Shown piece by piece: positions 1-64,000 of a stretch of 64,000 bases of DNA. How positions within the stretch are numbered: position 1 is the first letter of the stretch; each line of letters opens with the position of its first letter. The notes beneath the pieces are model-generated. The model did not search any database, was not told where the DNA came from, and saw only the letters and a list, made by a program, of their open reading frames with translations. The DNA lies in contig NZ_LT629781.1 in the NCBI RefSeq assembly GCF_900105685.1, forward strand, positions 3,646,611-3,710,610, written 5' to 3'. The position numbers and the translations under genes are program-made. Source of the stretch: Verrucomicrobium sp. GAS474. Its GTDB lineage: Bacteria > Verrucomicrobiota > Verrucomicrobiia > Methylacidiphilales > GAS474.

Positions 1-37
1 TAATGCCGATCATCTTAGTCTCGATCCTCAGTCTGCT

Positions 38-1318
38 TCACGTTGTTTTACCAGATTGAACCCAACCACGCAGCAAGAGAGTGTCAACCTTTTCCCCCAC
101 GTCCCGGCTGAGCCGGAGCGTCGGCTTCTCCACGTAAAGATAGCCCAACCAGGCTACCAGGAGCGCGGAGAGCAAAAAGAACGGGAAAACGGCCAGGGCC
201 GTGACCGTCCCGCCCGGCAGGAGAGGGCGGAGCTCCAGGTAGCCTCCGGCCCCGACGAGGAAAAGAACCGGGGCATGGGTCAGATAGAGCGGGAAGGAGA
301 TCTTCCCGAGGAAGCCGAAGCGATTCAATACGGCCTGCATCCGGGAGGAAGCCAATGCGACGCTGACCAAGAGAACCGCCCCGATTCCCCGCCAGAAGAG
401 GGCCGCATCGATCGGAGGGAAGAAATGGGGGATGGAGAAGAACCGGCCCAGGTCGAAGAGGAGGAAGCGATAACCCGCGCCCGGATCGGCGGTCGAGGGG
501 AAGGAGAGAAGATAAAGGGCGAGAACGAAGAGCGCGATCCGCCGCGCCGCATGGCCGAAGAGCGGGAGCGACGCAAAACGGCAGGAGCGGGAAGCAAGGC
601 CGAGCCACGTCCCCACCAGCATGAAGAAGACGCTGTAGCCGAACCACGCCACCGTCAGGAGCCCCAGGAAAAGCATCCCCGCCCGGGCGGAGCGGCGGAA
701 GAGGAGCATGACGGCGAGGATCATGACCGAGCCGAAGAACTCGGTCGGCATCGTCCAGAGGACGCCGCCGAGGTATTGGTGGGGATCGTCGCGCTTGAAG
801 AAGGCGTTGAAGAAGGCCTCGCGCAGGAGTTCCCCGACGCCCAGGTGGGGGATGACCCGGTCGGTCCCTCCCTGGTAGGGCGAGTGCGATTGGGCGAGGA
901 TCGTCCCGGCGAAGTCGAGATTCAGCGCGATCAGGAGCCAACCGAAGAGGCAGGCGCAGAAGACAACCCCGGCCAGCCGGACATAGCGCCGCGCCAACGC
1001 CCCGAGGAAGGTCGGCGCTCCGTAAAAGGCGGAGACTAGGACGTAGCCGCTGAGGACGAAGAAGACCTCGACCATCCCGCTCCCCTGATAGAGGAGATTG
1101 AACGGGGTGACGGCGATCCCCGGCTCGAACCCGAGCCGGGAGGTCGCCGCCGTCCCCTCGATCAACCCCCAATCGAAGAGGCAAAAAAAGTGGTGGAACA
1201 CCACCACGACGGCAGCGATGCCGCGCAGGGCATCGAGGTAGACCATGCGCCCCCCGGCTCCGGAGCCCGCTCCCTTTTCCTTCGGCAAGGGCGAAGGCAG
1301 GGGCTCGGGAACATTCAT
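38..1318 (-). CDS. Acyltransferase family 3 membrane protein
   Basis: An integral membrane acyltransferase of about 426 residues, of the type that O-acylates cell-surface or exported glycans. The diagnostic N-terminal block LDALRGIAAVVVVFHHFF, with its Arg-Gly and paired His, begins the first membrane segment; about ten hydrophobic segments follow and the protein ends with the usual short loop containing YVEKP. I chose the ATG at 1318: the frame stays open upstream to 1366 but that would overlap hisB, whereas 1318 leaves 20 bp after the hisB stop. It is the last gene of the minus-strand array and may be read through from hisB. The substrate cannot be told from sequence. Confidence 0.85.
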   Translation of the reverse strand: MNVPEPLPSPLPKEKGAGSGAGGRMVYLDALRGIAAVVVVFHHFFCLFDWGLIEGTAATSRLGFEPGIAVTPFNLLYQGSGMVEVFFVLSGYVLVSAFYGAPTFLGALARRYVRLAGVVFCACLFGWLLIALNLDFAGTILAQSHSPYQGGTDRVIPHLGVGELLREAFFNAFFKRDDPHQYLGGVLWTMPTEFFGSVMILAVMLLFRRSARAGMLFLGLLTVAWFGYSVFFMLVGTWLGLASRSCRFASLPLFGHAARRIALFVLALYLLSFPSTADPGAGYRFLLFDLGRFFSIPHFFPPIDAALFWRGIGAVLLVSVALASSRMQAVLNRFGFLGKISFPLYLTHAPVLFLVGAGGYLELRPLLPGGTVTALAVFPFFLLSALLVAWLGYLYVEKPTLRLSRDVGEKVDTLLLRGWVQSGKTT

Positions 1319-1337
1319 GGCCGTCCGGGAAACGGAA

Positions 1338-1970
1338 TCAGAGCGTACCCTTGGTGCTGGGGACACCCTTCACGCGGGGATCACGGGACATCGCGACGTC
1401 GAGGGCCTTGGCCAGCCCCTTGAAGACGCCCTCGATGAGGTGGTGGACTTCCGAGGTGTAGAGGACCTCGACATGGAGAGTGAGGCCCGCGTGCTGGGCG
1501 AGGCCGCGGAGGAATTCCTCGGTGAGCTGCGCGGGGAAATCGCCCGCCTTGAGGCGGATGAGGGGGGCGTTCTTCGGCACCTTGAAGACGACGAGGGGGC
1601 GGCCGCTGAAATCGAGGGCGACGCGGACGAGGGTCTCGTCCATCGGGAGGTAGAAGAAGCCGTAGCGGCGGATGCCGGAGCGATCGCCCAGCGCCTTGTT
1701 GATCGCCTGGCCGAGGGCGATGCCGGTGTCCTCGACAGTGTGATGGAAGTCGACCTCGATGTCGCCCTTCACGTGGAGGTCGAGGTCGATCACGGCATGC
1801 TTCGCCAGGAGCGTCAGCATGTGGTCGAAGAACGGGACGCCGGTGGAAATCTTCGATTTACCCGAGCCGTCGAGGTCGAGGGAGAGGCGGATGTCGGTCT
1901 CGGCTGTCTTCCGGGTGAGGGAAGCGCGGCGGGACGGCTTGGAAGGACGGGCGGGGGCTTTCTTGCTCAT
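1338..1970 (-). CDS. hisB: Imidazoleglycerol-phosphate dehydratase
   Basis: Catalyses the sixth step of histidine synthesis, dehydrating imidazole glycerol phosphate to imidazole acetol phosphate. The 210-residue protein is the single-domain form without the histidinol-phosphatase domain of enteric HisB. The Mn-binding signatures are clear: FFDHML, DFHHTVEDTGIALGQA, and the C-terminal repeat with EVHHLIEGVFKGLA. A basic extension of about 20 residues (KKAPARPSKPSRRA) precedes the conserved domain. hisD lies upstream on the same strand, but an unrelated low-GC gene separates the two and hisB has its own promoter-like sequence 10 nt before the ATG. Confidence 0.96.
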   Translation of the reverse strand: MSKKAPARPSKPSRRASLTRKTAETDIRLSLDLDGSGKSKISTGVPFFDHMLTLLAKHAVIDLDLHVKGDIEVDFHHTVEDTGIALGQAINKALGDRSGIRRYGFFYLPMDETLVRVALDFSGRPLVVFKVPKNAPLIRLKAGDFPAQLTEEFLRGLAQHAGLTLHVEVLYTSEVHHLIEGVFKGLAKALDVAMSRDPRVKGVPSTKGTL

Positions 1971-1980
1971 GGACGGGAGG

Positions 1981-2009
1981 AGACTAAGCGCCCCTCAGAC
2001 TCTTTGCAA
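1981..2009 (-). promoter_or_regulatory. Putative hisB promoter, near-leaderless
   Basis: Read on the minus strand: -35 TTGCAA (2004-2009), 17-bp spacer, -10 TAGTCT (1981-1986), then only 10 nt to the hisB ATG. No Shine-Dalgarno sequence fits in the predicted 3-4 nt leader. Inferred from sequence only. Confidence 0.5.
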
Positions 2010-2042
2010 TCACAGGCCATGAAACGACGATCTTAACCGACA

Positions 2043-2567
2043 TCATTTCCCCACTAACGGATCGGACATAAAATGAAGCCGTGAGAACTTCTTAAAATCC
2101 TCTTCCTTAAAGCCAAGCAAGATCATGATTTGCCGCACATTGAATGGAATGCTTTCAATAGGGAAATGTCTTGAAAGTATCGCATCCCCCTCTCGAACCC
2201 GTACCGCAATGATCTGATTGGAAGAGATCGGCATAACCTTGGACTGATCGAGGGCCTTGAGCAACTTGAGACATTCCGCAGCCTTATTACTGCTGTCTAA
2301 CTCAGGACCCTTGCCGCCTTGAACTGCCCAATCCCATATAAATCGAGTGAACCCAACATTTTCCTTCGACATCCAAAAAACATAGATCGTGTACCCCGCC
2401 TCAGTCGCCCCCTTGTCATCAACGGCAAAGCTGACTTCAACAAGATTGGTTGCTGTCACCAGAGTAGAACGAGCCGGGTCTTCCCATAAAAAACGGGGCT
2501 CATCGGCCAGCACGCCATTACAGCCGAAACAAAGGATAAGGAAGTAGACGAACTTCATCGTGGTCAC
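2043..2567 (-). CDS. Low-GC orphan secreted protein of unknown function
   Basis: I do not recognise this 174-residue protein. It begins with a plausible signal peptide (KFVYFLILCFGCNGVLADE, likely cut after ALA-like VLA), so it is probably exported. The rest is soluble, with aromatic-rich stretches such as YTIYVFWMSKENVGF and a short basic C-terminus. The GTG at 2567 is preceded by AAGGTG at good spacing; an ATG at 2558 is an alternative. Base composition is clearly more AT-rich and codon use less biased than the neighbours, and it sits between hisD and hisB, so recent acquisition is likely. Confidence 0.65.
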   Translation of the reverse strand: MTTMKFVYFLILCFGCNGVLADEPRFLWEDPARSTLVTATNLVEVSFAVDDKGATEAGYTIYVFWMSKENVGFTRFIWDWAVQGGKGPELDSSNKAAECLKLLKALDQSKVMPISSNQIIAVRVREGDAILSRHFPIESIPFNVRQIMILLGFKEEDFKKFSRLHFMSDPLVGK

Positions 2568-2588
2568 ATCACCACCTTATTCGCGCAA

Positions 2589-3887
2589 TCACTTCCGAAT
2601 CTCGGCGGAGCGGGCGTGGGCCTCGAGCTGTTCCAGGCGGGCGAGGGCGGCGATGAGGGGGGCAGCTTTGCGGATCGCGGCCTTGCTGTATTCGATGTGG
2701 CTGACCCGCTTGTAGAACTGGTCGATGGTCAATCCGGCGAACGACTTGCCCGCGCCGCCGGTCGGCAGGGTGTGGCTGGGGCCGGAGAGGTAATCGCCTG
2801 CAGCGACGGGGGAGTTCTCCCCGATGAAGACGGCCCCGGCGTTCCGGATCTTCGGCGCGAGGGCGGCGGCCTTCTTGACGAAGAGGGAGAGATGCTCAGG
2901 CGCATAAGCCTCCGCGAGGGCGACGGCCTCGGCGAGGGTCTGGGTGCGGACGAAGAGGGCGTTCCGCGCCAGGACGGCATCGAGGAAGTTCCGCCGAGGG
3001 AGGAGCGGGAGCTGCCGTTCGATCGCCGCCACCACGCCGGAGAGGAGCTTGTCCGAGGGGGTGAAGAAGACGATGCGGCTGTGGGAGCCGTGCTCGGCCT
3101 GGGCAAGGAGGTCGGCGGCGATGAAGTCGGCGCGGGCCGGCTCCTCCGCGACGACGGCGATCTCGCTCGGTCCCGGGAGGAGGTCGACGGCGACGGCGCC
3201 GATGACCTGCCGCTTCGCCTCGACGACGAAGCCGTTGCCGGGGCCGAAGATCTTCTCGACGCGGGCGATGGTCTTCGTCCCGTAGGCGAGGGCGGCGATG
3301 GCGTGGGCTCCGCCGACCTGGTAGATCTCCGTCGCGCCCGAGGCGCGGAGGGCGTAGTGGAGGTGCTTGTTCACCGGGGGCGGCGTGCAGACGACGATCT
3401 CCTTCACCCCGGCCGCCTTGGCGATGCCGACGGTCATGAGGGCGGTGGAGACGAGGGGGGCGGTGCCGCCGGGGACGTAGATGCCGACGCGCTGGAAGGG
3501 ATGGTAGACCTCGCCGACGCGGGCCCCTTCCTGGTTGCGGAGGGTCCGGTTCTTCGGGATGCCGCCCTTGGAGAAGGCGACGATGTTCTTCAGCGAGTAG
3601 GCGCAGAGGCGGACGACCTCGGCGGAGACCTTCGGGGCGGGACCGGAAAGGCGGAGGGTGCGCGGGGTGAGGACGACGTTGTCGAACTTCCGCGTCAGGT
3701 TGACGAGGCCCGCGTCGCCCTCGGCGCGGATGCGGCCGATGATCTCGGCGACGGCGAGGGAGAGGCTCCGCTCGGGCTCGGCGAAGCGGTTCAGGGAGCG
3801 GAGCTCCGAGGCGTCCTTCGGGTTGCGCGTGTCGAGGAGGCGGAAGGGAATCGCGTCGATTCCGGTTCCGATGCGGGCTTTGCTCAT
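2589..3887 (-). CDS. hisD: Histidinol dehydrogenase
   Basis: Carries out the last two steps of histidine synthesis, NAD-dependent oxidation of histidinol to histidine through the aldehyde. The 432-residue length fits the family. Family motifs are present in order: VGIYVPGGTAPLVSTALM, the substrate/zinc stretch AEHGSHSRIVF, the catalytic-loop YAPEHLSLF and the C-terminal SGPSHTLPTGGAGK. An ATG at 3887 has AGGAAGGA four nt upstream and is preferred over the in-frame ATG-like start at 3917. It precedes the orphan gene and hisB and follows guaA on the same strand. Confidence 0.96.
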   Translation of the reverse strand: MSKARIGTGIDAIPFRLLDTRNPKDASELRSLNRFAEPERSLSLAVAEIIGRIRAEGDAGLVNLTRKFDNVVLTPRTLRLSGPAPKVSAEVVRLCAYSLKNIVAFSKGGIPKNRTLRNQEGARVGEVYHPFQRVGIYVPGGTAPLVSTALMTVGIAKAAGVKEIVVCTPPPVNKHLHYALRASGATEIYQVGGAHAIAALAYGTKTIARVEKIFGPGNGFVVEAKRQVIGAVAVDLLPGPSEIAVVAEEPARADFIAADLLAQAEHGSHSRIVFFTPSDKLLSGVVAAIERQLPLLPRRNFLDAVLARNALFVRTQTLAEAVALAEAYAPEHLSLFVKKAAALAPKIRNAGAVFIGENSPVAAGDYLSGPSHTLPTGGAGKSFAGLTIDQFYKRVSHIEYSKAAIRKAAPLIAALARLEQLEAHARSAEIRK

Positions 3888-3953
3888 GGGTTCCTTCCTG
3901 GGTGCTTCACTGGACAAGACAAGCCCGTCGGGAGATCGGGCGGGGACGCCGCC

Positions 3954-5492
3954 CTACTCCCATTCGATCGTGGCGGGCGGCTTGGAGGAAATGTCGTAGG
4001 CGACGCGGTTCACGCCGCGGACCTCGTTGATGATCCGGCTCGAGATCCGGCCGAGGAGGTCGTGGGGCAGGTGGACCCAGTTCGCGGTCATCCCGTCCTG
4101 GCTCTGGACGACACGGACGACGACGGTGTAGTCGTAGGTCCGCTCGTCGCCCATGACGCCGACGCTGCGGCAGGGAAGGAGGACGGCGAAGGCCTGCCAG
4201 ACCTTCTCGTACCAGCCGCTCGACTTCATCTCCTGGATGACGATGGCGTCGGCCTCTCGGAGAATGTCGAGGTTCCGCTTCTCGATGGGGGCGAGGCAGC
4301 GGACGCCGAGGCCGGGGCCGGGGAAGGGATGGCGCCAGACGATCTCCTTCGGGAGGCCGAGCTTGTCGCCGACTTCGCGGACCTCGTCCTTGAAGAGCTG
4401 CCGGAGCGGCTCGACGAGCTTGAACTTCATGTCCTTCGGGAGGCCGCCGACGTTGTGGTGGCTCTTGATGAGGGCGGCGGGGTTGCCCGCGATGGCGACG
4501 CTCTCGATGACGTCGGGGTAGAGGGTCCCCTGGGCGAGGAACTTCGCCTGGCCGACCTTTTTCTTGGCCTGCTCGAAGACGCGGATGAACTCGCCGCCGA
4601 TGATCTTCCGCTTTTTCTCGGGATCGGTGACCCCCTTGAGCTTCCGGAGGAAGACCGCCGAGGCGTCGACGGTGTGGAGCTTCAGCTTCAGGTGCTTGCC
4701 GAAGACTTCCTCGACCTTGGCGCGCTCGCCCTTCCGGAGGAGGCCGTTGTCGACGAAGATGCATTCGAGCTGCTTGCCGATCGCCTTGTGGATGAGGGCG
4801 GCGGCGACGGAGGAATCGACCCCGCCGGAGAGGCCGAGGATGACCTTCTCCTTGCCGACGGTCTTGCGGATCTCGGCGCAGGTCTGGTCGATGAAGGAGA
4901 CCATGGTCCAGTCGGGCTTCGCCTTGGCGACCTTCAGGACGAAGTTCGAGATGATCTTCTGCCCCTTCGGCGTGTGGACGACCTCGGGGTGGAACTGGAT
5001 GCCGTAGAGGTTCCTCTTTGCGTCGCCGATGGCGGCCTGGGGCGCGTTCGCGGTCTTGGCGAAGGTGACGAAGCCCTTGGGGAGCTTCGTGAGGTGGTCG
5101 CCGTGGCTGTTCCAGACGGCGATCTTCTTCGGCAATCCGGCGAAGAGGGCGCAGGGCTTCACGACCTCGATCTCGCCGTGGCCGTACTCGCGCCGGTCGC
5201 TCTTCTCGACCTCGCCGCCGAGGAACTTCCCCATCAGCTGGAGGCCGTAGCAGATGCCGAGGATCGGGATGCCGAGCTCGAAGATCCGGGCGTCGGGCAG
5301 GGGCGCGCCCTTGCCGTAGACGCTGGAGGGGCCGCCGGAGAGGATGATCCCGGCGGGCCGCAGCGAGGCGACGACCGAGGCCGGCGTGTCGAACCGCACG
5401 ATGTCCGAGTAGACGTGGAGCTCCCGGATACGCCGGGCGATGAGCTGGGTGTATTGGGAGCCGAAGTCGAGGATCAGAATGCGGGTCGACAT
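3954..5492 (-). CDS. guaA: GMP synthase (glutamine-hydrolysing)
   Basis: Converts XMP to GMP using glutamine and ATP. The 512-residue protein has both standard halves: an N-terminal class I glutamine amidotransferase with nucleophile Cys in [10 protein letters not shown] and the His/Glu of [11 protein letters not shown], then an ATP-pyrophosphatase domain with PP-loop [12 protein letters not shown], followed by the dimerisation domain ending in PPATIEWE, the normal GuaA C-terminus. It lies 40 bp downstream of guaB3 on the same strand, so the two genes for guanine nucleotide metabolism are probably co-transcribed. Confidence 0.97.
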
Positions 5493-5532
5493 GACGGGTG
5501 GGGCGCGGAGGTTAGGAGAGGACGGGAGCCAA

Positions 5533-6714
5533 TTACTTGGTGCCCATGCCGACCGACTGAACCATCTGGAAGAGCTTGCCCTCGGACTTGATCGAGGGGG
5601 CGATGATGATCTCGGTTTCCTGGAATTCGCGGATCGTGGCGGCGCCGACGTTGCCCATGCAGGTGGCGATCGCGCCGACCAGGTTCTGGGAGCCGTCGTC
5701 GACCGTCGCGGGGCCGAAGAGGATCTGCTTCACCGAGCCGGTGACGCCGACCTGGACGCGGGTGCCGCGGGGGAGGTTCGCGTGGGGCGTCGCCATGCCC
5801 CAATGGTTGCCGCGGCCGGGGGCTTCCTCGGCGCGGGCGAAGGCGGAGCCGACCATGACGGCGTCGGAGCCGGCCGCGAGGGCCTTGCAGACGTCGCCGC
5901 CCTTCGACATGCCGCCGTCGGTGATGATCGGGACGTAGCGGCCGGTCTTCTTGTGGTAGGCGTCGCGGGCCGCCGCGGAATCGACGGTCGCCGTGACCTG
6001 GGGAACCCCGAGGCCGAGGACGCCGCGCGAGGTGCAGGCCGCGCCCGGGCCGACGCCGATGAGGACGCCGGAGACGCCGTGCTGCATGAGCTCGAGGACG
6101 ACGTTGTAGGTCACCGCATTGCCGATGATGACGGGGGCCTTCATGTTCTTGCAGAACCCGGCGAGGTCGAGGGACTTGTACTCCGTCGAGACGTGGCGGA
6201 CGGTGCTGACCGTCGACTGGACGACGAAGACGTCGGCCCCGGCCTCCTGGGCGATCGCGCCGTAGCGGTCGGCCTTCTGGGGGATCGAGGAGACGGCGGC
6301 GAGGACGCCCGCGTCCTTCAGTTCCTTGATGCGGCGGGAGATGAGCTCCTCCTTGATGGGGGCGAGGTAGAGCTTCTGGATGAGCTCGGTGACGTTCGCC
6401 TTGTCGGCCTTGACGATTTCGTCGAGGACCTCGCGGGGGTTCTCGTAGCGGGTCTGGATGCCTTCGAGGTTGATGACGCCGAGGCCGCCGAGCTTGCCCA
6501 TCTCGATGCAGAAGCGGACGTCGGTGACGCCGTCCATCGCGCTGGCGATGATCGGGATCTTCAGCTTGATCGGGGCCGCGCCGTGGGGGCGGGGGATCTC
6601 GAAGGAGGTGTCGACCTCGTTCGGGTTGATCGTGACTTCTCCGGGGACCAAGGCGATTTCGTCGAAACCGTAGGTGACGCGGGCTTTTCTATTGCGGCCA
6701 ATCCACATTCCCAT
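5533..6714 (-). CDS. guaB3: GuaB3-type IMP dehydrogenase-related protein
   Basis: A 393-residue TIM-barrel protein of the IMPDH/GMP reductase superfamily without the CBS pair found inserted in classical IMPDH. The catalytic-Cys loop reads [20 protein letters not shown], and the C-terminal region has [18 protein letters not shown], typical of the GuaB3 branch known from actinobacteria and cyanobacteria. Members of this branch have been annotated as IMPDH paralogues, and at least one cyanobacterial protein has been described as a GMP reductase, so the direction of the reaction here is open. The adjacent guaA fits either a synthesis or a salvage/balance role. No classical guaB is in the window. 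Confidence 0.88.
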
Positions 6715-6761
6715 AGTAGTAAATAGTTTAAGAGTTGGGGTTCGTTGCTGCTGTCGCGTTG

Positions 6762-7019
6762 CTATTTTTTAGAGGCCTCGGACGTCGGCAGACGTTCCAA
6801 ACGATGCGTCTCCTGCACTGCCCCGCAATGGGGACAACGGACCCGCAACAGGGGTTCCGCAAGGAGAATTGGCGCACCGCAGCAGCCGCACGCGAGGGGG
6901 GAGAACCCTGCTTTTTCCGAACGACGCTTTTGCCATCCAGAAAACAACCATGCGAGGGAAACGACTGCAAGAAAAACCGCAACGTAGACAAAAAAAACGG
7001 AGCTGAGAAAGAGCGTCAC
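6762..7019 (-). CDS. Small membrane protein with zinc ribbon
   Basis: An 85-residue protein not recognised as a named family. The N-terminus is one strong membrane helix (LFLSSVFFVYVAVFLAVVSL); the C-terminal half has a putative zinc ribbon, CGCCG then CPHCG, about 16 residues apart. The GTG start at 7019 overlaps the TGA of the upstream TonB-like gene (GTGA), a classic translational-coupling arrangement, which is the main reason to accept this non-ATG start. It would close the exb-tonB cassette; guaB3 follows 47 bp later. Orientation is probably ribbon in the cytoplasm, but that is inference. Confidence 0.62.
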   Translation of the reverse strand: MTLFLSSVFFVYVAVFLAVVSLAWLFSGWQKRRSEKAGFSPLACGCCGAPILLAEPLLRVRCPHCGAVQETHRLERLPTSEASKK

Positions 7020-7942
7020 GGCGTTTTCTCCGTTCCGGCGGAAGGAGTTGCGCCACCTCCCGATGCGTTTGCTGCGGCCGCGCCGCCCTTGGGGACGAAG
7101 CGCCAATAGACGGTGGCGTTCCCCCACGCGAGGGGGGCCGGAGCGTCGCCGGAAACGGGGGCGAAGCGGAGGCGGCGGGCCGAAAGGACCGCCGTGAGGT
7201 CGGTCTCCGAATTGCCGCAGCTTTCCTCGACGAGGACGTGGGAGACCTTCCCCTCCCCGTCGACGGCGAGGCGGAGGACGGTGACCCCGGCCTCGGGGAG
7301 GAGGTCCGAGGTGACGCCGGGGAGGACCCACTTCGCCGGGGCGCGGGAGGCGAAGGCCCCGTCCCAGCGGACCGAGGTCCCCGGGGCGGCGGGGGTGAAG
7401 GGGGAGAAGTTGTAGCGGAAGACCTGCTTCGGCCCGGCGACGGCGAGGGCGTCGGCCGCCCGCTGCGCGAGGGGAGGCAGGGTGTCGGGCAGGAGGCGGA
7501 CGTCGGGCTCGAGGGCGACGAGCGCCTGGGGGGCCGACGGCGTCGGGCCCCCGCCCCATCCGGGCTTCTCCCCGGCCCCGGCGGCGGTCGCGTCGGTCTC
7601 CCCGGAGGGATGGTAGCGCGCGGACCCTCCCCGGGCCTCCTCGGGGAGGGTCGTGACGTCGGGCGGGAAGACGACGAGGCTCGGGTCGTCGATCCGGCTC
7701 CAGAATCCGATGTCGGCGACGGTCGGCATGCGGGAGCCGCCGGGCGCGGGGGAATAGATCATCAGGCGCTGCCGGGAGGGGCTGATGACGGGGGACGACT
7801 CGGGATAGGCGACGCGGAGGGCGAGGAAGCCCGCCCCGTGGAGGACGAGCACGAGGAGGATCAGGATCCCCAACCGCCGCCGCTCTTCGGGAACGGCCTC
7901 CAGGGCCTCGCCGAGGAAGTGGAAATGTTTAGGGTCCCACAT
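7016..7942 (-). CDS. TonB-like energy transducer
   Basis: About 308 residues. A single N-terminal membrane helix (LGILILLVLVLHGAGFLALRV) is followed by a long periplasmic linker rich in Pro, Gly and Ala and a C-terminal domain with the TonB_C pattern: TVLRLAVDGEGKVSHVLVEESCG then LTAVLSARRLRFAPV. TonB proteins pass energy from ExbB/ExbD to outer-membrane receptors; exbB and exbD lie immediately upstream. The start is either ATG 7942, giving a 14-bp overlap with exbD, or GTG 7966. The gene overlaps the next one by 3 bp. Sequence similarity to TonB is weak outside these patterns, so the call rests partly on context. Confidence 0.7.
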   Translation of the reverse strand: MWDPKHFHFLGEALEAVPEERRRLGILILLVLVLHGAGFLALRVAYPESSPVISPSRQRLMIYSPAPGGSRMPTVADIGFWSRIDDPSLVVFPPDVTTLPEEARGGSARYHPSGETDATAAGAGEKPGWGGGPTPSAPQALVALEPDVRLLPDTLPPLAQRAADALAVAGPKQVFRYNFSPFTPAAPGTSVRWDGAFASRAPAKWVLPGVTSDLLPEAGVTVLRLAVDGEGKVSHVLVEESCGNSETDLTAVLSARRLRFAPVSGDAPAPLAWGNATVYWRFVPKGGAAAANASGGGATPSAGTEKTP

Positions 7943-8525
7943 TGGAGTTGGAAGCCGGGGCGGCACCTCCCCCCTTGGGCGCCTGGGAGGACGAGCCCCC
8001 GGCAGAGGCTCCCGCCCCCCCCGCGGGCGGCTGCGCGGCGAGGATCACGGCCCATTTCCGGGCCATGGCGAGGTTCATGACGTCGACGAGGAGGCCGTTC
8101 GGCACGGAGTGGTCGGCACGGATGAGGAGGGTCCGGCTTTCCATCCCCCGGGCTCCGCCGACGGCGTCGAGCCGGGCGGGGAGGTCGGCAAGGGTGAGGG
8201 CCTCGTCGTTGAAGAAGAGGAGCGCCTCGCCCGGCCCCATCAGCCCGGTCGCGGGGTCCCGCTTGTCGGGCCCGGCCAGGAGGGTGAGGATCGAACTCTG
8301 CGCCGGGGCGCCCATGACGAAGGGGCTGCGGGGGAGGTCGACCTTGATGCCGGGCTGGAGGACGAAGGCCGAGCCGAGGGCGAAGAAGATGAAGAGGAGG
8401 AGGATGACGTTGAGCAGCGGCGCGGCATCGACCGGGCCCCGCGCGTAGGCGTAGCGGCGCGGCAGGCGGAGCCCCGCGGAGGGGCTCGCATTGGAATTGG
8501 AATTCGCGCCCGGGCCGAGGCTCAT
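7929..8525 (-). CDS. exbD: ExbD/TolR-family biopolymer transport protein
   Basis: A 198-residue ExbD homologue: a short cytoplasmic tail, one membrane helix and a periplasmic domain with QPGIKVDLPRS after the helix. It works with ExbB as the stator that uses the proton gradient to energise TonB. The helix reads VDAAPLLNVILLLFIFF. In E. coli ExbD the matching segment is NVTPFIDVML, whose Asp25 is essential; here that position is Asn39 (codon AAC), while an Asp lies at residue 33, six residues earlier. The gene starts inside the exbB stop (ATGA overlap). A low-complexity Ala/Ser/Gly tail precedes the stop. Confidence 0.87.
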   Translation of the reverse strand: MSLGPGANSNSNASPSAGLRLPRRYAYARGPVDAAPLLNVILLLFIFFALGSAFVLQPGIKVDLPRSPFVMGAPAQSSILTLLAGPDKRDPATGLMGPGEALLFFNDEALTLADLPARLDAVGGARGMESRTLLIRADHSVPNGLLVDVMNLAMARKWAVILAAQPPAGGAGASAGGSSSQAPKGGGAAPASNSNVGP

Positions 8526-9430
8526 GTCTGGATCGGGGTGACGCCGCCCGAGTTCGGAGGGAGGGGCACCGGCACGGTATCGGCGGGAGGGAAGGAAGCG
8601 GGGGCCGGGGCCGAGGCCGAATAGGAAGGAGCCTGGGGCGTGAAGGAGGCCGCCACGGGGGCGATGGCGGCGAGCGGGGCCGGCTCGGGCGGGACGCCGC
8701 CGCCCCGGATATTCACGCTCGTCAGGACGTGGATCGTCTCGATGCCCGCCCGCTCCATGTCGCCGAGGATGGTGTTCATCCGGGAGACGAGGAAGTTATA
8801 GGCGGCGTAGGAGGGGATGGCGACGGCGAGGCCCGCAGCGGCGGTGATGAGGGCCGTCCAGACCCCGGAGGCGAGCTCCCCGACCGAGGTGCTGCCGCCC
8901 GCGCGGCCGATCTCGATGAAGGCGTCGATCATCCCGGTGACGGTCCCGAGGAGGCCGAGGAGGGGCGCGATCTGGCCGATCCCGGCGAGGACGCCGAGGT
9001 GGGTCTCCAGGCGGGGCTGCTGGAGGAGGGCGACCTCGCGGACGACCTCGCGCAGCTCGGTCGGCGGGAGTTCCCGGGCGAGGATCGCCTGCCGCACGAC
9101 GCGGGAGACGGGGCCGTAGCCCTCCTCGCACCGCTCCAGCGCCTCGCGGTGGAGGCCCCGGCGGAGGAGGTTCGCGATGCCGGAGAGGAACTCCGGGACG
9201 GCGATGCGGCAGCGGCGGTAATAGAGGAAGCGTTCGGCGAAGATCGCCGCTGTGACGACGCTGCATGCGAGGATCGGCCACATCAGCGGCCCGCCCTGCT
9301 GCATCACGGCGAAGAGGCCGAGGGTCTCCCCGCTGGTGAGGGAGAGGGGGAGGCCCGAGGTGGCACCGTCGCCGGGGGCGGCGGCGGCAGCCTGGGAGAG
9401 GAAGAGCGTGGTAGCGGCGAAGAAAGTCAT
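8522..9430 (-). CDS. exbB: ExbB/TolQ/MotA-family proton channel protein
   Basis: A 302-residue proton-channel component. An N-terminal signal-like segment (ending AAAAAPG) precedes three membrane helices: MWPILACSVVTAAIFAERF, then after a long cytoplasmic part GQIAPLLGLLGTVTGMIDAF, then VWTALITAAAGLAVAIPSYAAY. The polar Thr in the second and third helices, which line the ion path in ExbB/TolQ, are retained. The C-terminus is a Pro/Ala-rich tail. First of four overlapping genes (exbB, exbD, tonB-like, zinc-ribbon protein), so the stoichiometric complex is probably made from one mRNA. Confidence 0.9.
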   Translation of the reverse strand: MTFFAATTLFLSQAAAAAPGDGATSGLPLSLTSGETLGLFAVMQQGGPLMWPILACSVVTAAIFAERFLYYRRCRIAVPEFLSGIANLLRRGLHREALERCEEGYGPVSRVVRQAILARELPPTELREVVREVALLQQPRLETHLGVLAGIGQIAPLLGLLGTVTGMIDAFIEIGRAGGSTSVGELASGVWTALITAAAGLAVAIPSYAAYNFLVSRMNTILGDMERAGIETIHVLTSVNIRGGGVPPEPAPLAAIAPVAASFTPQAPSYSASAPAPASFPPADTVPVPLPPNSGGVTPIQT

Positions 9431-9463
9431 GGAATCAAGGGACGATGGGGACCGGCGGTTTCC

Positions 9464-10063
9464 TTACCAGATGAACGATTTTTCCTCGCCCACGATCCGG
9501 TTCCCGCGCCAGACGGTGAAGCGCCAGCTGACGACGGGGCCGTCCTGCCGGTATTCGGCGCCGGTCACCTTGAAGATGGAGCGGACGTTCCCGTTGACCG
9601 CCGGGTTGTCGAGGGTCTGGACCTTGATCTGGTCCCGGGTCTTGGTCTGCCGGTACTCGAAGCGGGCGCTGAAGCGGTCGGGCGGGCCGTCGTTGCGCCA
9701 GCTGATGACGTAGATCTGACCCCGGACGGCCTCCTTCTGCGCCGCGGTGATCGCGCCGTAGTTCCAGTAGCTCTTCTCGAATTCGAGGGCCTCGTTGCGG
9801 TGGGGATTGTAGGTCTCGTCATTGCGGACCTCGTGGATCTTCATCACCCGGATGCGGGGGTCGAGCGTCAGCGGCGGGGGCTCGTTGATCGACGCCGGAC
9901 GGGGAAGCTGGTCGGGCGAGGCCGAGGTGGCGACGGGGGCGGAGGGCGAGGCGGGGAGCGGGGCCGGGTCCTCGGCACGGCCGAGGAGCGGAAGAAGGGC
10001 CGCAACGAGAGTCGCAAAAAGAGTCACCGCAAGCGCGGGGAAAAGGGGGAAGAGAAGACGCAT
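9464..10063 (-). CDS. Secreted protein of unknown function
   Basis: About 199 residues, not recognised. A signal peptide (MRLLFPLFPALAVTLFATL, cut near LGRA-ED) is followed by a Pro/Ala-rich stretch and a folded C-terminal part containing MKIHEVRNDETYNPHRNEAL, YVISWRNDGPP and WRFTVWRGNRIVGEEKSFIW, a beta-rich pattern. The ATG at 10063 has AAAGGGAA upstream; an in-frame TTG at 10084 is less likely. It lies 13 bp after rsmI and 33 bp before exbB, so it is the leading gene of the exb group and may be a periplasmic partner, though that is only inferred from position. Confidence 0.65.
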   Translation of the reverse strand: MRLLFPLFPALAVTLFATLVAALLPLLGRAEDPAPLPASPSAPVATSASPDQLPRPASINEPPPLTLDPRIRVMKIHEVRNDETYNPHRNEALEFEKSYWNYGAITAAQKEAVRGQIYVISWRNDGPPDRFSARFEYRQTKTRDQIKVQTLDNPAVNGNVRSIFKVTGAEYRQDGPVVSWRFTVWRGNRIVGEEKSFIW

Positions 10064-10076
10064 GGCGCAGTTCCCT

Positions 10077-10898
10077 TTAATCAAGTAGCTCCCCGGCGGC
10101 CTCTTGCGAGTCTTTTTTCGACTCCTTCTCTGAGAAGCGGGCCTCGCGGGCCGCCTCCTTCGCCGCCTCGCGGAGTTCCTTCGCGTCGGCCCCCCGGATG
10201 ACGAGGCAGACTTCGCCGCGCGGCGCGTGGGCCTCGTAATGGGCCAGGAGCTCGGCCGGGGTGCCGCGCCGGATTTCCTCGAACTTCTTCGTCAGTTCCC
10301 GCGCCACGCAGAGCTCCCGTTCCGGGATCACCTCCAGCGCGTCGGCCAGGGCGCGGACGAGGCGGTGGGGGGACTCGAAATAGACCGAGGTCGAGGGACG
10401 GGCCGCCGCCTCCTCCATCTCCCGCCGCCGCCCGCCCGACTTCGGCGGGAGGAATCCCCCGAAATGGAACGGCACCATCGGGAACCCCGCGCCGACGAGG
10501 GCCTGGAGGACCGCCGACGGCCCCGGGACGACCTCGACGGTGATCCCGGCCTCGACGCACGACCGGATGAGGCGCTCCCCCGGATCGGAGATGCCGGGCA
10601 TCCCGGCATCGCTGATGAGGGCGATGTTCTTCCCGTGGGCGAAGTGTTCCCGGAACTCGGCGACCCGCTTCGCCTCGTTGAACTGGTGGTAGCTGACGAG
10701 GGGCTTCTTGATCTCGAAATGGTTCAGCAGGTGGATCGAATGGCGGGTGTCCTCGGCGGCGACGAGGTCGGCCTCCTTCAGGACGCGGAGGGCGCGGAGG
10801 GTGATGTCTTCCAGGTTCCCGATCGGGGTGCCGACGACGAAGAGCCGACCCGCGGCGGTCGGGGCAGAAACGGAGGGGGGCGCGGGATCGGACGACAT
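10077..10898 (-). CDS. rsmI: 16S rRNA 2'-O-methyltransferase (C1402)
   Basis: A tetrapyrrole-methylase-fold enzyme that 2'-O-methylates C1402 of 16S rRNA with S-adenosylmethionine. The 273-residue protein has the family blocks LFVVGTPIGNLEDITLRAL, AAEDTRHS, LISDAGMPGISDPG and VVPGPSAVLQALVGAGFP. I chose the ATG at 10898 over the ATG-like start at 10943: a -35/-10 pair sits just upstream of 10898, with only 6 nt from the -10 box to the ATG. The C-terminus has an extra charged tail (SEKESKKDSQE). It is the first gene of the minus-strand array and is divergent from the DUF1648 gene. Confidence 0.93.
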   Translation of the reverse strand: MSSDPAPPSVSAPTAAGRLFVVGTPIGNLEDITLRALRVLKEADLVAAEDTRHSIHLLNHFEIKKPLVSYHQFNEAKRVAEFREHFAHGKNIALISDAGMPGISDPGERLIRSCVEAGITVEVVPGPSAVLQALVGAGFPMVPFHFGGFLPPKSGGRRREMEEAAARPSTSVYFESPHRLVRALADALEVIPERELCVARELTKKFEEIRRGTPAELLAHYEAHAPRGEVCLVIRGADAKELREAAKEAAREARFSEKESKKDSQEAAGELLD

Positions 10899-10904
10899 CC
10901 CCTT

Positions 10905-10933
10905 ATCATGGATCGGGCTTGCCTCTTTTGCAA
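10905..10933 (-). promoter_or_regulatory. Putative rsmI promoter, leaderless
   Basis: Minus strand: -35 TTGCAA (10928-10933), exactly 17 bp, -10 CATGAT (10905-10910), then 6 nt to the ATG at 10898. The predicted transcript would start at or next to the start codon. Confidence 0.45.
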
Positions 10934-10957
10934 CAACCAGCATGGTTCCCCGCGCCC

Positions 10958-11476
10958 ATGCGCCTCACCCTCCCCCGCATCGCCTTCCTCCTGACGGCGC
11001 TCCTCTTCGGCCTCTCGCTGGCCCACGACGCGGCGACCCTTCCCGAGACCGTGGCCAGCCACTTCGATGCGGCGGGACGCGCCGACGGATTCCTCCCGCT
11101 CCGCGCCCATCTGATCTCCTTCGGCGGCCTCGGCTTCGGGATGAGCCTCTTCCTCATCGCCACCTGCTACTCGATCCGGCTCTTTCCCCCTTCGGCCCTG
11201 AACGTCCCCCGGGCCGATTACTGGCACCAGCCGGGAAACCACGCCCGCGCCTGCCGCTTCCTCTTCGAGCATGGCTTTTGGATCGCGGCGTTCAATCTCC
11301 TCTGGCTCCTCCTCATGCATCGGGAGCTTGCCCGGGCGAACCGGCTCCCCGTCCCCCACCTCGCCCCGGGAAGCCTCGCCGCACTCGGCTGGCTCTACGG
11401 GGCGGGACTTTTGGCCTGGATCGGGACGCTGGCTTGGTTTTTCTGGCGCGGGGGAAAAGGGGAGGTGAAGGGATAG
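10958..11476 (+). CDS. DUF1648-type membrane protein
   Basis: A 172-residue integral membrane protein. After the first helix (IAFLLTALLFGLSLAHDA) comes TLPETVASHFDAAGRADGF, the DUF1648 signature (P-x-x-x-x-x-HF-x-x-x-G-x-x-D), followed by about three more helices and a basic C-terminus. DUF1648 proteins include relatives of SdpI immunity proteins, but the domain is broadly distributed and no partner toxin is nearby. The ATG at 10958 places the first helix at the N-terminus; an in-frame ATG at 10919 would add 13 residues overlapping the rsmI promoter. Confidence 0.72.
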   Translation: MRLTLPRIAFLLTALLFGLSLAHDAATLPETVASHFDAAGRADGFLPLRAHLISFGGLGFGMSLFLIATCYSIRLFPPSALNVPRADYWHQPGNHARACRFLFEHGFWIAAFNLLWLLLMHRELARANRLPVPHLAPGSLAALGWLYGAGLLAWIGTLAWFFWRGGKGEVKG

Positions 11477-11501
11477 TGAACGCCCCTCCCCGACGAATCC
11501 G

Positions 11502-11530
11502 TGTGACCTCCTCCCCCTTCGCGTGTAGAA
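11502..11530 (+). promoter_or_regulatory. Putative tRNA-Leu promoter
   Basis: TGTGAC (11502-11507), 17-bp spacer, TAGAAT (11525-11530); the predicted start falls about 8 bp before the tRNA 5' end. Confidence 0.4.
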
Positions 11531-11544
11531 TCGGCGACTCCCAC

Positions 11545-11625
11545 GGGCTCGTGGTGAAATGGCAGACACGCCAGATTTAGGTTCTGGTTCCGAAAGGAGT
11601 GTGGGTTCAAGTCCCACCGAGCCCA
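11545..11625 (+). tRNA. tRNA-Leu (anticodon UAG)
   Basis: A class II tRNA cloverleaf can be folded by hand: acceptor GGGCTCG (11545-11551) pairs with CGAGCCC (11618-11624), discriminator A at 11625; anticodon stem CCAGA/TCTGG with loop TTTAGGT, anticodon TAG at 11578-11580; a variable arm of about 13 nt (TTCCGAAAGGAGT region) as expected for leucine; T arm GTGGG-TTCAAGT-CCCAC. CCA is not encoded. It reads CUN leucine codons. Confidence 0.96.
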
Positions 11626-11646
11626 GCTACCCTCGCTCGCTCCCAC

Positions 11647-11675
11647 TTGCTTTTCACCCCCTTCGTCACTAGCCT
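11647..11675 (+). promoter_or_regulatory. Putative leaderless promoter of the MBL-fold lipoprotein gene
   Basis: -35 TTGCTT (11647-11652), 17 bp, -10 TAGCCT (11670-11675), 6 nt, ATG at 11682. The run TAGCCTCCTCC before the ATG is repeated almost exactly before the oxidoreductase gene at 55021. Confidence 0.5.
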
Positions 11676-11681
11676 CCTCCG

Positions 11682-12467
11682 ATGCGTCTTCGGATCCCCT
11701 TTGCGGCGGCCCTCTCCTGCCTCGCCGCCCTCGTTCTCCCGTTCCTCACCGGCTGCTCCGACTCGAAGGGCCAATTCACCCCACTTCCGACGCAGCCCCT
11801 CACCCTCCGTTACTACGGCCACGGCTTCGCCTACGTCATCACGACGACGGGGGTCCGCATCGCCCTCGATCCCTACGGCGAGGAGACGGTCCGCTATCCC
11901 TTCCCCGACCGTCTCCCCGCCGACATCGTCCTGGCGAGCTGCGAGCGCGAGGACCACAACGCCAGCTCCCGCCTCTTCGGTGCGCCCCAGGCCTTCCGCA
12001 GCGTCACCGGCATCGGCCTGAACAACGCGCGCGGCCTCATGTTCCGCGGCACCCGCACCTACCTCGACAAGGAGCAGGGCGCGCGGGGCGGGACGAACAC
12101 CGTCTTCGGCTTCACCATCGACGGCATCCGCATCGTCCACCTCGGCTACATCGGCCACATCCCCACGGCCTCCCAGCGGGAGGAGATCGGAACCGCCGAC
12201 GTCCTCTTCCTCCCCATCGGCAACAAGGACCTGACCCCGGCCGACCTCGCCCGCATCGTCGGCGACCTCAACGCCCGCATCATCATCCCGATCTGCTTCA
12301 AGACCCAATATTCGAGCGCCCTCGACCTCCGTTCCCTCGAGGAATTCCTCGCGGGATGGAAGGGGCCCGTGAAGCACGTCGGCGCCGGGGAGATCACCCT
12401 GAACGCCACCGGCCTCCCGAAGGAGCCGACGATCTACGTCCTCGATTATCCGCCGAAGGCCCAATAA
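11682..12467 (+). CDS. Metallo-beta-lactamase-fold lipoprotein, probably non-catalytic
   Basis: A 261-residue protein with a lipoprotein signal (LTGC, Cys25), so likely anchored to a membrane. The body follows the UlaG-like branch of the metallo-beta-lactamase fold: LRYYGHGFAYV, IALDPYG, a helix-cap motif, GTNTVFGF, IVHLGYIGH, ADVLFLPIGN and IIPICFKT. The usual zinc ligands are mostly replaced: HxHxDH reads C87-x-R89-x-D91-H92, the Asp of GDLGH is Tyr156, and the His of IPMHY is Cys205. It therefore looks like a binding or structural protein rather than a hydrolase. It precedes purD by 36 bp on the same strand. Confidence 0.78.
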   Translation: MRLRIPFAAALSCLAALVLPFLTGCSDSKGQFTPLPTQPLTLRYYGHGFAYVITTTGVRIALDPYGEETVRYPFPDRLPADIVLASCEREDHNASSRLFGAPQAFRSVTGIGLNNARGLMFRGTRTYLDKEQGARGGTNTVFGFTIDGIRIVHLGYIGHIPTASQREEIGTADVLFLPIGNKDLTPADLARIVGDLNARIIIPICFKTQYSSALDLRSLEEFLAGWKGPVKHVGAGEITLNATGLPKEPTIYVLDYPPKAQ

Positions 12468-12503
12468 ACAAGGCGCCCGGCACCCCTCCCCTTTTCCCCA
12501 CTC

Positions 12504-13817
12504 ATGAAAGTTCTCCTCATCGGCGGCGGCGGCCGCGAACATGCCCTCGCCTGGCACCTCCGCAAGGATCCCCGCGTCACCGGGCTCTTCATCGCCCCCG
12601 GCAACGCCGGGACGTCCGCCCTCGGCACCAACCTCCCGATCGCCGCCACCGACATCGACGCCCTCGTCGCCTGGGCGGAGAAGGAGCAGCCGACCTTCAC
12701 CTTCGTCGGTCCCGAGGCCCCGCTCTGCCTCGGCCTCGCCGACCGCCTCCACGAAAAAGGCTTCCGCGTCTTCGGCCCGAACCGGAAGGCCGCCCAGCTC
12801 GAGGCGAGCAAGGTCCTCACGAAGCGCCTCTTCCAGAATTACCACATCCCCACCGCCGCCGGCGCCGACTTCAGCGATCCCCTCGCCGCCTACGCCTACA
12901 GCCAGAAGCTGGGCCAGAAGGAAGGGACCGGGACCCAGGGCGGCTATCCCCAGGTGATCAAGGCCGACGGCCTCGCGGCGGGCAAGGGCGTCATCATCGC
13001 GCAGACCCCCGGCGAGGCCGCCCTCGCGATCTGGCAGATCATGGAGAAGCGGGTCTTCGGCGACGCGGGCAAGCGGATCGTGATCGAGGAATGCCTCACC
13101 GGCCCCGAGGTCTCCTTCCTCGCCATCACCGACGGCACCGCCCTCCAGCTCCTCCCCCTCGCCCAGGACCACAAGCGGGTCGGCGAGGGCGACACCGGCC
13201 CGAACACCGGCGGCATGGGGGCCTACGCCCCCGCCCGCTTCCTCACCGAGGCGACGAAGAACGAGATCGTCGAGACGGTCCTGAAGCCGATCCTCGCCGC
13301 CCTCCGCGCCGAGGGGATCGACTACCAGGGCGTCCTCTACGCCGGATTGATGCTGACGCCGACCGGGCCGCAGATGCTCGAGATCAACGTCCGCCTCGGC
13401 GATCCCGAGACCCAGGCCGTCCTCCCCCTGCTGGAGACCCCCCTCCTCGACATCGCCGCCGCCGTCGCGAAGCGGGAACTCGGCGACCTGCCGCTGAAGT
13501 TCAACGCCCTCTCCGCCGTCACCGTCGTCCTCGGCGCGCCCGGCTATCCCGAAGACCCGCAGCTCGGCGGCGTCATCACCGGCCCCGGCTTCACCACCCC
13601 CGTCACCGCGAAGGAGACCGCCGTCTTCCACGCGGGGACCAAGGTCGGGAAGAAGGGCGAGATCGTCACCTCCGGGGGGCGCGTCGCCGCCGTCACGGCG
13701 TGGGGCAAGGACTTCGAGACCGCCCGGAAGAACGCCTACGCCGGGATCGACGGGATCTCCTTCCCCGGCATGATCTACCGCCGGGACATCGGGGCGAAGG
13801 CCCACATCGGGAGCTAG
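12504..13817 (+). CDS. purD: Phosphoribosylamine--glycine ligase
   Basis: The second enzyme of de novo purine synthesis, joining phosphoribosylamine and glycine with ATP. The 437-residue length is normal. It begins with MKVLLIGGGGREHALAW, the family's N-terminal signature, and shows the ATP-grasp elements IKADGLAAGKGV, GPEVSFLAI, the PurD signature GEGDTGPNTGGMGAYAP and the metal/ATP site MLEINVRLGDPETQ. An insertion (QKEGTGTQGGYPQ, about residues 138-150) precedes the ATP-grasp strand. The S41-like gene follows 3 bp after the stop, suggesting one transcript. Confidence 0.97.
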   Translation: MKVLLIGGGGREHALAWHLRKDPRVTGLFIAPGNAGTSALGTNLPIAATDIDALVAWAEKEQPTFTFVGPEAPLCLGLADRLHEKGFRVFGPNRKAAQLEASKVLTKRLFQNYHIPTAAGADFSDPLAAYAYSQKLGQKEGTGTQGGYPQVIKADGLAAGKGVIIAQTPGEAALAIWQIMEKRVFGDAGKRIVIEECLTGPEVSFLAITDGTALQLLPLAQDHKRVGEGDTGPNTGGMGAYAPARFLTEATKNEIVETVLKPILAALRAEGIDYQGVLYAGLMLTPTGPQMLEINVRLGDPETQAVLPLLETPLLDIAAAVAKRELGDLPLKFNALSAVTVVLGAPGYPEDPQLGGVITGPGFTTPVTAKETAVFHAGTKVGKKGEIVTSGGRVAAVTAWGKDFETARKNAYAGIDGISFPGMIYRRDIGAKAHIGS

Positions 13818-13820
13818 GCG

Positions 13821-14885
13821 ATGGGGCGGACCAGCATGGCACGGGCAACGGGATGGCTCTCGCTGTTCCTGGCCTGCGCTTTCCCTGCTTTTGCCGCCCT
13901 CAAACCGCTCCCCTTCGCCCCCGAGACGGCGCAAAAGATCGGCCCCGTCCTCGACCGCCTCTATTACAATCCCGCCGCCCTGAAGAATCGGCCCGAAGGC
14001 GTCCTGCCCCCCGGCGTCTTCGTCGGCTCCCCCCTCCCCGCCGCCTTGCCGATCCGGACCGAAGTCCTCCCGGGCAACGTCGGATTCTGGCGGCTGCGGA
14101 ACTTCAACCTGGAGAAAGGGAAAAACTGGACCGCCCTCGATACCGAGATCGGCACCTGGTACTGGACGAAGAAACTCCCCGGCCTCGTCCTCGACCTGCG
14201 GAACAACAACGCCGCCGCGAAAGCCGACTTCGACGTCGCCGCCCGGATCGCCTCCTACTTCGTCCCTCCCCAGGCGACGGGTGCCGTCCATCCCCTCTTC
14301 TCCCTCCAATCGCTCCGCGGCCCCGAGCAGGTCTTCTCCGCCATCGCCCCGGACAGCTTCCCCATCACTCCGCTCTTCCCCGGCACCCTCGTCGTCCTCG
14401 TCAATCCCCAGACCGGCGGGGCCGCCGCCACCCTCGCCACCCTCCTCCGCCGCGAGGCCGGGGCGATCCTCATCGGGCGAACCCCCTCCGATTCGAGCGC
14501 CCTGCTCGAAAGCGTCGCCCTCGACACCACCCCCCCTTCGATCGTCCGCGTCGCCACCGCCGTCGCCACCCTTCCCGACGGCATCTCCCTCCTCGGCCAA
14601 CCGGCCACCCCCGACATCTCCCTCTACATCGACGACAAGGCCGAGCAGGAGATCCTCGCCCAGATCGCCCTCGGCCCGGCAGCGAAAGGCCTCGTCGAAG
14701 CCCCTCTCCGGCATCATATGAACGAGGCCTCCCTCGTCCACGAGGAGAATCCCGAGATCGCCGACTACCTCACCTCCCCCGCCCGCGCGACCGCCGACGA
14801 ACCCCTTCCCCTCCAGGACACCGCCCTCCTCCGCGCCCTCGACATCCTTAAGGGCCTAACGCTTTTTCCCGTTGCGGCCCAATAG
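13821..14885 (+). CDS. S41-like (tail-specific protease fold) secreted protein, catalytic residues missing
   Basis: A 354-residue protein with a signal peptide (GWLSLFLACAFPAFA). The middle resembles the S41/C-terminal processing protease core: LPGLVLDLRNNNAAAKADF corresponds to the GLILDLRNNPGG strand, and VVLVNPQTGGAAATLATLL to VVLVN-TASAAE. The nucleophile Ser of TASA is Gly here and the GKG lysine is absent (RTPSDSSALLE), so proteolysis is unlikely. No PDZ domain is evident. The start may be the ATG at 13821 or 13836. It directly follows purD. A weak S41 relative by pattern only; the function is unknown. Confidence 0.6.
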   Translation: MGRTSMARATGWLSLFLACAFPAFAALKPLPFAPETAQKIGPVLDRLYYNPAALKNRPEGVLPPGVFVGSPLPAALPIRTEVLPGNVGFWRLRNFNLEKGKNWTALDTEIGTWYWTKKLPGLVLDLRNNNAAAKADFDVAARIASYFVPPQATGAVHPLFSLQSLRGPEQVFSAIAPDSFPITPLFPGTLVVLVNPQTGGAAATLATLLRREAGAILIGRTPSDSSALLESVALDTTPPSIVRVATAVATLPDGISLLGQPATPDISLYIDDKAEQEILAQIALGPAAKGLVEAPLRHHMNEASLVHEENPEIADYLTSPARATADEPLPLQDTALLRALDILKGLTLFPVAAQ

Positions 14886-14911
14886 GTAACGACGAGGAAA
14901 TCGTGTTACTC

Positions 14912-14939
14912 TTGCCCGCCCGTGGGGGTCGACTAAAGT
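14912..14939 (+). promoter_or_regulatory. Putative htpX promoter, near-leaderless
   Basis: -35 TTGCCC (14912-14917), 16 bp, -10 TAAAGT (14934-14939), 9 nt, ATG at 14949. Confidence 0.45.
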
Positions 14940-14948
14940 AGAAACACC

Positions 14949-15842
14949 ATGAAACGCATCTTCCTCTTTATCCTCACGAACATCGCGATCCTCGCGGTCA
15001 TGATGATCGTGATCCACCTCTTCAGCCTGGATCGCTTCATCACCGCCAACGGGCTGAACTACACCACGCTCTTCGGCTTCTCCCTCGTCGTCGGCTTCAC
15101 CGGCAGCTTCATCTCCCTCGCCATCTCGAAGTGGATCGCGAAGATGAGCTACAACATCGAGGTCATCACCTCCCCCGAAAACGAGACCGAGGAATGGCTC
15201 GTCGACACCGTCCGCCGCCAGGCCGCCAAGGTCGGCGTCGCCATGCCCGAGGTCGGCATCTACGAGAGCCCCGAGGTCAACGCCTTCGCCACCGGCCCCT
15301 CCCGCAGCAACTCCCTCGTCGCCGTCAGCTCCGGCCTCCTTCGCGTCATGACCCGCGAGGAAGCCGAGGGCGTCCTCGCCCACGAGATGACCCACGTCTC
15401 CAACGGCGACATGGTCACCATGACCCTCCTCCAGGGGATCCTGAACACCTTCGTCGTCTTCTTCTCCTACATCATCGCCTTCGCCGTCGACCGCGCCCTC
15501 AGCAACGGCCGCGACGAGGACCGCGGCCCCGGGATCGGCTTCATGATCGGCCAGTTCGTCACCCAGATCTGCCTCGGCGTCCTGGCCAGCCTCGTCGTCC
15601 TCGCCTACTCCCGCAGCCGCGAGTTCAAGGCCGACGCCGGCGCCGCCCGCCTCGAGGGCAAGGGACCGATGATCGCCGCCCTGAAGCGGCTGAAGCAGAT
15701 CACCGAGAGCGACTTCATCTACGACGACCGCGCCCCCGCCCTCAGCAACTTCAAGATCAGCGGCAAGCCGAGCACCACCCACATCTGGGCGAGCCACCCC
15801 CCCCTCGAAGACCGCATCGAGGCACTCGAGAAGTTGGCCTAA
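14949..15842 (+). CDS. htpX: Membrane zinc metalloprotease HtpX
   Basis: A 297-residue M48 protease of the inner membrane that degrades misfolded membrane proteins. Two N-terminal helices (IFLFILTNIAILAVMMIVIHLF; YTTLFGFSLVVGFTGSFISL) are followed by the cytoplasmic protease part with zinc site HEMTH and the third ligand Glu in REFKADAGAA, plus two further membrane segments. The sequence around VYESPEVNAFATGPSRSNS is typical for HtpX. Its own promoter lies just upstream and a strong terminator just downstream, so it is probably monocistronic. Confidence 0.95.
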   Translation: MKRIFLFILTNIAILAVMMIVIHLFSLDRFITANGLNYTTLFGFSLVVGFTGSFISLAISKWIAKMSYNIEVITSPENETEEWLVDTVRRQAAKVGVAMPEVGIYESPEVNAFATGPSRSNSLVAVSSGLLRVMTREEAEGVLAHEMTHVSNGDMVTMTLLQGILNTFVVFFSYIIAFAVDRALSNGRDEDRGPGIGFMIGQFVTQICLGVLASLVVLAYSRSREFKADAGAARLEGKGPMIAALKRLKQITESDFIYDDRAPALSNFKISGKPSTTHIWASHPPLEDRIEALEKLA

Positions 15843-15862
15843 GCCCGCCTCGCCTTTCATCC

Positions 15863-15891
15863 AAGCCGCTTCCTTCGGGAAGCGGCTTTTT
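15863..15891 (+). terminator. Rho-independent terminator after htpX
   Basis: Perfect 11-bp stem AAGCCGCTTCC / GGAAGCGGCTT with a TTCG tetraloop, followed by a T run. It lies 20 bp after the htpX stop. Confidence 0.93.
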
Positions 15892-15928
15892 GATTTCAAG
15901 GCCCCCGCCCCGCGCTAACCTCGTGGCC

Positions 15929-16729
15929 ATGACCGAGCCGCTCGAAACTCCCCAGCCCCTCCCGCCTTCCGCGCCGAAGGAAAAAGCGAAGGGGCTCTTC
16001 GGCTGGATCGTCGCCCTCGGCATCATGGCCTTGAAGTACGGCTTCCTCGTCTTGAAGTCGCTCAAGACGAGCCTCTCGATGCTCCTCATGATCTGGGTCT
16101 ACTCGTGGCTCTACGGATGGCGCTTCGCGGCGGGCTTCGTCGGCCTCCTCTTCGTCCACGAGATGGGCCATGTCGTCGCCGCGAAGTGGCTCGGGCTGCC
16201 CGTCAGCGCCCCCCTCTTCATTCCCTTCGTCGGCGCCTCGATCACGATGAAGGAACATCCCCGGGACGCCTGGACCGAGGCGCTGATGGCCTACGGCGGG
16301 CCGCTGGCGGGCGCGCTCGGCTCGTGGATCGGCTGGGCCGTCGCCCTCTGGCTCGACCTTCCCTGGCTGATGGCCGTCGCCTCGGCGAGCTTCATCCTCA
16401 ACCTCTTCAACCTTATCCCCGTCCCGCCGCTCGACGGCGGGCGGATCTGCGCCGCCGTCTCCCCGTGGTTCTGGTTCGTCGGCCTGCTCCTCCTCGGCGG
16501 GGCGGTCTTCTACTTCCACTCCTGGGGGGCGATCTTCATCGTCCTTCTCGTTCTCTTCTACGCCGTCCCCCGGGTGAAGAAGACGTTCCTCGAACGGGGA
16601 ACCCCGGAAATGGTGGCGTACTACGCGACCCATCCGGGGAAGCGGGTGGCCATGGCTTTGCTTTATCTGGGGCTGATTGCGCTGCTCCTCTTCGGGTATT
16701 GGGATTCCGACATGCGGCTGGGGCAATGA
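15929..16729 (+). CDS. M50 (site-2 protease-like) membrane metalloprotease
   Basis: A 266-residue multi-pass membrane protein. The zinc-binding HEMGH lies in a membrane segment (VGLLFVHEMGHVVAAKWLGL) and the second motif NLIPVPPLDGGR, carrying the third ligand Asp, lies about 90 residues later, exactly as in the FtsH-independent M50 rhomboid-like site-2 proteases. No PDZ domain is present, so this is the short form. The ATG at 15929 is 7 nt after a -10-like TAACCT (15916-15921), but a matching -35 is not clear. The substrate is unknown; such proteases cleave anti-sigma factors or clear membrane peptides. Confidence 0.85.
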   Translation: MTEPLETPQPLPPSAPKEKAKGLFGWIVALGIMALKYGFLVLKSLKTSLSMLLMIWVYSWLYGWRFAAGFVGLLFVHEMGHVVAAKWLGLPVSAPLFIPFVGASITMKEHPRDAWTEALMAYGGPLAGALGSWIGWAVALWLDLPWLMAVASASFILNLFNLIPVPPLDGGRICAAVSPWFWFVGLLLLGGAVFYFHSWGAIFIVLLVLFYAVPRVKKTFLERGTPEMVAYYATHPGKRVAMALLYLGLIALLLFGYWDSDMRLGQ

Positions 16730-16739
16730 ACTTCAGGAT

Positions 16740-17008
16740 GATCCCGGAGGGATCAAAGCCGGTAGCCGGTGGTTGAGCGGAGCGACACCACCGGTACGAC
16801 GCAAATGGAATCGCGCTCCGCCCGCAGGCTCTCTTTCCGGAAAGGCCAAGCCGGAGCGCACTTGCAAGCGGAGCGGCAAGGAGATCGCCCTGGTCGGAAT
16901 CATGAAAAGGCCCTCTTCTTTCCAGGGCGATTTTCCGACCTGGTGCAAACCGGTGGTGTCGGCTCTTGGCCTCAACCACCGGCTACCGGCTTTGACCCCT
17001 TCGGGGTC
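16740..17008 (+). repeat. Inverted-repeat element, family A, copy 1
   Basis: A 269-bp element between convergent genes. Both ends carry the same two hairpins in inverted orientation: GATCCC-GGA-GGGATC (16740-16754) and GACCCC-TTC-GGGGTC (16994-17008), and inside them CCGGTGGT...ACCACCGG (16766-16794 and about 16950-16982). The outer 25 nt after the first hairpin are identical at the two ends once inverted. The interior (about 16800-16945) has another nested stem (TCGCCCTGG with CCAGGGCGA) and no coding potential. A second copy with a different interior is at 39316-39546. MITE-like or REP-like, not assigned to a known family. Confidence 0.85.
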
Positions 17009-17050
17009 AAGGAAACACGGGCTGACCGGCTATCTTAAACCAAACCGCCC

Positions 17051-18016
17051 CTACCGGCTCCACTCCAGCATCCGCTCCAGCGAAGGGAGCGCCTTGCGGG
17101 CCACCTCGGGGTCGAGGACGATCTCGGGGTTGCCGGTCTCCAGGGAGGCGGCGAGCTTTTCCAGCGTGATCTGCTTCATGAAGCGGCAGTCGGCGCAGGC
17201 GCAGAGGTCGGTCGGGGCGGGGATGAATTCCTTGTGGGGAAGTTCCCGGCGGAGGCGCTCCAGCATCCCCGATTCGGTCGCGATGATGAAGGCGGGGGCG
17301 GCGCTGTCGCGGCAGTAGTGGACCATCTTCTCGGTCGAGCAGACCTCGTCGGCCAGGAGGCGGACGGGGCGGGTGCACTCGGGATGGGCGACGATGGGGG
17401 CGTCGGGATGGGCAGCGCGGATCTTCGTGAGGCTGGCGTGGGTGAACTCGACGTGGAGGTAGCAGTTCCCGTCCCAGTAGCGCATCGGGCGGCCCGTCTT
17501 CTCGTGGACCCACTCGCCGAGGTTGCGGTCGGGGGCGAAGAGGATTTCCCGGTCGGCGGGGATCCGGTTGACGATGTTCACCGCGTTGCCCGAGGTGCAG
17601 ATCACGTCGCTGAGGGCCTTCACGCCCGCCGTGCAGTTGATGTAGGAGACGACGTAGAGTTCGCGCCCGTCGGCGGCCTTGTTCGCAGCCAGGTAGGCGG
17701 CGAGCTTGTCGGCGGGGCACGAGTCGGCCAGGGAGCATCCGGCGTCGAGGTCGGGGATGATGACCCGCTTCGAGGGGTTCACGATCTTCGCGGTCTCGGC
17801 CATGAAGTGGACGCCGCAGAAGACGATCCAGTCGGCATCGGTCTCCTGGGCCTTGTAGGAGAGGCCGAGGGAATCGCCGACGAAATCGGCGACGTCCTGG
17901 ATCTCCCCCACCTGGTAGTTGTGGGCGAGGAGGACGGCGTTCTTCTCCTTCTTGAGTCGCAAGATCCGTTCCTGGAGCGGGGAGAAGGTACGGGGGGGAG
18001 AAGCAAGCAGGGCCAT
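17051..18016 (-). CDS. nadA: Quinolinate synthase
   Basis: Condenses iminoaspartate with dihydroxyacetone phosphate to quinolinate, the precursor of NAD. The 321-residue protein has the three Cys that hold the [4Fe-4S] cluster in the standard places: YINCTAGVKALSD, AHPECTRPVRLLAD and DLCACADCRFMK. The N-terminal LLAHNYQVGEIQDVADFVGDS and the central VICTSGNAVNIV are also characteristic. The ATG at 18016 follows a -10-like box by 5 nt. lspA lies 29 bp upstream on the same strand; nadB is not in the window. Confidence 0.96.
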   Translation of the reverse strand: MALLASPPRTFSPLQERILRLKKEKNAVLLAHNYQVGEIQDVADFVGDSLGLSYKAQETDADWIVFCGVHFMAETAKIVNPSKRVIIPDLDAGCSLADSCPADKLAAYLAANKAADGRELYVVSYINCTAGVKALSDVICTSGNAVNIVNRIPADREILFAPDRNLGEWVHEKTGRPMRYWDGNCYLHVEFTHASLTKIRAAHPDAPIVAHPECTRPVRLLADEVCSTEKMVHYCRDSAAPAFIIATESGMLERLRRELPHKEFIPAPTDLCACADCRFMKQITLEKLAASLETGNPEIVLDPEVARKALPSLERMLEWSR

Positions 18017-18021
18017 AAAGA

Positions 18022-18049
18022 AATCTACTATCGCGGGGGCGTCGATCAA
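18022..18049 (-). promoter_or_regulatory. Putative nadA promoter, leaderless
   Basis: Minus strand: -35 TTGATC (18044-18049), 16 bp, -10 TAGATT (18022-18027), 5 nt to the ATG at 18016. The -35 overlaps the last codon of lspA, so nadA can be expressed apart from ileS-lspA. Confidence 0.45.
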
Positions 18050-18543
18050 CTTTTCTTTGCCGGAGGACGGACGGGCGGGAAGAGGGCCTGGAAGACGAGG
18101 ATCCCTGCGCCGACGGTGATGCAGCTGTCGGCGACGTTGAAGGTCGGCCAGTGGTGGACCCCCGCATGGACGTCGATGAAGTCGACGACGGCCCCGTGCC
18201 GGACCCGGTCGACCAGGTTCCCGAAGGCCCCGGCCAGCAGGAGGGCGAAGAGGAGGTTCGTCTCCCGGGGCCGCCAGTCGATCTTCCGGGCGTAGAAGAG
18301 GCCGACGGCGATGAAGAGGCCGACGATGGCGAGGAGCCACCCGTTGTTCCCCCGGAAGAGGCTGAAGGCGATCCCGGTATTCCAAGCCAGCGTGAGGTTG
18401 AGCCAATCGGGGATCACCTCGCGGTCCCGCACGACGAAGTTCGCCAACGCCCACGCCTTCGTCGCCTGATCGAGGGCGAGGAGGAGGAGCGCCGCGACGT
18501 AGAAGAGCGGACGGGGGGAGGTGCGGGCGGGCTCCGGAGTCAT
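18046..18543 (-). CDS. lspA: Lipoprotein signal peptidase (signal peptidase II)
   Basis: An inner-membrane aspartyl protease that removes signal peptides from diacylglyceryl-modified prolipoproteins. 165 residues, four membrane helices, with the family motifs LDQATKAW, NTGIAFSLF, LLAGAFGNLVDRVRHGAVVDFIDVH and WPTFNVADS; the two catalytic Asp are in GNLVDR and NVADS. The ATG at 18543 lies 11 bp after the ileS stop. The ileS-lspA order is the same as in many bacteria. At least one potential substrate, the lipoprotein at 11.7 kb, is in the window. Confidence 0.95.
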   Translation of the reverse strand: MTPEPARTSPRPLFYVAALLLLALDQATKAWALANFVVRDREVIPDWLNLTLAWNTGIAFSLFRGNNGWLLAIVGLFIAVGLFYARKIDWRPRETNLLFALLLAGAFGNLVDRVRHGAVVDFIDVHAGVHHWPTFNVADSCITVGAGILVFQALFPPVRPPAKKS

Positions 18544-18554
18544 GGGGGCGAGGT

Positions 18555-21272
18555 TTAGGAGACCGCCTTCGCGCACCGGGCGCAGAGGGCGGGATGGGCC
18601 GGATCGGCGCCCAGGGTCTCGTCGTATTTCCAGCAGCGGAGGCATTTCTCCCCCTCGGCGCGGGTGACCTCGGCGGCGACCTCGCCGCCCGTCTTCAACT
18701 TCAGGCGGGAGACGATGAAGACGAGCTTCAGCAGCTCGGCATCGCTTTCGGCGACATCGGGGGCGGTGAGGGCGACCTCGGCCTCGAGGCTCTTCCCGAT
18801 GGTCTTCGCCTGACGGGCCTTTTCGAGCGACTCGTTGACGGCGGTGCGGAGGGTCAGGATCCGTTCCCAGCGGGCGACGAAGGCGGGATCGGCGGGCGTC
18901 CCCGCCTCGGGGAGCGGCTGGAGATGGATCGACTCCGACGAGCCGAGGAAGCACCACGCCTCCTCCGCGGTGTAGGAAACGATGGGGGCGAGGAGCTTCA
19001 GCAGCGCCTCGACGATCCGGCGCATCGCGGTCTGCGACGAGCGGCGGGAAGCCCACTTTTCCCCGTCGCAATACATCCGGTCCTTGAGGACGTCGACGTA
19101 GAAGGCCGAGACCTCGACGGAGCAGAAGCGGTTGACGATGTGGTAGACCTGATGGAACTCGTAGGCCTCGTAGGCTTCGCGGGCCTTCACGATCACCTCG
19201 TCGAGGCGGGCGAGGAGGTAGCGGTCGACCTCGGTGAGGTCGGCGTCGGCGACGGCGTCCTGCGCGGGGTCGAATCCGGCGAGGTTCCCGAGGAGGATCC
19301 GGATCGTGTTCCGCATCGTCCGGTAGGTATCGGCCACGCGGGTGAAGATCTCCTTGGAGAAGGGAACGTCGTTCCGGTAGTCCTCGCTGGATACCCAGAG
19401 GCGGAGGATGTCGGCGCCGTACTCGTTGACGTAGTCGATCATCCCCTTCGCGCCGCTCGACTTCGAGAGCTTCTTCCCGTCGACGTCGACGACGAAGCCG
19501 TTCGTGAGGACCCGCTTGTAGGGAGGGACGCCGTTCGTGGCGACGGAGAGGAGGAGCGACGACTGGAACCAGCCGCGATGCTGGTCGCTTCCCTCAAGGT
19601 AGAGGTCGGCGGGGAAGGCGAGTTCGGGACGCCGCTTCAGGACGGCGGCGTGGCTGCTCCCAGAATCGATCCAGACGTCGAGGGTGTCGGTCCCCTGCCG
19701 CAGTTCTGCCGGGTTTTCGAGGCCGAGTTCCCGGGCCAGGTCGGCGGCGGGGGTCTCGAACCACGCGTTGGTGCCGCGCGCCTCGGCGATGTCGGCGAAC
19801 TTGCGGATGAGGCCCGCGTCGAGGATCGGCTTTTCGTCCCGGTAGAAGACCGGGATCGGGACGCCCCAGGAACGCTGGCGGGAGATGCACCAGTCGGCGC
19901 GGCTCGCCACGGCTCCCTTGATCCGGTTGATGCCCCAGCCGGGGATCCACTCGACGTGGTCGAGGGCGTCGAGGGAGGCCTGGCGGAAGGCGTCGACCTT
20001 GATGAACCACTGCTTCACGGCGCGGAAGACGATGGGGGTCTTCGAGCGCCAGCAATGGGGATAATCGTGGGTGTACTCTTCCTCGCTCCACAGGTGGCCG
20101 CTCGCCTGGAGGAGGTCGCGGATGAGCGGGTTCGCCTTGAAGACGTAGACGCCGGTGAGTTCGGCGACCCCGGCCTCGGCGGTGAGGCAGCCCCGGTCGT
20201 CGACGGGGGCGAGGATGCCGAGGCCCTTGCTCTGGCCGAGCTGGTAGTCGTCCATGCCGTGCCCGGGGGCGATGTGGACGAGGCCGGTGCCGGCGTCGGC
20301 GGTGACGAAGTCGCCCGTGTGGACGGCGGAGACGCGGTCGAGGAAGGGATGGCGGTAGGTCGCCCCCTCGATCTCGGAGCCCTTGGCGAAGGCCTTCACC
20401 AGCGGCGTCCCGGCGAGGCGGGGAACCTTGGCGACGAGGGCGGCGGCGACGATGACGATCTCTCCCTCCACCTCGTGAGCCTCGTAGGCGAGGGTCGGCG
20501 AGGCGGCGACGGCGAGGTTCGCGGGGAGGGTCCACGGCGTCGTCGTCCAGATGACGAGGGAGGCGGTCTTGTTCGCGGAGAGGCCGAGCTTCGCCTTGCC
20601 CTCGTCGGTGAGGGGGAACTTCACCATCAGGGCGGGATCGGTGCGGGGGGCGTACTCGATCTCGGCCTCGGCGAGGGCGGTCTGGCAGCCGGTGCTCCAG
20701 TGGACGGGGCGGAGGCCCTCGTAGACGAGGCCCTTCTCGACCAGCGTGGCGAAGGTGCGGAGGATGTCGGCCTCGTAGCCGTGGTTCAGCGTGAGGTAGG
20801 GGTTCTCCCAATCGCCGAGGATGCCAAGGCGCTCGAACTGGCCGCGCTGGAGGGCGATGTACTTCCGGGCGTAGGCCTCGCTCGCCTGGCGGATGCTGAC
20901 GGGGTCCCGCTTCTCGGGCGGCAGCTCCTTCATCACCTTGAATTCGATGGGGAGGCCGTGGCAGTCCCAGCCGGGGACGTAGGGAACGCGGAACCCGGCC
21001 ATCGTCTTGTACTTGATGACGATGTCCTTCAGCGTCTTGTTGAGGGCGTGGCCCATGTGGGCGTCGCCGTTGGCGAAGGGGGGGCCGTCGTGGAGGATGA
21101 ATTTTCCCTTGGGCGCGTCCTTCTTCTGGATCCGGCCGTAGAGGTCGTCGGCCTTCCACTTCGCGAGGAAGCCGGGCTCCCGCTTCGGGAGGTCGGCCTT
21201 CATGGGGAAGTCGGTCTTCGGGAGGAGGACGGTTTCCTTGTAATTGGGAGGGGTCGCAGGCGTATCGCTCAT
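18555..21272 (-). CDS. ileS: Isoleucine--tRNA ligase
   Basis: A 905-residue class I synthetase. The HIGH motif appears as GDAHMGHALNK, the editing domain has TDRDVTDYVT-type equivalents including GHGMDDYQLG, the KMSKS loop as KKLSKSSGAKG, and the C-terminus a zinc finger CLRCW...CARC, typical of bacterial type 1 IleRS. The ATG at 21272 starts MSDTPATPPNYKETVLLPKT, a normal IleRS beginning, 5 bp after pheS. lspA follows 11 bp later. Confidence 0.97.
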   Translation of the reverse strand: MSDTPATPPNYKETVLLPKTDFPMKADLPKREPGFLAKWKADDLYGRIQKKDAPKGKFILHDGPPFANGDAHMGHALNKTLKDIVIKYKTMAGFRVPYVPGWDCHGLPIEFKVMKELPPEKRDPVSIRQASEAYARKYIALQRGQFERLGILGDWENPYLTLNHGYEADILRTFATLVEKGLVYEGLRPVHWSTGCQTALAEAEIEYAPRTDPALMVKFPLTDEGKAKLGLSANKTASLVIWTTTPWTLPANLAVAASPTLAYEAHEVEGEIVIVAAALVAKVPRLAGTPLVKAFAKGSEIEGATYRHPFLDRVSAVHTGDFVTADAGTGLVHIAPGHGMDDYQLGQSKGLGILAPVDDRGCLTAEAGVAELTGVYVFKANPLIRDLLQASGHLWSEEEYTHDYPHCWRSKTPIVFRAVKQWFIKVDAFRQASLDALDHVEWIPGWGINRIKGAVASRADWCISRQRSWGVPIPVFYRDEKPILDAGLIRKFADIAEARGTNAWFETPAADLARELGLENPAELRQGTDTLDVWIDSGSSHAAVLKRRPELAFPADLYLEGSDQHRGWFQSSLLLSVATNGVPPYKRVLTNGFVVDVDGKKLSKSSGAKGMIDYVNEYGADILRLWVSSEDYRNDVPFSKEIFTRVADTYRTMRNTIRILLGNLAGFDPAQDAVADADLTEVDRYLLARLDEVIVKAREAYEAYEFHQVYHIVNRFCSVEVSAFYVDVLKDRMYCDGEKWASRRSSQTAMRRIVEALLKLLAPIVSYTAEEAWCFLGSSESIHLQPLPEAGTPADPAFVARWERILTLRTAVNESLEKARQAKTIGKSLEAEVALTAPDVAESDAELLKLVFIVSRLKLKTGGEVAAEVTRAEGEKCLRCWKYDETLGADPAHPALCARCAKAVS

Positions 21273-21277
21273 GGGAA

Positions 21278-22357
21278 TCAAACTTTCGGGCTGAGCTGGC
21301 TGAGGAGGCGGACGTCGTTCTCCCCGAAGAGGCGGAGGTCGTTGACCTGATGGACCATCATGGCGATCCGCTCGATGCCGAAGCCGAAGGCGAAGCCGGT
21401 GTAACGCTCGGGATCGATCCCGGCGTTGGCGAGGACCTTCGGGTGGACCATGCCGCAGCCGCAGATCTCGAGCCACTCCCGGCCCTTCACCTGGTTGCCG
21501 GGGCGGGAGGCGTCGACCTCGAAGCTCGGCTCGGTGAAGGGGAAGAAGTGGGGGCGGAAACGGAACTTGAGGTCTTCGCCGAGGAGCTCGCGGAAGAAAA
21601 GTTCGAGAGTTCCCTTGAGGTCGGCGAGGGAGACCCCCTCGTCGACGACGAGGCCTTCCATCTGGTGGAAGGCGATGCCGTGGGTGGCGTCGATCTCGTC
21701 CCGGCGGTAGCAGCGGCCGGGGGCGACGATGCGGACGGGCGGCTGCTTCCCCGAGGCGGCGAGCTGCTCCAGGACGCGGATCTGGACGGGCGAGGTCTGG
21801 GTGCGGAGGAGGAGGCGTCCCTCCTTCGCGGCGCTCGCGTCGTCCTTCGAGAGGCCGTGCCTCAGCGCGCGGTCGGCGAGGTAGAAGGTGTCCCCCTCGT
21901 TGCGGGCGGGGTGGTCCTTCGGCGTGTTGAGGGCGTCGAAGTTGTAGTGCTCGGTCTCGATGTCGGGGCCGTCGGCGAGGGCGAAGCCGAGGCGGCGGAA
22001 GATCCCGATGGCGCGATCGCGCGCGGCGTAGATCGGATGGAGGCTGCCGACGGGGACGGGGCGGCCCGGGAGCGTGGCGTCGATCCCGGCGGTCTCGGCG
22101 GCGGCGGCGAAGGCGTTCTTCCTCTCCTCGAAGGCGGGGTTCACCGTCGCCTTGAATTCGTTGACGAGGCGGCCCAGGACGGGGCGGAGTTCCTTCGGCG
22201 CGGAGCCGACCTTCTCCATGACCGGCGCGATGAGGCCGTTCTTGGAGAAATACTTCAACCGGACCTCCTCGAGCGCCGCGGCGTCGGGGGCGGCGGCGAG
22301 GGCCGAAAGGATGTCGGAACGGAGGGCGTCGATCTGCTGGCGGATTTCGTTTTCCAC
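21278..22357 (-). CDS. pheS: Phenylalanine--tRNA ligase alpha subunit
   Basis: The catalytic alpha subunit (359 residues) of the heterotetrameric class II synthetase. An N-terminal coiled coil is followed by motif 1/2 regions (TEHYNFDALNTPKDHPAR; RIVAPGRCYRRDEIDATH; FHQMEGLVVD) and motif 3 GFAFGFGIERIAMM. No ATG fits; a GTG at 22357 (VENEIRQQIDAL) starts just ahead of the coiled coil. pheT is not adjacent: the next gene is ileS, so the beta subunit must be elsewhere, unlike the common pheST pair. Confidence 0.95.
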   Translation of the reverse strand: MENEIRQQIDALRSDILSALAAAPDAAALEEVRLKYFSKNGLIAPVMEKVGSAPKELRPVLGRLVNEFKATVNPAFEERKNAFAAAAETAGIDATLPGRPVPVGSLHPIYAARDRAIGIFRRLGFALADGPDIETEHYNFDALNTPKDHPARNEGDTFYLADRALRHGLSKDDASAAKEGRLLLRTQTSPVQIRVLEQLAASGKQPPVRIVAPGRCYRRDEIDATHGIAFHQMEGLVVDEGVSLADLKGTLELFFRELLGEDLKFRFRPHFFPFTEPSFEVDASRPGNQVKGREWLEICGCGMVHPKVLANAGIDPERYTGFAFGFGIERIAMMVHQVNDLRLFGENDVRLLSQLSPKV

Positions 22358-22386
22358 GGAAGGAGGGGGGTGAAAGGGGGGGAGTG

Positions 22387-23031
22387 TTAGGACGCCTCGG
22401 GCTGGGCCTGGACCTGCGCCGTCACGTCGGCGTCCCGGCGGGCGCTGAATTTCTGGAGGCGGGCGAGGAGTTCCTCGGCCCGGTCGATGCTGAGGAGGAG
22501 GGTGTAGCCCTTCGTCGTCGGGAGCCAGAGGACCGAGCGGCGGTCGGTGACCATGGCCCAGGCGAGGCCGCCCCGGCGGAGGAGGAAGAGCCCCGTGGTG
22601 TAGCCGGGCAGGCCAGCCCCGTAGAGGCGGAAGAGGAGGCCGCAATCGGGGTCGGAGGCGAGACTGACGATCCGGGCGCGGTCGATCCGGATCTCGGCGG
22701 CATCGATCTTCTTCGAGAAGATGTCGCCCCGGATGCGGAGTTCCCGGCCGATGACCTCGACCCGGAGCTGGCCGGTCCCGAAGCCGATCCAGGCGCAGAA
22801 GAGGGCGGCGGCGAAGAAGAGGAGGAAGCGGAGCTTCTCCAGGAGGAGGCCCGGGCCGGGCTGGGGAACGAAGAACCCGAGGGCGACGGCGACGAGGATC
22901 ACCCCGATCCCGAGGCAGACGGGCGTCACGTAGCCGGGTGCGGGGAGGACCGGGTAGATGTTTTCCGCCGGGATCGGGGCGCGGGAGCGTTTTTTCTTCG
23001 CTTTCTTGGCGGCGGAGGAGGAGGCACTCAT
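22387..23031 (-). CDS. Membrane protein resembling bacterial PH-domain proteins
   Basis: A 214-residue protein with a Lys-rich N-terminus (SAAKKAKKKRSR), two membrane helices (VTPVCLGIGVILVAVALGFF; LRFLLFFAAALFCAWIGFG) and a C-terminal beta-rich part (LRVEVIGRELRIRGDIFSKK, AEIRIDRARIVSL, WLPTTKGYTLLLSIDRAEEL) that resembles bacterial PH-like domains of small membrane proteins. Similarity is only at pattern level and the function is unknown. It lies between rplT and pheS, 29 bp before pheS, on the same strand. Confidence 0.6.
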   Translation of the reverse strand: MSASSSAAKKAKKKRSRAPIPAENIYPVLPAPGYVTPVCLGIGVILVAVALGFFVPQPGPGLLLEKLRFLLFFAAALFCAWIGFGTGQLRVEVIGRELRIRGDIFSKKIDAAEIRIDRARIVSLASDPDCGLLFRLYGAGLPGYTTGLFLLRRGGLAWAMVTDRRSVLWLPTTKGYTLLLSIDRAEELLARLQKFSARRDADVTAQVQAQPEAS

Positions 23032-23069
23032 GGATGGGTTGGAATCGGTAAAAACAAAAGAAACAAAAA

Positions 23070-23100
23070 GGGCGCGATTCGTTAAAATCGCGCCCTCTTT
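23070..23100 (-). terminator. Bidirectional Rho-independent terminator after rplT
   Basis: Ten-bp stem GGGCGCGATT/AATCGCGCCC with a 6-nt loop at 23070-23095. T runs follow on both strands (CTTTTTG on minus, TCTTTT on plus). On the minus strand it ends the rplT transcript about 75 bp after the stop. Confidence 0.85.
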
Positions 23101-23174
23101 TAAACAACCCCGGGCTCTTTGTCTCTTCCGAAGAAGAGAGGAGGCGGGACGTTCGGTCTAGCTGTCGTGCCGGA

Positions 23175-23531
23175 TCAGACCTTGGCGACCTTCACCGAGC
23201 CGATGACGGCGGCGAAGAGGGTCGGCTCCGTCATGGCCAGGTCGGAGAGGATCTTGCGATCGATCTCGATGGAGGCCTTCTTGAGGGCCTCGGCAAAGCG
23301 GCTGTAGGTGATCCCGTTGGCGCGGCAGGCCGCGTTGATACGGGTGAGCCAGAGGGCGCGGAAGTTCCGCTTCTTCTGCTTGCGATCCCGGTAAGACCAG
23401 TACATGGCCTTGTAGCGGGCATCCTTCGCGTAGCGGAACAGTTTGCTGCGGCGTCCGCGATAGCCCTTCGCGGCGGCGACGACGCGCTTGCGACGTTCGC
23501 GCGAAGCGGGAGCATTGGTGGTGCGTGCCAT
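23175..23531 (-). CDS. rplT: Ribosomal protein bL20
   Basis: The 118-residue large-subunit assembly protein, with ARTTNAPASRERRKRVVAAAKGYRGRRSKLFRYAK and the conserved WLTRINAACRANGITYSRF. AAAGGA lies six nt before the ATG. It normally follows rpmI directly; here a 2.4-kb stretch with a plus-strand chemoreceptor gene lies between them, so rplT must have its own promoter or leader. Confidence 0.97.
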   Translation of the reverse strand: MARTTNAPASRERRKRVVAAAKGYRGRRSKLFRYAKDARYKAMYWSYRDRKQKKRNFRALWLTRINAACRANGITYSRFAEALKKASIEIDRKILSDLAMTEPTLFAAVIGSVKVAKV

Positions 23532-23780
23532 GATCTATCCTTTATCTTAATTCAAATCTTTAGACTGCAAGTAACCCGCCTATCGGGCGGTCCCTATTCG
23601 ATGGGAAGGGTGATGATGCCGTTTTTCGCGTTTCTGTAAAGGGGATCTTTCCTTTTCCGCACGATTTTCCTGTACATCCGCCTCCGGACCCGCTCCGGGC
23701 CGCCTCTGTAGGTGAAAATCCTACGCCAAAACAGGAATCCCACCGATAGTAACGAGGTCGGTGATTCTGATAACCTAAAC
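23532..23780. other. Divergent intergenic region of rplT and the chemoreceptor
   Basis: About 250 bp between divergent genes, more AT-rich than the surroundings. It holds a GC hairpin (ACCCGCC-TAT-CGGGCGGT, about 23575-23592) ahead of rplT and, ahead of the chemoreceptor, GTAGG-TGAAAAT-CCTAC (about 23707-23723) and CACCGA...TCGGTG (about 23741-23763). These could be leader structures for either gene. A 62-codon open frame on the minus strand here is not convincing. Confidence 0.4.
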
Positions 23781-25436
23781 ATGGAATTTCAGTCTCAACC
23801 CCCCTCAGAAGCTCCCCCTGCCATGAATGACGCCTCCTCCTCGAAGATGACGATCGCCCAGAAGATCATCTGCGGCTTTGCCATCCTGATCGCCATCCTG
23901 ATCGCCGTCTCGGCGACCAGCATCGTGATCTCGACCTCGATCCGGAAAAAGGTCGAACTCCTCCATAGCACCTCCCTCGTCCGGCTCGAAGCCCTCGACG
24001 GGATCAAACAGGCCGTCCTGACGAACCGCTACCTCTTCCTCTCCCACATCGCCTCGACCAACCCCCAGGAGATGACCGCCACCGAGGCCCGGATGAAGGA
24101 GAACAGCGCCGGGGCGAGCGAACGCTACAAGGCCTACGAGGCGACCCTGACCGACGAGCAGGACCGGGCCGAATACGCCACCATCGTCGACTTCCGGAAA
24201 CGCTACATCGAGACCCGGGCAAAGGTGATGGAGATGAGCCAGAAGGGCGACAAGGCCGGGGCGAACGCCGAATTCCAGGCGACCCTGGCTCCCCTCCTCG
24301 ACGGCTACGTCCAGGCCGTCCAGAAGCTTTCCAACGACGTCCAGGAGGATACCCGCGTCTTCACCGACGTCATCCGCCGGGAAACCCTCTTCTCCCAGAA
24401 CCTGATGATCTGGTCGACGGCCCTCACCCTCGTCCTCGCCGTCGTCACCTCCTGGCTGATCATCCGCTCCACCAACGCCACCCTCCGGCAGGTGGCCGCC
24501 GACCTCACCGAGGGCTCCGACCAGCTCTCCTGCGTCGCGGAGAGCCTCTCCACCGCCAGCCAGTCCCTCGCCGAGGGGACGAGCCACCAGGCCGCCTCGA
24601 TCGAAGAGACCAGCGCCTCCCTGGAGCAGATATCGGCCCTCGGAAAACAGAATCAGGACCGGACCGTCTCCGCCTCCGACTCGGCGGGCCGGACCCGGAA
24701 GGCCGTCGACATCGGCCTGGGGGATGTCAACTCGATGGCCGCCACCCTCGAGGAGGTCGGCAACACGAGCCGGGAGATGGAAACCGCGATGCAGGCGATG
24801 CGGAGCTCGAGCAACGACATCGCGAAGATCATCAAGACGATCGACGAGATCGCGTTCCAGACGAACATCCTCGCCCTGAACGCCGCCGTCGAGGCGGCCC
24901 GGGCCGGGGAATCGGGCGCCGGGTTCGCCGTCGTCGCCGAAGAAGTCCGCGCCCTCGCCCAGCGGAGCGCCGAGGCGGCGAAGAACACCTCGACCCTCAT
25001 CGAGTCGACGATCCAGCGAAGCCACGCGGGGGCGCAGATCAGCGAGAAGGTCGCCACCACCGTCGGCGCCCTCCTGGAGAAATCGGCCCTCGTCCAGAAC
25101 CGCCTCAAGGAGATCGCCTCCCTGGTCCAGGACGTGAACGGGATCAGCAACGAAGTCGCCTCCTCGACCTCCGAGCAGACCACCGGCATCACCCAGATCA
25201 GTACCGCCGTCCACGACATCGACACCGTGACCCAGAAAAACGCCGCCACCTCCGAAGAGACGGCCGCCGCCGCCGAGGAACTGAGCGCCCAAGCCGTGAC
25301 CCTGCGCGGCAACGTCCTGAACCTGATGGCCCTGATCGATTCAAGCCTGGCGAAGCGGGCCTCGCTGGAAGGCGGCGTGGGAAGCCCGGCGCTGGTCGGA
25401 GGACGCACAGGCCGGGCCGAAAGACACTTACGATAA
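23781..25436 (+). CDS. Methyl-accepting chemotaxis protein without HAMP domain
   Basis: A 551-residue transmembrane chemoreceptor. Helix 1 ([19 protein letters not shown]) and helix 2 ([19 protein letters not shown]) bracket a periplasmic domain of about 150 mostly helical residues resembling the four-helix-bundle MCP sensor. After helix 2 the sequence runs straight into the methylation/signalling coiled coil; no HAMP pattern is visible. The signalling tip is almost invariant: [20 protein letters not shown]. No CheR/CheB tether pentapeptide is at the C-terminus. The ATG at 23781 is preferred; the frame opens at 23712. No other chemotaxis genes are in the window. Confidence 0.93.
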
Positions 25437-25700
25437 GCCATTTCAACTCCCCCCCCGCAGAAGGACGCGTAACTTCTCCCAAGCGCCCCTCTCCCAATAG
25501 GAGTCAGGGCGTATTGGTACCGCTCCCCCTTCAATACGTACCCTCGGGCGTACCGGAACCATCCGATTTTAATCCCGTGAAGAGACAAGGCGCAGGGGGA
25601 AACGCGTCCGCCTAGTTCAGGCCCTCAGAAGGGGACTGCCTGCGCGATAGCGCAATACCTCGTAAAGGGGAAACTAACTGGCAGGGTCGGGAGACAAGTT

Positions 25701-25790
25701 CCAGGAGGGGCGAAGCCCCTCTTGGGCTATAAAGCGGATCGCCTCCAGCTGTACAGGGTCGACCCCGCCAGCCCCAACGGGCCCTCCGCC
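25701..25790 (+). repeat. Dispersed repeat, family B, copy 1
   Basis: Shares with 56221-56318 the hairpin GAGGGGC-NNN-GCCCCTC (25705-25721) followed by CTTG, then GCGGATCGCCTCC and CTGTACAGG (about 25734-25757) and a GC-rich end with GGGCC. The roughly 260 bp between the chemoreceptor stop and this repeat show no gene. Confidence 0.75.
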
Positions 25791-25824
25791 CCCCCCCAAA
25801 AGCCCCCCCTCCCCACCAAAACAC

Positions 25825-25866
25825 AAAAAGCCAGGCCAAGTCCCGATGGACTTGGCCTGGCTTTTT
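25825..25866 (-). terminator. Bidirectional Rho-independent terminator between rpmI and the chemoreceptor
   Basis: A long perfect stem, AAAAAGCCAGGCCAAGTCC / GGACTTGGCCTGGCTTTTT, with a CGAT loop and T tracts on both strands. It ends the infC-rpmI transcript 40 bp after rpmI and could also end transcription from the chemoreceptor gene. Confidence 0.95.
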
Positions 25867-25905
25867 CGCAAAGACCCACCCCCTGAAACGGGGATGTCAG
25901 CCTCC

Positions 25906-26124
25906 TTACTTCCGGTTGCTGAAGGGGAGGTTCGCCTTGATCCGGGTCTCGTCGGTCACGTCGACCACCTTGGTCTTGCCGAGGCTGCGCATCCGCTTCC
26001 GGTTCTTGGAGGAGGCAAGGTGGCGGCGTCCGGCGCGGGACGTCAGGATCTTACCGGTGGCGGTGATCTTGAAACGCTTGGCGACCGCTTTCTTCGTCTT
26101 ACTTCTGGCAATGGCTTTGGGCAT
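25906..26124 (-). CDS. rpmI: Ribosomal protein bL35
   Basis: 72 residues, with the typical MPKAIARSKTKKAVAKRF start and GKILTSRAGRRHLASSKNRK. The ATG follows AGGAAA by a few nt. Directly downstream of infC (38 bp), as in most bacteria, but followed by a strong terminator instead of rplT. Confidence 0.97.
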   Translation of the reverse strand: MPKAIARSKTKKAVAKRFKITATGKILTSRAGRRHLASSKNRKRMRSLGKTKVVDVTDETRIKANLPFSNRK

Positions 26125-26162
26125 ATAACTTTCCTATTTCCGACTGATCTATAAAAATCCGA

Positions 26163-26840
26163 CTATTCCTTACCGTCGCCCGTCTCGGGGGTCTCCCCCT
26201 CGTGGGCTTCGGTCTCATTCCCCTCTTCGACGTCGTCGTCGCCACCTTCGTCCTCGTAATCGTCCGAGGTGAAGCGCCGTGTCCGTTTCTGGAGGGGGAC
26301 AGGTGCTAGCATCATTGAGATGTTTTTGCCAACTAATTTCGGTTCCTGGTCGGCGATGCCGATGTGGAGGAGGTCGGCCCGGACCTTCCGCATGAGCTCG
26401 ACGGCGAGTTCCTTGTGGAGGTTTTCACGGCCCCGGAGATAGAGGGAGAACTTCACTTTCATCCCCTTCCACATGAAGCCCTCGGCCCGGCGCATCTTGA
26501 TGCCGTAGTCGTGCGGGTCGATGTTCACGTGGAACTGCATTTCCTTCACCTTCGTCGCGCCGCCGTGCTTCTTGGAGTCCTTCTCCTTCTTGGCCTGCTC
26601 GTAGCGGAACTTGCCGTAATCGGTGATCCGGCAGACGGGGGGATTGGCGTTGGGGGAGATCTCGACGAGGTCGAGGCCCTCGCGCTTGGCCAGGGCCAGG
26701 GCGTCGAGGATGGCGAAGGTACCTGCGGGCTTCCCGTCCGAGCCGATCACGAAGACTTCGCGGGCGCGGATGAAATTGTTGTGCCGATGGGTGTGGTGGC
26801 TGAAGCGACCACTATTGAAATTTCTGGGGGGACGGGCCAC
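26163..26840 (-). CDS. infC: Translation initiation factor IF-3, with acidic C-terminal tail
   Basis: IF-3 binds the 30S subunit and checks the initiator tRNA and start codon. The N domain (IRAREVFVIGSDGKPAG, AREGLDLVEISPNANPPVCRI) and the C domain (KVKEMQFHVNIDPHDYGIK to LVGKNISMMLAP) are complete by about residue 185. A further 35 residues are very acidic (DDYEDEGGDDDVEEGNETE and on), which most IF-3 proteins lack. The start appears to be GTG at 26840, giving ARPPRNFNSGRF; E. coli uses AUU for autoregulation, so a rare start here is notable but not proof. thrS lies 63 bp upstream. Confidence 0.95.
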   Translation of the reverse strand: MARPPRNFNSGRFSHHTHRHNNFIRAREVFVIGSDGKPAGTFAILDALALAKREGLDLVEISPNANPPVCRITDYGKFRYEQAKKEKDSKKHGGATKVKEMQFHVNIDPHDYGIKMRRAEGFMWKGMKVKFSLYLRGRENLHKELAVELMRKVRADLLHIGIADQEPKLVGKNISMMLAPVPLQKRTRRFTSDDYEDEGGDDDVEEGNETEAHEGETPETGDGKE

Positions 26841-26903
26841 GGAGGGGGGATGGGTATGCGAGGGGTGTTCGGGTTTGTTGGACTGTTGGAAAGGGAGGCT
26901 TCC

Positions 26904-28694
26904 TCAGAGAGCGCGTTCGGAGATTTCCGATTCGATCCGGGTAAAGAAGGCGGAGCGGTCGATCACGCCGAGATCACCGTGTTTGCGGCTACGGACGGAT
27001 AATTGACGGTTTGCGACCTCATTCTTGCCTAAAACGACCATGTAAGGCGTTTTCTCCACCTGAGCAAGCCGAATCTTCGCGCCGAGGCGGTCGGGGCTGC
27101 CGTCGACGGCGGCGCGGATCCCCTTCGCGCGCAGCTCGGCGCAGAGGGATTCGGCCTCGCCGTTGAGCTCCGGGTTCACCGGGAGGATGCGGACCTGCTC
27201 CGGGGCGAGCCACAGCGGGAAGTCGCCCGCGAAGTGCTCGATCAGGAAGCCGATGAACCGTTCGTGGGTCCCCAGCGGGGCGCGGTGGATGCAGAGGGGG
27301 GTCTCCTTCGTGTTCGCCGAGGTGGTGAACTCGAGGCCGAAGCGGGCGGGGACGGCGAAGTCGACCTGGTTCGTGGCGAGGGTGAATTCCCGGCCGATGG
27401 CGCTCCAGACCTGGACGTCGATCTTCGGGCCGTAGAAGGCCCCCTCGTTCGGGACTTCGATGTAGTTGATGCCGGTCTCGATGAGGACCTTGCGGACCAT
27501 GTCCTCGGTCTTCTTCCAGAGCTCGGGCTCATCGACGTACTTCTGGCCGAGCTTCTCCGGGTCGTGGGTCGAGAAGCGCATCCGGTATTTCTCGATCCCG
27601 AAGATCTTGAAGTATTTCAGGTACATCTCGTTGACGGCCTGAAACTCGGCGGCGAATTGCTCCGCCGTGCAGTAGATGTGGGCGTCGTTCATCTGCATGG
27701 CGCGGACGCGCATGAGGCCGAAGAGCTCGCCCGACTGCTCGTAGCGGTAGCAGGTGCCGTATTCGGCGAACCGCAAGGGAAGGTCGCGGTAGCTGCGGGG
27801 GAGCGCGGCGAAGAGCTTGTGGTGATGGGGGCAGTTCATCGCCTTCAGGTAGTAGGTGACGGGCTCCTTGTCGGACTCGTCCTCCTTCATCTCCATGGGG
27901 GGGAACATGCTCTCGGCGTAATAGGGGAGGTGGCCGCTCGTCTTGTAGAGCTTTTCCCGGGCGATGTGGGGGGTGCGGACGCGCTGGTAGTTCGCGGCGA
28001 ATTCGGTCTCCTTCGCGAGCTTTTCGAGCTCCTCGATGAGGACCGTCCCCTTCGGCAGCCAGAGCGGCAGGCCGGGACCGATGTCCTCGTCGAAGGTGAA
28101 GAGCTGGAGTTCCTTGCCGAGCTTCCGGTGGTCGCGCTTCTTCGCCTCCTCGATCATGGCGAAGTGGGCGTCCATCTCGGCCTGGGTGGCGAAGGCGGTC
28201 CCGTAGATGCGCTGGAGCTGGGGGTTCTTCTCGTCGCCCTTGTAGTAGGCGCTGGCGACGTGGGTGAGCTTGAACGCGCCGATCCCGCCCGTGTCGGGGA
28301 CGTGGGGCCCGGCGCAGAGGTCGGTGAATGCAGCGTTACGGAAGAGGGTGATCGTCTCGCCCTCGGGGATCCCCTTCAAGATATCGAGCTTGAAGACGCT
28401 CGGTGTCGGGCGCGGCCCGAGGGCAGCCAACTCGCCACGCTCGGCCATCGCCTGCGCGTCGGCGCGGGAGATGACCTCGCGGACGAAGGGCTGCCTTTCC
28501 TTCAGGATGCGGGAGACGACCTCCTCGATCTTCGGGAAATCCTCGGGGCTGACGCGGTGCTTCAGGTCGACGTCGTAATAGAAGCCCTGCTCGACGGGGG
28601 GGCCGGCGGCGAATTGGGCGTCGGGCCAGATTTCAAGGAGCGCCGTCGCCAGCACGTGGGCCGCGGAATGGCGGATCGTCTCAAGTTCGTTCAT
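26904..28694 (-). CDS. thrS: Threonine--tRNA ligase lacking the N-terminal TGS domain
   Basis: A 596-residue class II synthetase. It starts directly at the editing domain (MNELETIRHSAAHVLATALLE) with the HxxxH of RHSAAH and later CAGPHVP, so the approximately 60-residue TGS domain found in E. coli ThrRS is missing. The catalytic core has MNCPHHHKLF (zinc Cys), RYEQSGELFGLMRVR (motif 2), and GTHERFIGFLIEHFAG near motif 3; the anticodon domain begins at about PEQVRILPV. infC follows, accA precedes by 37 bp. The thrS-infC-rpmI order is the usual one. Confidence 0.96.
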   Translation of the reverse strand: MNELETIRHSAAHVLATALLEIWPDAQFAAGPPVEQGFYYDVDLKHRVSPEDFPKIEEVVSRILKERQPFVREVISRADAQAMAERGELAALGPRPTPSVFKLDILKGIPEGETITLFRNAAFTDLCAGPHVPDTGGIGAFKLTHVASAYYKGDEKNPQLQRIYGTAFATQAEMDAHFAMIEEAKKRDHRKLGKELQLFTFDEDIGPGLPLWLPKGTVLIEELEKLAKETEFAANYQRVRTPHIAREKLYKTSGHLPYYAESMFPPMEMKEDESDKEPVTYYLKAMNCPHHHKLFAALPRSYRDLPLRFAEYGTCYRYEQSGELFGLMRVRAMQMNDAHIYCTAEQFAAEFQAVNEMYLKYFKIFGIEKYRMRFSTHDPEKLGQKYVDEPELWKKTEDMVRKVLIETGINYIEVPNEGAFYGPKIDVQVWSAIGREFTLATNQVDFAVPARFGLEFTTSANTKETPLCIHRAPLGTHERFIGFLIEHFAGDFPLWLAPEQVRILPVNPELNGEAESLCAELRAKGIRAAVDGSPDRLGAKIRLAQVEKTPYMVVLGKNEVANRQLSVRSRKHGDLGVIDRSAFFTRIESEISERAL

Positions 28695-28731
28695 GCAATG
28701 GAATGGGGAAAGGGAAAGCGGGGCGGCGGAA

Positions 28732-29829
28732 TTACTTCCGGCCCTTGCCGCGGGAGAGGACGGCGGCCTGCTGCTCCTCGAACTCGCCGAACTTGCGGAA
28801 CTTCTCGTAACGCTCCTCGAGGAGTTGCTCGACGGAGAGTTTCCGCAGCTGCTTGAGCTGCTTCACGATGGCGGCGCGGACCGAGGCGGCGGCGGCGTCC
28901 CAATCGCGGTGGGCCCCGCCGACGGGCTCGGCGATGACGTCGTCGATGAGGCCCATCTTCAGGAGGTCGACGGCGTTCATCTTCAGCGCCTCGGCGGCCT
29001 TCGGGGCGTGGGAGGCCGACCCCCAGAGGATCGCGGCGCAGCCCTCGGGGGAGATGACGGAATAGTAGGCGTTCTCCAGCAGGAGGACGCGGTCGGCGAT
29101 GCCGATGCCGAGCGCCCCGCCGCTGCCGCCCTCGCCGAGGACGACGGCGATGACGGGAACCCGGAGCTTGAACATCTCGCGGAGGTTGACGGCGATCGCC
29201 TCGCCGATGTGGCGCTCCTCGGAGCCGAGGCCGGGGTAGGCGCCGGGGGTGTCGATGAAGCAGAGGACGGGGAGATTGAACTTGTCGGCCATCTCCATGA
29301 GGCGGAGGGCCTTGCGGTAGCCCTCGGGATGGGGGCTGCCGAAGTTGCGGAGGATGTTCTCCTTCACGTCGCGGCCCTTCTGCTGGCCGATGACGAGGAC
29401 CGACTCGCCCTCGAAGGTGGCGAGGCCGCCGAGGATGGCGCGGTCGTTGCCGTAGAGGCGGTCGCCGCAGAGCTCGGTGAAGTCGGTGAAGAGGCGGGAG
29501 GCGTGGTCGAGGAAGAAGGGGCGCTGCCCGTGGCGGACGATCTGGACGCGCTGCCAGGGGGTCAGCTTCCCGTAGATCCGGGTCCGCTCCTCGGCGATCT
29601 TCGCCTCCTGGGCGGCGATTTCCTTCGAAAGATCGACGTCGTGATCGGCGCAACGGGCCTTGAGGTCGGCCAACATCCGTTCCAGTTCGACGACCGGTTT
29701 CTCGAACTCGAGGGGGGCCAGGGCGGGAGCCGTTTTACCGGAAGGGGCGGCTTTGGAAGCGGAAGCGGGGCTGGCAGCGGGAGCCGATTTGGGGGAGGCG
29801 GAGGGCTTTGACATGACTTGGGAACTCAT
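28732..29829 (-). CDS. accA: Acetyl-CoA carboxylase carboxyltransferase subunit alpha
   Basis: Together with AccD transfers the carboxyl group from biotin to acetyl-CoA to give malonyl-CoA. The 365-residue protein has the family blocks FTELCGDRLYGNDRAILGG, IGQQKGRDVKENILRNFG, GSPHPEGYRKALRLMEMAD, FIDTPGAYPGLGSEERHIG and GEGGSGGALGIGIADRV. A 40-residue Ala/Ser/Pro/Lys-rich extension precedes the conserved part; an alternative ATG lies 15 bp downstream of the 29829 start. accD is 1.7 kb away on the other strand. Confidence 0.96.
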   Translation of the reverse strand: MSSQVMSKPSASPKSAPAASPASASKAAPSGKTAPALAPLEFEKPVVELERMLADLKARCADHDVDLSKEIAAQEAKIAEERTRIYGKLTPWQRVQIVRHGQRPFFLDHASRLFTDFTELCGDRLYGNDRAILGGLATFEGESVLVIGQQKGRDVKENILRNFGSPHPEGYRKALRLMEMADKFNLPVLCFIDTPGAYPGLGSEERHIGEAIAVNLREMFKLRVPVIAVVLGEGGSGGALGIGIADRVLLLENAYYSVISPEGCAAILWGSASHAPKAAEALKMNAVDLLKMGLIDDVIAEPVGGAHRDWDAAAASVRAAIVKQLKQLRKLSVEQLLEERYEKFRKFGEFEEQQAAVLSRGKGRK

Positions 29830-29963
29830 TCCTTAAGAGAGACGCTGGTTAGGTTATCCGGGCCGGGACGGTGCCTGGAACAACTAAGGGGTCCGTTATG
29901 CCGTCCTTCACCGGGGATGACAACGCGATTTTTGTTTGTTATTCATGGATGGGAAATAACGGC

Positions 29964-30824
29964 ATGCGATTCCGGTCCTCCCCTTCCCCGGCTCTCTCCC
30001 TCTTCGGCCTGATCGTCTTCCCCTTCGTGGCGGCGGCGGTCCTCGCCCCGTGGGTGTGGCATGCGCTCCACGGCCTCCTCCACTATCCCTTCCCCCGGTA
30101 TGTGAACCGGTGCCTGATGCTCTCGGCGCTGCTGGGGCTCTGGCTTTTCTGGAAGGGCCTCGGCATCGGCTCGCTCTCCGAAACGGGCTGGCACCGCACC
30201 GCCCGGCTCGGCCGCGATCTGGGCGGGGGGTTCTTCCTCGGCCTCGCGACGGGGGCGGCGGCGCTCCTCTGCGCCCTCCTTCTGGGGGGGCAGGCGTGGC
30301 AGGCCGACCTTCCCTTCCTGAAGCTCCTCGGCATCGTCGCGGGAGCCTGGGCCCTCGCCCCCCTGGAAGAGCTCCTCTTCCGGGGCGTCATCCAGCGGGT
30401 TCTCGAAAAACGGTTCGGCATCGCCGCCGCGATCGTCGTCGGGAGCCTGATCTTCGCCCTTCTCCATTACCTCAAGGTCCCCTCCGATTTTAAGCCCGCC
30501 ACCCCCGGCATCGGCGATGGCTTCCGGGCGGTCGGCCTCGCCTTCACCCCCTTCGCGGGCCTCGGGTGGTGCCAGCCCCGCCTCGGCCTCCTCGTCGCCG
30601 TCGGCCTCGTCCTGGCGCTGGCCCGGTGGCGGACCGGGGCGCTCTGGCTCCCCATCGGCCTCCATGCGGGATGGATCGTCGCGGAGCGGGCCGGGCACAA
30701 GCTCACCCAGGGCCTCCCCGGCCACTGGGCGGGCGGCGATTTCTCGACCAACCCCCTCAGCTTCCTCTTCGTCGCCGTCGCGGCCCTCGTCGTATGGAAA
30801 TGGCCCGCCTCCTCCTCGAAGTAG
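29964..30824 (+). CDS. CPBP-family intramembrane metalloprotease
   Basis: A 286-residue protein with about eight membrane helices. The Abi/CPBP motifs are present: EELLFRGVIQRVLEKRFG (motif 1, Glu-Glu and Arg), FALLHYLKVP (motif 2 His) and LPIGLHAGWIVAERA (motif 3 His). Such proteases include eukaryotic CAAX endopeptidase relatives and bacterial immunity proteins; the substrate is not known. Starts at 29949 and 29964 are both possible. The following comF gene overlaps its 3' end by about 30 bp, suggesting co-translation. Confidence 0.86.
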   Translation: MRFRSSPSPALSLFGLIVFPFVAAAVLAPWVWHALHGLLHYPFPRYVNRCLMLSALLGLWLFWKGLGIGSLSETGWHRTARLGRDLGGGFFLGLATGAAALLCALLLGGQAWQADLPFLKLLGIVAGAWALAPLEELLFRGVIQRVLEKRFGIAAAIVVGSLIFALLHYLKVPSDFKPATPGIGDGFRAVGLAFTPFAGLGWCQPRLGLLVAVGLVLALARWRTGALWLPIGLHAGWIVAERAGHKLTQGLPGHWAGGDFSTNPLSFLFVAVAALVVWKWPASSSK

Positions 30825-31537
30825 GCTCCCGGGTAAAGGGCTGGGGCCGCGAGGCCCTCGACCTCGCCTTCCCGCCCCAGCCGCCCCCCTCGGGCGAGGA
30901 GATCACCCGGCGCATCGAGCCCCCCTTCTGCGCCCGCTGCGGGGAGCCCTTTCCCGCGCCGCCCTCCGGCCTCCTTCCCGGCGCCTTCCTCTGCGGGAAC
31001 TGCGCCGACCGGGACTGGACTCTCTCCTGGGCGCGGGCGGCGTGGCGGGCCGAGGGGCCGATCCGGGACGCGATCCACGATTTCAAATACCGGGGCCGGT
31101 TCCATCTTCTCTCGACCCTCGCCGATCACCTGGAGGACGGCTTCCGCCAGTTCGCCGCCGGGGAACGGTGGGACGGCCTCGTCTTCGTCCCGCTCCATCC
31201 GGTGCGGCAGCGGGACCGGGGCTTCAACCAGGCGGAGGAGCTCTGCCGGGAACTGGGAAAACGGCAGGGCCTCCCCCTCTACCCCTGCCTCCGGCGGATC
31301 CGACCGACGGAGAAGCAGGCCTGGCTGACCCGGGGCGGGCGGTTGCGGAACCTGACCGGGGCCTTCGCCTACCAGGCCCCCCTTCTAGGCATAAATACCC
31401 GGTTTGACGTAAAGGGCCTTCGTTTGCTATTGATTGACGATGTCTTCACAACCGGCGCGACTGCCGAAGCCTGCGCCCGAGTCCTCCGCTCCGAAGGCGT
31501 GGCACGCATAGCCGCCCTCACCGTGGCCCGCGCCTAG
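30794..31537 (+). CDS. comF: ComF-family amidophosphoribosyltransferase-like protein
   Basis: 247 residues. An N-terminal zinc finger (CARCGEPF...CGNCADRD) is followed by [14 protein letters not shown] and a type I phosphoribosyltransferase domain with the PRPP loop [17 protein letters not shown] and [19 protein letters not shown]. ComF homologues take part in DNA uptake in naturally competent bacteria, often as a PRTase-fold partner of a helicase; that helicase gene is not here. Start at 30794 (MEMARLLLE) or 30800, overlapping the CPBP gene. Also called GntX/ComFC. Confidence 0.9.
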
Positions 31538-31565
31538 CACCCCCAACCCCCACTTTTTTCCTGCC

Positions 31566-32420
31566 ATGATCCACGAATCGACCGAAGCCATCCTCATCCC
31601 CACGGGAGACAGCAAACTCGAGATCCCGGACGGTCTCTGGACGAAATGCCCCCAGTGCAAGGAGATGCTCTACGCGAAGGAGCTGACGCTGAACCTCGAG
31701 GTCTGCAAGCATTGCAACCACCACTTCCCGATCGGGGCCCGCGCCCGGATCGCTTCCCTCGTCGATCCCGGTTCCTTCACCGAATACGACGACTCCCTCT
31801 CCCCCGTCGACACCCTGAAGTTCACCGGGGCGAAGTCCTACACCGACCAGATCAAGAAATACCAGGCGAAGACCGGGCTGAAGGACGCCGTCCTCTCCGG
31901 CCTCGGCGCGATCGAGGAGCGCAAGGTCTCCCTCGCCGTCATGGACTTCTCCTTCCTCGGCGGGAGCATGGGCTCCGTCGTCGGGGAGAAGATCACCCGC
32001 GCCATCGAGCGGGCGACCGCCGAGAAATGCCCCGTCATCGTCGTCTGCGCCTCGGGCGGCGCGCGGATGTACGAGGGGATGCTCAGCCTCATGCAGATGG
32101 CGAAGACCAGCGCCGCCCTCGCCCGCCACGGCGAGGCCCGCCTCCCCTTCCTCGCCATCCTCACCAATCCGACGATGGCCGGGGTCACCGCCAGCTTCGC
32201 CTCCCTGGGCGACCTCATCATCGCCGAGCCGAAGGCGATGGTCGGCTTCGCCGGGGCCCGCGTCATCAAGGAGACGACCCGCCAGGAACTCCCCAAGGGC
32301 TTCCAGACCTCGGAATTCCTCCTCGACCGCGGCCTCATCGACATGATCGTCGGCCGCCACCAGCTCCGCTCCTCCATCGGCACCGTCCTCCGCCACCTCC
32401 AGGGCGGAATCGGCAAATAA
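31566..32420 (+). CDS. accD: Acetyl-CoA carboxylase carboxyltransferase subunit beta
   Basis: The 284-residue beta subunit. The N-terminal zinc ribbon is CPQC...CKHC (about residues 25-50) and the body has [58 protein letters not shown] and [17 protein letters not shown], all standard for AccD. folC starts 8 bp after the stop; accD-folC is a widespread gene pair. Upstream is comF with a 28-bp gap. Confidence 0.97.
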
Positions 32421-32427
32421 GCCGGCC

Positions 32428-33729
32428 ATGCCTCGCTACCGGGAGGTGCTCCAGGTCCTGGCCGCCCGCCGCAGGCTCGGCATGAAGCTGGGGCTGGAGA
32501 ACATGGAGGCCCTCGCCGCCGCCCTCGGCTCCCCCCACCGGAAACTCCGCTTCGTCCACCTCGCCGGGACCAACGGCAAGGGCTCGACCGCCGCCTTCCT
32601 CGCCTCTCTGCTCCGGGCGGGCGGCCAGCGCGTCGGCCTCTTCACCTCGCCCCACCTCCTTTCGGTCCGGGAGCGGATCGCCGTCGACGGCGCGCCGATC
32701 CCGCGCCCCGCCTTCATCGAGGGGATCACCCGCGTCACGGCGGCGGCGACGGCGCAGGGGCTGGAGCCGACCTTCTTCGAGACCCTCACCGCCCTCGCCC
32801 TCTGGCACTTCGAGCGGGAGCAGGTCGACTGGGTCGTCTGGGAGACCGGCCTCGGCGGGCGGCTCGACTCGACCAACATCGTCACCCCCGCCGTCTCGAT
32901 CATCACGAACATCGGGAGCGACCACGCCTCCTTCCTCGGCGATTCCCCCGCCAAGATCGCCATCGAAAAGGCGGGGATCATCAAGCCCTCCGTCCCCGTC
33001 GTCACCGCCGAGACCGAGGCCGAGCCCCTCTCCATCCTCCGCCGCATCGCCCGGGAGAAGAACGCCCCGCTGCACGAGATCACCCCGGCGGAGGTCGCCG
33101 CCCTCCCGCCCCTCCGCCTCTCCGGCCCCCACCAGCGCCGCAACGCCGCCTGCGCCGTCGCCGCCCATCGCCTCCTCGCCGCCCTCGGCCTTCCCGATCT
33201 CCCTGAAGAAAAAGCCGCCCAGGCCCTCGCCCAGACGACCTGGCCCGGCCGCTTTGAGATCGTCCGCGGCGAGCCCGAGCCGCCCTTCGTCGTCGACGGC
33301 GCCCACAATCCCGAGGGGATCGCCGCCGCCCTCGCCGCCTGGCGGGACGCCTTCGGGGCCCTCCCCTTCCGCCTCGTCTACGGCGGGATGAGCGACAAGG
33401 ACCACGCCGTCGCCGCCCGGCTCCTCCTGCCCCAGACGCGGGAGACGATCCTCCTCCGCGCCACGGGGGAACGGGCCGCCGAGCCCGCCACCCTCCTCGC
33501 CCACTTCCCCGGCGCCCGCCTCGCGCCCTCGCTCCCCGCGCTGTGGCCGGAGCTCCTCTCCCATCCGATGCCGACCCTCCTCCTCGGCTCCCTCACCCTT
33601 GTCGGCGAGGCCCTCCGGCTGGCCGGCCTCTCGACCCTCCCGCCCGAGGAGCAGGAGGCCGAGGCCGACCTGAACGAGCTGCTCTCCCCTCTCCCCATTC
33701 AGACCGTCCCTCTCGATCCGCCGCGCTAG
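32428..33729 (+). CDS. folC: Folylpolyglutamate synthase / dihydrofolate synthase
   Basis: Adds glutamate to dihydropteroate and to folates. The 433-residue Mur-ligase-fold protein has P-loop HLAGTNGKGSTAAFLAS, the GLFTSPHLLSVRERI and ETGLGGRLDSTN signatures, SIITNIGSDHASFLG, and the C-terminal domain with VVDGAHNPEGIAA and YGGMSDKD. Length and order are normal. It begins 8 bp after accD and probably shares its transcript. Confidence 0.95.
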   Translation: MPRYREVLQVLAARRRLGMKLGLENMEALAAALGSPHRKLRFVHLAGTNGKGSTAAFLASLLRAGGQRVGLFTSPHLLSVRERIAVDGAPIPRPAFIEGITRVTAAATAQGLEPTFFETLTALALWHFEREQVDWVVWETGLGGRLDSTNIVTPAVSIITNIGSDHASFLGDSPAKIAIEKAGIIKPSVPVVTAETEAEPLSILRRIAREKNAPLHEITPAEVAALPPLRLSGPHQRRNAACAVAAHRLLAALGLPDLPEEKAAQALAQTTWPGRFEIVRGEPEPPFVVDGAHNPEGIAAALAAWRDAFGALPFRLVYGGMSDKDHAVAARLLLPQTRETILLRATGERAAEPATLLAHFPGARLAPSLPALWPELLSHPMPTLLLGSLTLVGEALRLAGLSTLPPEEQEAEADLNELLSPLPIQTVPLDPPR

Positions 33730-33786
33730 GTCGTGTCACGACCTGGGGCCATTTGGCGAACGGGGCAATCGGGGTTAGGTTATCCC

Positions 33787-33993
33787 ATGATCCCCAAGGA
33801 AGCAGCCGTCGAGAAGCGGGCGCATGAACTGTGGGTGGAAGCGGGCCGGCCCGAGGGCAACGGTCAAGCCGAAGCCTTCTGGTACAAAGCGGAAGAGGAA
33901 CTCGAATCGCGGGAATACGGGAACGACCATCCCCAGCCGGTATCGCCGCTGCCGGAGACCGACTCCGGCTCGAAGCCGGTGATGAATGGCTAG
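33787..33993 (+). CDS. Small DUF2934 protein
   Basis: A 68-residue soluble protein whose core, IPKEAAVEKRAHELWVEAGRPEG then AEAFWYKAEEELE, matches the DUF2934 pattern of RAYELWEREGRP with a trailing helix. Such short proteins are common in Verrucomicrobia, Planctomycetes and Proteobacteria, with no known activity. The ATG at 33787 places the motif near the N-terminus. Its stop overlaps the stop of the convergent PepSY gene by 4 bp. Confidence 0.8.
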   Translation: MIPKEAAVEKRAHELWVEAGRPEGNGQAEAFWYKAEEELESREYGNDHPQPVSPLPETDSGSKPVMNG

Positions 33994-35087
33994 GTCGTCA
34001 CCGCCGTCGCCGCGCTGACGGCGGCGGCCTTCTTCCGCCGCATCCACCAGATCGCGCACCCGCTCGCCGAAAGGACGCCGGGCGTGAGCCCCCCGAGGAC
34101 GTAGACCACCTTGATCGGCCAGCCGCCGAAGTTGCCGAAGTGGAGCGGCGTCACGTAGGAGAGGATTTTCTCCCCGCCCTTCAGCGTCCGGAAATCGCGC
34201 ACTTTCAGCGGCTGAAGCGTCTTCGCGTCGACCGTCACGCCGCTGCAGAACGGGTGGGAGAACCACGCGTGCGGCACCCCGCCGTAGACGCTGACCGGGC
34301 CGCCCGGCCTCGGGGAAAGGAAGAGATACTCCGGCTCGAGATCGGGCAGGGCCGTCCGCGCCGCCGCGATCGCGCCGGAGATCGGAACGGGAGCGGCCGC
34401 CACGGTCATCGTCATCGGCGGCGGCGTTTTCTTCGGGGCGAAGAGCCGGGGAAAGACGAAGAGATTCATCCAGCCCCCCGTCAGGGCGAGGACGAGATTG
34501 AAAAGCAGCGCGTAGAACCCGACCGTCTTGTGAAGGTCGGAAAGAGAGAGTCGCGCGCCTCGCTCCCGCCGGGGCAGGAAAGGAACCCCTCGCAACCGCC
34601 CGCCCAGCACGATCAACCCGCTGACGCCCAGCCCGATCAGCCCGAGGGCGAAGAGGCAGGCCGCCGCCCCGCCCCAATTTCCGAGCAGGAGGGTGGAGTG
34701 GAGCCGGAGCACCCAGTCATTCCACGCATTCCGCCGCAGCTCCCCCACGCGCCCGGTGTAGGGATCGACGGAAACATAGGCGTTGCTCCTCTCAGCATCG
34801 CTCCGCAACCGCACCCACAGAGCCCGGTCGGCCTCCCGGTAGCTTTCGAGGGAGATCACCGTGACCCGCCATCCCGGCCATGCCTCGGCGACTTTCGCGA
34901 CGAGGAGATCGAGGGAGAGCTTCTCCCCCTTCTGCTCTGCGGCGGGGACGAAGTAGAACGCCGGATGGAGCGCCTTGTCGATGGCCTCCTTGAAGACCAT
35001 GAGCGAGCCCGTCAGTCCGACGAAGGTCAAGACCAGAGCCGATCCGAGGCCGAGCCACGAATGAAAGCGGAAGAAGAAAGGACGCAC
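33990..35087 (-). CDS. PepSY-associated transmembrane protein
   Basis: A 365-residue protein with four helices: FHSWLGLGSALVLTFVGLTGSL, then a periplasmic PepSY-like stretch (AWPGWRVTVISLESYREADRAL, VSVDPYTGRVGEL), LFALGLIGLGVSGLIVLGG, LHKTVGFYALLFNLVLALTGGW, a second PepSY-like stretch, and a C-terminal helix followed by WWMRRKK. His residues near helices (FHSW, LHSTL, DLHKT, LHFG) fit haem- or metal-linked reductases of this family. Related proteins are associated with siderophore iron reduction, but no receptor is adjacent. Confidence 0.85.
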   Translation of the reverse strand: MRPFFFRFHSWLGLGSALVLTFVGLTGSLMVFKEAIDKALHPAFYFVPAAEQKGEKLSLDLLVAKVAEAWPGWRVTVISLESYREADRALWVRLRSDAERSNAYVSVDPYTGRVGELRRNAWNDWVLRLHSTLLLGNWGGAAACLFALGLIGLGVSGLIVLGGRLRGVPFLPRRERGARLSLSDLHKTVGFYALLFNLVLALTGGWMNLFVFPRLFAPKKTPPPMTMTVAAAPVPISGAIAAARTALPDLEPEYLFLSPRPGGPVSVYGGVPHAWFSHPFCSGVTVDAKTLQPLKVRDFRTLKGGEKILSYVTPLHFGNFGGWPIKVVYVLGGLTPGVLSASGCAIWWMRRKKAAAVSAATAVTT

Positions 35088-35317
35088 AGCCCAGGCACCT
35101 TAGGGAGTTTCGTCCCACGCCACACGCTCGCGATGACTCTCCCCCTTTTTTTCTTCACCACCGCAAGCCGAAGAAAAAGGACCGCAAGCCGGAGCAATTT
35201 TCCTTCCCTCGCTCCAATTTGCAAAAAACGAGGATTTTGGGGGTCGTTTTTGCCCTTTTTGGGCATTTCGACCCTTTTTCTTCGGCAAAACGGCCTGAAA
35301 TGAGTCATTCCCGCCAG

Positions 35318-35347
35318 TTGACTTCCCGTACGTCCCTCCTGTACCAT
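35318..35347 (+). promoter_or_regulatory. Putative sdhCAB promoter, leaderless
   Basis: -35 TTGACT (35318-35323), 18 bp, -10 TACCAT (35342-35347), then 8 nt to the sdhC ATG. The intergenic region 35088-35317 upstream is AT/T-rich with several T runs (e.g. CCCTTTTTTTC near 35147) and a GAAAAAG...CTTTTTC-like pair, possibly part of the sdh control region; no gene is seen there. Confidence 0.5.
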
Positions 35348-35355
35348 GCCTCCCT

Positions 35356-36165
35356 ATGGGCACCCCCACCACTGCCGTCCAGAAAGCGGCCTCCCCCGGC
35401 TCTTCTTCCTGCCACTGTCCCGTCAAGTCGGCCATTCTCCTTAAGGCCATCATGGCTATTACGGGTCTGATCCTTTTCGGATTCACAATTGTTCACGCCC
35501 TTGGAAATCTCCTCGTCTTCCTCCCGGCCGAGGCGATCAACAGCTACGGCTACCTCCTCCACCACTCCGGCCTCCACGGCTTCACGCTGATCTGGCCCTT
35601 CCGCCTCTTCCTCCTCGCCGCCGCCGTCGCCCACATCGTCGCGGCCATCATCCTCACGAAACGGAACCGCGCCGCCCGCCCCGTCCCCTACGCCGTCATC
35701 AAGGCGAACAAGGCGACCTTCGCCAGCCGGACGATGTTCGTCGGCGGCCTCGTCCTCGCCGTCTTCATCGTCTTCCACATCCTCCAGTTCACCGTCGAGG
35801 CCGGTCCCTTCGCCACGTCGCGCGGCTACGAGGCCCCCGTCTCCGCCGCCGACGTCGCCACGCTGAACCTCCTCACCGTCCCCGATGTCCACAACGGCTC
35901 GACGGAGATCACCGCCATCCACGACATCCACCGGATGGTCGTCGAGGGCTTCAGCAACGTCTGGATTTCGGCCTTCTACCTCATCTCGGTCGCCATCCTC
36001 GGCCTCCACCTGAACCACGGCGCGGCGGCCCTCTTCCGCTCCCTCGGCATCGGGAACCGCGCCACCTTCCCCTGGCAGAACTTCATCGCCCGCGCGTTCG
36101 GGCTCTTCGTCTTCCTCGCCATGGCCGCCGTCCCGCTCGGCGTCCTCACCGGAATCGTCAAATAA
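35356..36165 (+). CDS. sdhC: Succinate dehydrogenase cytochrome b subunit
   Basis: The 269-residue membrane anchor of the b558 type with five helices and two haems, as in Bacteroidetes, epsilonproteobacteria and Bacillus, so no separate sdhD is expected. Candidate haem ligands are His in TIVHALGNLLVF, LLHHSGLHG, AHIVAAIIL, VFHILQFTVE and LGLHLNHGAAALF. The N-terminus is hydrophilic and Cys-containing (SSSCHCPV). First gene of sdhCAB; sdhA follows 20 bp later. Confidence 0.93.
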   Translation: MGTPTTAVQKAASPGSSSCHCPVKSAILLKAIMAITGLILFGFTIVHALGNLLVFLPAEAINSYGYLLHHSGLHGFTLIWPFRLFLLAAAVAHIVAAIILTKRNRAARPVPYAVIKANKATFASRTMFVGGLVLAVFIVFHILQFTVEAGPFATSRGYEAPVSAADVATLNLLTVPDVHNGSTEITAIHDIHRMVVEGFSNVWISAFYLISVAILGLHLNHGAAALFRSLGIGNRATFPWQNFIARAFGLFVFLAMAAVPLGVLTGIVK

Positions 36166-36185
36166 TCAGGTAACAAGGCCCATCC

Positions 36186-38114
36186 ATGAGCATCCCTCTC
36201 CCCAAACTCGATCCCCGGATTCCCGAAGGCCCGCTTGAAGGCAAGTGGTCGAGCTTCAAGAACAACGTCAAGCTCGTCGCCCCGAACAACAAGCGGAAAT
36301 ACGACATCATCATCGTCGGCACCGGCCTCGGCGGCGGTGCGGCCGCCGCCACCCTCGGCGAGCTCGGCTACAACGTGAAGTCATTCTGCTTCCAGGACAG
36401 CCCCCGCCGCGCCCACTCCATCGCGGCCCAGGGCGGCATCAACGCGGCGAAGAACTACCAGAATGACGGCGACAGCGTCTTCCACCTCTTCCACGACACG
36501 ATCAAGGGCGGCGACTTCCGCGCCCGCGAGGCGAACGTCCACCGCCTCGCCGAGGTCAGCGTGAACATCATCGACCAGTGCGTCGCCCAGGGCGTCCCCT
36601 TCGCCCGCGAATACGGCGGCCTCCTGGCGAACCGCTCCTTCGGCGGCGCCCAGGTCTCCCGCACCTTCTACGCGCGCGGCGCGACCGGCCAGCAGCTCCT
36701 CATCGGGGCCTACCAGGCCCTCTCCCGCCAGGTGAAGGCCGGGAAGGTCGAGCTCTTCTACCGGACCGAGATGGTCGACCTCATCGTCGTCGACGGCCAC
36801 GCGAAGGGCATCGTCGCCCGCGACCTCGTCACCGGGAAGCTCACCGTTCACATGGCCGACTGCGTCGTCCTCGGCACCGGCGGCTACGGCAACGTCTTCT
36901 ACCTCTCCACCTACGCCCGCGGCTCCAACGCCACGGCGATCTGGCGCGCCTACAAGCGCGGCGCGGCCTTCGCCAACCCCTGCTACACCCAGATCCACCC
37001 CACCTGCATCCCGGTGACCGGCGACTACCAGTCGAAGCTCACCCTGATGTCCGAGTCCCTCCGCAACGACGGCCGCGTCTGGGTCCCGAAGAAGCAGAAG
37101 GACAACCGCCACCCCGACCAGATCCCCGAGGACGAGCGCGACTACTTCCTCGAGCGGATGTACCCGAGCTACGGCAACCTCGCCCCCCGCGACATCGCCT
37201 CCCGCGCCGCGAAGCGCGTCTGCGACGAGGGCCGCGGCGTCGGCGAGAGCGGCCTCGGCGTCTACCTCGACTTCACCGAGGTCACGAAGCGGATCGGCGA
37301 GCACGGCGTCCGCGAGAAATACGCGAACCTCTTCGGCATGTACAACGAGATCACCGCCGAGAACGCCTACAAGACCCCGATGCGGATCTACCCCGCCGTC
37401 CACTACACCATGGGCGGACTGTGGGTCGACTACCACCTCATGACGACCGTCCCCGGCCTCTTCTGCGTCGGCGAGGCGAACTTCTCCGACCACGGCGCGA
37501 ACCGCCTCGGCGCGTCGGCCCTCATGCAGGGCCTCGCCGACGGCTACTTCGTCCTCCCCTACACGATCGGCGACTACCTCGCGAAGCAGAAGCCCGCCAA
37601 CCGCCCGAAGGCCGATTGTCCCGAGGCGCAGGCCGCCCTCGCCGAGAGCCAGGCCCGCATCGACCAGCTCGTCAACATCAAGGGCGACAAGCCGATCAGC
37701 GAGTTCCACCGCGAGCTCGGCAAGATCCTCTGGACCTACTGCGGCATGGCCCGCAACGAGGAAGGGCTGAAGAAGGCCCTCGAGCTGATCCCGAAGCTCC
37801 GCGAGGATTTCTGGAAGAACGTCAGCGTCCCCGGCACCGGCGCCGAGATGAACCAGGCCCTCGAGCGGGCCAACCGTGTCGCCGACTTCATCGAACTCGG
37901 CGAACTCCTCTGCCGCGACGCCCTCACCCGCCGGGAATCGTGCGGCGCCCACTTCCGCGAGGAATACCAGGAAGACGGCGAGTGCAAGCGGAACGACGAT
38001 GACTTCGCCCACGTTGCCGCCTGGGCTTACCAAGGTGAGGACGCCCCGCCCGAACGCCTCGTCGAGCCGCTCATCTACGAGAAACTCTCCTTCGTCACCC
38101 GGAGCTATAAATAG
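36186..38114 (+). CDS. sdhA: Succinate dehydrogenase flavoprotein subunit
   Basis: The 642-residue catalytic subunit that oxidises succinate to fumarate. FAD-binding [18 protein letters not shown] at the N-terminus, [15 protein letters not shown] with the covalent-FAD His, substrate-site segments [16 protein letters not shown] and [11 protein letters not shown], and [18 protein letters not shown] are present. The C-terminal helical domain ([14 protein letters not shown]) is complete. Length and insertions resemble the Bacteroidetes-type enzyme. Confidence 0.97.
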
Positions 38115-38156
38115 GCCTTAGGCCCGTCCCCCGACACTCCACCTGAAAATCACCCC

Positions 38157-38951
38157 ATGAATTTCACTCTCAAAATCTGGCGTCAGGAAAGCCCCGAGGC
38201 CGAAGGCCGCTTCGTCACCTACCAGGCCCACGGCATCAACCCGAACATGTCGTTCCTCGAGATGCTCGACGTCGTCAACGACGAGGCCTCGGTCAACCCG
38301 AACAAGGACGCCCGCGACACCATCGCCTTCGACCACGACTGCCGCGAAGGCATCTGCGGCACCTGCTCCCTCGTCATCAACGGCAAGCCCCACGGCCCGA
38401 ACCACGCCGTCACCACCTGCCAGACCTACATGCGCTCCTTCACCGACGGCGAGACCATCGTCGTTGAGCCGTGGCGCGTCGCCGCCTTCCCCGTCCTGAA
38501 GGACCTCGTCACCGACCGCTCCGCCTTCGACCGGATCATCCAGTCGGGCGGCTACGTCTCGGTCAGCACCGGCCAGGCCCCGGCGGCGAACACCCACCTC
38601 ATCCCCCGCCCCGTCGCCGAGGCCGCCTTCGACGCCGCCCATTGCATCGGCTGCGGCGCCTGCGCGGCCCAGTGCAAGAACGGCTCCCCGATGCTCTTCG
38701 TCGCCGCCAAGGTCGCCCACCTCAACTCGCTCCCCCAGGGCCAGCCCGAGAAGCACGACCGCGTCCTGAAGATGGTCCGCGCCCTCGACGACGAGGGCTT
38801 CGGCGCCTGCACCCACACCATGGCGTGCGAGGCCGTCTGCCCGAAGGAAATCCCCTACGACCTCATCGTCCGCCTCAACCGCCAGTTCCTCGTCGCCTCC
38901 GCCGTCGAGGCGACCACCCCCGCCCCCAGCGACGCGGGCGGGGCGGGCTAA
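38157..38951 (+). CDS. sdhB: Succinate dehydrogenase iron-sulphur subunit
   Basis: 264 residues carrying three clusters. The [2Fe-2S] ligands are in [10 protein letters not shown] and TTCQTYMR; the C-terminal ferredoxin part has [15 protein letters not shown] and [16 protein letters not shown] for the [4Fe-4S] and [3Fe-4S] clusters. The start [20 protein letters not shown] is typical of the long Bacteroidetes-type SdhB. It lies 42 bp after sdhA, and a terminator follows. Confidence 0.97.
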
Positions 38952-38965
38952 GGCGCCCAGCTCGA

Positions 38966-39000
38966 AAAAGGCGGAAGGAGAAATCCTTCCGCCTTTTCTT
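38966..39000 (+). terminator. Rho-independent terminator after sdhB
   Basis: A 14-bp stem, AAAAGGCGGAAGGA / TCCTTCCGCCTTTT, with a GAAA loop and following T-rich tract, starting about 14 bp after the sdhB stop. Confidence 0.95.
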
Positions 39001-39065
39001 TTGCCCCGACCGTTTGCGCTGCCCGCCCTCATGGCTTAGCTTTGGCTTCAATCCTGACACACTCC

Positions 39066-39302
39066 ATGAAACTCCCCTCCCCCCGCCTCCTCCTCGGTTC
39101 CGTCGCCGCCCTTGCCCTGCTCGGCACCGCCCCCCTCGCCCTCGCCGACGGCCCTCACGGCCACGGCCCCCACGGCAAGCCCGCCCACTACGAGCATGAC
39201 CGGAACGGTTATTGGGACGGCAACCACCAGCACCACCCCTACATCGTCCGCAACGGCCACCGCGGCTACTGGTGGAACCACGTCTGGATCATCGTCGACT
39301 AA
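39066..39302 (+). CDS. Small His-rich secreted protein
   Basis: 78 residues. A clear signal peptide (LLLGSVAALALLGTAPLALA, cut before DG) leaves a mature protein of about 50 residues containing roughly 13 His plus many Gly, Tyr and Trp (DGPHGHGPHGKPAHYEHD, NHQHHPYIVRNGHRGYWW). It may bind metal in the periplasm, but this is inferred from composition. The ATG at 39066 fits the signal peptide. It follows the sdh terminator and precedes repeat A copy 2. Confidence 0.7.
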   Translation: MKLPSPRLLLGSVAALALLGTAPLALADGPHGHGPHGKPAHYEHDRNGYWDGNHQHHPYIVRNGHRGYWWNHVWIIVD

Positions 39303-39315
39303 GCGACGCCTCCTC

Positions 39316-39546
39316 GACCCTGAAAGGGTCGAAGCGATTAGCCGGGGGTCGAGCGCAGCGACACCCCCGGTTTCAGATCGGAAAATTCGCCCCGTCATCA
39401 GGTTGTCCCTTCTTTGATGAAGGCCGGGGCGCACCTCCGACAACCTCTGCGACCCCTGCCGGGGTCGGACCCTTCTCTCACGTTATTCCGGGGGTGTCGG
39501 GCTTTGCCCTCAACCCCCGGCTACCTTCTTTGATCCCTCCGGGATC
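39316..39546 (+). repeat. Inverted-repeat element, family A, copy 2
   Basis: A 231-bp copy of the element at 16740-17008. Ends: GACCC-TGAAA-GGGTC (39316-39330) and GATCCC-TCC-GGGATC (39532-39546); inner hairpins CCGGGGGT...ACCCCCGG at 39442-39470 region (39342-39370) and 39488-39520. Relative to copy 1 both inner stems change GTGG/CCAC to GGGG/CCCC, keeping pairing at both ends. The interior is unrelated to copy 1 and has its own nested stem and a third GACCCC-TGCC-GGGGTC hairpin (39451-39466). Its right end is 19 bp before the metG promoter. Confidence 0.85.
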
Positions 39547-39565
39547 GAGGCCCGATCATCTCCGG

Positions 39566-39594
39566 TTGCATCCCCTGCCGTCTTGGCTTTAACT
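39566..39594 (+). promoter_or_regulatory. Putative metG promoter, leaderless
   Basis: -35 TTGCAT (39566-39571), 17 bp, -10 TTAACT (39589-39594), 6 nt, ATG at 39601. Confidence 0.45.
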
Positions 39595-39600
39595 CTCCGG

Positions 39601-41151
39601 ATGTCCCAGCGTTTTTTCCTGACCACGGCTATTGACTACGTCAACGGCCGCCCCCACCTCGGCCACGCCTACGAGAAGATCCTCGCCGACGTGATGGTGC
39701 GGCACCGCCGCAGCCTCGGGGAAGAGGTCTTCTTCCTCACCGGCGTCGACGAGCACGGGCAGAAGGTCCAGCAATCGGCCCAGAAGGCGGGCCTCACCTC
39801 GCAGGAGTTCTGCGACCAGACCAGCGCCCTCTTCCGCGACCTCTGGGCCCGCCTCGGCCTCTCCAACGACCGCTTCGTCCGCACCACCGACCAGCCCCAC
39901 AAGGACTACGTCCGCGCCTGCCTCCAGAAGCTCTACGACAAGGGCGAGATCTACTTCAAGGAACACGAGGGCTTCTACAGCGCCCGCGCCGAGCAGTTCG
40001 TCACCGAGAAGGACCAGGTCGACGGCGTCTGGCCCGAGATCTACGGCGAAGTCGTGAAGACGAAGGAACCGAACTACTTCTTCAAGCTCGCCGCCTACCA
40101 GGACTGGCTCCGCCAATACGTCACCGACCATCCCGAGTTCATCTTCCCCTCGTTCCGCCGGAACGAGGTCCTCGCCGCGCTCGAGAACCCGATCGGCGAC
40201 CTCTGCATCTCCCGCCCGAAGAGCCGCCTCGAATGGGGCATCCCCCTTCCCTTCGCCGAGGACTTCGTCACCTACGTCTGGTTCGACGCCCTCATCAACT
40301 ACGTCTCGTTCGCCGATCCCGGCCTTCCCACCGACAAGTGGCCCGCCGACGTCCACCTCATCGGCAAGGACATCCTCATCCCCGCCCACGCCGTCTACTG
40401 GCCGATCATGCTGAAGGCGCTCGGCCTGGAGCAGCCGAAGCAGCTCGTCGTCCACGGCTGGTGGATGAACCGCGGCGCGAAGATGAGCAAGTCGGTCGGC
40501 AACGTCGTCGATCCCGAGCCCTACATCGAGACCTTCGGCCCCGACGCCCTCCGCTACTTCGTCATGCGCGAGATGTCGCTCGGCCAGGACGCCGACTTCA
40601 CCGACGAGAAATTCATCCAACGCTACCAGAGCGACCTCGGCAACGACCTCGGCAACCTCGTCCAGCGGAGCCTCTCGATGATCGGGCGGTATCGCGAGGG
40701 AAGCGTCCCCGCCCGCCCCGCCGAGGCCCTCACCGACCTCGACCGCGAGCTGGAGAGCGACGAGCCGACCACACTCTTCCGCGAGGCCATGGAATCGAAG
40801 CAGATCCATATCGCCCTCCAGCATCTCTGGGCCTACCTCCAGAAGGCGAACCAGTACGTCGAGCAGAGCGCCCCGTGGAAGCTGGCGAAGGACCCCGCCC
40901 TGGCCCCGCGCCTCGACGTCGTCCTCGCCACCTTGGCCGAGACCGTCCGCCGCGTCGCCGTCCTCACCGCCTCGGTCCTCCCCCACACCTCGGAGAAGAT
41001 CTACGCCGTCCTGAACCTCCCCGTGACCGCGGAATCGTTCCGCCTCACCGAGGCCGCCTTCGGCAACCGCCTCGAAGGCAAGCCGGTCCAGCCCCCCACG
41101 CCGCTCTTCCCCCGGATCGAGGTGGAAAAGGAAGAAGGAAAGAAGGCGTAA
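39601..41151 (+). CDS. metG: Methionine--tRNA ligase
   Basis: A 516-residue class I synthetase. HIGH motif as RPHLGHAYEKIL, the connective region with DLCISRPKSRLEWGIPLP (short form without an obvious zinc-knuckle Cys set), KMSKS loop as GAKMSKSVGNVVDP, and the helical anticodon domain. The C-terminal tRNA-binding (EMAP/Trbp111) domain of longer MetRS proteins is absent, so the protein ends after the anticodon domain at IEVEKEEGKKA. The ATG at 39601 begins SQRFFLTTAIDYVNGRPHLG. Confidence 0.96.
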   Translation: MSQRFFLTTAIDYVNGRPHLGHAYEKILADVMVRHRRSLGEEVFFLTGVDEHGQKVQQSAQKAGLTSQEFCDQTSALFRDLWARLGLSNDRFVRTTDQPHKDYVRACLQKLYDKGEIYFKEHEGFYSARAEQFVTEKDQVDGVWPEIYGEVVKTKEPNYFFKLAAYQDWLRQYVTDHPEFIFPSFRRNEVLAALENPIGDLCISRPKSRLEWGIPLPFAEDFVTYVWFDALINYVSFADPGLPTDKWPADVHLIGKDILIPAHAVYWPIMLKALGLEQPKQLVVHGWWMNRGAKMSKSVGNVVDPEPYIETFGPDALRYFVMREMSLGQDADFTDEKFIQRYQSDLGNDLGNLVQRSLSMIGRYREGSVPARPAEALTDLDRELESDEPTTLFREAMESKQIHIALQHLWAYLQKANQYVEQSAPWKLAKDPALAPRLDVVLATLAETVRRVAVLTASVLPHTSEKIYAVLNLPVTAESFRLTEAAFGNRLEGKPVQPPTPLFPRIEVEKEEGKKA

Positions 41152-41181
41152 CCCGGTTTGGCGGGGGGCGTCTTTCGGGGT

Positions 41182-41304
41182 ATGAAATCGCAACCCTGGA
41201 AATCGTCCTCCCTCCACGCCGTGATGACTCTTTCCCTCCTGCTCGCCTTCTACCTGGTGGTCTGCACCACGTTCTACCTCGCCCTCTCGCAGACGCAGGC
41301 CTGA
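41182..41304 (+). CDS. Putative 40-residue single-helix membrane protein
   Basis: A short frame 30 bp after metG, same strand: MKSQPWKSSSLHAVM then a strong helix (TLSLLLAFYLVVCTTFYLAL) and SQTQA. A basic Ser-rich N-terminus followed by one membrane helix is typical of bacterial small membrane proteins. GGGG precedes the ATG by 2 nt. There is no family assignment; the case rests on composition and position, just before the convergent AraC gene whose stop is 5 bp away. Confidence 0.5.
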   Translation: MKSQPWKSSSLHAVMTLSLLLAFYLVVCTTFYLALSQTQA

Positions 41305-41308
41305 TGAG

Positions 41309-42124
41309 CTACGCTTTTTCCCGCCGGAGCCGCGAGGGAGGAATTCCGAAGTGTTTCCGGAAGAGCTTCGAGAAATAATAGGGATCGGGACAGCCCACCG
41401 AACGGCCGACCTCGCCCAGGGGAAGGCCGGTCCCCCGCACCAGGGCGGAGGCGACCTCCATCCGGCGTTGCAGCAGATAACTGATCGGCGTGAAGCCGAA
41501 GCTGCGGCGGAAGGCGGTGCAGAAATGAGGCACCGAGAGACCGGCCAACCGGGCCAGAGCGTCGAGCGTCAACGGATGCTCGTAGGCGGCGTCGATCCGC
41601 TCCTTCGCCCGCAGCAGGCCGGGCGGGGCGGCCTTTGCGCGAGAAGGCCCGGTGCGGGCCGCCTCCCGGAGGAGGTTCTCGAGGAGGTTCCCGAGAATGA
41701 TCCCGTCGGGCCGGGAGGAGGAGCCGCTCAGTTCCCCGTGAATATCGAACAGGTACCGCTCCACCCGGGAAGGGTCCCGGGGCTGGAGCGGCCTTCCGGG
41801 GACGAGGCGGGCGGCACGGCACGCCGCCCGCAGCCGCTCCCCGTCGCAATGAATCCAGGAATGGCTCCATCTTTCGGCCATGCTGCCGTAATGATGCCCC
41901 ATCTCCGGCGTCCAGAAGATCGCGGTCCCTTCGGGCAGCAGGGGCGAGGCCGGATCGGTCCCGATCCGGACGGCGGAGTGAAAGAGCATGAACAGGGCGT
42001 CCCCCGTCCCCCCGGGCCGGGAAATGAAGCAGGGCGGCATCCTTTCCCGGATGCCGATCCCCCGGATGCGGAGCGGCGGCGTCCGGAAAAGGGGCTTCTC
42101 GTGGAGATAACGGATGCGGAGCAT
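41309..42124 (-). CDS. AraC-family transcriptional regulator, GH172-linked
   Basis: 271 residues. The N-terminal half looks like a cupin-type sensor domain (FISRPGGTGDALFMLF, LPEGTAIFWTPEMGHHY), and the last 100 residues hold the double helix-turn-helix: LTLDALARLAGLSVPHFCTAFRR and PLGEVGRSVGCPDPYYFSKLFRKHFG, ending PSRLRRE. Divergent from the GH172 gene with an 83-bp intergenic region, so it probably senses a sugar and controls that gene. The intergenic region contains AAGAT-ATTACAA-ATCTT (42141-42157), a possible site. Confidence 0.9.
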   Translation of the reverse strand: MLRIRYLHEKPLFRTPPLRIRGIGIRERMPPCFISRPGGTGDALFMLFHSAVRIGTDPASPLLPEGTAIFWTPEMGHHYGSMAERWSHSWIHCDGERLRAACRAARLVPGRPLQPRDPSRVERYLFDIHGELSGSSSRPDGIILGNLLENLLREAARTGPSRAKAAPPGLLRAKERIDAAYEHPLTLDALARLAGLSVPHFCTAFRRSFGFTPISYLLQRRMEVASALVRGTGLPLGEVGRSVGCPDPYYFSKLFRKHFGIPPSRLRREKA

Positions 42125-42172
42125 GGAACCTCGATACCGAAAGATATTACAAATCTTCCCAAAGAGCGTCCA

Positions 42173-42201
42173 TTGGAATCGGGCCGGGAGCGAGCCATCC
42201 T
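42173..42201 (+). promoter_or_regulatory. Putative GH172 promoter, leaderless and weak
   Basis: -35 TTGGAA (42173-42178), 17 bp, -10 CATCCT (42196-42201), 6 nt, ATG at 42208. The poor -10 suits an activator-dependent promoter. Confidence 0.4.
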
Positions 42202-42207
42202 CGCACC

Positions 42208-43302
42208 ATGCAACCTTCCCTTCCCTATAACGGCCTTGGCTCTTCCATGGGAAACCTCTTCCGCCTCAGCCGGGCGAAGACCCGCTCGATCAGCTCGGAA
42301 AATCCGACAGGCGCGAAGGGGGCGGGCGGCGGGGCCGAGACGGGCGTCGCCTCGGGTCCGTCGCACGACCTCGGCAAGGGATGGAAGGTCAATCCCTACG
42401 ATATCATCGAATCGGGCCAGACCCGGGAAATCGCCTTCATCGAGGGGCCGGGCGCGATCCAGCAGATCTGGATGACGCCGACGGGGAACTGGCGACACAC
42501 GATCCTCCGCTTCTATTGGGACGGCTCCGAGACACCCTCGGTCGAATGCCCCATCGGCGATTTCTTCGCCAGCGGCTGGGGACAATTCTCCCCCCTCTCC
42601 TCCCTCGCCGTCTGCGTTAATCCGGGCAGCGCCTTCAACTGCTATTGGGAGATGCCGTTCCGCAAATCGTGCCGGATCACGCTCACCTACATCGGCATCG
42701 AAGAGTCGATGCGCCTCTACTACCAGATCAACTACGTGCTGACCGAGGTCCCCGACGATGCGGCCTACTTCCACGCCCAATTCCGCCGCGTGAATCCCCT
42801 CCCCTACAAGGAGGTCTACACGATCCTCGACGGGGTACGGGGGCGCGGCCACTACGTCGGCACCTACATGGCGTGGGGCGTGAACAACACCGGCTGGTGG
42901 GGCGAGGGGGAGATCAAGTTCTACCTCGACGGCGACCGGGAGCTCCCGACGATCTGCGGGACGGGGACCGAGGATTATTTCTGCGGCTCCTACAACTTCG
43001 AGAACCGGCAGACGAAGCAATACCAGGAATTCACCACCCCCTACGCCGGCCTCCACCAGGTGATCCGGCCCGACGGCGTCTACCAGGCCCAGACCCGCTT
43101 CGGCATGTACCGGTGGCACATCACCGATCCCGTCCGCTTCGAGAGCGACCTGAAGATCACGATCCAGGCCCTCGGCTGGCGCTCGGGATGGCGCTATCTC
43201 CCGCTGCAGGACGACATCGCCTCCGTCGCCTTCTGGTATCAGACCCTTCCCGCCGCCCCGTTCCCGGCCCTGCCCGACCGCGATTACCTCGAGGTCGTCT
43301 AA
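42208..43302 (+). CDS. GH172 (DUF2961) glycoside hydrolase-like protein
   Basis: 364 residues with the DUF2961 landmarks: EGPGAIQQIWMTP, LRFYWDGSETPSVECPIGDFF, YWEMPFRKSCRI, YYQINYVL, GEGEIKFYLDGDRELPTICGTGTEDYFCGSYNF and FGMYRWHITDPVRFE. GH172 enzymes act on furanose sugars such as difructose dianhydride and D-arabinofuranosides and form a jelly-roll fold; Glu in GTEDYF is near the catalytic site. No signal peptide is obvious, so it may be cytoplasmic. A Ser/Gly/Ala-rich loop (residues 30-48) is inserted early. The divergent AraC gene is its likely regulator. Confidence 0.88.
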   Translation: MQPSLPYNGLGSSMGNLFRLSRAKTRSISSENPTGAKGAGGGAETGVASGPSHDLGKGWKVNPYDIIESGQTREIAFIEGPGAIQQIWMTPTGNWRHTILRFYWDGSETPSVECPIGDFFASGWGQFSPLSSLAVCVNPGSAFNCYWEMPFRKSCRITLTYIGIEESMRLYYQINYVLTEVPDDAAYFHAQFRRVNPLPYKEVYTILDGVRGRGHYVGTYMAWGVNNTGWWGEGEIKFYLDGDRELPTICGTGTEDYFCGSYNFENRQTKQYQEFTTPYAGLHQVIRPDGVYQAQTRFGMYRWHITDPVRFESDLKITIQALGWRSGWRYLPLQDDIASVAFWYQTLPAAPFPALPDRDYLEVV

Positions 43303-43320
43303 AGGGGATCCGAGGCCGCC

Positions 43321-44643
43321 TCACTCGCCCCGGGCGGCGGTGACGTAGTCGACCACGCCCTTGGCGATCGCCTCGCCGTATTCGGCGAAGAGGCTCCGCT
43401 GTTCCTTCCCGGCGATGAGGCGGGTCCCCTCGTAATCGCCCGCGACGAGGCGGGGATAGGCGTCGTCGGCGTTCATGTAGGGACCCTCGACGAAGACGAC
43501 GGGGCCGGGGAAGGCGCGGTTCGCCAGCAGGTTCCGCGCGTAGAGGTAGGGATGGGTGCCGACGCGGCGGACGGCGGGCCAATCCTTGTACTCCTCGGGG
43601 AGGATATGCCACGCCTGCTCCAGCGCGGCGGCGACTTTCTCGGCCACGCCGAGCTCGAGGGACGAGCTTTGTTCGAGGAGCTTCGCGACGAGGCCGTAGC
43701 GTTCGTCCTCGTAATCGACCTCGTCCGACGAGTATTGGCCGTGGACGAAGACGACGAGGCGGCTCTGCGGGACGAGGCGCGGATGGCCCGGGTCGCCCCA
43801 GGGGGCGGCGTTGAAGTGGACGCAGAGGGTGAGCTGGGGTCGGGGCTTCATCGCGGCGATCCTCGCGGCGCGGGCCTCGATCTCCTCGGTCCGGTAAAAG
43901 AGCTTCTCCGCCGTGATCCTGATTTTTTTCTCCAGCAGGTCGGAAGGAAGGAGGAGGGGCTGCTCGGGGCTGCCTTCCTTCAGGAGGTCGAGGGCCGTCT
44001 GGCGGAGATCGTCGGGCCGGAGGCGGGTGACCGGCTCCTCGGTCTTCTTCGTCCAGAGGACCGTGGCCCCCGCCGCCTCCAGCGCCGTGGCGGCGCGGCG
44101 GCAGGCGAGGATCGCGAGCCGGGCCTCGAGGACGGGGGCGTCGTCGCCGACCTGGAAGTAACGCTCCTCGACCTTCGCCCACTCGCCGCCGATATGGCCC
44201 GGATCGAGGCAGACGACGAGACCGTCGAGGGGCTTGGCCGACAGGCCCGGGGAGGGACCCGACGGGGCGAAAGAGAGAGGGAGCGCCTTCTTCGCCCCCT
44301 TCGACGCCGCGAAGCGGAGGCGGAACCGGGGGACGGTCTTCCCCTGGTCGGCGTAGAAGACCGCCTCGGCGTCGGAGACGTCGGCATAGGAAAGGAAGCG
44401 CCGGAGGGAGTCGGGGCCGGAGGAGTAGAGCCGTTCCAGCGCCCGGTCGAACTCGGCCCGCGTCACCGCCTCCTGCCGCGCCTCGAGGCGGGACCAGTCG
44501 GGGAGCGGCTCCCCCGGGGTCAGATGGGGCTTGAAGGGCGGGACGGGGACGGCGGGGCGGGACTCCTCCGCGCCGAGGGAGGCAAGGGAGAGAAAAGCGA
44601 AAAAGGCGGGAAGAACGGCCCTCCGTATCGCGAGGTGACGCAT
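43321..44643 (-). CDS. N-acetylmuramoyl-L-alanine amidase (Amidase_3) family protein
   Basis: About 440 residues, with a signal peptide (AVLPAFFAFLSLASLGA). The zinc-amidase domain starts with VVCLDPGHIGGEWAKVEE (His ligand and following Glu in VEERYF), continues with LRLAILACRRAATALEAAGATVLWTK, LTLCVHFNAAPWG (second His) and ends with VVFVEGPYMNADDAY (catalytic Glu). Amidase_3 enzymes cut the bond between muramic acid and the stem peptide. An N-terminal 140-residue region and a large insertion containing the RPQLTL part are unusual in length. The ATG at 44643 is preferred over a TTG at 44658. Confidence 0.85.
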   Translation of the reverse strand: MRHLAIRRAVLPAFFAFLSLASLGAEESRPAVPVPPFKPHLTPGEPLPDWSRLEARQEAVTRAEFDRALERLYSSGPDSLRRFLSYADVSDAEAVFYADQGKTVPRFRLRFAASKGAKKALPLSFAPSGPSPGLSAKPLDGLVVCLDPGHIGGEWAKVEERYFQVGDDAPVLEARLAILACRRAATALEAAGATVLWTKKTEEPVTRLRPDDLRQTALDLLKEGSPEQPLLLPSDLLEKKIRITAEKLFYRTEEIEARAARIAAMKPRPQLTLCVHFNAAPWGDPGHPRLVPQSRLVVFVHGQYSSDEVDYEDERYGLVAKLLEQSSSLELGVAEKVAAALEQAWHILPEEYKDWPAVRRVGTHPYLYARNLLANRAFPGPVVFVEGPYMNADDAYPRLVAGDYEGTRLIAGKEQRSLFAEYGEAIAKGVVDYVTAARGE

Positions 44644-44676
44644 TCTTCCCGCCTTCAAAGGTATCGGGCGGGCGGG

Positions 44677-45306
44677 CTACTTCGCCTCGGGCTTCGCCGT
44701 CTCGAGGGTCTTGAAGCGGAGCTCGAGGACCTTGCCGTCGAAGGCCGAGATGCGGGCGTAGCCGGCGTCCTTTTCCTTGCCGTCGCCGCCGTCGATGAAG
44801 ATCTGGATCTTCCAGACCGGCTCGCGGAGATCGGAATCGCGGGCGAGGGTGTAGAGGACGCTGCTGAGGGAGTAGTTGTTCAGGAGGTTCGTCTTCTGGA
44901 CGATCTTCAGCGCCTTGTCGGAGTCGATCTTCAGCTGGTCGGGGCCGACGACTTCCTCGAGCTTGTAGGCGAAGAGGCGGAACTTATCGAGCTGGGTGTA
45001 CCCGTCGCGGACCCCGGCGACGGCCTTGCCCTTCGTCGTGATCTGCCGCCCGTGCTGGCTGGCGAGCTCGTCGTAGAAATTGAACTTCCAGGTGTCGGGC
45101 GTCAGCGCTGTCTCGCTCCGCTCGCCGGTGATCGAGATGAGCTTCGAGCCGATCTCGGGGGTCACCTGCTTCTTCGCCACGTCGAGGGCCTCGAAGGCCG
45201 TCGGCGTCTTCGAGCTGGAGAAGAGGCCCGCGTGGGCGGTGGGGGCGAGGGTGGAGAAGGCCAGGGCGAGGCCCAGGAGGGAAACAGAGAGGAAAATCCG
45301 GCGCAT
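44677..45306 (-). CDS. Secreted protein with PepSY-like C-terminus, unknown function
   Basis: 209 residues with a signal peptide (FLSVSLLGLALAFSTLAPTAHA). The mature part is soluble; its beginning resembles a repeat of alternate basic and acidic helices (AFEALDVAKKQVTPEIGSKL, DKALKIVQKTNLLNNYSLSS) and the end, WKIQIFIDGGDGKEKDAGYARISAFDGKVLEL, has the VSVDAKTGKVL-like strand of PepSY domains. The start at 45306 is the first Met of the signal peptide. It sits between the amidase and the divergent epimerase; no partner is evident. Confidence 0.62.
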   Translation of the reverse strand: MRRIFLSVSLLGLALAFSTLAPTAHAGLFSSSKTPTAFEALDVAKKQVTPEIGSKLISITGERSETALTPDTWKFNFYDELASQHGRQITTKGKAVAGVRDGYTQLDKFRLFAYKLEEVVGPDQLKIDSDKALKIVQKTNLLNNYSLSSVLYTLARDSDLREPVWKIQIFIDGGDGKEKDAGYARISAFDGKVLELRFKTLETAKPEAK

Positions 45307-45372
45307 GCTCCAAAGTACCTCACTTCCCGCGGCCATTCAAAGTTAAAATACCGTGACGCCCCCTCCTCCCGG

Positions 45373-45401
45373 TTGCCGAAACCGCGCGGGGCCGATAGAA
45401 T
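45373..45401 (+). promoter_or_regulatory. Putative promoter of the NDUFA9-like gene, leaderless
   Basis: -35 TTGCCG (45373-45378), 17 bp, -10 TAGAAT (45396-45401), 8 nt, ATG at 45410. The best match to a sigma-70 pair among the leaderless set. Confidence 0.55.
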
Positions 45402-45409
45402 CGCGCCCC

Positions 45410-46357
45410 ATGTCTCTCATCCTGGTCACCGGCGGCACCGGGTTCGTCGGGCGCGAAGTCGTCCGGGAACTCGCCGCGCGGGGCTATACCATCCGCCTGC
45501 TCTGCCGCGATGCCGTGAAGGGGAAAGGCCTGCCCTGGCTCCGCGCCCTGGCCAAGGGCAACCACGGCCAGATCGAGGTCGTCTCCGGGGACATCCTCGA
45601 CCCCGCCTCCCTCCCCGCCGCCTGCGCGGGGGTCGACACCGTCGTCCACCTCGTCGGCATCATCGCGGAGCGCGGCACCCACACCTTCCGCCGCGTCCAC
45701 GCCGAGGGGACGGCGAACCTCGTCCGCGCCGCCCGGCAGGCCGATGTCCACCGCTTCGTCCACATGAGCGCCCTCGGGACGAAGCCCGGCGCCCGCTCCC
45801 CCTACCACGCGACGAAGTGGGAGGGCGAGGAAAGCGTCCGCAACGGGAGCGGCGGCATGGTCTGGACGATCTTCCGGCCCTCGGTGATCTTCGGGCCGCG
45901 GGACCGCTTCGCGAACCGCCTCGCCGCCTTCCTCCGCCCGCCGCTCTCGCTCCTCCAGCTGAACACCTTCCCCCTCTTCGGCGGCGGCCATTCCCGGCTC
46001 CAGCCGGTCTCGGTCGACGACGTCGCCAAGGCCTTCGTCGCCGCCATCCCCCACGCCGACGCGGCGGGGAAGACCTACGACCTCGTCGGGCCGGAGCCCC
46101 TCACCCTCCGGGAGCTCCTCCGCGTCATCGTCGAGGTGCAGGGAAGCCACATCCTCTTCTTCCCCCTGCCTTGGCCCCTCGCCTTCCTCGCCGGGGCGCT
46201 CTTAGAGAAACTGCCCGATCCCCCCGTCACCGTGGCGCAGGTCACGATGCTCCGGGACGACAACGTCGGCGATCCCGCCCCCGCCGCCGCCGCCTTCGGC
46301 CTGAAACAGGCATCGTTCCGGCAGGGCATCGCCAAGTACCTTTCCAAAGCCAGCTAG
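45410..46357 (+). CDS. NAD(P)-dependent epimerase-like protein, complex I NDUFA9-like
   Basis: A 315-residue short-chain dehydrogenase-fold protein. Rossmann motif VTGGTGFVGREVVRELAARGY, HLVGIIAERGTHTFRRVHAEGT and RFVHMSALGTKPGARSPYHATKWEGE (the YxxxK) are present; FRPSVIFGPRDRFANRL is characteristic of the NDUFA9/YbjT-like atypical branch. Such proteins are found near quinone or complex I genes but act on unknown substrates. A hydrophobic stretch (ILFFPLPWPLAFLAGALLE) suggests membrane association near the C-terminus. Followed 7 bp later by the next gene. Confidence 0.85.
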   Translation: MSLILVTGGTGFVGREVVRELAARGYTIRLLCRDAVKGKGLPWLRALAKGNHGQIEVVSGDILDPASLPAACAGVDTVVHLVGIIAERGTHTFRRVHAEGTANLVRAARQADVHRFVHMSALGTKPGARSPYHATKWEGEESVRNGSGGMVWTIFRPSVIFGPRDRFANRLAAFLRPPLSLLQLNTFPLFGGGHSRLQPVSVDDVAKAFVAAIPHADAAGKTYDLVGPEPLTLRELLRVIVEVQGSHILFFPLPWPLAFLAGALLEKLPDPPVTVAQVTMLRDDNVGDPAPAAAAFGLKQASFRQGIAKYLSKAS

Positions 46358-46364
46358 CACCCCC

Positions 46365-47357
46365 ATGAAACGCGCCACCCTTCTCCTCCCCTTCCTCCTC
46401 CTCGCAGGCTCCGTCCTCCCCCTCACGCCGGGCCGCGCCGCGATCTCCGCCTACGCCGACCGGGGCAAGGCCGACTTCGACGTCGTCCTCGACATCCTCA
46501 ACCCCCTCGGCACCTGGACCAACGCGGCGATCAAGGACGGCAAGCCGTTCTTCCGCCCCTACGACGCCGCCGTCCCCTTCACCCAGGGCCGGTGGGAGTA
46601 CAGCGACTTCGGCTGGCTCTGGATCGGCACCACGCCGGGGAGCTGGGGGACCGAGCATTACGGCTGGTGGACCCTCGATGCGCCGACCACGAACACCTCC
46701 GAGGGCGCGAAATGGTCGTGGCATCCCGACGGGACGTGGCATCCGGTCCCCGTCGATTTCCGGCAGACGAAAGACTCGATCGGCTGGCGCGCCTCCCGCC
46801 TCGACGAGGCGGGCGAGTTCGTCGAGAAGGAGAGCGACCGCTACGCGAAGCCCGAGGAATGGATCTGGGTCCCGGTCGCCAAATTCCTCTCCCCCCTCAC
46901 CGCGAAGGACCTCATCATCGGCGCCTCCTCGCCCGCCGCCGCCGAGCAGTCGAAGAACCTCCTCCTCGATTCCCAGGCCGCCACCCACATCTACAGCGCT
47001 TGGCGGGAGATCGAGCGGACCGGCCCCGATCCGGCGAAGATCCTCCCCCCCGCCCGCGTCGTCGCCGAGGAGAACCGGGCGCCGAACCAGCCGAACGTCA
47101 CCCCCTACATCCTCATGAACCTCCCCTCCGCCTGGGCCCCCCTCCCGCCCACCGCGCAGCCGACCCAGATCTACCTCTACCGCCCCGCATTCTACCAGGA
47201 CATCGACGGCGTCCGCCGCCGCATCGCGAAGTGGTACGCCCCCGCCCCGACCGATGCCGAGAAAGCCCAGATCAGCCAGATCAAGCAATCGCTCCAGGAA
47301 CAGGCCGAGGCCGCCGACCGCGCCGCCGCCGCGAAGGCGGGGGACGAGAAGAAATAG
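46365..47357 (+). CDS. Secreted WG-rich protein, DUF6600-like
   Basis: 330 residues with a signal peptide (ATLLLPFLLLAGSVLPLTPGRA). The N-terminal 140 residues are full of Trp/Gly/Tyr motifs (LNPLGTWTNAAIKDGKPFFRPY, GRWEYSDFGWLWIGTTPGSWG, YGWWTLDAP, WSWHPDGTWHPV), resembling the proposed YxWGxW/DUF6600 surface proteins. A Pro-rich middle and a coiled C-terminus (AQISQIKQSLQEQAEAADRAAAAK) follow. The family match is by pattern only. It is 7 bp after the epimerase gene, so co-transcribed. Confidence 0.6.
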   Translation: MKRATLLLPFLLLAGSVLPLTPGRAAISAYADRGKADFDVVLDILNPLGTWTNAAIKDGKPFFRPYDAAVPFTQGRWEYSDFGWLWIGTTPGSWGTEHYGWWTLDAPTTNTSEGAKWSWHPDGTWHPVPVDFRQTKDSIGWRASRLDEAGEFVEKESDRYAKPEEWIWVPVAKFLSPLTAKDLIIGASSPAAAEQSKNLLLDSQAATHIYSAWREIERTGPDPAKILPPARVVAEENRAPNQPNVTPYILMNLPSAWAPLPPTAQPTQIYLYRPAFYQDIDGVRRRIAKWYAPAPTDAEKAQISQIKQSLQEQAEAADRAAAAKAGDEKK

Positions 47358-47410
47358 AAGCGGCGCGGGAGGGAAACCGCTCCGAAAGTCGTAAAGAATC
47401 GAAAGATTCC

Positions 47411-47493
47411 TTTCGCAAATTAGCAAGCGAACTTCGGCTCGATGTAAGCCAATTCGGTCGTGAGGGAAAAGGGACCGGTTCAGACTGGTTTCC
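47411..47493 (+). promoter_or_regulatory. Conserved leader of PEP-CTERM gene 1
   Basis: Upstream block shared with the second PEP-CTERM gene: TTCGCAAA...CAAGCG...TTCGG and then a 23-nt identical run at 47443-47465 beginning TGTAAGCCAATTC, 28 nt before the ATG, followed by ACCGG and TGGTT. The copy before gene 2 is at 48432-48513. Conservation in non-coding DNA suggests a shared promoter or regulatory site, though recent duplication is an alternative. Confidence 0.55.
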
Positions 47494-48387
47494 ATGACAC
47501 CTCGGACTTGCGGCTTTTTCCCGTCCCGTTTGAGCCTCCTGGTCGGCATGGCGTGGATGCTCGGCCTCGGGATCTCCACGGCAGGAGCGCAGACGACCTT
47601 TTACTCCCTCGATTTCCAGGGCGGAACCACCGATTATACGGGCAATTTCCGGGCCTTGTATACCACCGCCCAGACCAACGCCCTGAACTATCCCGTCACG
47701 GCCAGTGGAGGTGCCGGCAACCTCTCCTTGAGGATCGCCACCAGCTATTCGGGCAACGGGAGCGTCGTCTTCGATACCACTCCCGCCGATTCGAGCGTCA
47801 AGAACACCTTTTCCACCAGCGCCGGGCTCGACGTCCACTTCCAGGTCTCTCTTGGAGGGACTGGGGCGAGCTCGGCAAACAGCCCCTCGATCGGCGTCCT
47901 CTTCATCAATCCGACCACGGAAACCTCGAGCCAAATGGCCTTGGTCAACTTCGATTCCGACACCTCGGACCGCATCCGCTTCTTCGGCGGCAATCCGAAC
48001 GGCTCCAACTCGGGTGCCGACGCCCAGGGAGGGACCACGACGACCGGAGACGGCGGTGCCAGCTACACCACGAACTCGATCACCAACGTCGATGTAAAGT
48101 ATGCGATCAGCGGCACCTCGGCCCTCCTGACGATGACCGTCGGCAGCCTGACGAGCACCTATACCTTCGCCTCCGGAACGTCCCTCTCCAACGTCGAAAT
48201 CGGGCTCCGACTCTACGATGCGGTCAACGGCACTGCCTACGCGACCATCGACAACTTCACCATCTCCTCGATCGCCGCCATTCCCGAACCGTCGACCACC
48301 GCCCTCATGATCCTCGGAGTCCTCCTCCTCGCGGGCCTCGCCTATCGCCGGAAACAGGGTTTCACTGCGGCCGCAGAGGTTCATTGA
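47494..48387 (+). CDS. PEP-CTERM sorting domain protein 1
   Basis: 297 residues. A signal peptide (LLVGMAWMLGLGISTAGAQ) is followed by a beta-rich Ser/Thr/Gly body (FYSLDFQGGTTDYTGNFRAL, DTTPADSSVKNTFSTSAGLDVHFQV) and a C-terminal sorting signal: IPEPSTTALMILGVLLLAGLAYRRKQG, i.e. PEP motif, helix and basic tail. PEP-CTERM proteins are processed by an exosortase and exported to the cell surface; no exosortase gene is in the window. Tandem paralogue of the next gene, about half identical by eye, sharing the leader and 3' end. Confidence 0.93.
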   Translation: MTPRTCGFFPSRLSLLVGMAWMLGLGISTAGAQTTFYSLDFQGGTTDYTGNFRALYTTAQTNALNYPVTASGGAGNLSLRIATSYSGNGSVVFDTTPADSSVKNTFSTSAGLDVHFQVSLGGTGASSANSPSIGVLFINPTTETSSQMALVNFDSDTSDRIRFFGGNPNGSNSGADAQGGTTTTGDGGASYTTNSITNVDVKYAISGTSALLTMTVGSLTSTYTFASGTSLSNVEIGLRLYDAVNGTAYATIDNFTISSIAAIPEPSTTALMILGVLLLAGLAYRRKQGFTAAAEVH

Positions 48388-48431
48388 TTTCTTCCGGCCC
48401 GACAGGAAATCGCAATTAATCAAAAGAGTTT

Positions 48432-48513
48432 TTTCGCAAAGACACAAGCGGAGTTCGGAAAGGTGTAAGCCAATTCGGTCGTGAGGAGGAGGTAACCGGC
48501 GCAGAGTGGTTCC
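48432..48513 (+). promoter_or_regulatory. Conserved leader of PEP-CTERM gene 2
   Basis: Second copy of the block at 47411-47493: TTCGCAAAGA, CACAAGCGGAGTTCGG, the identical 23-nt run at 48464-48486, then a purine-rich GAGGAGG (possible Shine-Dalgarno, though about 20 nt from the ATG), ACCGG and TGGTT just before the ATG. Confidence 0.55.
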
Positions 48514-49365
48514 ATGAAGATGGGAACTCGCCGCGCACTCCTCTCACGCTTTCTCTTCATCGCTCTCCTAGCCGCCGCCCCCCTTGCCGCCCAGGCGCAA
48601 AGCCTCGTCTCCCTCGATTTTCAGGGCGGAATCACCGATTTCACGAACAACTTCCGCAATCTATCCGGCACCGCCATTGCCAATTCTGTAACGGCCCAAG
48701 GTGCGTCCGGCAGCCTCGCCCTCACCCTCTCGAACAGCTACTCGGCCAACGGGGCGGTCGTCTATGACACGACCCCCGCCGACAGTACGGTCCAGAATAC
48801 CTTCTCGACCAGCGGCGGCCTCGACGTTCACTTCCAGGTCACCCTGAGCGGCACCGTCCCCTCCAGCCCGCCCGGCATCGGTGTTCTCTTCATCAACCCC
48901 ACCGGGGAAACCTCGAGCCTGCTGGCTTTGAGCAATTACGTGAGCGACACCTCGGATCGCATCCGCTTCTTCACCGGCAACCCGAGCGGCAGCAACTCGG
49001 GGGCCGATTTCGTGAAAACAGACGTCAGCGGGAATGGCGGGGTCAGCTACACCGCCAACACCACGACCGACGTCGACGTGAAGTACACCGTCAGCGGCAC
49101 CTCGGCCATCCTCACGATGACCATCGGGACCTTCACGAGCACCTACAACTTCGGCACCGGCACCGCGCTCAGCAATGTCGAGATCGGCCTCCGCCTCTTC
49201 GACCAATCCTCCGGCAACTCGGTAATGATCGACAACCTCACCGTCTCCTCGATCGCCGCCGTTCCCGAGCCGTCGACGTACGCCCTCATGATCCTCGGAG
49301 CCTTCCTCGCGGGCCTCGCCTATCGCCGGAAACAGGGTTTCACTGCGACCGCAGAGGTTCATTGA
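48514..49365 (+). CDS. PEP-CTERM sorting domain protein 2
   Basis: 283 residues, paralogous to gene 1: signal peptide (SRFLFIALLAAAPLAAQAQ), SLVSLDFQGGITDFTNNFRNL, VVYDTTPADSTVQNTFSTSG, IGVLFINPTGETSSLLALSNY, and C-terminus VPEPSTYALMILGAFLAGLAYRRKQG. The final 40 nt are nearly identical to gene 1. The repeated, Ser/Thr-rich beta pattern suggests an extracellular adhesin-like or lectin-like body, but no family is recognised for it. AraC gene 2 follows 51 bp later. Confidence 0.93.
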   Translation: MKMGTRRALLSRFLFIALLAAAPLAAQAQSLVSLDFQGGITDFTNNFRNLSGTAIANSVTAQGASGSLALTLSNSYSANGAVVYDTTPADSTVQNTFSTSGGLDVHFQVTLSGTVPSSPPGIGVLFINPTGETSSLLALSNYVSDTSDRIRFFTGNPSGSNSGADFVKTDVSGNGGVSYTANTTTDVDVKYTVSGTSAILTMTIGTFTSTYNFGTGTALSNVEIGLRLFDQSSGNSVMIDNLTVSSIAAVPEPSTYALMILGAFLAGLAYRRKQGFTATAEVH

Positions 49366-49416
49366 TTCTTTCGGCCCGCCACGCCTAGGCTGGGGAACGG
49401 CCATTGCCAGGAATCC

Positions 49417-50271
49417 ATGCTGCACGGTCCCGTCCACCCCCGCATCACCCTGCTCTGGGCCTATCACGGCACCCTTTTCCTCTCCGATTCCTGGATTGAG
49501 GAATTCGAGGTGCAGCCCGGCGTCTTCTTCGTCGAAAGCGGCCTGATCGGCCTCCGCCACGAAGGGAAGGAAACGCTCTGCCGCCCCGGCGACCTCTTCT
49601 TCACCTTCACCGGCCACCGCTCCCAGTTCGCCGCCCCCGGCACCCGCCTCCTCTCCATCGGCTACCAGCTGGGGCTGGTCGACCAGCCGCCGCTCTACGA
49701 TCTTCCCTTCGGCCTCCACGTCCCCAAGAGCCAACGCCGAGCCGCCGACCACGCCCTCCAGGCCGCCTCCGTGGCCCTATGCCGGGCGGTCCATCCGAAA
49801 CTGCGCCATCCCTCCTCGATCCAGAGCTATCCGGAGGAGGCCCCCGACCTCGTCCACCATGCCGCCCGACAGGCCGCCCTCTGGAAATGGCTTACGGTCC
49901 TGATGGCGTGCCTCGAAAAACGGAAGACCACTCCCCGCCCCTTCTCCATTCAGGACTCGACCGTCGGGAAGGTCCGGACCGCCCTCGATAAAAGGCCGCT
50001 GAACAAATCGGCCTCCTCCATCTCAGTCGACCTCGCCCTCAATGTCGGGTGGCGGCGGGTGCAACAGCTTTTCCGGGCCGAGCTGCACATGTCGCCGAGC
50101 CAGTACTTCGAGCGTCGCCGCCTCCGCCACGCCCAGATGCGGTTGAGCGAGGTCGGAGTCTCGGTGAAGGAAGTCGCCTCGGAACTCGGCTTCTCGAGCC
50201 TTTCTCACTTCTCCTTCTGGTTCAAACGCCATTGCGGCTGCGCCCCCCGGGTCTTCCAGACCCGGCTTTAG
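49417..50271 (+). CDS. AraC-family transcriptional regulator, PEP-CTERM-linked
   Basis: 284 residues. N-terminal cupin-like sensor (YHGTLFLSDSWIEEFEVQPGVFF, GLRHEGKETLCRPGDLFFTFTGHR), C-terminal HTH pair: INKSASSISVDLALNVGWRRVQQLFR-like first motif and VSVKEVASELGFSSLSHFSFWFKRH second, then GCAPRVFQTR. Located after the two PEP-CTERM genes on the same strand; whether it controls them is untested. It lacks a clear divergent target. Confidence 0.88.
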   Translation: MLHGPVHPRITLLWAYHGTLFLSDSWIEEFEVQPGVFFVESGLIGLRHEGKETLCRPGDLFFTFTGHRSQFAAPGTRLLSIGYQLGLVDQPPLYDLPFGLHVPKSQRRAADHALQAASVALCRAVHPKLRHPSSIQSYPEEAPDLVHHAARQAALWKWLTVLMACLEKRKTTPRPFSIQDSTVGKVRTALDKRPLNKSASSISVDLALNVGWRRVQQLFRAELHMSPSQYFERRRLRHAQMRLSEVGVSVKEVASELGFSSLSHFSFWFKRHCGCAPRVFQTRL

Positions 50272-50354
50272 AGATTTAGCGATAGACCAATATTAATATA
50301 ATAAAAGTATACCATTTGGTTTTCCATCTCCAACAAGCGGGATAGGTTCGCCCC

Positions 50355-50510
50355 ATGGAGGGCGAGGCATTCCTGATCGGATTTTTCGTGAGCCTCGCCG
50401 CGCTCTTCGTCGTCCTGAACGTCCAATCGCTGCGGGAGCGGAAAACCCTCACCCCGGAGGAGAGGGAAAAGCAGAAGGCCGAGAACGAGGAGATCAGCCG
50501 GGTCTGGTAG
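50355..50510 (+). CDS. Small 51-residue membrane protein
   Basis: A short frame with a single N-terminal helix (AFLIGFFVSLAALFVVLNVQSL) followed by a charged tail (RERKTLTPEEREKQKAENEEISRVW). Codon use is GC-biased as in neighbours, which supports coding. It lies between AraC gene 2 and the deacetylase-like gene; the stretch 50272-50354 is AT-rich (TATTAATATAATAAAAG) and may hold its promoter. Function unknown. Confidence 0.55.
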   Translation: MEGEAFLIGFFVSLAALFVVLNVQSLRERKTLTPEEREKQKAENEEISRVW

Positions 50511-50533
50511 GGCGGGCCGACCCGCTTAAAAAC

Positions 50534-51379
50534 CTAGGGCGTCGCGGCCTTCGTCCCGCCGGCGCGGCTTTCCAGATATTCCGAAGGCGTGATGAAGCGG
50601 GCCCCCTTCGCCGTGAGGAAATCGACGATGGCGACGAAGTTCGCAAAACGGGCGTCGTCCCACTTCCCCGGATGGCCCTGCATCACGAAGCAATCGCGAC
50701 TCCCGACCAACTTCGCATAGGCCCCCTCGACCTTCGCCGGATTCGGGACGAAGGTCGGCTCCTCGATCGTCAGGTCGGTGTGATCGAGGATGAGGAGATG
50801 CGGCGTTGCCGAGGCCGTCTGGGGCTGCCCATAGAGGAAGATCTGGAGATCGGGATCCTCGGAAAGGGCCTTCAGCGTCGCCGCATCGGTCAGGTTGAAG
50901 GGCGGCCCGAAGGCGCGGAAGGTGATCCCCAGCTTGTCCTTGGCCAGCTGCTGCGAGCGGACGAGGTGATCCTTCTGCTGCTCGTAGGAAGGGCCCTTGA
51001 ACTCCCAGAATTGCTTCCCCGCCTCGTCTTTCCACGCCAGGTGGTCGTATCCGTGATTCCAGAACTCGACCAGGCCCGTCTGCTGGAATTCCTTGATCCA
51101 GGCATAATACGATTCCTTCCCCTCGCCCTCCAGGGAATTGCAGATGATCCCGATCGAGAGCTTCAACTGCCGCTCGACGGCGAAGTCCCGCAACTTCTGC
51201 CACCGGCCCAACTCGCCCTTGTATCCATTGAGGTCATCGAGCTTCAGGATGACCGAGAACGGCTTCTCCGCCTTGGCAGCCGGGGCTTCCTCCTGTGCGG
51301 AGAGAAACGGGGCCGTCAGAAAAGCGACGGCCAGCACGACCAAAAAGGGCAAAGAGAAAGGGCGCGGAAAAGCTTTCAC
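50534..51379 (-). CDS. Secreted polysaccharide deacetylase-like protein
   Basis: 281 residues with a signal peptide (FLVVLAVAFLTAPFLSAQ). It starts with VILKLDDLNGYKGEL, where the Asp-Asp resembles the first motif of NodB-fold deacetylases; later VEFWNHGYDHLAWKDE supplies the His of H-x-x-x-H (second motif) and RAFGPPFNLTDAATLKAL the third. It fits the DUF2334/polysaccharide deacetylase superfamily, perhaps acting on a surface glycan; substrate unknown. The end VAIVDFLTAKGARFITPSEYL matches the closing strand of this fold. Confidence 0.8.
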   Translation of the reverse strand: MKAFPRPFSLPFLVVLAVAFLTAPFLSAQEEAPAAKAEKPFSVILKLDDLNGYKGELGRWQKLRDFAVERQLKLSIGIICNSLEGEGKESYYAWIKEFQQTGLVEFWNHGYDHLAWKDEAGKQFWEFKGPSYEQQKDHLVRSQQLAKDKLGITFRAFGPPFNLTDAATLKALSEDPDLQIFLYGQPQTASATPHLLILDHTDLTIEEPTFVPNPAKVEGAYAKLVGSRDCFVMQGHPGKWDDARFANFVAIVDFLTAKGARFITPSEYLESRAGGTKAATP

Positions 51380-51518
51380 GGGTGGGGAAGGACGGAAGCG
51401 AGCCTACCTCGGACAACCACCTCGCGTGAAGCGCCTTGCGATTCTCAGTATAGAATGCCGACCGGCCCAAAAGGCTGAGCCTGTGGGTCCTCATTGAAGA
51501 AGGTCGCCCAAGCTGGAA

Positions 51519-51571
51519 TGATATGTAAAGAAAATGGCGTTTTCTTTACATATCGTGTGGGACATGTAAAA
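51519..51571 (+). promoter_or_regulatory. Palindromic operator and promoter of fic
   Basis: A perfect 15-bp inverted repeat GATATGTAAAGAAAA (51519-51533) and its complement (51539-51553), with a 5-bp spacer; a third ATGTAAA half-site lies at 51563-51569. A possible -35 TTTACA (51544-51549) sits in the right arm and a -10 TAAAAA (51566-51571) overlaps the third half-site, 16 bp apart. Consistent with repression by a dimeric regulator, possibly the Fic protein itself through its C-terminal winged helix. Confidence 0.7.
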
Positions 51572-51590
51572 AACCATTCCGATCCCCTTG

Positions 51591-52676
51591 ATGATGAAGT
51601 CATCTCTTCCTCTCCTCCCCTTGCCCCCATCAGTCCAACTGGAGAGTGCTCCCATCCTGAAGTGCTTAGTCCAGGCGCACCGTCGCCTTGCTGAACTGAA
51701 AGGGGCAGTGACGGCCATCCCGAACGAAGAGATCCTCATTGATACCCTCTCTCTCCGCGAAGCCAAGGACTCCTCCACGATTGAGAACATCATCACGACC
51801 GAGGACGAACTCTTTCAGGCGGACGCCGTCGGCGGCACATTCCAGACCCCCGCGGCGAAGGAGGTCCACAGCTACGCCGCCGCCCTCAAAGTCGGCTTCC
51901 GGCACGTCCGCAAAGAGGGTGTGATCCGGCTCAAGCACATCCTCGAAATCCAGGCGACCCTCGTCGAAAACCGGGCCGGCCTGAGGAAGCTTCCCGGGAC
52001 AGTTCTGAAGAACTCCAACACCGGGGCCGTCGTCTACGAGCCGCCGCAAGATTCAGCGGAGATCGAAAGGCTCATGGGCAACTTCGTCGAACACATGAAC
52101 CGGGATGAGGCGGGCGATCCGGATCCGCTGATCCGCATGGCGATCCTCCACTACCAATTCGAGAGCATCCACCCCTTCTACGACGGGAATGGGCGCACCG
52201 GGCGCATTCTGAACCTCCTCCACCTCGTGCAACACCGGCTCCTCGATCTCCCGGTTCTTTACCTCAGCAGCTACATCGTCCGGCACAAGGAGGCGTACTA
52301 CAGCGGCCTTCAGGCGATCCGCGAGAAGGAAGACTGGGAAGGGTGGATTCTCTTTATGCTTATGGCGATTGAAGCGACAGCTTTGGAGACGCTCATTACA
52401 GTGCAGCACATCAAAAATCTCATTGCCGAGACCAAGCTTCGCCTCCGCACGGAACTCCCCGGGATCTACAGTCAGGATTTGTTGAACAACCTTTTCCGGC
52501 ACCCCTACACGCGAATCGAGTTCGTTGCGCGGGACCTCCGCGTTGTGCGCCTCACGGCAACGAAGTATCTGGAAGCAATGGCGAAGGCCGGAATCGTCGA
52601 GAAGCTGAAAATCGGGCGAAACAGCTACTACGTCAACGTCCCACTGTTTCGGCTGCTGAGCGGCCCGGCAGCCTAG
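51591..52676 (+). CDS. fic: Fic-domain protein (class II, adenylyltransferase-like)
   Basis: A 361-residue protein with an intact FIC core HPFYDGNGRTGR (His194) that transfers AMP from ATP to target hydroxyls. The preceding N-terminal helix has SSTIEN (61-66), matching the (S/T)xxxE(G/N) inhibitory motif placed N-terminally, as in class II Fic proteins, so autoinhibition is expected. The C-terminus (residues about 290-361) looks like a winged helix (RLTATKYLEAMAKAGIVEKLKIG). Start at ATG 51591 or 51594. The region and promoter are somewhat AT-richer than neighbours and the gene lies beside tRNA-Ser. Confidence 0.92.
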   Translation: MMKSSLPLLPLPPSVQLESAPILKCLVQAHRRLAELKGAVTAIPNEEILIDTLSLREAKDSSTIENIITTEDELFQADAVGGTFQTPAAKEVHSYAAALKVGFRHVRKEGVIRLKHILEIQATLVENRAGLRKLPGTVLKNSNTGAVVYEPPQDSAEIERLMGNFVEHMNRDEAGDPDPLIRMAILHYQFESIHPFYDGNGRTGRILNLLHLVQHRLLDLPVLYLSSYIVRHKEAYYSGLQAIREKEDWEGWILFMLMAIEATALETLITVQHIKNLIAETKLRLRTELPGIYSQDLLNNLFRHPYTRIEFVARDLRVVRLTATKYLEAMAKAGIVEKLKIGRNSYYVNVPLFRLLSGPAA

Positions 52677-52727
52677 GGTTCGCCTCCGGCTTTTTTTGAG
52701 GGGGCTTTCCGTCTTGCAGCTCTGCTG

Positions 52728-52816
52728 CGGAGCCGGGGGGATTCGAACCCCCGTTAGGGTTTAACCCCTAAAACAGTTTAGCAAACTGCCGCTTTCAGCC
52801 ACTCAGCCACAGCTCC
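52728..52816 (-). tRNA. tRNA-Ser (anticodon GCU)
   Basis: Folds as a class II tRNA on the minus strand: acceptor GGAGCTG pairs with CGGCTCC (one T-G pair), discriminator G; D arm GGCTGAGTGG; anticodon stem GCAGT/ACTGT with loop TTGCTAA, anticodon GCT; long variable arm (TTTAGGGGTTAAACCCTAA) as expected for serine; T arm GGGGG-TTCGAAT-CCCCC. CCA is not encoded. Reads AGC/AGU. Confidence 0.95.
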
Positions 52817-52864
52817 TTTAGCAGAAAGGACAGATTGCCGCCGTTCGAAAAGACGGCAAGAAAA

Positions 52865-53746
52865 TTAAGCGCGCCCTTCTGACAACGCCTTCCGGCGGAA
52901 GCGAGCGGGGGTCGATTTCATCACTTCCTGGAATTGGCGGACGAAGTAGGAGGGATCGCTGTAGCCGAGGGCCTCGGCCACTTCGTTGACCGATTGAGCG
53001 GTCTCCGTGAGCAGGGAGCAGGCGTGGCTGATCCGTTCCCGGATGAGGTAGGCGGCGGGAGCCATACCGGTGAGGACCTTCACGCGACGCGTCAATTGCG
53101 AGGGGGAGAGGCCGACCCGTTTGGCCAGGCGGGGGACGTCGGTCCCGCCCTTGCGCCCGGCCTCGGCGAGGAATTGGAGAATGCGATCGTCCTGCTTGCG
53201 GGGCGGAGGGGAGGAGGCCTCGCGCCAGAGATGGTGCAGCATCTGGAGGGCCGCCAGCTCGGTCTGCCGCAGGCCGTGCGCGTCGCCCCGCTTGTAGGCG
53301 TCGGTGGCGTGGAGGGCCAGTTCGAGGAAGAAGGCCATGCGGTGGACTTTCCGCCCGGAGAGCCGCGCGAGGGCGTCCTCGGGGACGGGCTGGCGGGGAC
53401 GGGGGAAGAAGTGGACGGAGAAGTTCAGGACCGGCTCCCGCGAGTGGGGCGCGGGACCGCCCGAAATGCGGGAGCCGGGCGGAAAGAGGAAGCAGGTCCC
53501 CGGCTCGAGGACCCAATCGCGCTTCCGGTAGCGGAGCCGCCCCTCGCCCTGGATGAGAAACCAGAAATTGAAATGAGGGGTGGTTGTCTCCCATACCCAG
53601 GGATGGGACGTCGGTCCATGCATGCGCCCGCCGAGGCCGACGATCTCGATCTCGCGGAAGGGAAAGGCGGGGATGACCGAGGAAACCGGGGAAGGCATGG
53701 CCTTCGATCGTGCGCCCGATTGCCGCGCCTGACGATCCTTTTTCAT
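52865..53746 (-). CDS. AraC-family transcriptional regulator, oxidoreductase-linked
   Basis: 293 residues. The N-terminal cupin-like sensor (GPTSHPWVWETTTPHFNFWFLIQGEGRLRYR, EPGTCFLFPPGSRIS) is followed by a long helical linker and the HTH pair: VPRLAKRVGLSPSQLTRRVKVLTG and SVNEVAEALGYSDPSYFVRQFQEVMKSTP. The ATG at 53746 begins MKKDRQARQ; an in-frame ATG at 53698 also fits. It is divergent from the first Gfo/Idh/MocA gene across 80 AT-rich bp and is likely its sugar-responsive regulator. Confidence 0.9.
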   Translation of the reverse strand: MKKDRQARQSGARSKAMPSPVSSVIPAFPFREIEIVGLGGRMHGPTSHPWVWETTTPHFNFWFLIQGEGRLRYRKRDWVLEPGTCFLFPPGSRISGGPAPHSREPVLNFSVHFFPRPRQPVPEDALARLSGRKVHRMAFFLELALHATDAYKRGDAHGLRQTELAALQMLHHLWREASSPPPRKQDDRILQFLAEAGRKGGTDVPRLAKRVGLSPSQLTRRVKVLTGMAPAAYLIRERISHACSLLTETAQSVNEVAEALGYSDPSYFVRQFQEVMKSTPARFRRKALSEGRA

Positions 53747-53826
53747 CCCATGGATGCGTTAAAAATACCATTAAATGCCTAAAGAGTCCGTATCATGGCT
53801 CACTGAAAAATGCTACTTTTCCTGCC

Positions 53827-55008
53827 ATGAAGAACGTCCGTTTCGGTATCATCGGCTTGGGCAACATGGGAGGCGTCCACGCGCGGGCGATCCTGGAGGG
53901 GAAAATCCCCGGCGCAGTCCTCGGCGCGGTCTGCGATATGAATCCGGCAGCCCTCGCCGCCTTTCCCGGTATCCTCTCCTTCTCCGAGAGCGATGCGATG
54001 ATCGCCTCCGGCGCGGTCGATGCCGTCCTGATCGGCACGCCTCATTTCTCCCATACGCCGATCGGGATCGCCGCGCTGAAGGCGGGCCTCCACGTGCTGG
54101 TGGAAAAGCCGATCTCGGTCCACAAGGCCGATTGCGAGAAGCTGATCGCCGCCTACAAGGCGAGCAAGCTCAAGCACCGGAAGCAGGTCTTCGCGGCGAT
54201 GTTCAACCAACGGACCGACCCCTTTTACCTCAAGCTCCGCGAGCTGATCCGAAGCGGCGAGCTCGGTTCCGTCCGCCGCATCCAGTGGACGGTGACGAAC
54301 TGGTTCCGCTCCCAGGCCTACTACAACTCGGGCGGATGGCGCGCCACCTGGGCGGGCGAGGGCGGCGGCGTCCTGCTGAACCAGTGCCCGCACAATCTCG
54401 ACCTCTGGCAGTGGCTCTTCGGGATGCCGGAGAAGGTCCGCGCCTTCGCGGCGCTGGGCCGCTACCATGACATCGAGGTCGAGGACGACGTCACCGCCTA
54501 CCTCTCCTACCGCGACGGCGCGACGGGCGTCTTCATCACCTCGACGGGCGAGGCCCCGGGAACGAACCGCCTCGAGGTCGCCGCCGAGCGGGGCCGCGTG
54601 GTCATCGAGAACGGCCGCTTCAGCTACACGCGGAACGAGGTGCCGATGTCGGAGTTCTCCCGCACCACGCCGCACGGCTTCGAGCGCCCCCCGGTGTGGG
54701 AGGCGACGATCCCGATCAGCGGGAACGGGGAGCAGCACAACGGCATCCTGAAGAACTTCGTCGAGTCGATCCTCGACGGGAAGACCCTCATCGCCCCCGC
54801 CGTCGAGGGCATCCACTCGGTCGAGCTGGCCAACGCCATGCTCCTCTCCTCCTCCGAGGAGGCGACCGTGGCGCTGCCGCTCAGCGGAGCCCGCTATGCG
54901 GCGCTGCTCGAAAAACGGATCGCCGCATCGAAGAAAAGCGCGAAGGCGAAGCCGAAGCCCAAGCTAGCCAAGACGGCGGGGGACTTTTCCAAGTCGTTCA
55001 ATTCCTGA
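53827..55008 (+). CDS. Gfo/Idh/MocA-family oxidoreductase 1
   Basis: 393 residues. N-terminal Rossmann domain NVRFGIIGLGNMGGVHARAIL; the dinucleotide-binding GLGNMG and the family EKPIS motif (HVLVEKPISVHKADCEKL) with its Lys are present, and the C-terminal domain includes AGEGGGVLLNQCPHNLDLWQWLFG, the catalytic HxxD-like region. Such enzymes oxidise or reduce sugars or inositols with NAD(P). A Lys/Ala-rich tail follows. The -10-like TACTTT lies 7 nt before the ATG but no good -35, as expected for an activator-controlled promoter. Confidence 0.9.
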   Translation: MKNVRFGIIGLGNMGGVHARAILEGKIPGAVLGAVCDMNPAALAAFPGILSFSESDAMIASGAVDAVLIGTPHFSHTPIGIAALKAGLHVLVEKPISVHKADCEKLIAAYKASKLKHRKQVFAAMFNQRTDPFYLKLRELIRSGELGSVRRIQWTVTNWFRSQAYYNSGGWRATWAGEGGGVLLNQCPHNLDLWQWLFGMPEKVRAFAALGRYHDIEVEDDVTAYLSYRDGATGVFITSTGEAPGTNRLEVAAERGRVVIENGRFSYTRNEVPMSEFSRTTPHGFERPPVWEATIPISGNGEQHNGILKNFVESILDGKTLIAPAVEGIHSVELANAMLLSSSEEATVALPLSGARYAALLEKRIAASKKSAKAKPKPKLAKTAGDFSKSFNS

Positions 55009-55014
55009 TAGCCT
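54986..55014 (+). promoter_or_regulatory. Putative promoter of oxidoreductase 2, leaderless
   Basis: -35 TTTCCA (54986-54991), 17 bp, -10 TAGCCT (55009-55014), 6 nt, ATG at 55021. Same TAGCCTCCTCC-N-ATG layout as the lipoprotein gene at 11682. Confidence 0.4.
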
Positions 55015-55020
55015 CCTCCC

Positions 55021-56097
55021 ATGCCCCAATCCGAAGGAATGAATTACGCCCCGAAGGGCAAACCGGCGCCGGTGGTGAAGGAAGGCGAGTTCGTCTTCGC
55101 CGCCGTCGGCCTCGACCACGGCCACATCTACGGCCAGTGCAACGGGCTGACCGAGGCGGGGGCCACGCTCCGCGCCGTCTACGATCCCGATCCCGCCAAG
55201 GTCGCCGCCTTCGTGGCGAAGTTCCCCCAGGCGAAGCCGGCCCCCTCCCTCGAGGCGATCCTCGACGATCCGGGGATCCAGCTCGTCGCCGCCGCCGCCG
55301 TGCCGTGCGACCGCGGCCCCCTCGGCGTCCGCGTCATGAAGGCGGGGAAGGATTACTTCACCGACAAGACCCCCTTCACCTCCCTCGACCAGCTCGACCT
55401 CGCCCGCGCGACGGCGGCCCGGACGGGGAAGAAGTACATGGTCTATTACAGCGAGCGGCTCCACGTCGAATGCGCCGTCGCCGCCGGGGACCTCATCGCC
55501 GACGGGGCGATCGGGCGGGTGGTCCAGGTCGCCGGGTTCGGCCCCCATCGCCTCGGCGATCCGGCCTCCCGGCCCGGCTGGTTCTTCGAGAAGGCGAAGT
55601 ACGGCGGCATCCTCTGCGACATCGGCAGCCACCAGATCGAGCAGTACCTCTTCTACTCCGGCGCGCAGGACGCCACCGTCACCGAGGCCGCCGTGGCCAA
55701 CTACGGCAATCCGGGAACGCCTGAACTCGAGGACTACGGCCACGCGAACCTCGTCGGCGACAACGGGACGACGAACCACTTCCGCGTCGATTGGCTCACC
55801 CCCGCCGGGCTCCGCACCTGGGGCGACGGGCGGACGCTGATCCTCGGGACGAAGGGCTACATCGAGCTGCGGAAGTACATCGACGTCGGCCGGGAAGGCG
55901 GCGGCGATCAGCTCTACCTCGTGAACGGCGACGGCGAGAAGCACCTCTCCCTCGCAGGCCAGGTCGGATTCCCGTTCTTCGGGAGGCTGATCGTCGACTG
56001 TCTGAATCGGACCGAGACGGCGATGACGCAGAAGCACGCGTTCAAGGCGGCGGAGTTGTGCCTCAAGGCGCAGATGGCGGCAAAGCGGCTCATGTAG
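55021..56097 (+). CDS. Gfo/Idh/MocA-family oxidoreductase 2
   Basis: 358 residues, a second member of the family 12 bp after the first, so probably in one operon. The Rossmann segment is AAVGLDHGHIYGQCNGLTEAGA, lacking the GxGxxG glycines of oxidoreductase 1; the EKP motif is replaced by FTDKTPFTSLDQLDLA, with Lys kept. The substrate-binding region has LCDIGSHQIEQYLFYSG, the HxxE-like catalytic area. An activity on a different sugar acid is likely; no substrate can be named. Confidence 0.85.
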   Translation: MPQSEGMNYAPKGKPAPVVKEGEFVFAAVGLDHGHIYGQCNGLTEAGATLRAVYDPDPAKVAAFVAKFPQAKPAPSLEAILDDPGIQLVAAAAVPCDRGPLGVRVMKAGKDYFTDKTPFTSLDQLDLARATAARTGKKYMVYYSERLHVECAVAAGDLIADGAIGRVVQVAGFGPHRLGDPASRPGWFFEKAKYGGILCDIGSHQIEQYLFYSGAQDATVTEAAVANYGNPGTPELEDYGHANLVGDNGTTNHFRVDWLTPAGLRTWGDGRTLILGTKGYIELRKYIDVGREGGGDQLYLVNGDGEKHLSLAGQVGFPFFGRLIVDCLNRTETAMTQKHAFKAAELCLKAQMAAKRLM

Positions 56098-56220
56098 CGG
56101 TCTCGAAGGGAGCGGTGTTCAGCACCGAGGAGATAGGCCTGCCACTGGATGCTCCTTCCCATAGCTCGGCCCTCAAGGAGGTTAGATCCCGCGGAGTAGA
56201 GCGGGCTTATGGATTCAAGG

Positions 56221-56318
56221 CCTGCAGGGAGGGGCGCAGCCCCTCTTGCATCTCTAAACGCGGCGGATCGCCTCCCCCTGTACAGGGGATGTACCCGGTC
56301 CCGAAGGGCCGCCCCTCC
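56221..56318 (+). repeat. Dispersed repeat, family B, copy 2
   Basis: The partner of 25701-25790: GAGGGGC-GCA-GCCCCTC (56229-56245), CTTG, GCGGATCGCCTCC (about 56262-56274) and CTGTACAGG (56278-56286), and a GC-rich end with GGGCCG. It abuts the stop of the EamA gene (56320). Bases 56098-56220 between it and oxidoreductase 2 show no gene. Confidence 0.75.
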
Positions 56319-56319
56319 T

Positions 56320-57204
56320 CTAGCTCATCACCAGCCCGATCGAGAACAAGAGCAACGCCGAACCGATGAGCCGCCGCGCCATCACGCCATGGCCGGCTTC
56401 GCCTTCCCGGTTCCCGAACCAGTGGCCGACGATCCAGACGAGGAGGATCGTGGCGAGGGCGCGGAAGTTGTAGACAACGTTGATCGAGGTGGCGTGGCCG
56501 TAGCGGCCGATGGCGTAATAAAGGATCGCCCCCTGCCCCGCCGCGACGACCATTCCCCACATCAGGTACTTCCGCCCCTCCCCCTTCAACGCCCGAAGCG
56601 GGGCGTGGAAGAAGGGGATCAGGCCGAGGGAGAGGAGGGCGCAGACGAGGAAGACGACCGAGCTGAACCGCGCCCCGCCCCAGCCGGGGGCCCATTTCTG
56701 CGCCAGCGTGTCGGTGACGCCGAAGTGGAAGGCGGCCAGGCCCGCCCAGAGCGCCGTCAGCCAGAACTTCCGGCGGGAGCCGTCGGTCGCCTTCCCTCCC
56801 CCGAGCAGGACGAGGGAAAACGCCGTCAGGAAGGCGGCCAGCCAGAGCTTCAGAGGGACGGCGACGCCGATGAGAAGGAGGGTTAGGAGGGCGACGAAGA
56901 TGACCTTCGTCCCGAGGATCGGCGTGGCGATGGAGAGCTCCCCCTTCTCGATGGCGTAGAAGGTGAAGATCTGGCCGATGAAGAAGGTGGCGGCGGCAAT
57001 GACCGGCTGATACCACTTCCCCCACGGCAAGCTCCCGCCCGCCCCCAGCAGGAAGAACGGGAGGCTGAAGACGGCGACCGCCATGTTGCAGACAAAGGCC
57101 GTCCTCCACGGACCGACGCCGTGCGCCGCGGCGCGCTTGATGAAGAGCGTGCCGACGGCGTAGCCGATCCCGGCGATCAGGGGAAGGAGGAGGAAGTGCC
57201 GCAA
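56320..57204 (-). CDS. EamA/DMT-family transporter
   Basis: A 294-residue protein with ten predicted membrane helices and internal duplication, as in drug/metabolite transporters. Helices include FLLLPLIAGIGYAVGTLFIKRAAAHG, VIAAATFFIGQIFTFYAIEKG and VIFVALLTLLLIGVAVPLKLWLAAF. The GELSIATPILGTKVIF segment at the end of helix 4 is typical. The substrate cannot be predicted. It lies 16 bp downstream of recA and probably shares its transcript; its own terminator is not evident. Confidence 0.82.
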   Translation of the reverse strand: MRHFLLLPLIAGIGYAVGTLFIKRAAAHGVGPWRTAFVCNMAVAVFSLPFFLLGAGGSLPWGKWYQPVIAAATFFIGQIFTFYAIEKGELSIATPILGTKVIFVALLTLLLIGVAVPLKLWLAAFLTAFSLVLLGGGKATDGSRRKFWLTALWAGLAAFHFGVTDTLAQKWAPGWGGARFSSVVFLVCALLSLGLIPFFHAPLRALKGEGRKYLMWGMVVAAGQGAILYYAIGRYGHATSINVVYNFRALATILLVWIVGHWFGNREGEAGHGVMARRLIGSALLLFSIGLVMS

Positions 57205-57220
57205 CGGAGGGAGGGGACGG

Positions 57221-58321
57221 TTATTCGGCGGCCTTCGCCTCGGCCGCCGCCTTGCTGCCCTTCGTCACGTGGACCTTCACGCCGATCTTTTCCTTCGTGG
57301 CGGCCTCGATCTTGGCGAAGAGCTCGGGGTTGCCCTTGAGCTCGTTGAGGGCGGCGTCGCGGCCCTGGGCGATCTGGGCCCCCTCGTAGTAGAGCCACGC
57401 GCCCTTCTTCTCGACGACGTTCTGCTCGATCGCGAGGTCGAGGAGGGAGCCGAAGCCGGAGATGCCCTCGTTGTAGAGGATGTCGAACTCGCACTCGGTG
57501 AAGGGCGGGGCGACCTTGTTCTTCACGACCTTCACGCGGGTGCGGTTGCCGTAGACGGTGCCGTCGGCGTGCTTCAGGGCGGCGATGCGGCGGATGTCGA
57601 TGCGGACCGAGGCGTAGAACTTGAGGGCCTTGCCGCCGGGGGTCGTCTCCGGGTTGCCGAACATGACGCCGATCTTCTCGCGGAGCTGGTTGGTGAAGAT
57701 GACGACGGTCTTCGCCTTGCTGATGATCGAGGTGAGCTTGCGGAGGGCGCTGCTCATGAGGCGGGCCTGGGCGCCGACGGTCGAGTCGCCGATCTGGCCT
57801 TCGATTTCGGCCTTCGTGATGAGGGCGGCGACCGAGTCGACGACGATGACGTCGAGGGCGTTCGACTTCAGGAGGGTCTCGACGATGTTCAACGCTTCCT
57901 CGCCCGAGTCGGGCTGGGAGACGAGGAGCTCGTCCATGTTGACGCCGAGCTTCCGGGAATACTGGGGATCGAGGGCGTGCTCGACGTCGATGAAGGCGGC
58001 GTTGCCGCCGAGCTTCTGGGCCTGGGCGATGACGGTGAGGGCCAGGGTCGTCTTGCCCGACGATTCGGGGCCGTAGACCTCGATGATGCGGCCCCGGGGG
58101 AAGCCGCCCGCGCCGAGGGCGTGGTCGATGACGATGGAGCCGGTCGGGATGACGTCGATGGAGAGTTTCGCGTTCTCGTCGCCGAGGCGGACGATGGAAC
58201 CGTCCCCGTATTGCTTCGAGATGGCCTGGAGGGCGAGCTCGAGGTTCTTGTCGCGCACGACGCCGGTCTTCGTTTCGGCTTTCGTCTCGGTTTTGTCGGT
58301 CTTGGTGTCAGCTTTGGCCAT
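57221..58321 (-). CDS. recA: Recombinase RecA
   Basis: The 366-residue ATP-dependent strand-exchange protein of homologous repair. Walker [13 protein letters not shown], Walker [12 protein letters not shown], the L2 loop region [22 protein letters not shown] and the conserved [12 protein letters not shown] are all present. The N-terminus has an unusual Lys/Thr-rich tract ([18 protein letters not shown]). The C-terminal tail ends basic/alanine-rich ([14 protein letters not shown]) rather than strongly acidic. cinA is immediately upstream on the same strand, an order also known from streptococci. A palindrome lies between. Confidence 0.98.
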
Positions 58322-58369
58322 AATCGTGTTCAGTGAGGGGTGTCGTTATTTTGCGTTTTTTCGCGGTTC

Positions 58370-58396
58370 GTTATAACTCTGTATAATAATTATACG
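58370..58396 (-). promoter_or_regulatory. Palindromes between cinA and recA
   Basis: Two palindromes 49-75 bp before the recA ATG: GTATAAT-A-ATTATAC (58382-58396), which overlaps the last codon and stop of cinA, and GTTATAAC (58370-58377). The first contains a TATAAT on the minus strand that could serve as a -10 box for recA. No exact TGTTC-N4-GAACA SOS motif is visible. Confidence 0.5.
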
Positions 58397-59625
58397 GATG
58401 TATGCACGGCTCGCCTTAAAAGGTCAAGCGCTGTTTGTGCGACACGGTTTTTGAAGGTTTCGCGCTCCGCCTTGATGGTCTTCAGGACCGCCTCGGTCCC
58501 GGCATCCGAGGCGATGGCGATCCAGACGGTGCCGACCGGTTTCTCCGGCGTCCCGCCGTCGGGACCGGCGATCCCGGTGACGGCGACGGCGAAATCGGCC
58601 CGGGCGCGGAGGCGGGCCCCCACGGCCATGGCGCGGGCGGTCTCCTCGCTCACCGCGCCGGGACCGTCCTCGGCGAAGAGCGGGGTGGGGACGTCGAGTT
58701 CCTCGACCTTCGCCTCGTTGGCGTAGACGACCCAGCCGTACCGGAGGACGCGGGAGGCCCCGGGGACGTTGGTGAGGCGGTGGGCGATGAGCCCCCCCGT
58801 GCAAGACTCGGCGGTGGCGACGGTCTGCTTCCGCTCGGTCAGGAGGCGGACGACGCAGGCTTCGAGGGTTTCCCCGTCGACGGTGGCGATGTTCGGCCCC
58901 AGCTTTTCGGCGACGAGAAGGGCCGCCGCCTCCAGCACGGCGGGCGCGGGCGCGATGAGGCGGAGATCGACCTGGCCGGGGCGGGCGCAGTAGCCGATCT
59001 CGAGGGTCTCCCCTCCGGGGAGGGCGCGGAGCGGTTCCTCGATGATCGTGGCCAGCCGCGACTCGGGGACGTCGACGATGTTCCAGCTCCGCATGTGGAG
59101 CGGGGGGAGAAGGCCCCGCCGCCGGAACCAGGGGACGAAGCCATCCCGCCACATCGGGATCAGCTCCCGGGGCGGTCCCGGGAGGAGGACGATGATCTTC
59201 CCCTCTTTTTCGAGGATGAGGCCGGGCGCGGTGCCGACGGGGTTGTGGAGGACGACGGCCCCGGCGGGGACCATCGCCTGCCGGGCATTGATGGGGGCCA
59301 TCGCGCTCCCCCGCGACTCGATGTAGCCCTTGATATGGGCGAGGACGGCGGGATCGGAGGCCAAGGGGAGGCCGAGGAGTTCGGCGGTCAGCTCCCGGGT
59401 GATGTCGTCCGAGGTCGGGCCGAGGCCCCCGGTGACGAGGATGAGGTCGGAGCGGCCCAGCGCCTCGGCCAGGGCGGTGCCGATCGCGGCCCCGTCGGGG
59501 ACGGTGGTCTGCCGGGAGATGCGGAGGCCGAGGGGAAAGGCCTCCCGCCCGAGGAAGGCGGCGTGGGTGTTGACGACGTGGCCGAGAAGGAGCTCGCTGC
59601 CGGTGTTGAGGATCTCGACGTTCAT
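58390..59625 (-). CDS. cinA: CinA-family nicotinamide-nucleotide amidase / competence-damage protein
   Basis: 411 residues. The N-terminal molybdopterin-binding-like domain has ELLLGHVVNTHAAFLG, LILVTGGLGPTSDD and LLPGPPRELIPMW; the C-terminal PncC domain has TVATAESCTGGLIAHRL, VVYANEAKVEELDVP and VTGIAGPDGGTPEKPVGTVWI, the catalytic Ser-containing region. Such enzymes deamidate NMN in NAD recycling. Immediately upstream of recA, the arrangement that gave the family its competence/damage name. Start at 59625. Confidence 0.95.
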   Translation of the reverse strand: MNVEILNTGSELLLGHVVNTHAAFLGREAFPLGLRISRQTTVPDGAAIGTALAEALGRSDLILVTGGLGPTSDDITRELTAELLGLPLASDPAVLAHIKGYIESRGSAMAPINARQAMVPAGAVVLHNPVGTAPGLILEKEGKIIVLLPGPPRELIPMWRDGFVPWFRRRGLLPPLHMRSWNIVDVPESRLATIIEEPLRALPGGETLEIGYCARPGQVDLRLIAPAPAVLEAAALLVAEKLGPNIATVDGETLEACVVRLLTERKQTVATAESCTGGLIAHRLTNVPGASRVLRYGWVVYANEAKVEELDVPTPLFAEDGPGAVSEETARAMAVGARLRARADFAVAVTGIAGPDGGTPEKPVGTVWIAIASDAGTEAVLKTIKAERETFKNRVAQTALDLLRRAVHTSV

Positions 59626-59640
59626 GCCTGATGGGAACGA

Positions 59641-61116
59641 TTAGGGAAGGGGTTCCCAGACTTCGATATTCGATTTGAAATCGTTGGGGAAGCTCTCCCA
59701 GAGGGAGAACGAATCGACCTTCCGGTAATAGAGCGGGATCAGCTCGCGGGGGAAGAAGGGGGAGCCCTCCGGGTAGAGGAGGAGGAGGTCGAAGCCTTTC
59801 GCCTTCAGCTTCCCGGTCATCGCCTCGCAATAGGCCCGCGCCTCGGCCTTGTGGAGGCGGGTCTCGGGAACGGAGGGGTTGTCGGTGACGTAACGGAGGC
59901 CCTCGGTGAGGCCGTTGTCGTAGACCGGCAGGCCCGCCGCGCGGACCGACTCGGAGAGGGAGCCGTCGCATAGGGGATCGTGATGGGCGCGGAGGAGGGT
60001 GCCGACGCGCTCCCATGCGGCGCGATGATCGCCATGGCCGTATTGGAGGGCCGGACGACCGACGAAGAGGGCGACGAGGGCGACCGACGCGAGCAACAGC
60101 ACCCGGGGAACGAGGGCTTCCCGGTTCCGGGAAACGACGAGGAGCGCCGCCCAGATCAGGAAGGGGAGGACGAGGTGGTAGACGTAGGCGCTCCCGTTCC
60201 CCTTGTTCGGCGAGAGGACCGCGACGTAGACGAGGAAGGACCCGGCCAGGAGGAAGGCGGCGAAGGGCTCGACGCTCCCCTTTTTCCCCCGCCACAGGCC
60301 CCAGGCCAGGAGGGCGAGCAGCGCGGCCTCGACGACGACGACCTCCTTCATCACGACGAAGAGGTGGAGGCGGTCGTGGAAGGCGCGGGTCCAGTAGTAT
60401 TGGTAGAGGACCGATTCCTCGAGGAAGAGGGGGAAGAAATGCCGGACGACGGCGGCGCTGGCGAGGAGGAAGAAGCCGAAGAAGGCCGCCGAGAGGAGGC
60501 CGAGCCGCCGCGACTGGAAGAAGAAGAGGTAGAGGGAGACGAGGGGCGCGCCGAGGGCGAGGTAGCCCTTCGAGTAAAAGGCGAGGACCGAGAAGAGCGC
60601 CCCCGCGGCGAGGCTGCCGGGCCGGAACCGCCCCGCGTAGGGGACGACGACGCTCAGCAGGTAGCAGAGGATCGCGACGGCGTTCCCCTTCGCGGTGATC
60701 GTGACCGAGAAGGCGAAGTGGATGAAGAAGAGGAGCGCGCCGAACCCGGCGAGCGCGGGGGAGATCCGGTCGAGCCGCATCCCCCGGTAGAGGACGCCGG
60801 TGGCGAGGAGGAGGCAGAGGCAGGAGAGAATCCGGTGGAGGAGGAACGTCGGCCCGAAGAGAAGGGCGAAGGGATAGGCGACGGCGTTGTGGAGGGTGCC
60901 GTAGACGTAGAGCCACTCCGGATGGAAGGGGACGGCGTAGGGATTGATCCCCTGAACGAAGAGGACGGTGTTGAGGATATGGGACGGCTCCGAAGCCTCG
61001 ACCGGGTAGGGCCGGGCGATGTGCCAGAGGAGGAAGGCGACCGCCCCCAGGCCGAGGAGGATCGCCGCCGCCCAGGTCCACCGTTCCAACCGTACCGTCA
61101 TGGGCGTCGAGGACAT
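59641..61116 (-). CDS. GT-C-like multi-pass membrane glycosyltransferase
   Basis: 491 residues with about eleven membrane helices. The first periplasmic loop begins IARPYPVEASEPSHILNTV, with acidic and His residues where GT-C enzymes (ArnT, DPM-dependent glycosyltransferases) keep catalytic acid groups. After LYVYGTLHNAVAYPFALLFG helices continue (LCLLLATGVLYRGMRL, GNAVAILCYLLSVVVPYAG), ending in a soluble C-terminal domain (FDLLLLYPEGSPFFPRELIP). The family is assigned by topology only. secA lies 48 bp upstream, cinA 16 bp downstream; all on one strand. Confidence 0.6.
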   Translation of the reverse strand: MSSTPMTVRLERWTWAAAILLGLGAVAFLLWHIARPYPVEASEPSHILNTVLFVQGINPYAVPFHPEWLYVYGTLHNAVAYPFALLFGPTFLLHRILSCLCLLLATGVLYRGMRLDRISPALAGFGALLFFIHFAFSVTITAKGNAVAILCYLLSVVVPYAGRFRPGSLAAGALFSVLAFYSKGYLALGAPLVSLYLFFFQSRRLGLLSAAFFGFFLLASAAVVRHFFPLFLEESVLYQYYWTRAFHDRLHLFVVMKEVVVVEAALLALLAWGLWRGKKGSVEPFAAFLLAGSFLVYVAVLSPNKGNGSAYVYHLVLPFLIWAALLVVSRNREALVPRVLLLASVALVALFVGRPALQYGHGDHRAAWERVGTLLRAHHDPLCDGSLSESVRAAGLPVYDNGLTEGLRYVTDNPSVPETRLHKAEARAYCEAMTGKLKAKGFDLLLLYPEGSPFFPRELIPLYYRKVDSFSLWESFPNDFKSNIEVWEPLP

Positions 61117-61164
61117 GGGCGTCTTTCCGGTGCTGTGCCGACCTTGCCTCGCCCGTTCCCGCCC

Positions 61165-64000
61165 TTAGCCCCGCGAGGGGGGAAGGTTGATCCCCTTCGA
61201 GCAGGGGCAGTTCTTGAACTTCACGTCGGGGTGGTTCGGGCAGGGATCGTTCCGGCCGACCTTGGGGATATCGCGGCGGAGGGGGAGGACCATCTCCTCC
61301 TGCTTCGGCTCCGGCTTCGATTCCGACTTGGCCGCCGGCTCCTCGACGGGAGGGAGGGGCGCGACGGGAGCGTCGGCGGGGGCGGCCATCCCGGAGGGGA
61401 GGTCGGCCTTCACGAGGCGCTGCGGCAGGGCGCTGAGGAAACGCTCGAAGGCGGTGAGGCTGGAGGCGGAGCGGAAGAGGTTGTGGACGACCTCGTGCTT
61501 GATCCGGCCCATCAGCTCCTCGAACATCGCGTAGGCTTCCTGCTTGTACTCGATGAGGGGGTCCTTCTGCCCGTAGGCGCGGAGGCCGACGCTGGTGCGG
61601 AGGCCGTCCATGGCGTAGAGGTGTTCCTGCCAGAGGCGGTCGATCGCGGAGAGGATGATGTAACGCTCGATCCCCTTCACGGCATCCTCTTCCTCGAACT
61701 TGACCTTCAGGTCGTAGGCCTCGGTGACGCGGGCGAGGAGTTCCTCCCCGACGGCGGCGGCCCCGCCCTTCGGGGCGAAGTCGATCTCCTCGGCGCGGAG
61801 GCCGAGGGGGAAGGTCGAGTTGACCCAGGCGAGGAGGCCGGCGGCATCGGGCTCCTCCTGCCCCTCGAGGCGGGCGAGGGCCTCGCCGCGGACGATCTCG
61901 GAGACGACCTCGAAGACCTCGGCGCGGGGGTCCTCGGTGACGAGGATCTCGCTGCGGTAGCTGTAGATGACGTCGCGCTGGAGGTTCATCACGTCGTCAT
62001 ACTGGAGGGTATGCTTCCGGATGAGGTAGTTCCGCTCCTCGACCCGCTTCTGCGCGGTCTCGACGGCGCGGTTCAGCCAGGGGTGCTGGAGCTCCTCGTC
62101 ATCCTTCATGCCGAGGCGGGTCATGAGGTCGGAGATCCGGCGGGAGTCGCCGAAGTTCCGCATGAGGTCGTCCTCGAAGGAGATGAAGAAGCGCGAAGCG
62201 CCGGGATCGCCCTGGCGGGAGCAGCGGCCCCGGAGCTGGCGGTCGATGCGGCGCGACTCGTTCCGCTCCGTCCCGATGACGCAGAGGCCGCCGAGCTCGG
62301 CGACGCCCGGCCCCAGCTTGATGTCGGTACCGCGGCCCGCCATGTTCGTCGAGATGGTGACGGCGCCCTTCTGGCCCGCCCCGGCGACGATCTCGGCCTC
62401 CTGCTGGTGGAACTTCGCGTTGAGGACGTGGTGCGGGACCTTCTCCCGGGCGAGCATGCGGGAGACGAGCTCCGACGACTCGACCGAGATCGTCCCGACG
62501 AGGACCGGCTGGCCGGTCTCGTTGAGCCGCTTGATCTCCTGGATGAGGGCGCCGTACTTCGCGCGGCGGGTCTTGTAGATCGTGTCGTCGAGGTCCTTGC
62601 GGATGTTCTTCCGGTTCGGCGGGACGACGATGACGTCGAGCTTGTAGATGTCGTGGAACTCGTTGACCTCGGTCTCGGCGGTGCCGGTCATGCCGGAGAG
62701 CTTCTCGTAGAGGCGGAAGTAGTTCTGGATCGTGATCGTGGCGAGGGTCTGGGTCTCGCGTTCCAGCTGCACCCCCTCCTTCGCCTCGACGGCCTGGTGG
62801 AGGCCGTCGCTCCAGCGGCGGCCCGCCATGAGGCGGCCGGTGTGCTCGTCGACGATGACGACCTTGTTCTCCTGGACGACGTACTGGACGTCCTTCTCGT
62901 AGAGGCAGTAGGCGCGGAGGAGCTGGGCGATGTTGTGGATCCGCTCGCTCGTCTCCTCGTAGAGGGCCTGGGCGACGGCGCGCTGGCGGAGCTTCTCCTC
63001 GGCGTTGTCGGCGAGGGCCGGATCGCTGTCGATCTCGTGGAAGCGGGTCGGGAGGTCGGAGGGGGAGAAGTAGTTCGGGTCGGCGGGGCTGAGATAGGCC
63101 CGTCCGCGCTCGCTGAGGTCGGCCTCGTGGTTCTTCTCGTCGATGCTGAAGAGGAGCTCCTCCTTGATCGCGTAGAGCTCCGTCCGGCGGGTGTCCTGGT
63201 AGAAGGAGAGCTCGGCCGTGTCCATCATGCGACGGACCTCGGGCTCCTCGATCAGCTTCAGGAGGGGCTTGTTCCGGGGCATGCCGAGCTTGATCTTGTA
63301 GAGGAGGCGGCCGATCTGGTCCTTCGGGCCGTTGGCGGCGATGAGCTTCTGCACCTGCTCCGCGAGGCGGGCGAGTTCCCGCTGCTGTTCCTGGACGATG
63401 CGGGCGACGGGGCCCTTGTACTTCTCGTAGGCCTGGGTGTTCGAGACGGTGGCGGGGCCGGAGATGATGAGGGGGACGCGGGCCTCGTCGATCAGGATGC
63501 TGTCGACCTCGTCGACGATGGCGTAGGCGTGGCCGCGCTGGACCTGGTCCTCGCTGCGGGTCGCCATGCCGTTGTCGCGGAGGTAGTCGAAGCCGAACTC
63601 GGCGTTCGTCCCGTAGGTGATGTCGGCGGCGTATTGGGCGCGGCGTTCCGTCGGGCTCTGCCCGTGCTGGATGCAGCCGACGGTGATGCCGAGGAAGCGG
63701 TGGATCTCGCCGACCCACTCGCAGTCGCGGGAGGCGAGGTAGTCGTTGACCGTGACGATGTGGACGCCCCGCCCGGAGAGGGCGTTGAGGTAGGAGGGGA
63801 GCGTGGCGACGAGGGTCTTCCCCTCGCCGGTCCCCATCTCGGCGATCCGGCCGGAGTGGAGGACCATGCCGCCGATGAGCTGGACGTCGAACGGGATCAT
63901 CTCCCACGCCAGCTGGTGGCCGCGGACCGAGATCATCCGCTTCCCCTCGGTGAAGCGGCGGCAGGCATTCTTCACGACGGCGAAGGCCTCGGGCAGGATG
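61165..64000 (-). CDS. secA: Preprotein translocase ATPase SecA (N-terminus off window)
   Basis: The motor that drives proteins through SecYEG. The frame is open to the window edge and the first bases seen translate as ILPEAFAVVKNACRR, a normal SecA segment about 90 residues into the protein, so the start is outside. Walker A MGTGEGKTLVATL, Walker B DEVDSILIDEAR, VNDYLASRDCEW, MAGRGTDIKLG and ISFEDDLMRNFGDSR are present. A Pro/Glu-rich linker leads to the zinc tail, here GRNDPCPNHPDVKFKNCPCSK, with Cys-Pro-Asn-His in place of the common CPCG. Over 945 residues visible. Confidence 0.97.
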   Translation of the reverse strand, partial: ILPEAFAVVKNACRRFTEGKRMISVRGHQLAWEMIPFDVQLIGGMVLHSGRIAEMGTGEGKTLVATLPSYLNALSGRGVHIVTVNDYLASRDCEWVGEIHRFLGITVGCIQHGQSPTERRAQYAADITYGTNAEFGFDYLRDNGMATRSEDQVQRGHAYAIVDEVDSILIDEARVPLIISGPATVSNTQAYEKYKGPVARIVQEQQRELARLAEQVQKLIAANGPKDQIGRLLYKIKLGMPRNKPLLKLIEEPEVRRMMDTAELSFYQDTRRTELYAIKEELLFSIDEKNHEADLSERGRAYLSPADPNYFSPSDLPTRFHEIDSDPALADNAEEKLRQRAVAQALYEETSERIHNIAQLLRAYCLYEKDVQYVVQENKVVIVDEHTGRLMAGRRWSDGLHQAVEAKEGVQLERETQTLATITIQNYFRLYEKLSGMTGTAETEVNEFHDIYKLDVIVVPPNRKNIRKDLDDTIYKTRRAKYGALIQEIKRLNETGQPVLVGTISVESSELVSRMLAREKVPHHVLNAKFHQQEAEIVAGAGQKGAVTISTNMAGRGTDIKLGPGVAELGGLCVIGTERNESRRIDRQLRGRCSRQGDPGASRFFISFEDDLMRNFGDSRRISDLMTRLGMKDDEELQHPWLNRAVETAQKRVEERNYLIRKHTLQYDDVMNLQRDVIYSYRSEILVTEDPRAEVFEVVSEIVRGEALARLEGQEEPDAAGLLAWVNSTFPLGLRAEEIDFAPKGGAAAVGEELLARVTEAYDLKVKFEEEDAVKGIERYIILSAIDRLWQEHLYAMDGLRTSVGLRAYGQKDPLIEYKQEAYAMFEELMGRIKHEVVHNLFRSASSLTAFERFLSALPQRLVKADLPSGMAAPADAPVAPLPPVEEPAAKSESKPEPKQEEMVLPLRRDIPKVGRNDPCPNHPDVKFKNCPCSKGINLPPSRG

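Follow-up and report, generated by a model that had tools for sequence, protein, structure and literature searches.

Two intergenic repeats in the window analysed here are very probably REP-doublet (REPIN/BIME)-type non-autonomous mobile elements, whose ends are predicted strand-specific landing sites for a HUH/Y1 single-stranded DNA (ssDNA) transposase of the IS200/IS605 kind. The window is a 64-kb stretch (positions 3646611-3710610) of a Verrucomicrobiota-type genome that consists of a single contig of 3.76 Mb. An initial annotation had described two copies of a MITE-like element with inverted double-hairpin ends, and this observation proved right in its essentials. Copy 1 occupies the interval originally given, whereas copy 2 starts at 39315 instead of 39316 and keeps its end at 39546. 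Each end consists, from the outside inward, of a small hairpin A, ∼7 nt, a tetranucleotide foot ([T/G]TAG), and an 8-bp hairpin B, and the second end of the element is inverted (Table 1). The foot is GTAG at both ends of copy 1, while copy 2 carries one TTAG and one GTAG. Copy 1 has GTGG/CCAC inner arms and copy 2 GGGG/CCCC, as claimed; these forms would be two subfamilies, and this would explain the agreement of all arms within one copy.

Table 1. Anatomy of the two elements in the window (window coordinates) and positions of all copies in the genome (genome coordinates)
Feature	Position	Strand	Description
Copy 1	16740..17008	+	full-length non-autonomous element, GTGG subfamily, 269 bp
Copy 1 outer hairpin A	16740..16754	+	GATCCC-GGA-GGGATC, GNA loop
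Copy 1 GTAG foot of 5' hairpin B	16762..16765	+	by sequence; consensus of 109 ends
Copy 1 5' hairpin B	16766..16794	+	CCGGTGGT-TGAGCGGAGCGAC-ACCACCGG
Copy 1 internal stem-loop, common to copies	16813..16859	+	GCGCTCCG ... CGGAGCGC
Copy 1 3'-end hairpin B, inverted	16950..16982	-	loop longer than the 5' B loop
Copy 1 3'-end foot	16983..16986	-	CTAC on +, GTAG on -; by sequence
Copy 1 3'-end outer hairpin A	16994..17008	-	GACCCC-GAA-GGGGTC on - strand; self-paired, unlike 5' A
Copy 2	39315..39546	+	full-length non-autonomous element, GGGG subfamily
Copy 2 outer hairpin A	39315..39331	+	CGACCCT-GAA-AGGGTCG
Copy 2 TTAG foot of 5' hairpin B	39338..39341	+	by sequence
Copy 2 5' hairpin B	39342..39370	+	CCGGGGGT-CGAGCGCAGCGAC-ACCCCCGG
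Copy 2 internal stem-loop, common to copies	39388..39431	+	CGCCCCG ... CGGGGCG
Copy 2 internal A-like hairpin	39450..39467	+	CGACCCC-TGCC-GGGGTCG
Copy 2 3'-end hairpin B, inverted	39488..39520	-	longer loop
Copy 2 3'-end foot	39521..39524	-	CTAC on +; by sequence
Copy 2 3'-end outer hairpin A	39532..39546	-	GATCCC-GGA-GGGATC on - strand
Full-length copies, genome positions	869503, 900694, 1340118, 3374133, 3663350 (copy 1), 3685922 (copy 2)		BLAST + covariance model
Partial copies, genome positions	221671, 2099943, 2275261, 2809792, 3345266		BLAST + covariance model

When the whole genome was searched by BLAST, with each of the two copies as query, and with a covariance model built from the end, ∼11 loci of the family emerged, of which six are full-length and five partial. 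The covariance model alone returned 19 ends, so the possibility raised at the outset that these two loci are the only copies does not hold. Nearly all copies begin a short way downstream of a stop codon. Two of the partial copies (2099943 and 2809792) consist of a single hairpin with a foot on either side, a "double foot" form that could come from a central deletion of an inverted dimer (Quentin et al., PMC6006769). The interiors had been called unrelated; however, eight or nine copies contain the stem-loop GCGCYCCG ... CGGRGCGC at an offset from the 5' end that hardly varies (∼110 nt). An alignment of 18 homologous ends of the genus shows that the variable pair of hairpin B is G-C in 11 ends, T-A in seven, and broken in none, as expected from the earlier claim that pairing is kept inside each hairpin. 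The same alignment contains two further compensatory pairs in hairpin A, with 19 double-change cells as compared to 7.0 in shuffles. Neither a RAYT nor any other Y1 transposase was found in this genome. The best full-length pair is 84% identical, and with the copies diverged to this extent, recent movement in this genome cannot be shown from them. No Rfam family matched at the copies, and a structured-RNA reading was therefore set aside. The family consists of non-coding and probably immobile DNA elements.

A transposase-bearing form of the element is present in a congener, G002 (MAG I3b_bin-317), which encodes two intact Y1 tnpA genes of 148 aa each inside the same ends as those of the window copies. 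On contig C392 the order is A, TTAG/GTAG, B, A-like hairpin, tnpA, A-like hairpin, B', CTA(A/C), A'; these A-like hairpins beside tnpA occupy places that correspond to the internal A-like hairpin of copy 2. On contig C251, a complete non-autonomous copy comes immediately after the half that bears tnpA. Since the window genome has no transposase and its congener has tnpA inside the same ends, the window copies are best read as enzyme-less non-autonomous derivatives. The G002 transposase matches Pfam Y1_Tnp (E 5e-23), its nearest PDB chains are the TnpA proteins of ISDra2 and IS608, and it scores above the cut-off of the IS200-type NCBIfam model NF033573. Against the NCBIfam model REP_Tyr_transpos it reaches 21-23 bits, which is below the cut-off of 80. 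The HUH histidines (DH[IV]H), the WQ motif, and Y---Q-EHH with its conserved Tyr (YI..Q.EHH) are invariant across six relatives, and the RAYT class 2 signature Y---NP is absent. By its motifs (DH[IV]H, WQ, and Y---Q--HH) and its length of ∼148 aa, the features used for this assignment, the transposase would belong to TnpA-Y1 subclass 1.2. This subclass was described mainly from Cyanobacteria and Bacteroidetes with no REP given (Quentin et al. 2018, PMC6006769). The REP scan in that study demanded GTAG or GTGG as the foot, and the commonest foot found here is TTAG, which accounts in part for the ends having been missed.

Comparison of the congeners bears on whether the element has moved. The genes that flank nine copies were located in G001 and/or G002, and the element is beside none of them. 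G001 (95% complete) contains neither the element nor tnpA, and at the places in the window genome orthologous to the two G002 tnpA sites the insertion is absent. The empty-site comparison suggested by the initial annotation thus yielded absence of the element beside the checked congener genes. None of the sites compared, namely the flanks of the nine copies in the two congeners, the two G002 tnpA sites in the window genome, and the Methylobacter copies, was a clean empty site showing the exact ends; at the G001 and G002 flanks the neighbouring genes differ, and the exact ends are therefore not readable. Methylobacter G063 has tnpA, and its copies at separate sites match one another at 182/184 and 224/229 positions. 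Presence and absence, together with these near-identical copies, suggest mobility of the element. The reading as MITE-like elements with locally folding ends is supported by the dispersed family, by the element-free congener flanks, and by the same ends around a relative's transposase gene. The best two-flank Methylobacter case, in an interrupted transposase gene, was rejected as a clean junction as it lies within a further palindrome. Several elements of G063 (L233, L234, L224, and L230) are situated within a further palindromic repeat, ...TCGTTCCCACGC ... GCGTGGGAACG..., which suggests that they have inserted into a different repeat family or are nested with it. In a second genome (L221, G062:C135), a transposase-type gene is apparently interrupted by an insert that has its own inverted repeats and a copy of the element, that is, by nested mobile elements.

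The ends are not confined to this genus. A genome-wide scan returned 80 related tnpA loci from many phyla, picked as the best matches to one TnpA. The inverted-repeat score between the flanks of one locus had a median of 50 as compared to 15 for mismatched pairs of loci. An end finder that takes TAG and then a stem of 7 or more pairs succeeded at both flanks of 48/73 related loci, a fraction that, because the loci are phylogenetically related and chosen as best matches to one TnpA, does not estimate the whole subclass. The same finder detected both flanks in 0/51 displaced windows, in 0-1/73 shuffles, and in 0/11 loci of other Y1 transposases in the relatives. One upstream match (L129) was judged spurious and dropped, which left 47 elements for the comparison of ends. 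Among the 109 transposase-flanking ends, the foot is TTAG in 68 and GTAG in 33, and a hairpin A of at least 5 bp precedes the foot in 98 (5.3 in shuffles). These foot-hairpin ends are spread throughout the transposase tree and occur in Verrucomicrobiota, Planctomycetota, Methylobacter, Acidobacteriota, and one Bacteroidota plasmid. The latter, a Persicobacter plasmid outside the scanned set (L259:700-1320), encodes an IS200/IS605-type tnpA whose product is 34% identical to TnpA, with [A/T]TAG-CGATGGGT...ACCCATCG at both ends, so that the rule reaches the Bacteroidota. Such ends were not found at the tnpA locus of Bernardetia (L258). A second group of these same transposases (L098, L076, and L095, from the relatives G048 and G042) has ends of the form ATAG/CTCAG + CCCAGGGT-GGCGC..GCGCC-ACCCTGGG, again with outer and inner A-like hairpins.

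Ends and tnpA also co-occur in 60 relatives. Genomes were counted as transposase-positive above 75 bits, a threshold slightly higher than the best IS200-type score, and ends were present in 8/10 of these as compared to 7/50 of the others (Fisher p 9e-5, kinship ignored). Two draft genomes, G020 and G054, contain 15 and 18 ends with no detected transposase of this group, and may hold further orphan families.

The hairpins have a defined polarity. The A loops read GNA or GNNA in 79/104 cases and never the complement, and GCGNAGC occurs in 42/109 B hairpins with its complement in none. DNA hairpins with GNA loops, such as d(GCGAAGC), are unusually stable. This polarity bears on the reading of the copies as transcription or RNA elements. 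On that reading, the copies would be retained for gene expression, as bidirectional terminators or as hairpins that stabilise mRNA, and any mobility would belong to the past. Such a role would suit the position of nearly all copies just after a stop codon and the location of copy 1, which lies, as originally noted, between two convergent genes, an M50-type peptidase gene (ending at 16729) and nadA; REPs have, moreover, been reported to influence mRNA stability and termination (PMC6006769). However, the loops and feet are oriented by end and not by transcript, so that no single transcript has both ends in the same sense. In addition, the congener orthologues manage without the element, and a scan near copy 2 found no T-run terminator. 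Upstream of metG it found no sigma-70-type promoter either, which leaves the claim that copy 2 ends 19 bp before the metG promoter unsupported. We therefore regard a function in transcripts as unlikely.

The agreement between the two ends of one element bears on how the ends are read. The 8-nt B stems of the two ends, each found independently, are identical in 36/47 elements as compared to 15.1% between elements, and the mean number of mismatches is 0.26 within an element and 2.10 between elements (permutation p ≤ 1e-4). This holds for elements with rare stems as well (17/22 identical at both ends). By contrast, only 8/47 elements have identical B loops at the two ends, and in 10/47 the two loops are of unequal length; the A arms are identical in 18/45 and differ in 27/45, although each A is paired with itself. 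Covariation counted over 41 distinct stems gave 97.9% paired and 81 double changes as compared to 17, a count that is illustrative only because the finder selected hairpins for pairing and a filler loop was used. Free of this bias are three other results, namely how often the finder succeeded relative to its controls, how far the two ends of an element agree, and what the 18 aligned homologous ends of the genus show.

Three readings of the matching ends had been left open, namely local folding, pairing of the ends with each other, and homogenisation by mobility. That A is self-paired and yet differs between the ends favours local folding, and that the B loops differ where the B stems agree disfavours the other two as the main cause. 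Pairing between the ends would make the element one long hairpin, as a cruciform or RNA duplex, with end-to-end complementarity under selection. Both whole copies do fold as ssDNA into a long hairpin (z -9.8 for copy 1 and -7.7 for copy 2, with 0/200 equally stable shuffles for either), and REPINs have been proposed to function in this way (PMC3116915). Isolated single ends of both copies also form local folds (z -3.3 to -4.2). However, the B loops of copy 1 are unequal in length, and the differences in B loops and A arms across the elements compared run against this reading, which we consider quite improbable. If the inverted repeats within a copy recombined or converted one another, with no transposase recognising them, this would explain why stems within a copy agree; the idea is very hard to sustain, however, as conversion would also even out the loops and A hairpins, and independent stem types track the transposase copy that they flank across phyla. 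Neither end-to-end pairing nor homogenisation predicts agreement of the B stems with differing loops and A arms. Therefore, selection acts on each hairpin and on the sequence of the B stem, as expected with one enzyme reading both ends.

TnpA-REP and IS200/IS605 enzymes bind folded ssDNA in a strand-specific manner, and the foot helps to choose the cleavage site. By analogy, TnpA would bind hairpin B, make its cut close to the foot, and transfer the DNA that lies between the two ends. Binding and cleavage of the hairpins would take place on DNA exposed as a single strand, such as at the replication fork, and the B stem may be the specificity tag of each transposase lineage. The copies described here could have been placed by an enzyme that has since been lost or was supplied in trans. 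With the enzyme gone and the copies diverged, those in the window are probably relics that would no longer move. Some observations speak against this reading. The ends are inverted, so each strand presents a foot-hairpin at one end only, unlike in IS200/IS605, where both ends present it, and some draft genomes (G020 and G054) have many ends with no transposase of the group detected.

More broadly, we give about even weight to the proposal that subclass 1.2 is a widespread REPtron-like system between IS200/IS605 and RAYT/REP, in which each transposase lineage would have its own 8-bp stem as an address tag, identical in both inverted double-hairpin ends, and would mobilise miniature elements that bear this tag. 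The stem alphabet comprises ∼20 types matched to sequenced enzymes. If the proposal is true, the recognition code of an ssDNA transposase would be readable from sequence by way of these ∼20 stem-enzyme pairs, and two odd repeats would become part of a general rule. Judged against the open-access literature, the predicted hairpin ends in several phyla are new for a subclass published without REP. The recognition of hairpins by an ssDNA transposase and the descent relation of REPs and IS200 elements can thus now be put to the test.

Several known systems resemble the elements described here. IS200/IS605 elements (IS608 and ISDra2) and their derived MITEs also have a HUH/Y1 transposase, hairpin ends, and a tetranucleotide at the foot. 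However, the ends found here are inverted with two hairpins each, whereas a classical IS200 has one hairpin per end, both in the same sense, and no tnpB was noticed here. TIRtrons (TIRYT, Di Nocera et al. 2013, PMC3733652), most examples of which are subclass 2.1 (PMC6006769), consist of a RAYT-like gene bounded by inverted repeats that are long and in some cases double-palindromic; these repeats can form small dispersed families. Long inverted repeats are likewise found here, as the own-flank median of 50 against 15 between loci indicates; however, most descriptions of the TIRs treat them as unrelated to REPs, whereas the ends here have a TAG foot. Published TnpA-Y1 subclass 1.2 (PMC6006769) shares DH[IV]H, WQ, Y---Q--HH, 148 aa, a low copy number, and no adjacent tnpB noticed, but was reported without REP, in contrast to the foot-hairpins at both flanks in 48/73 loci. 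The REPIN/BIME system with RAYT (PMC3116915, PMC6006769, PMC8266576) has in common with our elements two mutually inverted hairpins that have a tetranucleotide at the foot and are separated by a spacer, an intergenic and dispersed distribution, and compensatory changes. As in a REPtron, the hairpins flank a Y1 transposase gene, here in the congener G002 and not in the window genome. The transposase, however, reads Y---Q--HH where RAYT class 2 reads Y---NP, and the foot is mostly TTAG (68/109, with GTAG in 33/109) where that of REPINs is GT[AG]G. The elements also differ in having two hairpins per end, a spacer of ∼150 bp, few copies, and no transposase left in this genome. Thus, we describe them as REPIN-like in their working and, because the transposase lacks the class 2 signature, do not file them as RAYT REPINs.

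Follow-up and report, generated by a model that had tools for sequence, protein, structure and literature searches.

A SoFic-like gene and the palindrome preceding it

The window, meaning the whole 64,000-nucleotide stretch of Verrucomicrobium sp. GAS474 DNA analyzed here, harbors a gene for a Fic-domain protein that is preceded by a palindrome and followed by a tRNA gene. The features are as follows:

51520-51534, + strand: half-site 1, the left arm (GATATGTAAAGAAAA), from a perfect-arm comparison; architecture conserved in relatives
51540-51554, - strand: half-site 2, the right arm, facing half-site 1 over N5
51545-51550, + strand: putative -35 TTTACA inside half-site 2, by eye; absent from the consensus scan
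51561-51573, + strand: half-site 3 (GACATGTAAAAAA), about 20 bp past half-site 2
51567-51572, + strand: putative -10 TAAAAA inside half-site 3, by eye; absent from the consensus scan
51594-52676, + strand: SoFic-like fic gene, 360 aa from ATG 51594 (ORF listing, Pfam, NCBIfam, homologues, PADLOC)
51771-51788, + strand: inhibitory motif SSTIEN of class II Fic proteins, residues 60-65 (alignment of 38 sequences)
52170-52205, + strand: Fic motif HPFYDGNGRTGR, residues 193-204 (alignment of 38 sequences)
52473-52634, + strand: C-terminal winged helix-turn-helix, residues 294-347 (AlphaFold2 model, Pfam SoFic-like_C)
52548-52586, + strand: predicted recognition helix RLTATKYLEAMAK, residues 319-331 (AlphaFold2 model, covariation in relatives)
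52727-52816, - strand: tRNA-Ser (gct), from a tRNA search

The two 15-nt arms of the palindrome are 100% complementary across a 5-nt spacer, and the core ATGT-AAAG-AAAA occupies 51523-51534 inside half-site 1. Half-site 3 is 85% identical to the first 13 bases of the arm, and the step from half-site 2 to half-site 3 resembles the outward spacing seen in relatives. A first-pass annotation had described both a perfect 15-bp palindrome over a 5-bp spacer and a third half-site. Both are real, and its coordinates agree with ours to within 1-2 bases. It had also suggested that the same site be sought across the genome: at up to three mismatches, the 29-bp core matches a single site in the whole 3.76-Mb genome. 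Within the window, the core likewise has a single match at that tolerance, and 0 of 100 shuffles contain one. The 12-bp half-site ATGTAAAGAAAA occurs genome-wide only as the two palindrome copies, while 12-mers fitting TMTTTWCATRTC occur at two further genomic places.

The palindrome sits in the intergenic gap between divergent genes, the neighbor (50534-51379, - strand) being polysaccharide-deacetylase-like, as named by eye. Because the gap is divergent, the palindrome is unlikely to be that neighbor's terminator, a candidate that we ruled out given its wrong place and AT-rich composition. The first-pass annotation had further proposed that the half-sites overlap the fic promoter. TTTACA and TAAAAA do lie where it placed them; by eye, they are 16 nt apart and agree with 9 of 12 consensus positions. 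A consensus scan of the region returned no promoter, and the pair breaks the scan's rule of a T at the last -10 position. We infer that the promoter is positioned over half-sites 2 and 3. Elsewhere in the window, two adjoining and very similar ORFs at 47494-49365 have PEP-CTERM-like C-termini (by eye) and are apparently a tandem duplication.

The listed fic ORF opens at TTG 51588. Because a 65%-identical homologue aligns from residue 3, a start at ATG 51594 (or 51591) is more likely. The Pfam families Fic_N, Fic, and SoFic-like_C score 86.7, 67.1, and 78.8 bits (cut-offs 26.7, 24, and 27), and the PADLOC SoFic profile scores 368.5 bits (E 1.1e-110), with residues 7-356 aligning to profile positions 9-359 of 361. 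The NCBIfam SoFic equivalog NF046030 scores 360.3 bits, below its cut-off of 550, and because that cut-off is missed, we file the protein as SoFic-like and not as the NCBI equivalog. The whole genome contains one Fic_N match. Across the 38 aligned sequences, S60, S61, and E64 are invariant and N65 is present in at least 90%. Residues S60-N65 fit the class II N-terminal pattern (S/T)xxxE(G/N), in keeping with the N-terminal inhibitory SSTIEN that had been read from the sequence earlier. Ten of the 12 columns of the Fic motif are invariant, and H193-R204 fits HPFx(D/E)GNGRxxR.

An AlphaFold2 model built from the same 38 sequences (mean pLDDT 90.3) places C-terminal helices at residues 294-302, 308-315, and 319-331 and wing strands at 336-340 and 343-347. 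The model and the Pfam SoFic-like_C match bear out the winged helix that had been proposed. In relatives, the residue equivalent to L320, second in the predicted recognition helix, covaries with the half-site (see below). Among the structure matches listed, the best is Shewanella oneidensis SO_4266 (3eqx; Z 46.2, rmsd 1.9), 40% identical to the model across 353 residues, and no title among those listed names a DNA-bound SoFic. Downstream, 50 bp separate the fic stop at 52676 from tRNA-Ser at 52727, which leaves no room for a 3' antitoxin gene; upstream, the ORF listing covers ORFs of at least 60 aa. tRNA genes are typical insertion points, and fic, lying beside tRNA-Ser, may have arrived as mobile cargo.

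Half-site arrays beside related fic genes

Upstream DNA was collected from 80 relatives in genome contigs, from 29 more loci of the window's phylum plus 40 regions, and from loci on plasmids (13), in E. coli (two), and in a phage record (one). Another 60 loci and 20 regions from two more groups were added later. Removal of redundancy reduced 124 loci to 86 at 80% identity and 183 loci to 149 at 85%.

Architecture like that of the window adjoins SoFic-like genes in several phyla and on plasmids. Specifically, inverted repeats scoring at least 9.5 are present in 30 of the 86 non-redundant upstream regions (13 of 86 at a score of at least 12). At 9.5, the controls yield 3 of 86 regions taken 400-520 bp upstream, 2 of 83 stretches within the gene, and 4 of 88 intergenic upstreams of neighboring genes (Fisher p 2e-7 versus fic upstreams). 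These upstream-versus-control counts, together with the uniqueness of the site in its genome and the 0 of 100 shuffles, rule out a chance palindrome. The window's own half-site, at up to one mismatch, has 26 matches upstream of 85 other fic genes, distributed over 15 of the 85 loci. Its density at this tolerance is 2.0/kb upstream versus 0.063/kb elsewhere in the same loci, a 32-fold excess that drops to 14-fold at two mismatches and 4.5-fold at three.

Facing pairs at N5-N7 number 64 in 30,249 bp of upstream DNA, 0 in 160,999 bp inside genes, and 3 in 312,696 bp elsewhere, more than 200 bp from the gene. Such a pair lies within 200 bp upstream in 36 of 149 loci and within 200 bp downstream in 7 of 127. 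The repeat is commoner when fic has its own promoter region (54 of 125) than when another gene ends within 60 bp upstream (3 of 18; p 0.026). Examples include GACATGTAAAGAAA-N7-TTTCTTTACATGTC at L004, further repeats at L088, L090, and L091, and the plasmid loci L160 (Psychrobacter) and L171 (Hymenobacter). Two E. coli fic genes carry ATGTCGATAAAA-N5-TTTTTTAAACAT (L158) and ATGTCGATAAAA-N5-TTTTATAAACAT (L159), which reach the start codon. A strict facing pair occurs 5' in only 39 of 149 loci and 3' in 9, so many relatives either are without the site or have forms that the ATGT-NNNN-AAAA core misses.

Other palindromes occupy a similar upstream position in other lineages: one of ACTTGATAG type in the Saccharibacteria (L070, L075, L076, L077) and one of TTTTACCCTTGT-N7-ACAAGGGTAAAA type in the Bacteroidota (L042, L061). 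It is as if each clade had an operator of its own. Among distant Fic relatives of less than 34% identity (L127, L147, L149, and others), 9 of 25 show inverted repeats upstream with scores of 9.5 or more. Regarding viruses, a protein scan of viral contigs revealed no relative, and 114 viral stretches contain an exact ATGT-N4-AAAA-N5-TTTT-N4-ACAT.

The geometry of the arrays was scanned in the 149 loci, and in 100 shuffles, with the core ATGT-NNNN-AAAA and one mismatch allowed. Facing pairs at exactly N5 number 32 (shuffles: mean 0.07, max 1), outward pairs at 22-25 number 29 (mean 0.41, max 3), and same-orientation pairs 40-42 bp apart number 48 (mean 0.39, max 3). From these facing, outward, and same-orientation spacings, it follows that successive half-sites stand about 20.5 bp apart and point in opposite directions by turns. 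A step of 20.5 bp corresponds, at 3.4 Å/bp, to about 70 Å, and the DNA-binding helices of the dimeric Fic protein CccR of Yersinia pseudotuberculosis are described as 70.2 Å apart (PMC9755527). This agreement is suggestive only, because the CccR boxes stand N26 apart.

Recognition-helix residue and variable bases

The variable bases of the half-site change with residue 2 of the predicted recognition helix, here called X. The code set contains 85 of the 149 rows, selected by a filter that requires the recognition helix to begin with R-X-TA..YL and the residue two before that R to be V or I. L175 was dropped as the same locus as L004, and the state of L004 (P, AAAG) was set by hand. Among the 17 rows with X=P, 14 have AAAG and 3 are unclassified, a label that includes ties throughout. 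The 46 rows with I, L, V, or M divide into 24 ATAR, 10 AAAG, 1 TARN, and 11 unclassified; the 10 rows with Q into 6 TARN and 4 unclassified; and the 12 rows with other residues into 2 TARN, 1 ATAR, and 9 unclassified. The choices of half-site class, score threshold, and X grouping postdate inspection of the first loci, and only L175 onward constitutes a fresh test. P differs from I/L/V/M in the first loci (p 7e-4) and again in loci fetched after the code was noted (p 0.008). For Q versus the rest, the first loci give p 1.5e-5, and the later set, with a single classified row, gives 0.07.

Kinship was controlled with a tree built from the Fic domain alone, the C-terminal domain being excluded. 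On this tree, P appears in several separate places, and well-supported branches force at least five changes. L165 (P, AAAG) nests with six Q proteins, four of them TARN and two unclassified. Motif change was simulated on the tree, blind to X, with 2000 runs at each rate. At all three rates, none of the runs attained the observed mutual information (0.529, 55 rows). By these simulations, the base-residue association exceeds what shared ancestry provides. An independent-pairs test found no discordant pairs; informative pairs were too few for significance.

A second tally is confined to strict facing pairs (39 loci 5' and 9 loci 3', out of 149). AAAG is present on at least one half-site in all 12 loci with P, ACCA or ACCC in all 4 with K, and TAAG/TAAA in both with Q; the single A locus has TCAA. 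With I/L/V/M, 18 of 29 are AT-type, 6 of 29 AAA-type (the window included), and 5 of 29 mixed or TAAG. The window protein is an exception to the code: it combines L320 with AAAG, while most L/I/V/M relatives have ATAG, and the other four members of its clade are all P with AAAG. The E. coli-type proteins (KRQTAS), excluded from the 85 rows by the filter, have Q yet carry CGAT half-sites. Because of these E. coli-type Q proteins, the code is local to one subfamily.

Sites 3' of fic were analyzed in the 120 of 149 loci with long enough flanks. Strict pairs precede fic in 37 of these loci (5') and follow it in 8 (3'), and no locus has both; the backgrounds from letter shuffles are 0 and 0.0017 per locus. 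The 3' sites mostly obey the code: AAAG at L173 (P); ATAG at L188 (M), L186 (L), and L167 (L); ATAC/ATAG at L195 (I); and ACC at L104 and L162 (K). L103 (M) is mixed, combining AAAG with ATAG. Four of the eight next genes were scanned. They encode a DEAD/ResIII helicase (L104), a type ISP restriction-modification protein (L188), an HsdS specificity subunit (L103), and a DUF4238 protein (L186), so that three of the four are of restriction or helicase types. At L167 and L195, the next gene seen points toward fic, and this convergence does not fit control of the next gene. Operon-embedded loci have 3' operators in 3 of 16 cases versus 5 of 104 for the others (p 0.07, not significant alone), and 5' sites are rarer in them (1 of 16 versus 36 of 104; p 0.016). 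That some Fic proteins may control the next gene is a lead, not an established conclusion.

Two further loci, L101 and L185, have looser arrays 3' of fic, found by eye and containing no strict pair. At L101, the next gene encodes a ResIII domain and the gene before fic a DNA methylase. At L185, TTAAC-type half-sites (by eye) lie between fic and a gyrase B/topoisomerase IV-like gene. Gyrase B and topoisomerase IV-like subunits are Fic targets elsewhere. Topoisomerase IV specifically is reported as one (PMC7479194).

A reverse search with the operator pattern, at up to three mismatches, across 387 genomes of the window's phylum found 11 genomes with 12 sites between them, compared with a single site (G054) for the pattern read backward as a control. 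Six of the 12 immediately precede SoFic-like genes. Of the others, three closely follow a fic gene or remnant on its 3' side (L373, L369, L372), and three lie away from fic (L374, and two in L377/L379). At L374, the pair at positions 1501-1529 is of ATGTTAAG type and almost perfect; a gene judged HipA-like by eye lies nearby, and no fic gene was found in that locus.

Probable self-repression by Fic and its alternatives

In our judgment, the palindrome is very probably the operator of fic's own product, with a SoFic-like dimer on adjacent half-sites repressing fic. The notion is that the two C-terminal winged helices of a Fic dimer would take adjacent ATGT-NNNN-AAAA half-sites. Alternating half-sites about 20.5 bp, that is, two helical turns, apart would share one face of the DNA. 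Half-sites 1-3 overlap the presumed -35 and -10, and bound Fic would block RNA polymerase, with the toxin level kept low as the consequence. By extension, operator-bound Fic may be kept non-toxic, and loss of binding, during stress or phage attack, might both increase expression and free active enzyme. The first-pass annotation had proposed that the protein represses itself. There is now strong indirect evidence that the protein uses its C-terminal winged helix to bind the site and repress fic, because the site recurs beside relatives' genes, its geometry is fixed, its bases covary with the recognition helix, and it is absent from gene bodies. The site, its recurrence and spacing, the covariation, and the winged-helix model were computed here; binding, bridging of two half-sites by a dimer, and repression are the steps that we infer from them.

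The general idea of a Fic-HTH autorepressor is not new. CccR is described as a class II Fic protein with a C-terminal HTH, a dimer, and a secreted T6SS effector that represses itself via inverted repeats near the -35 and -10 of its own promoter (PMC9755527). The reported operator is AGATAATCAT-N26-ATGATAATCT, with 10-bp boxes, and CccR is given as 29% identical to SO_4266 over 45% coverage (PMC9755527). CccR and the window Fic have in common the class II Fic domain with a C-terminal HTH or winged HTH (modeled for the window) and inverted repeats at the promoter of their own gene (the window promoter being the putative one above). The CccR boxes stand N26 apart, whereas half-sites of the window type lie about 20.5 bp apart, a spacing that departs from the N26 arrangement. 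By analogy, the window Fic would work like CccR, and we do not file it as a CccR-type member.

Closer in sequence are SoFic and EcSofic (PDB 3eqx, 3zcn), whose domain order is the same as that of the window protein. SoFic is described as an anti-phage system made of one gene, and its control as elusive (PMC12249575). EcSofic is reported to be a dimer whose C-terminal domain shows a twist when compared with the ATP-bound form, and toxicity requires that domain (PMC12249575). In a term search of that paper, winged, helix-turn-helix, and transcription did not occur, and none of the eight occurrences of DNA concerns DNA binding by Sofic (PMC12249575). Downstream of EcSofic lies AS1, a small antitoxin gene; in the window, the 50 bp between fic and the tRNA gene leave no space for one there. 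Our literature search, with most subscription journals outside its reach, found no report of a SoFic operator. In Phd-Doc and FicTA modules, a toxin module regulates its own promoter through palindromes, with the antitoxin binding DNA. There the antitoxin is separate, whereas in the window the toxin, the inhibitor helix, and the DNA-binding domain would be one chain. Regarding DNA binding by SoFic, the accessible text of a 2023 paper has it as not demonstrated at that date (PMC10628234). The same paper describes CbFic2 of Coxiella burnetii as a class II Fic that dimerizes via helix 1 and places its C-terminal wHTH on DNA, with AMPylation and deAMPylation altered by binding and the deAMPylating dimer favored (PMC10628234). 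As described there, random DNA was used, and the accessible text mentions no operator in the protein's own promoter (PMC10628234). Because of the CbFic2 and EcSofic papers, a link between AMPylation state and repression, which the first-pass annotation had envisioned, is plausible by analogy.

Three other readings of the palindrome deserve weighing. Fic could bind it as an activator or two-way switch, or the DNA could serve mainly to hold the enzyme inactive, with repression secondary. We regard this as unlikely. CbFic2 is proposed to pass from AMPylation to deAMPylation on DNA (PMC10628234), EcSofic toxicity depends on the C-terminal domain (PMC12249575), and some relatives have their operator 3' of fic, L167 and L195 even beside a convergent gene; against these points, half-sites over the presumed -35 and -10 favor repression, and CccR is a repressor (PMC9755527). 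The second reading, which the first-pass annotation had itself raised, is that fic is under the control of some unrelated transcription factor of the host that recognizes the palindrome. Many regulators commonly target perfect palindromes. This site, however, is unique in its genome, recurs by fic in unrelated hosts and on plasmids, and changes with the Fic recognition helix, which disfavors an unrelated protein to the point of making it very improbable. A global regulator's site, specifically, is ruled out, as the genome has no second full site. Finally, that the palindrome works as RNA, a leader hairpin or terminator, is scarcely credible and we reject it: 51515-51600 does fold better than 200 shuffles, but its z of -3.3 is what any long palindrome gives, the sequence is AT-rich and lies in a divergent gap upstream of the presumed transcription start, the 20.5-bp phase with its outward and same-orientation pairs is consistent with DNA-bound protein and inconsistent with a hairpin, and the variable bases covary with a protein residue.

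What appears to be new, within the literature searched, is a Fic family of the defense type whose half-sites form alternating arrays and follow a recognition code. The predicted operators, the one-residue code in one subfamily, and the E. coli examples L158 and L159 make binding, autorepression, and a possible DNA-linked AMPylation switch directly testable. The 3' operators also raise the idea that some of these toxins control neighboring genes. We speculate, with more doubt than confidence, that SoFic-like AMPylases could be sequence-specific, DNA-bound regulators of defense loci. The operator would then be a brake, in effect a DNA antitoxin on which dimers are inactive or deAMPylating, and at some loci where fic lacks its own operator, a 3' site would let Fic control the next gene, for example, a restriction gene. 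If so, AMPylation and expression of the whole defense locus would be released together.
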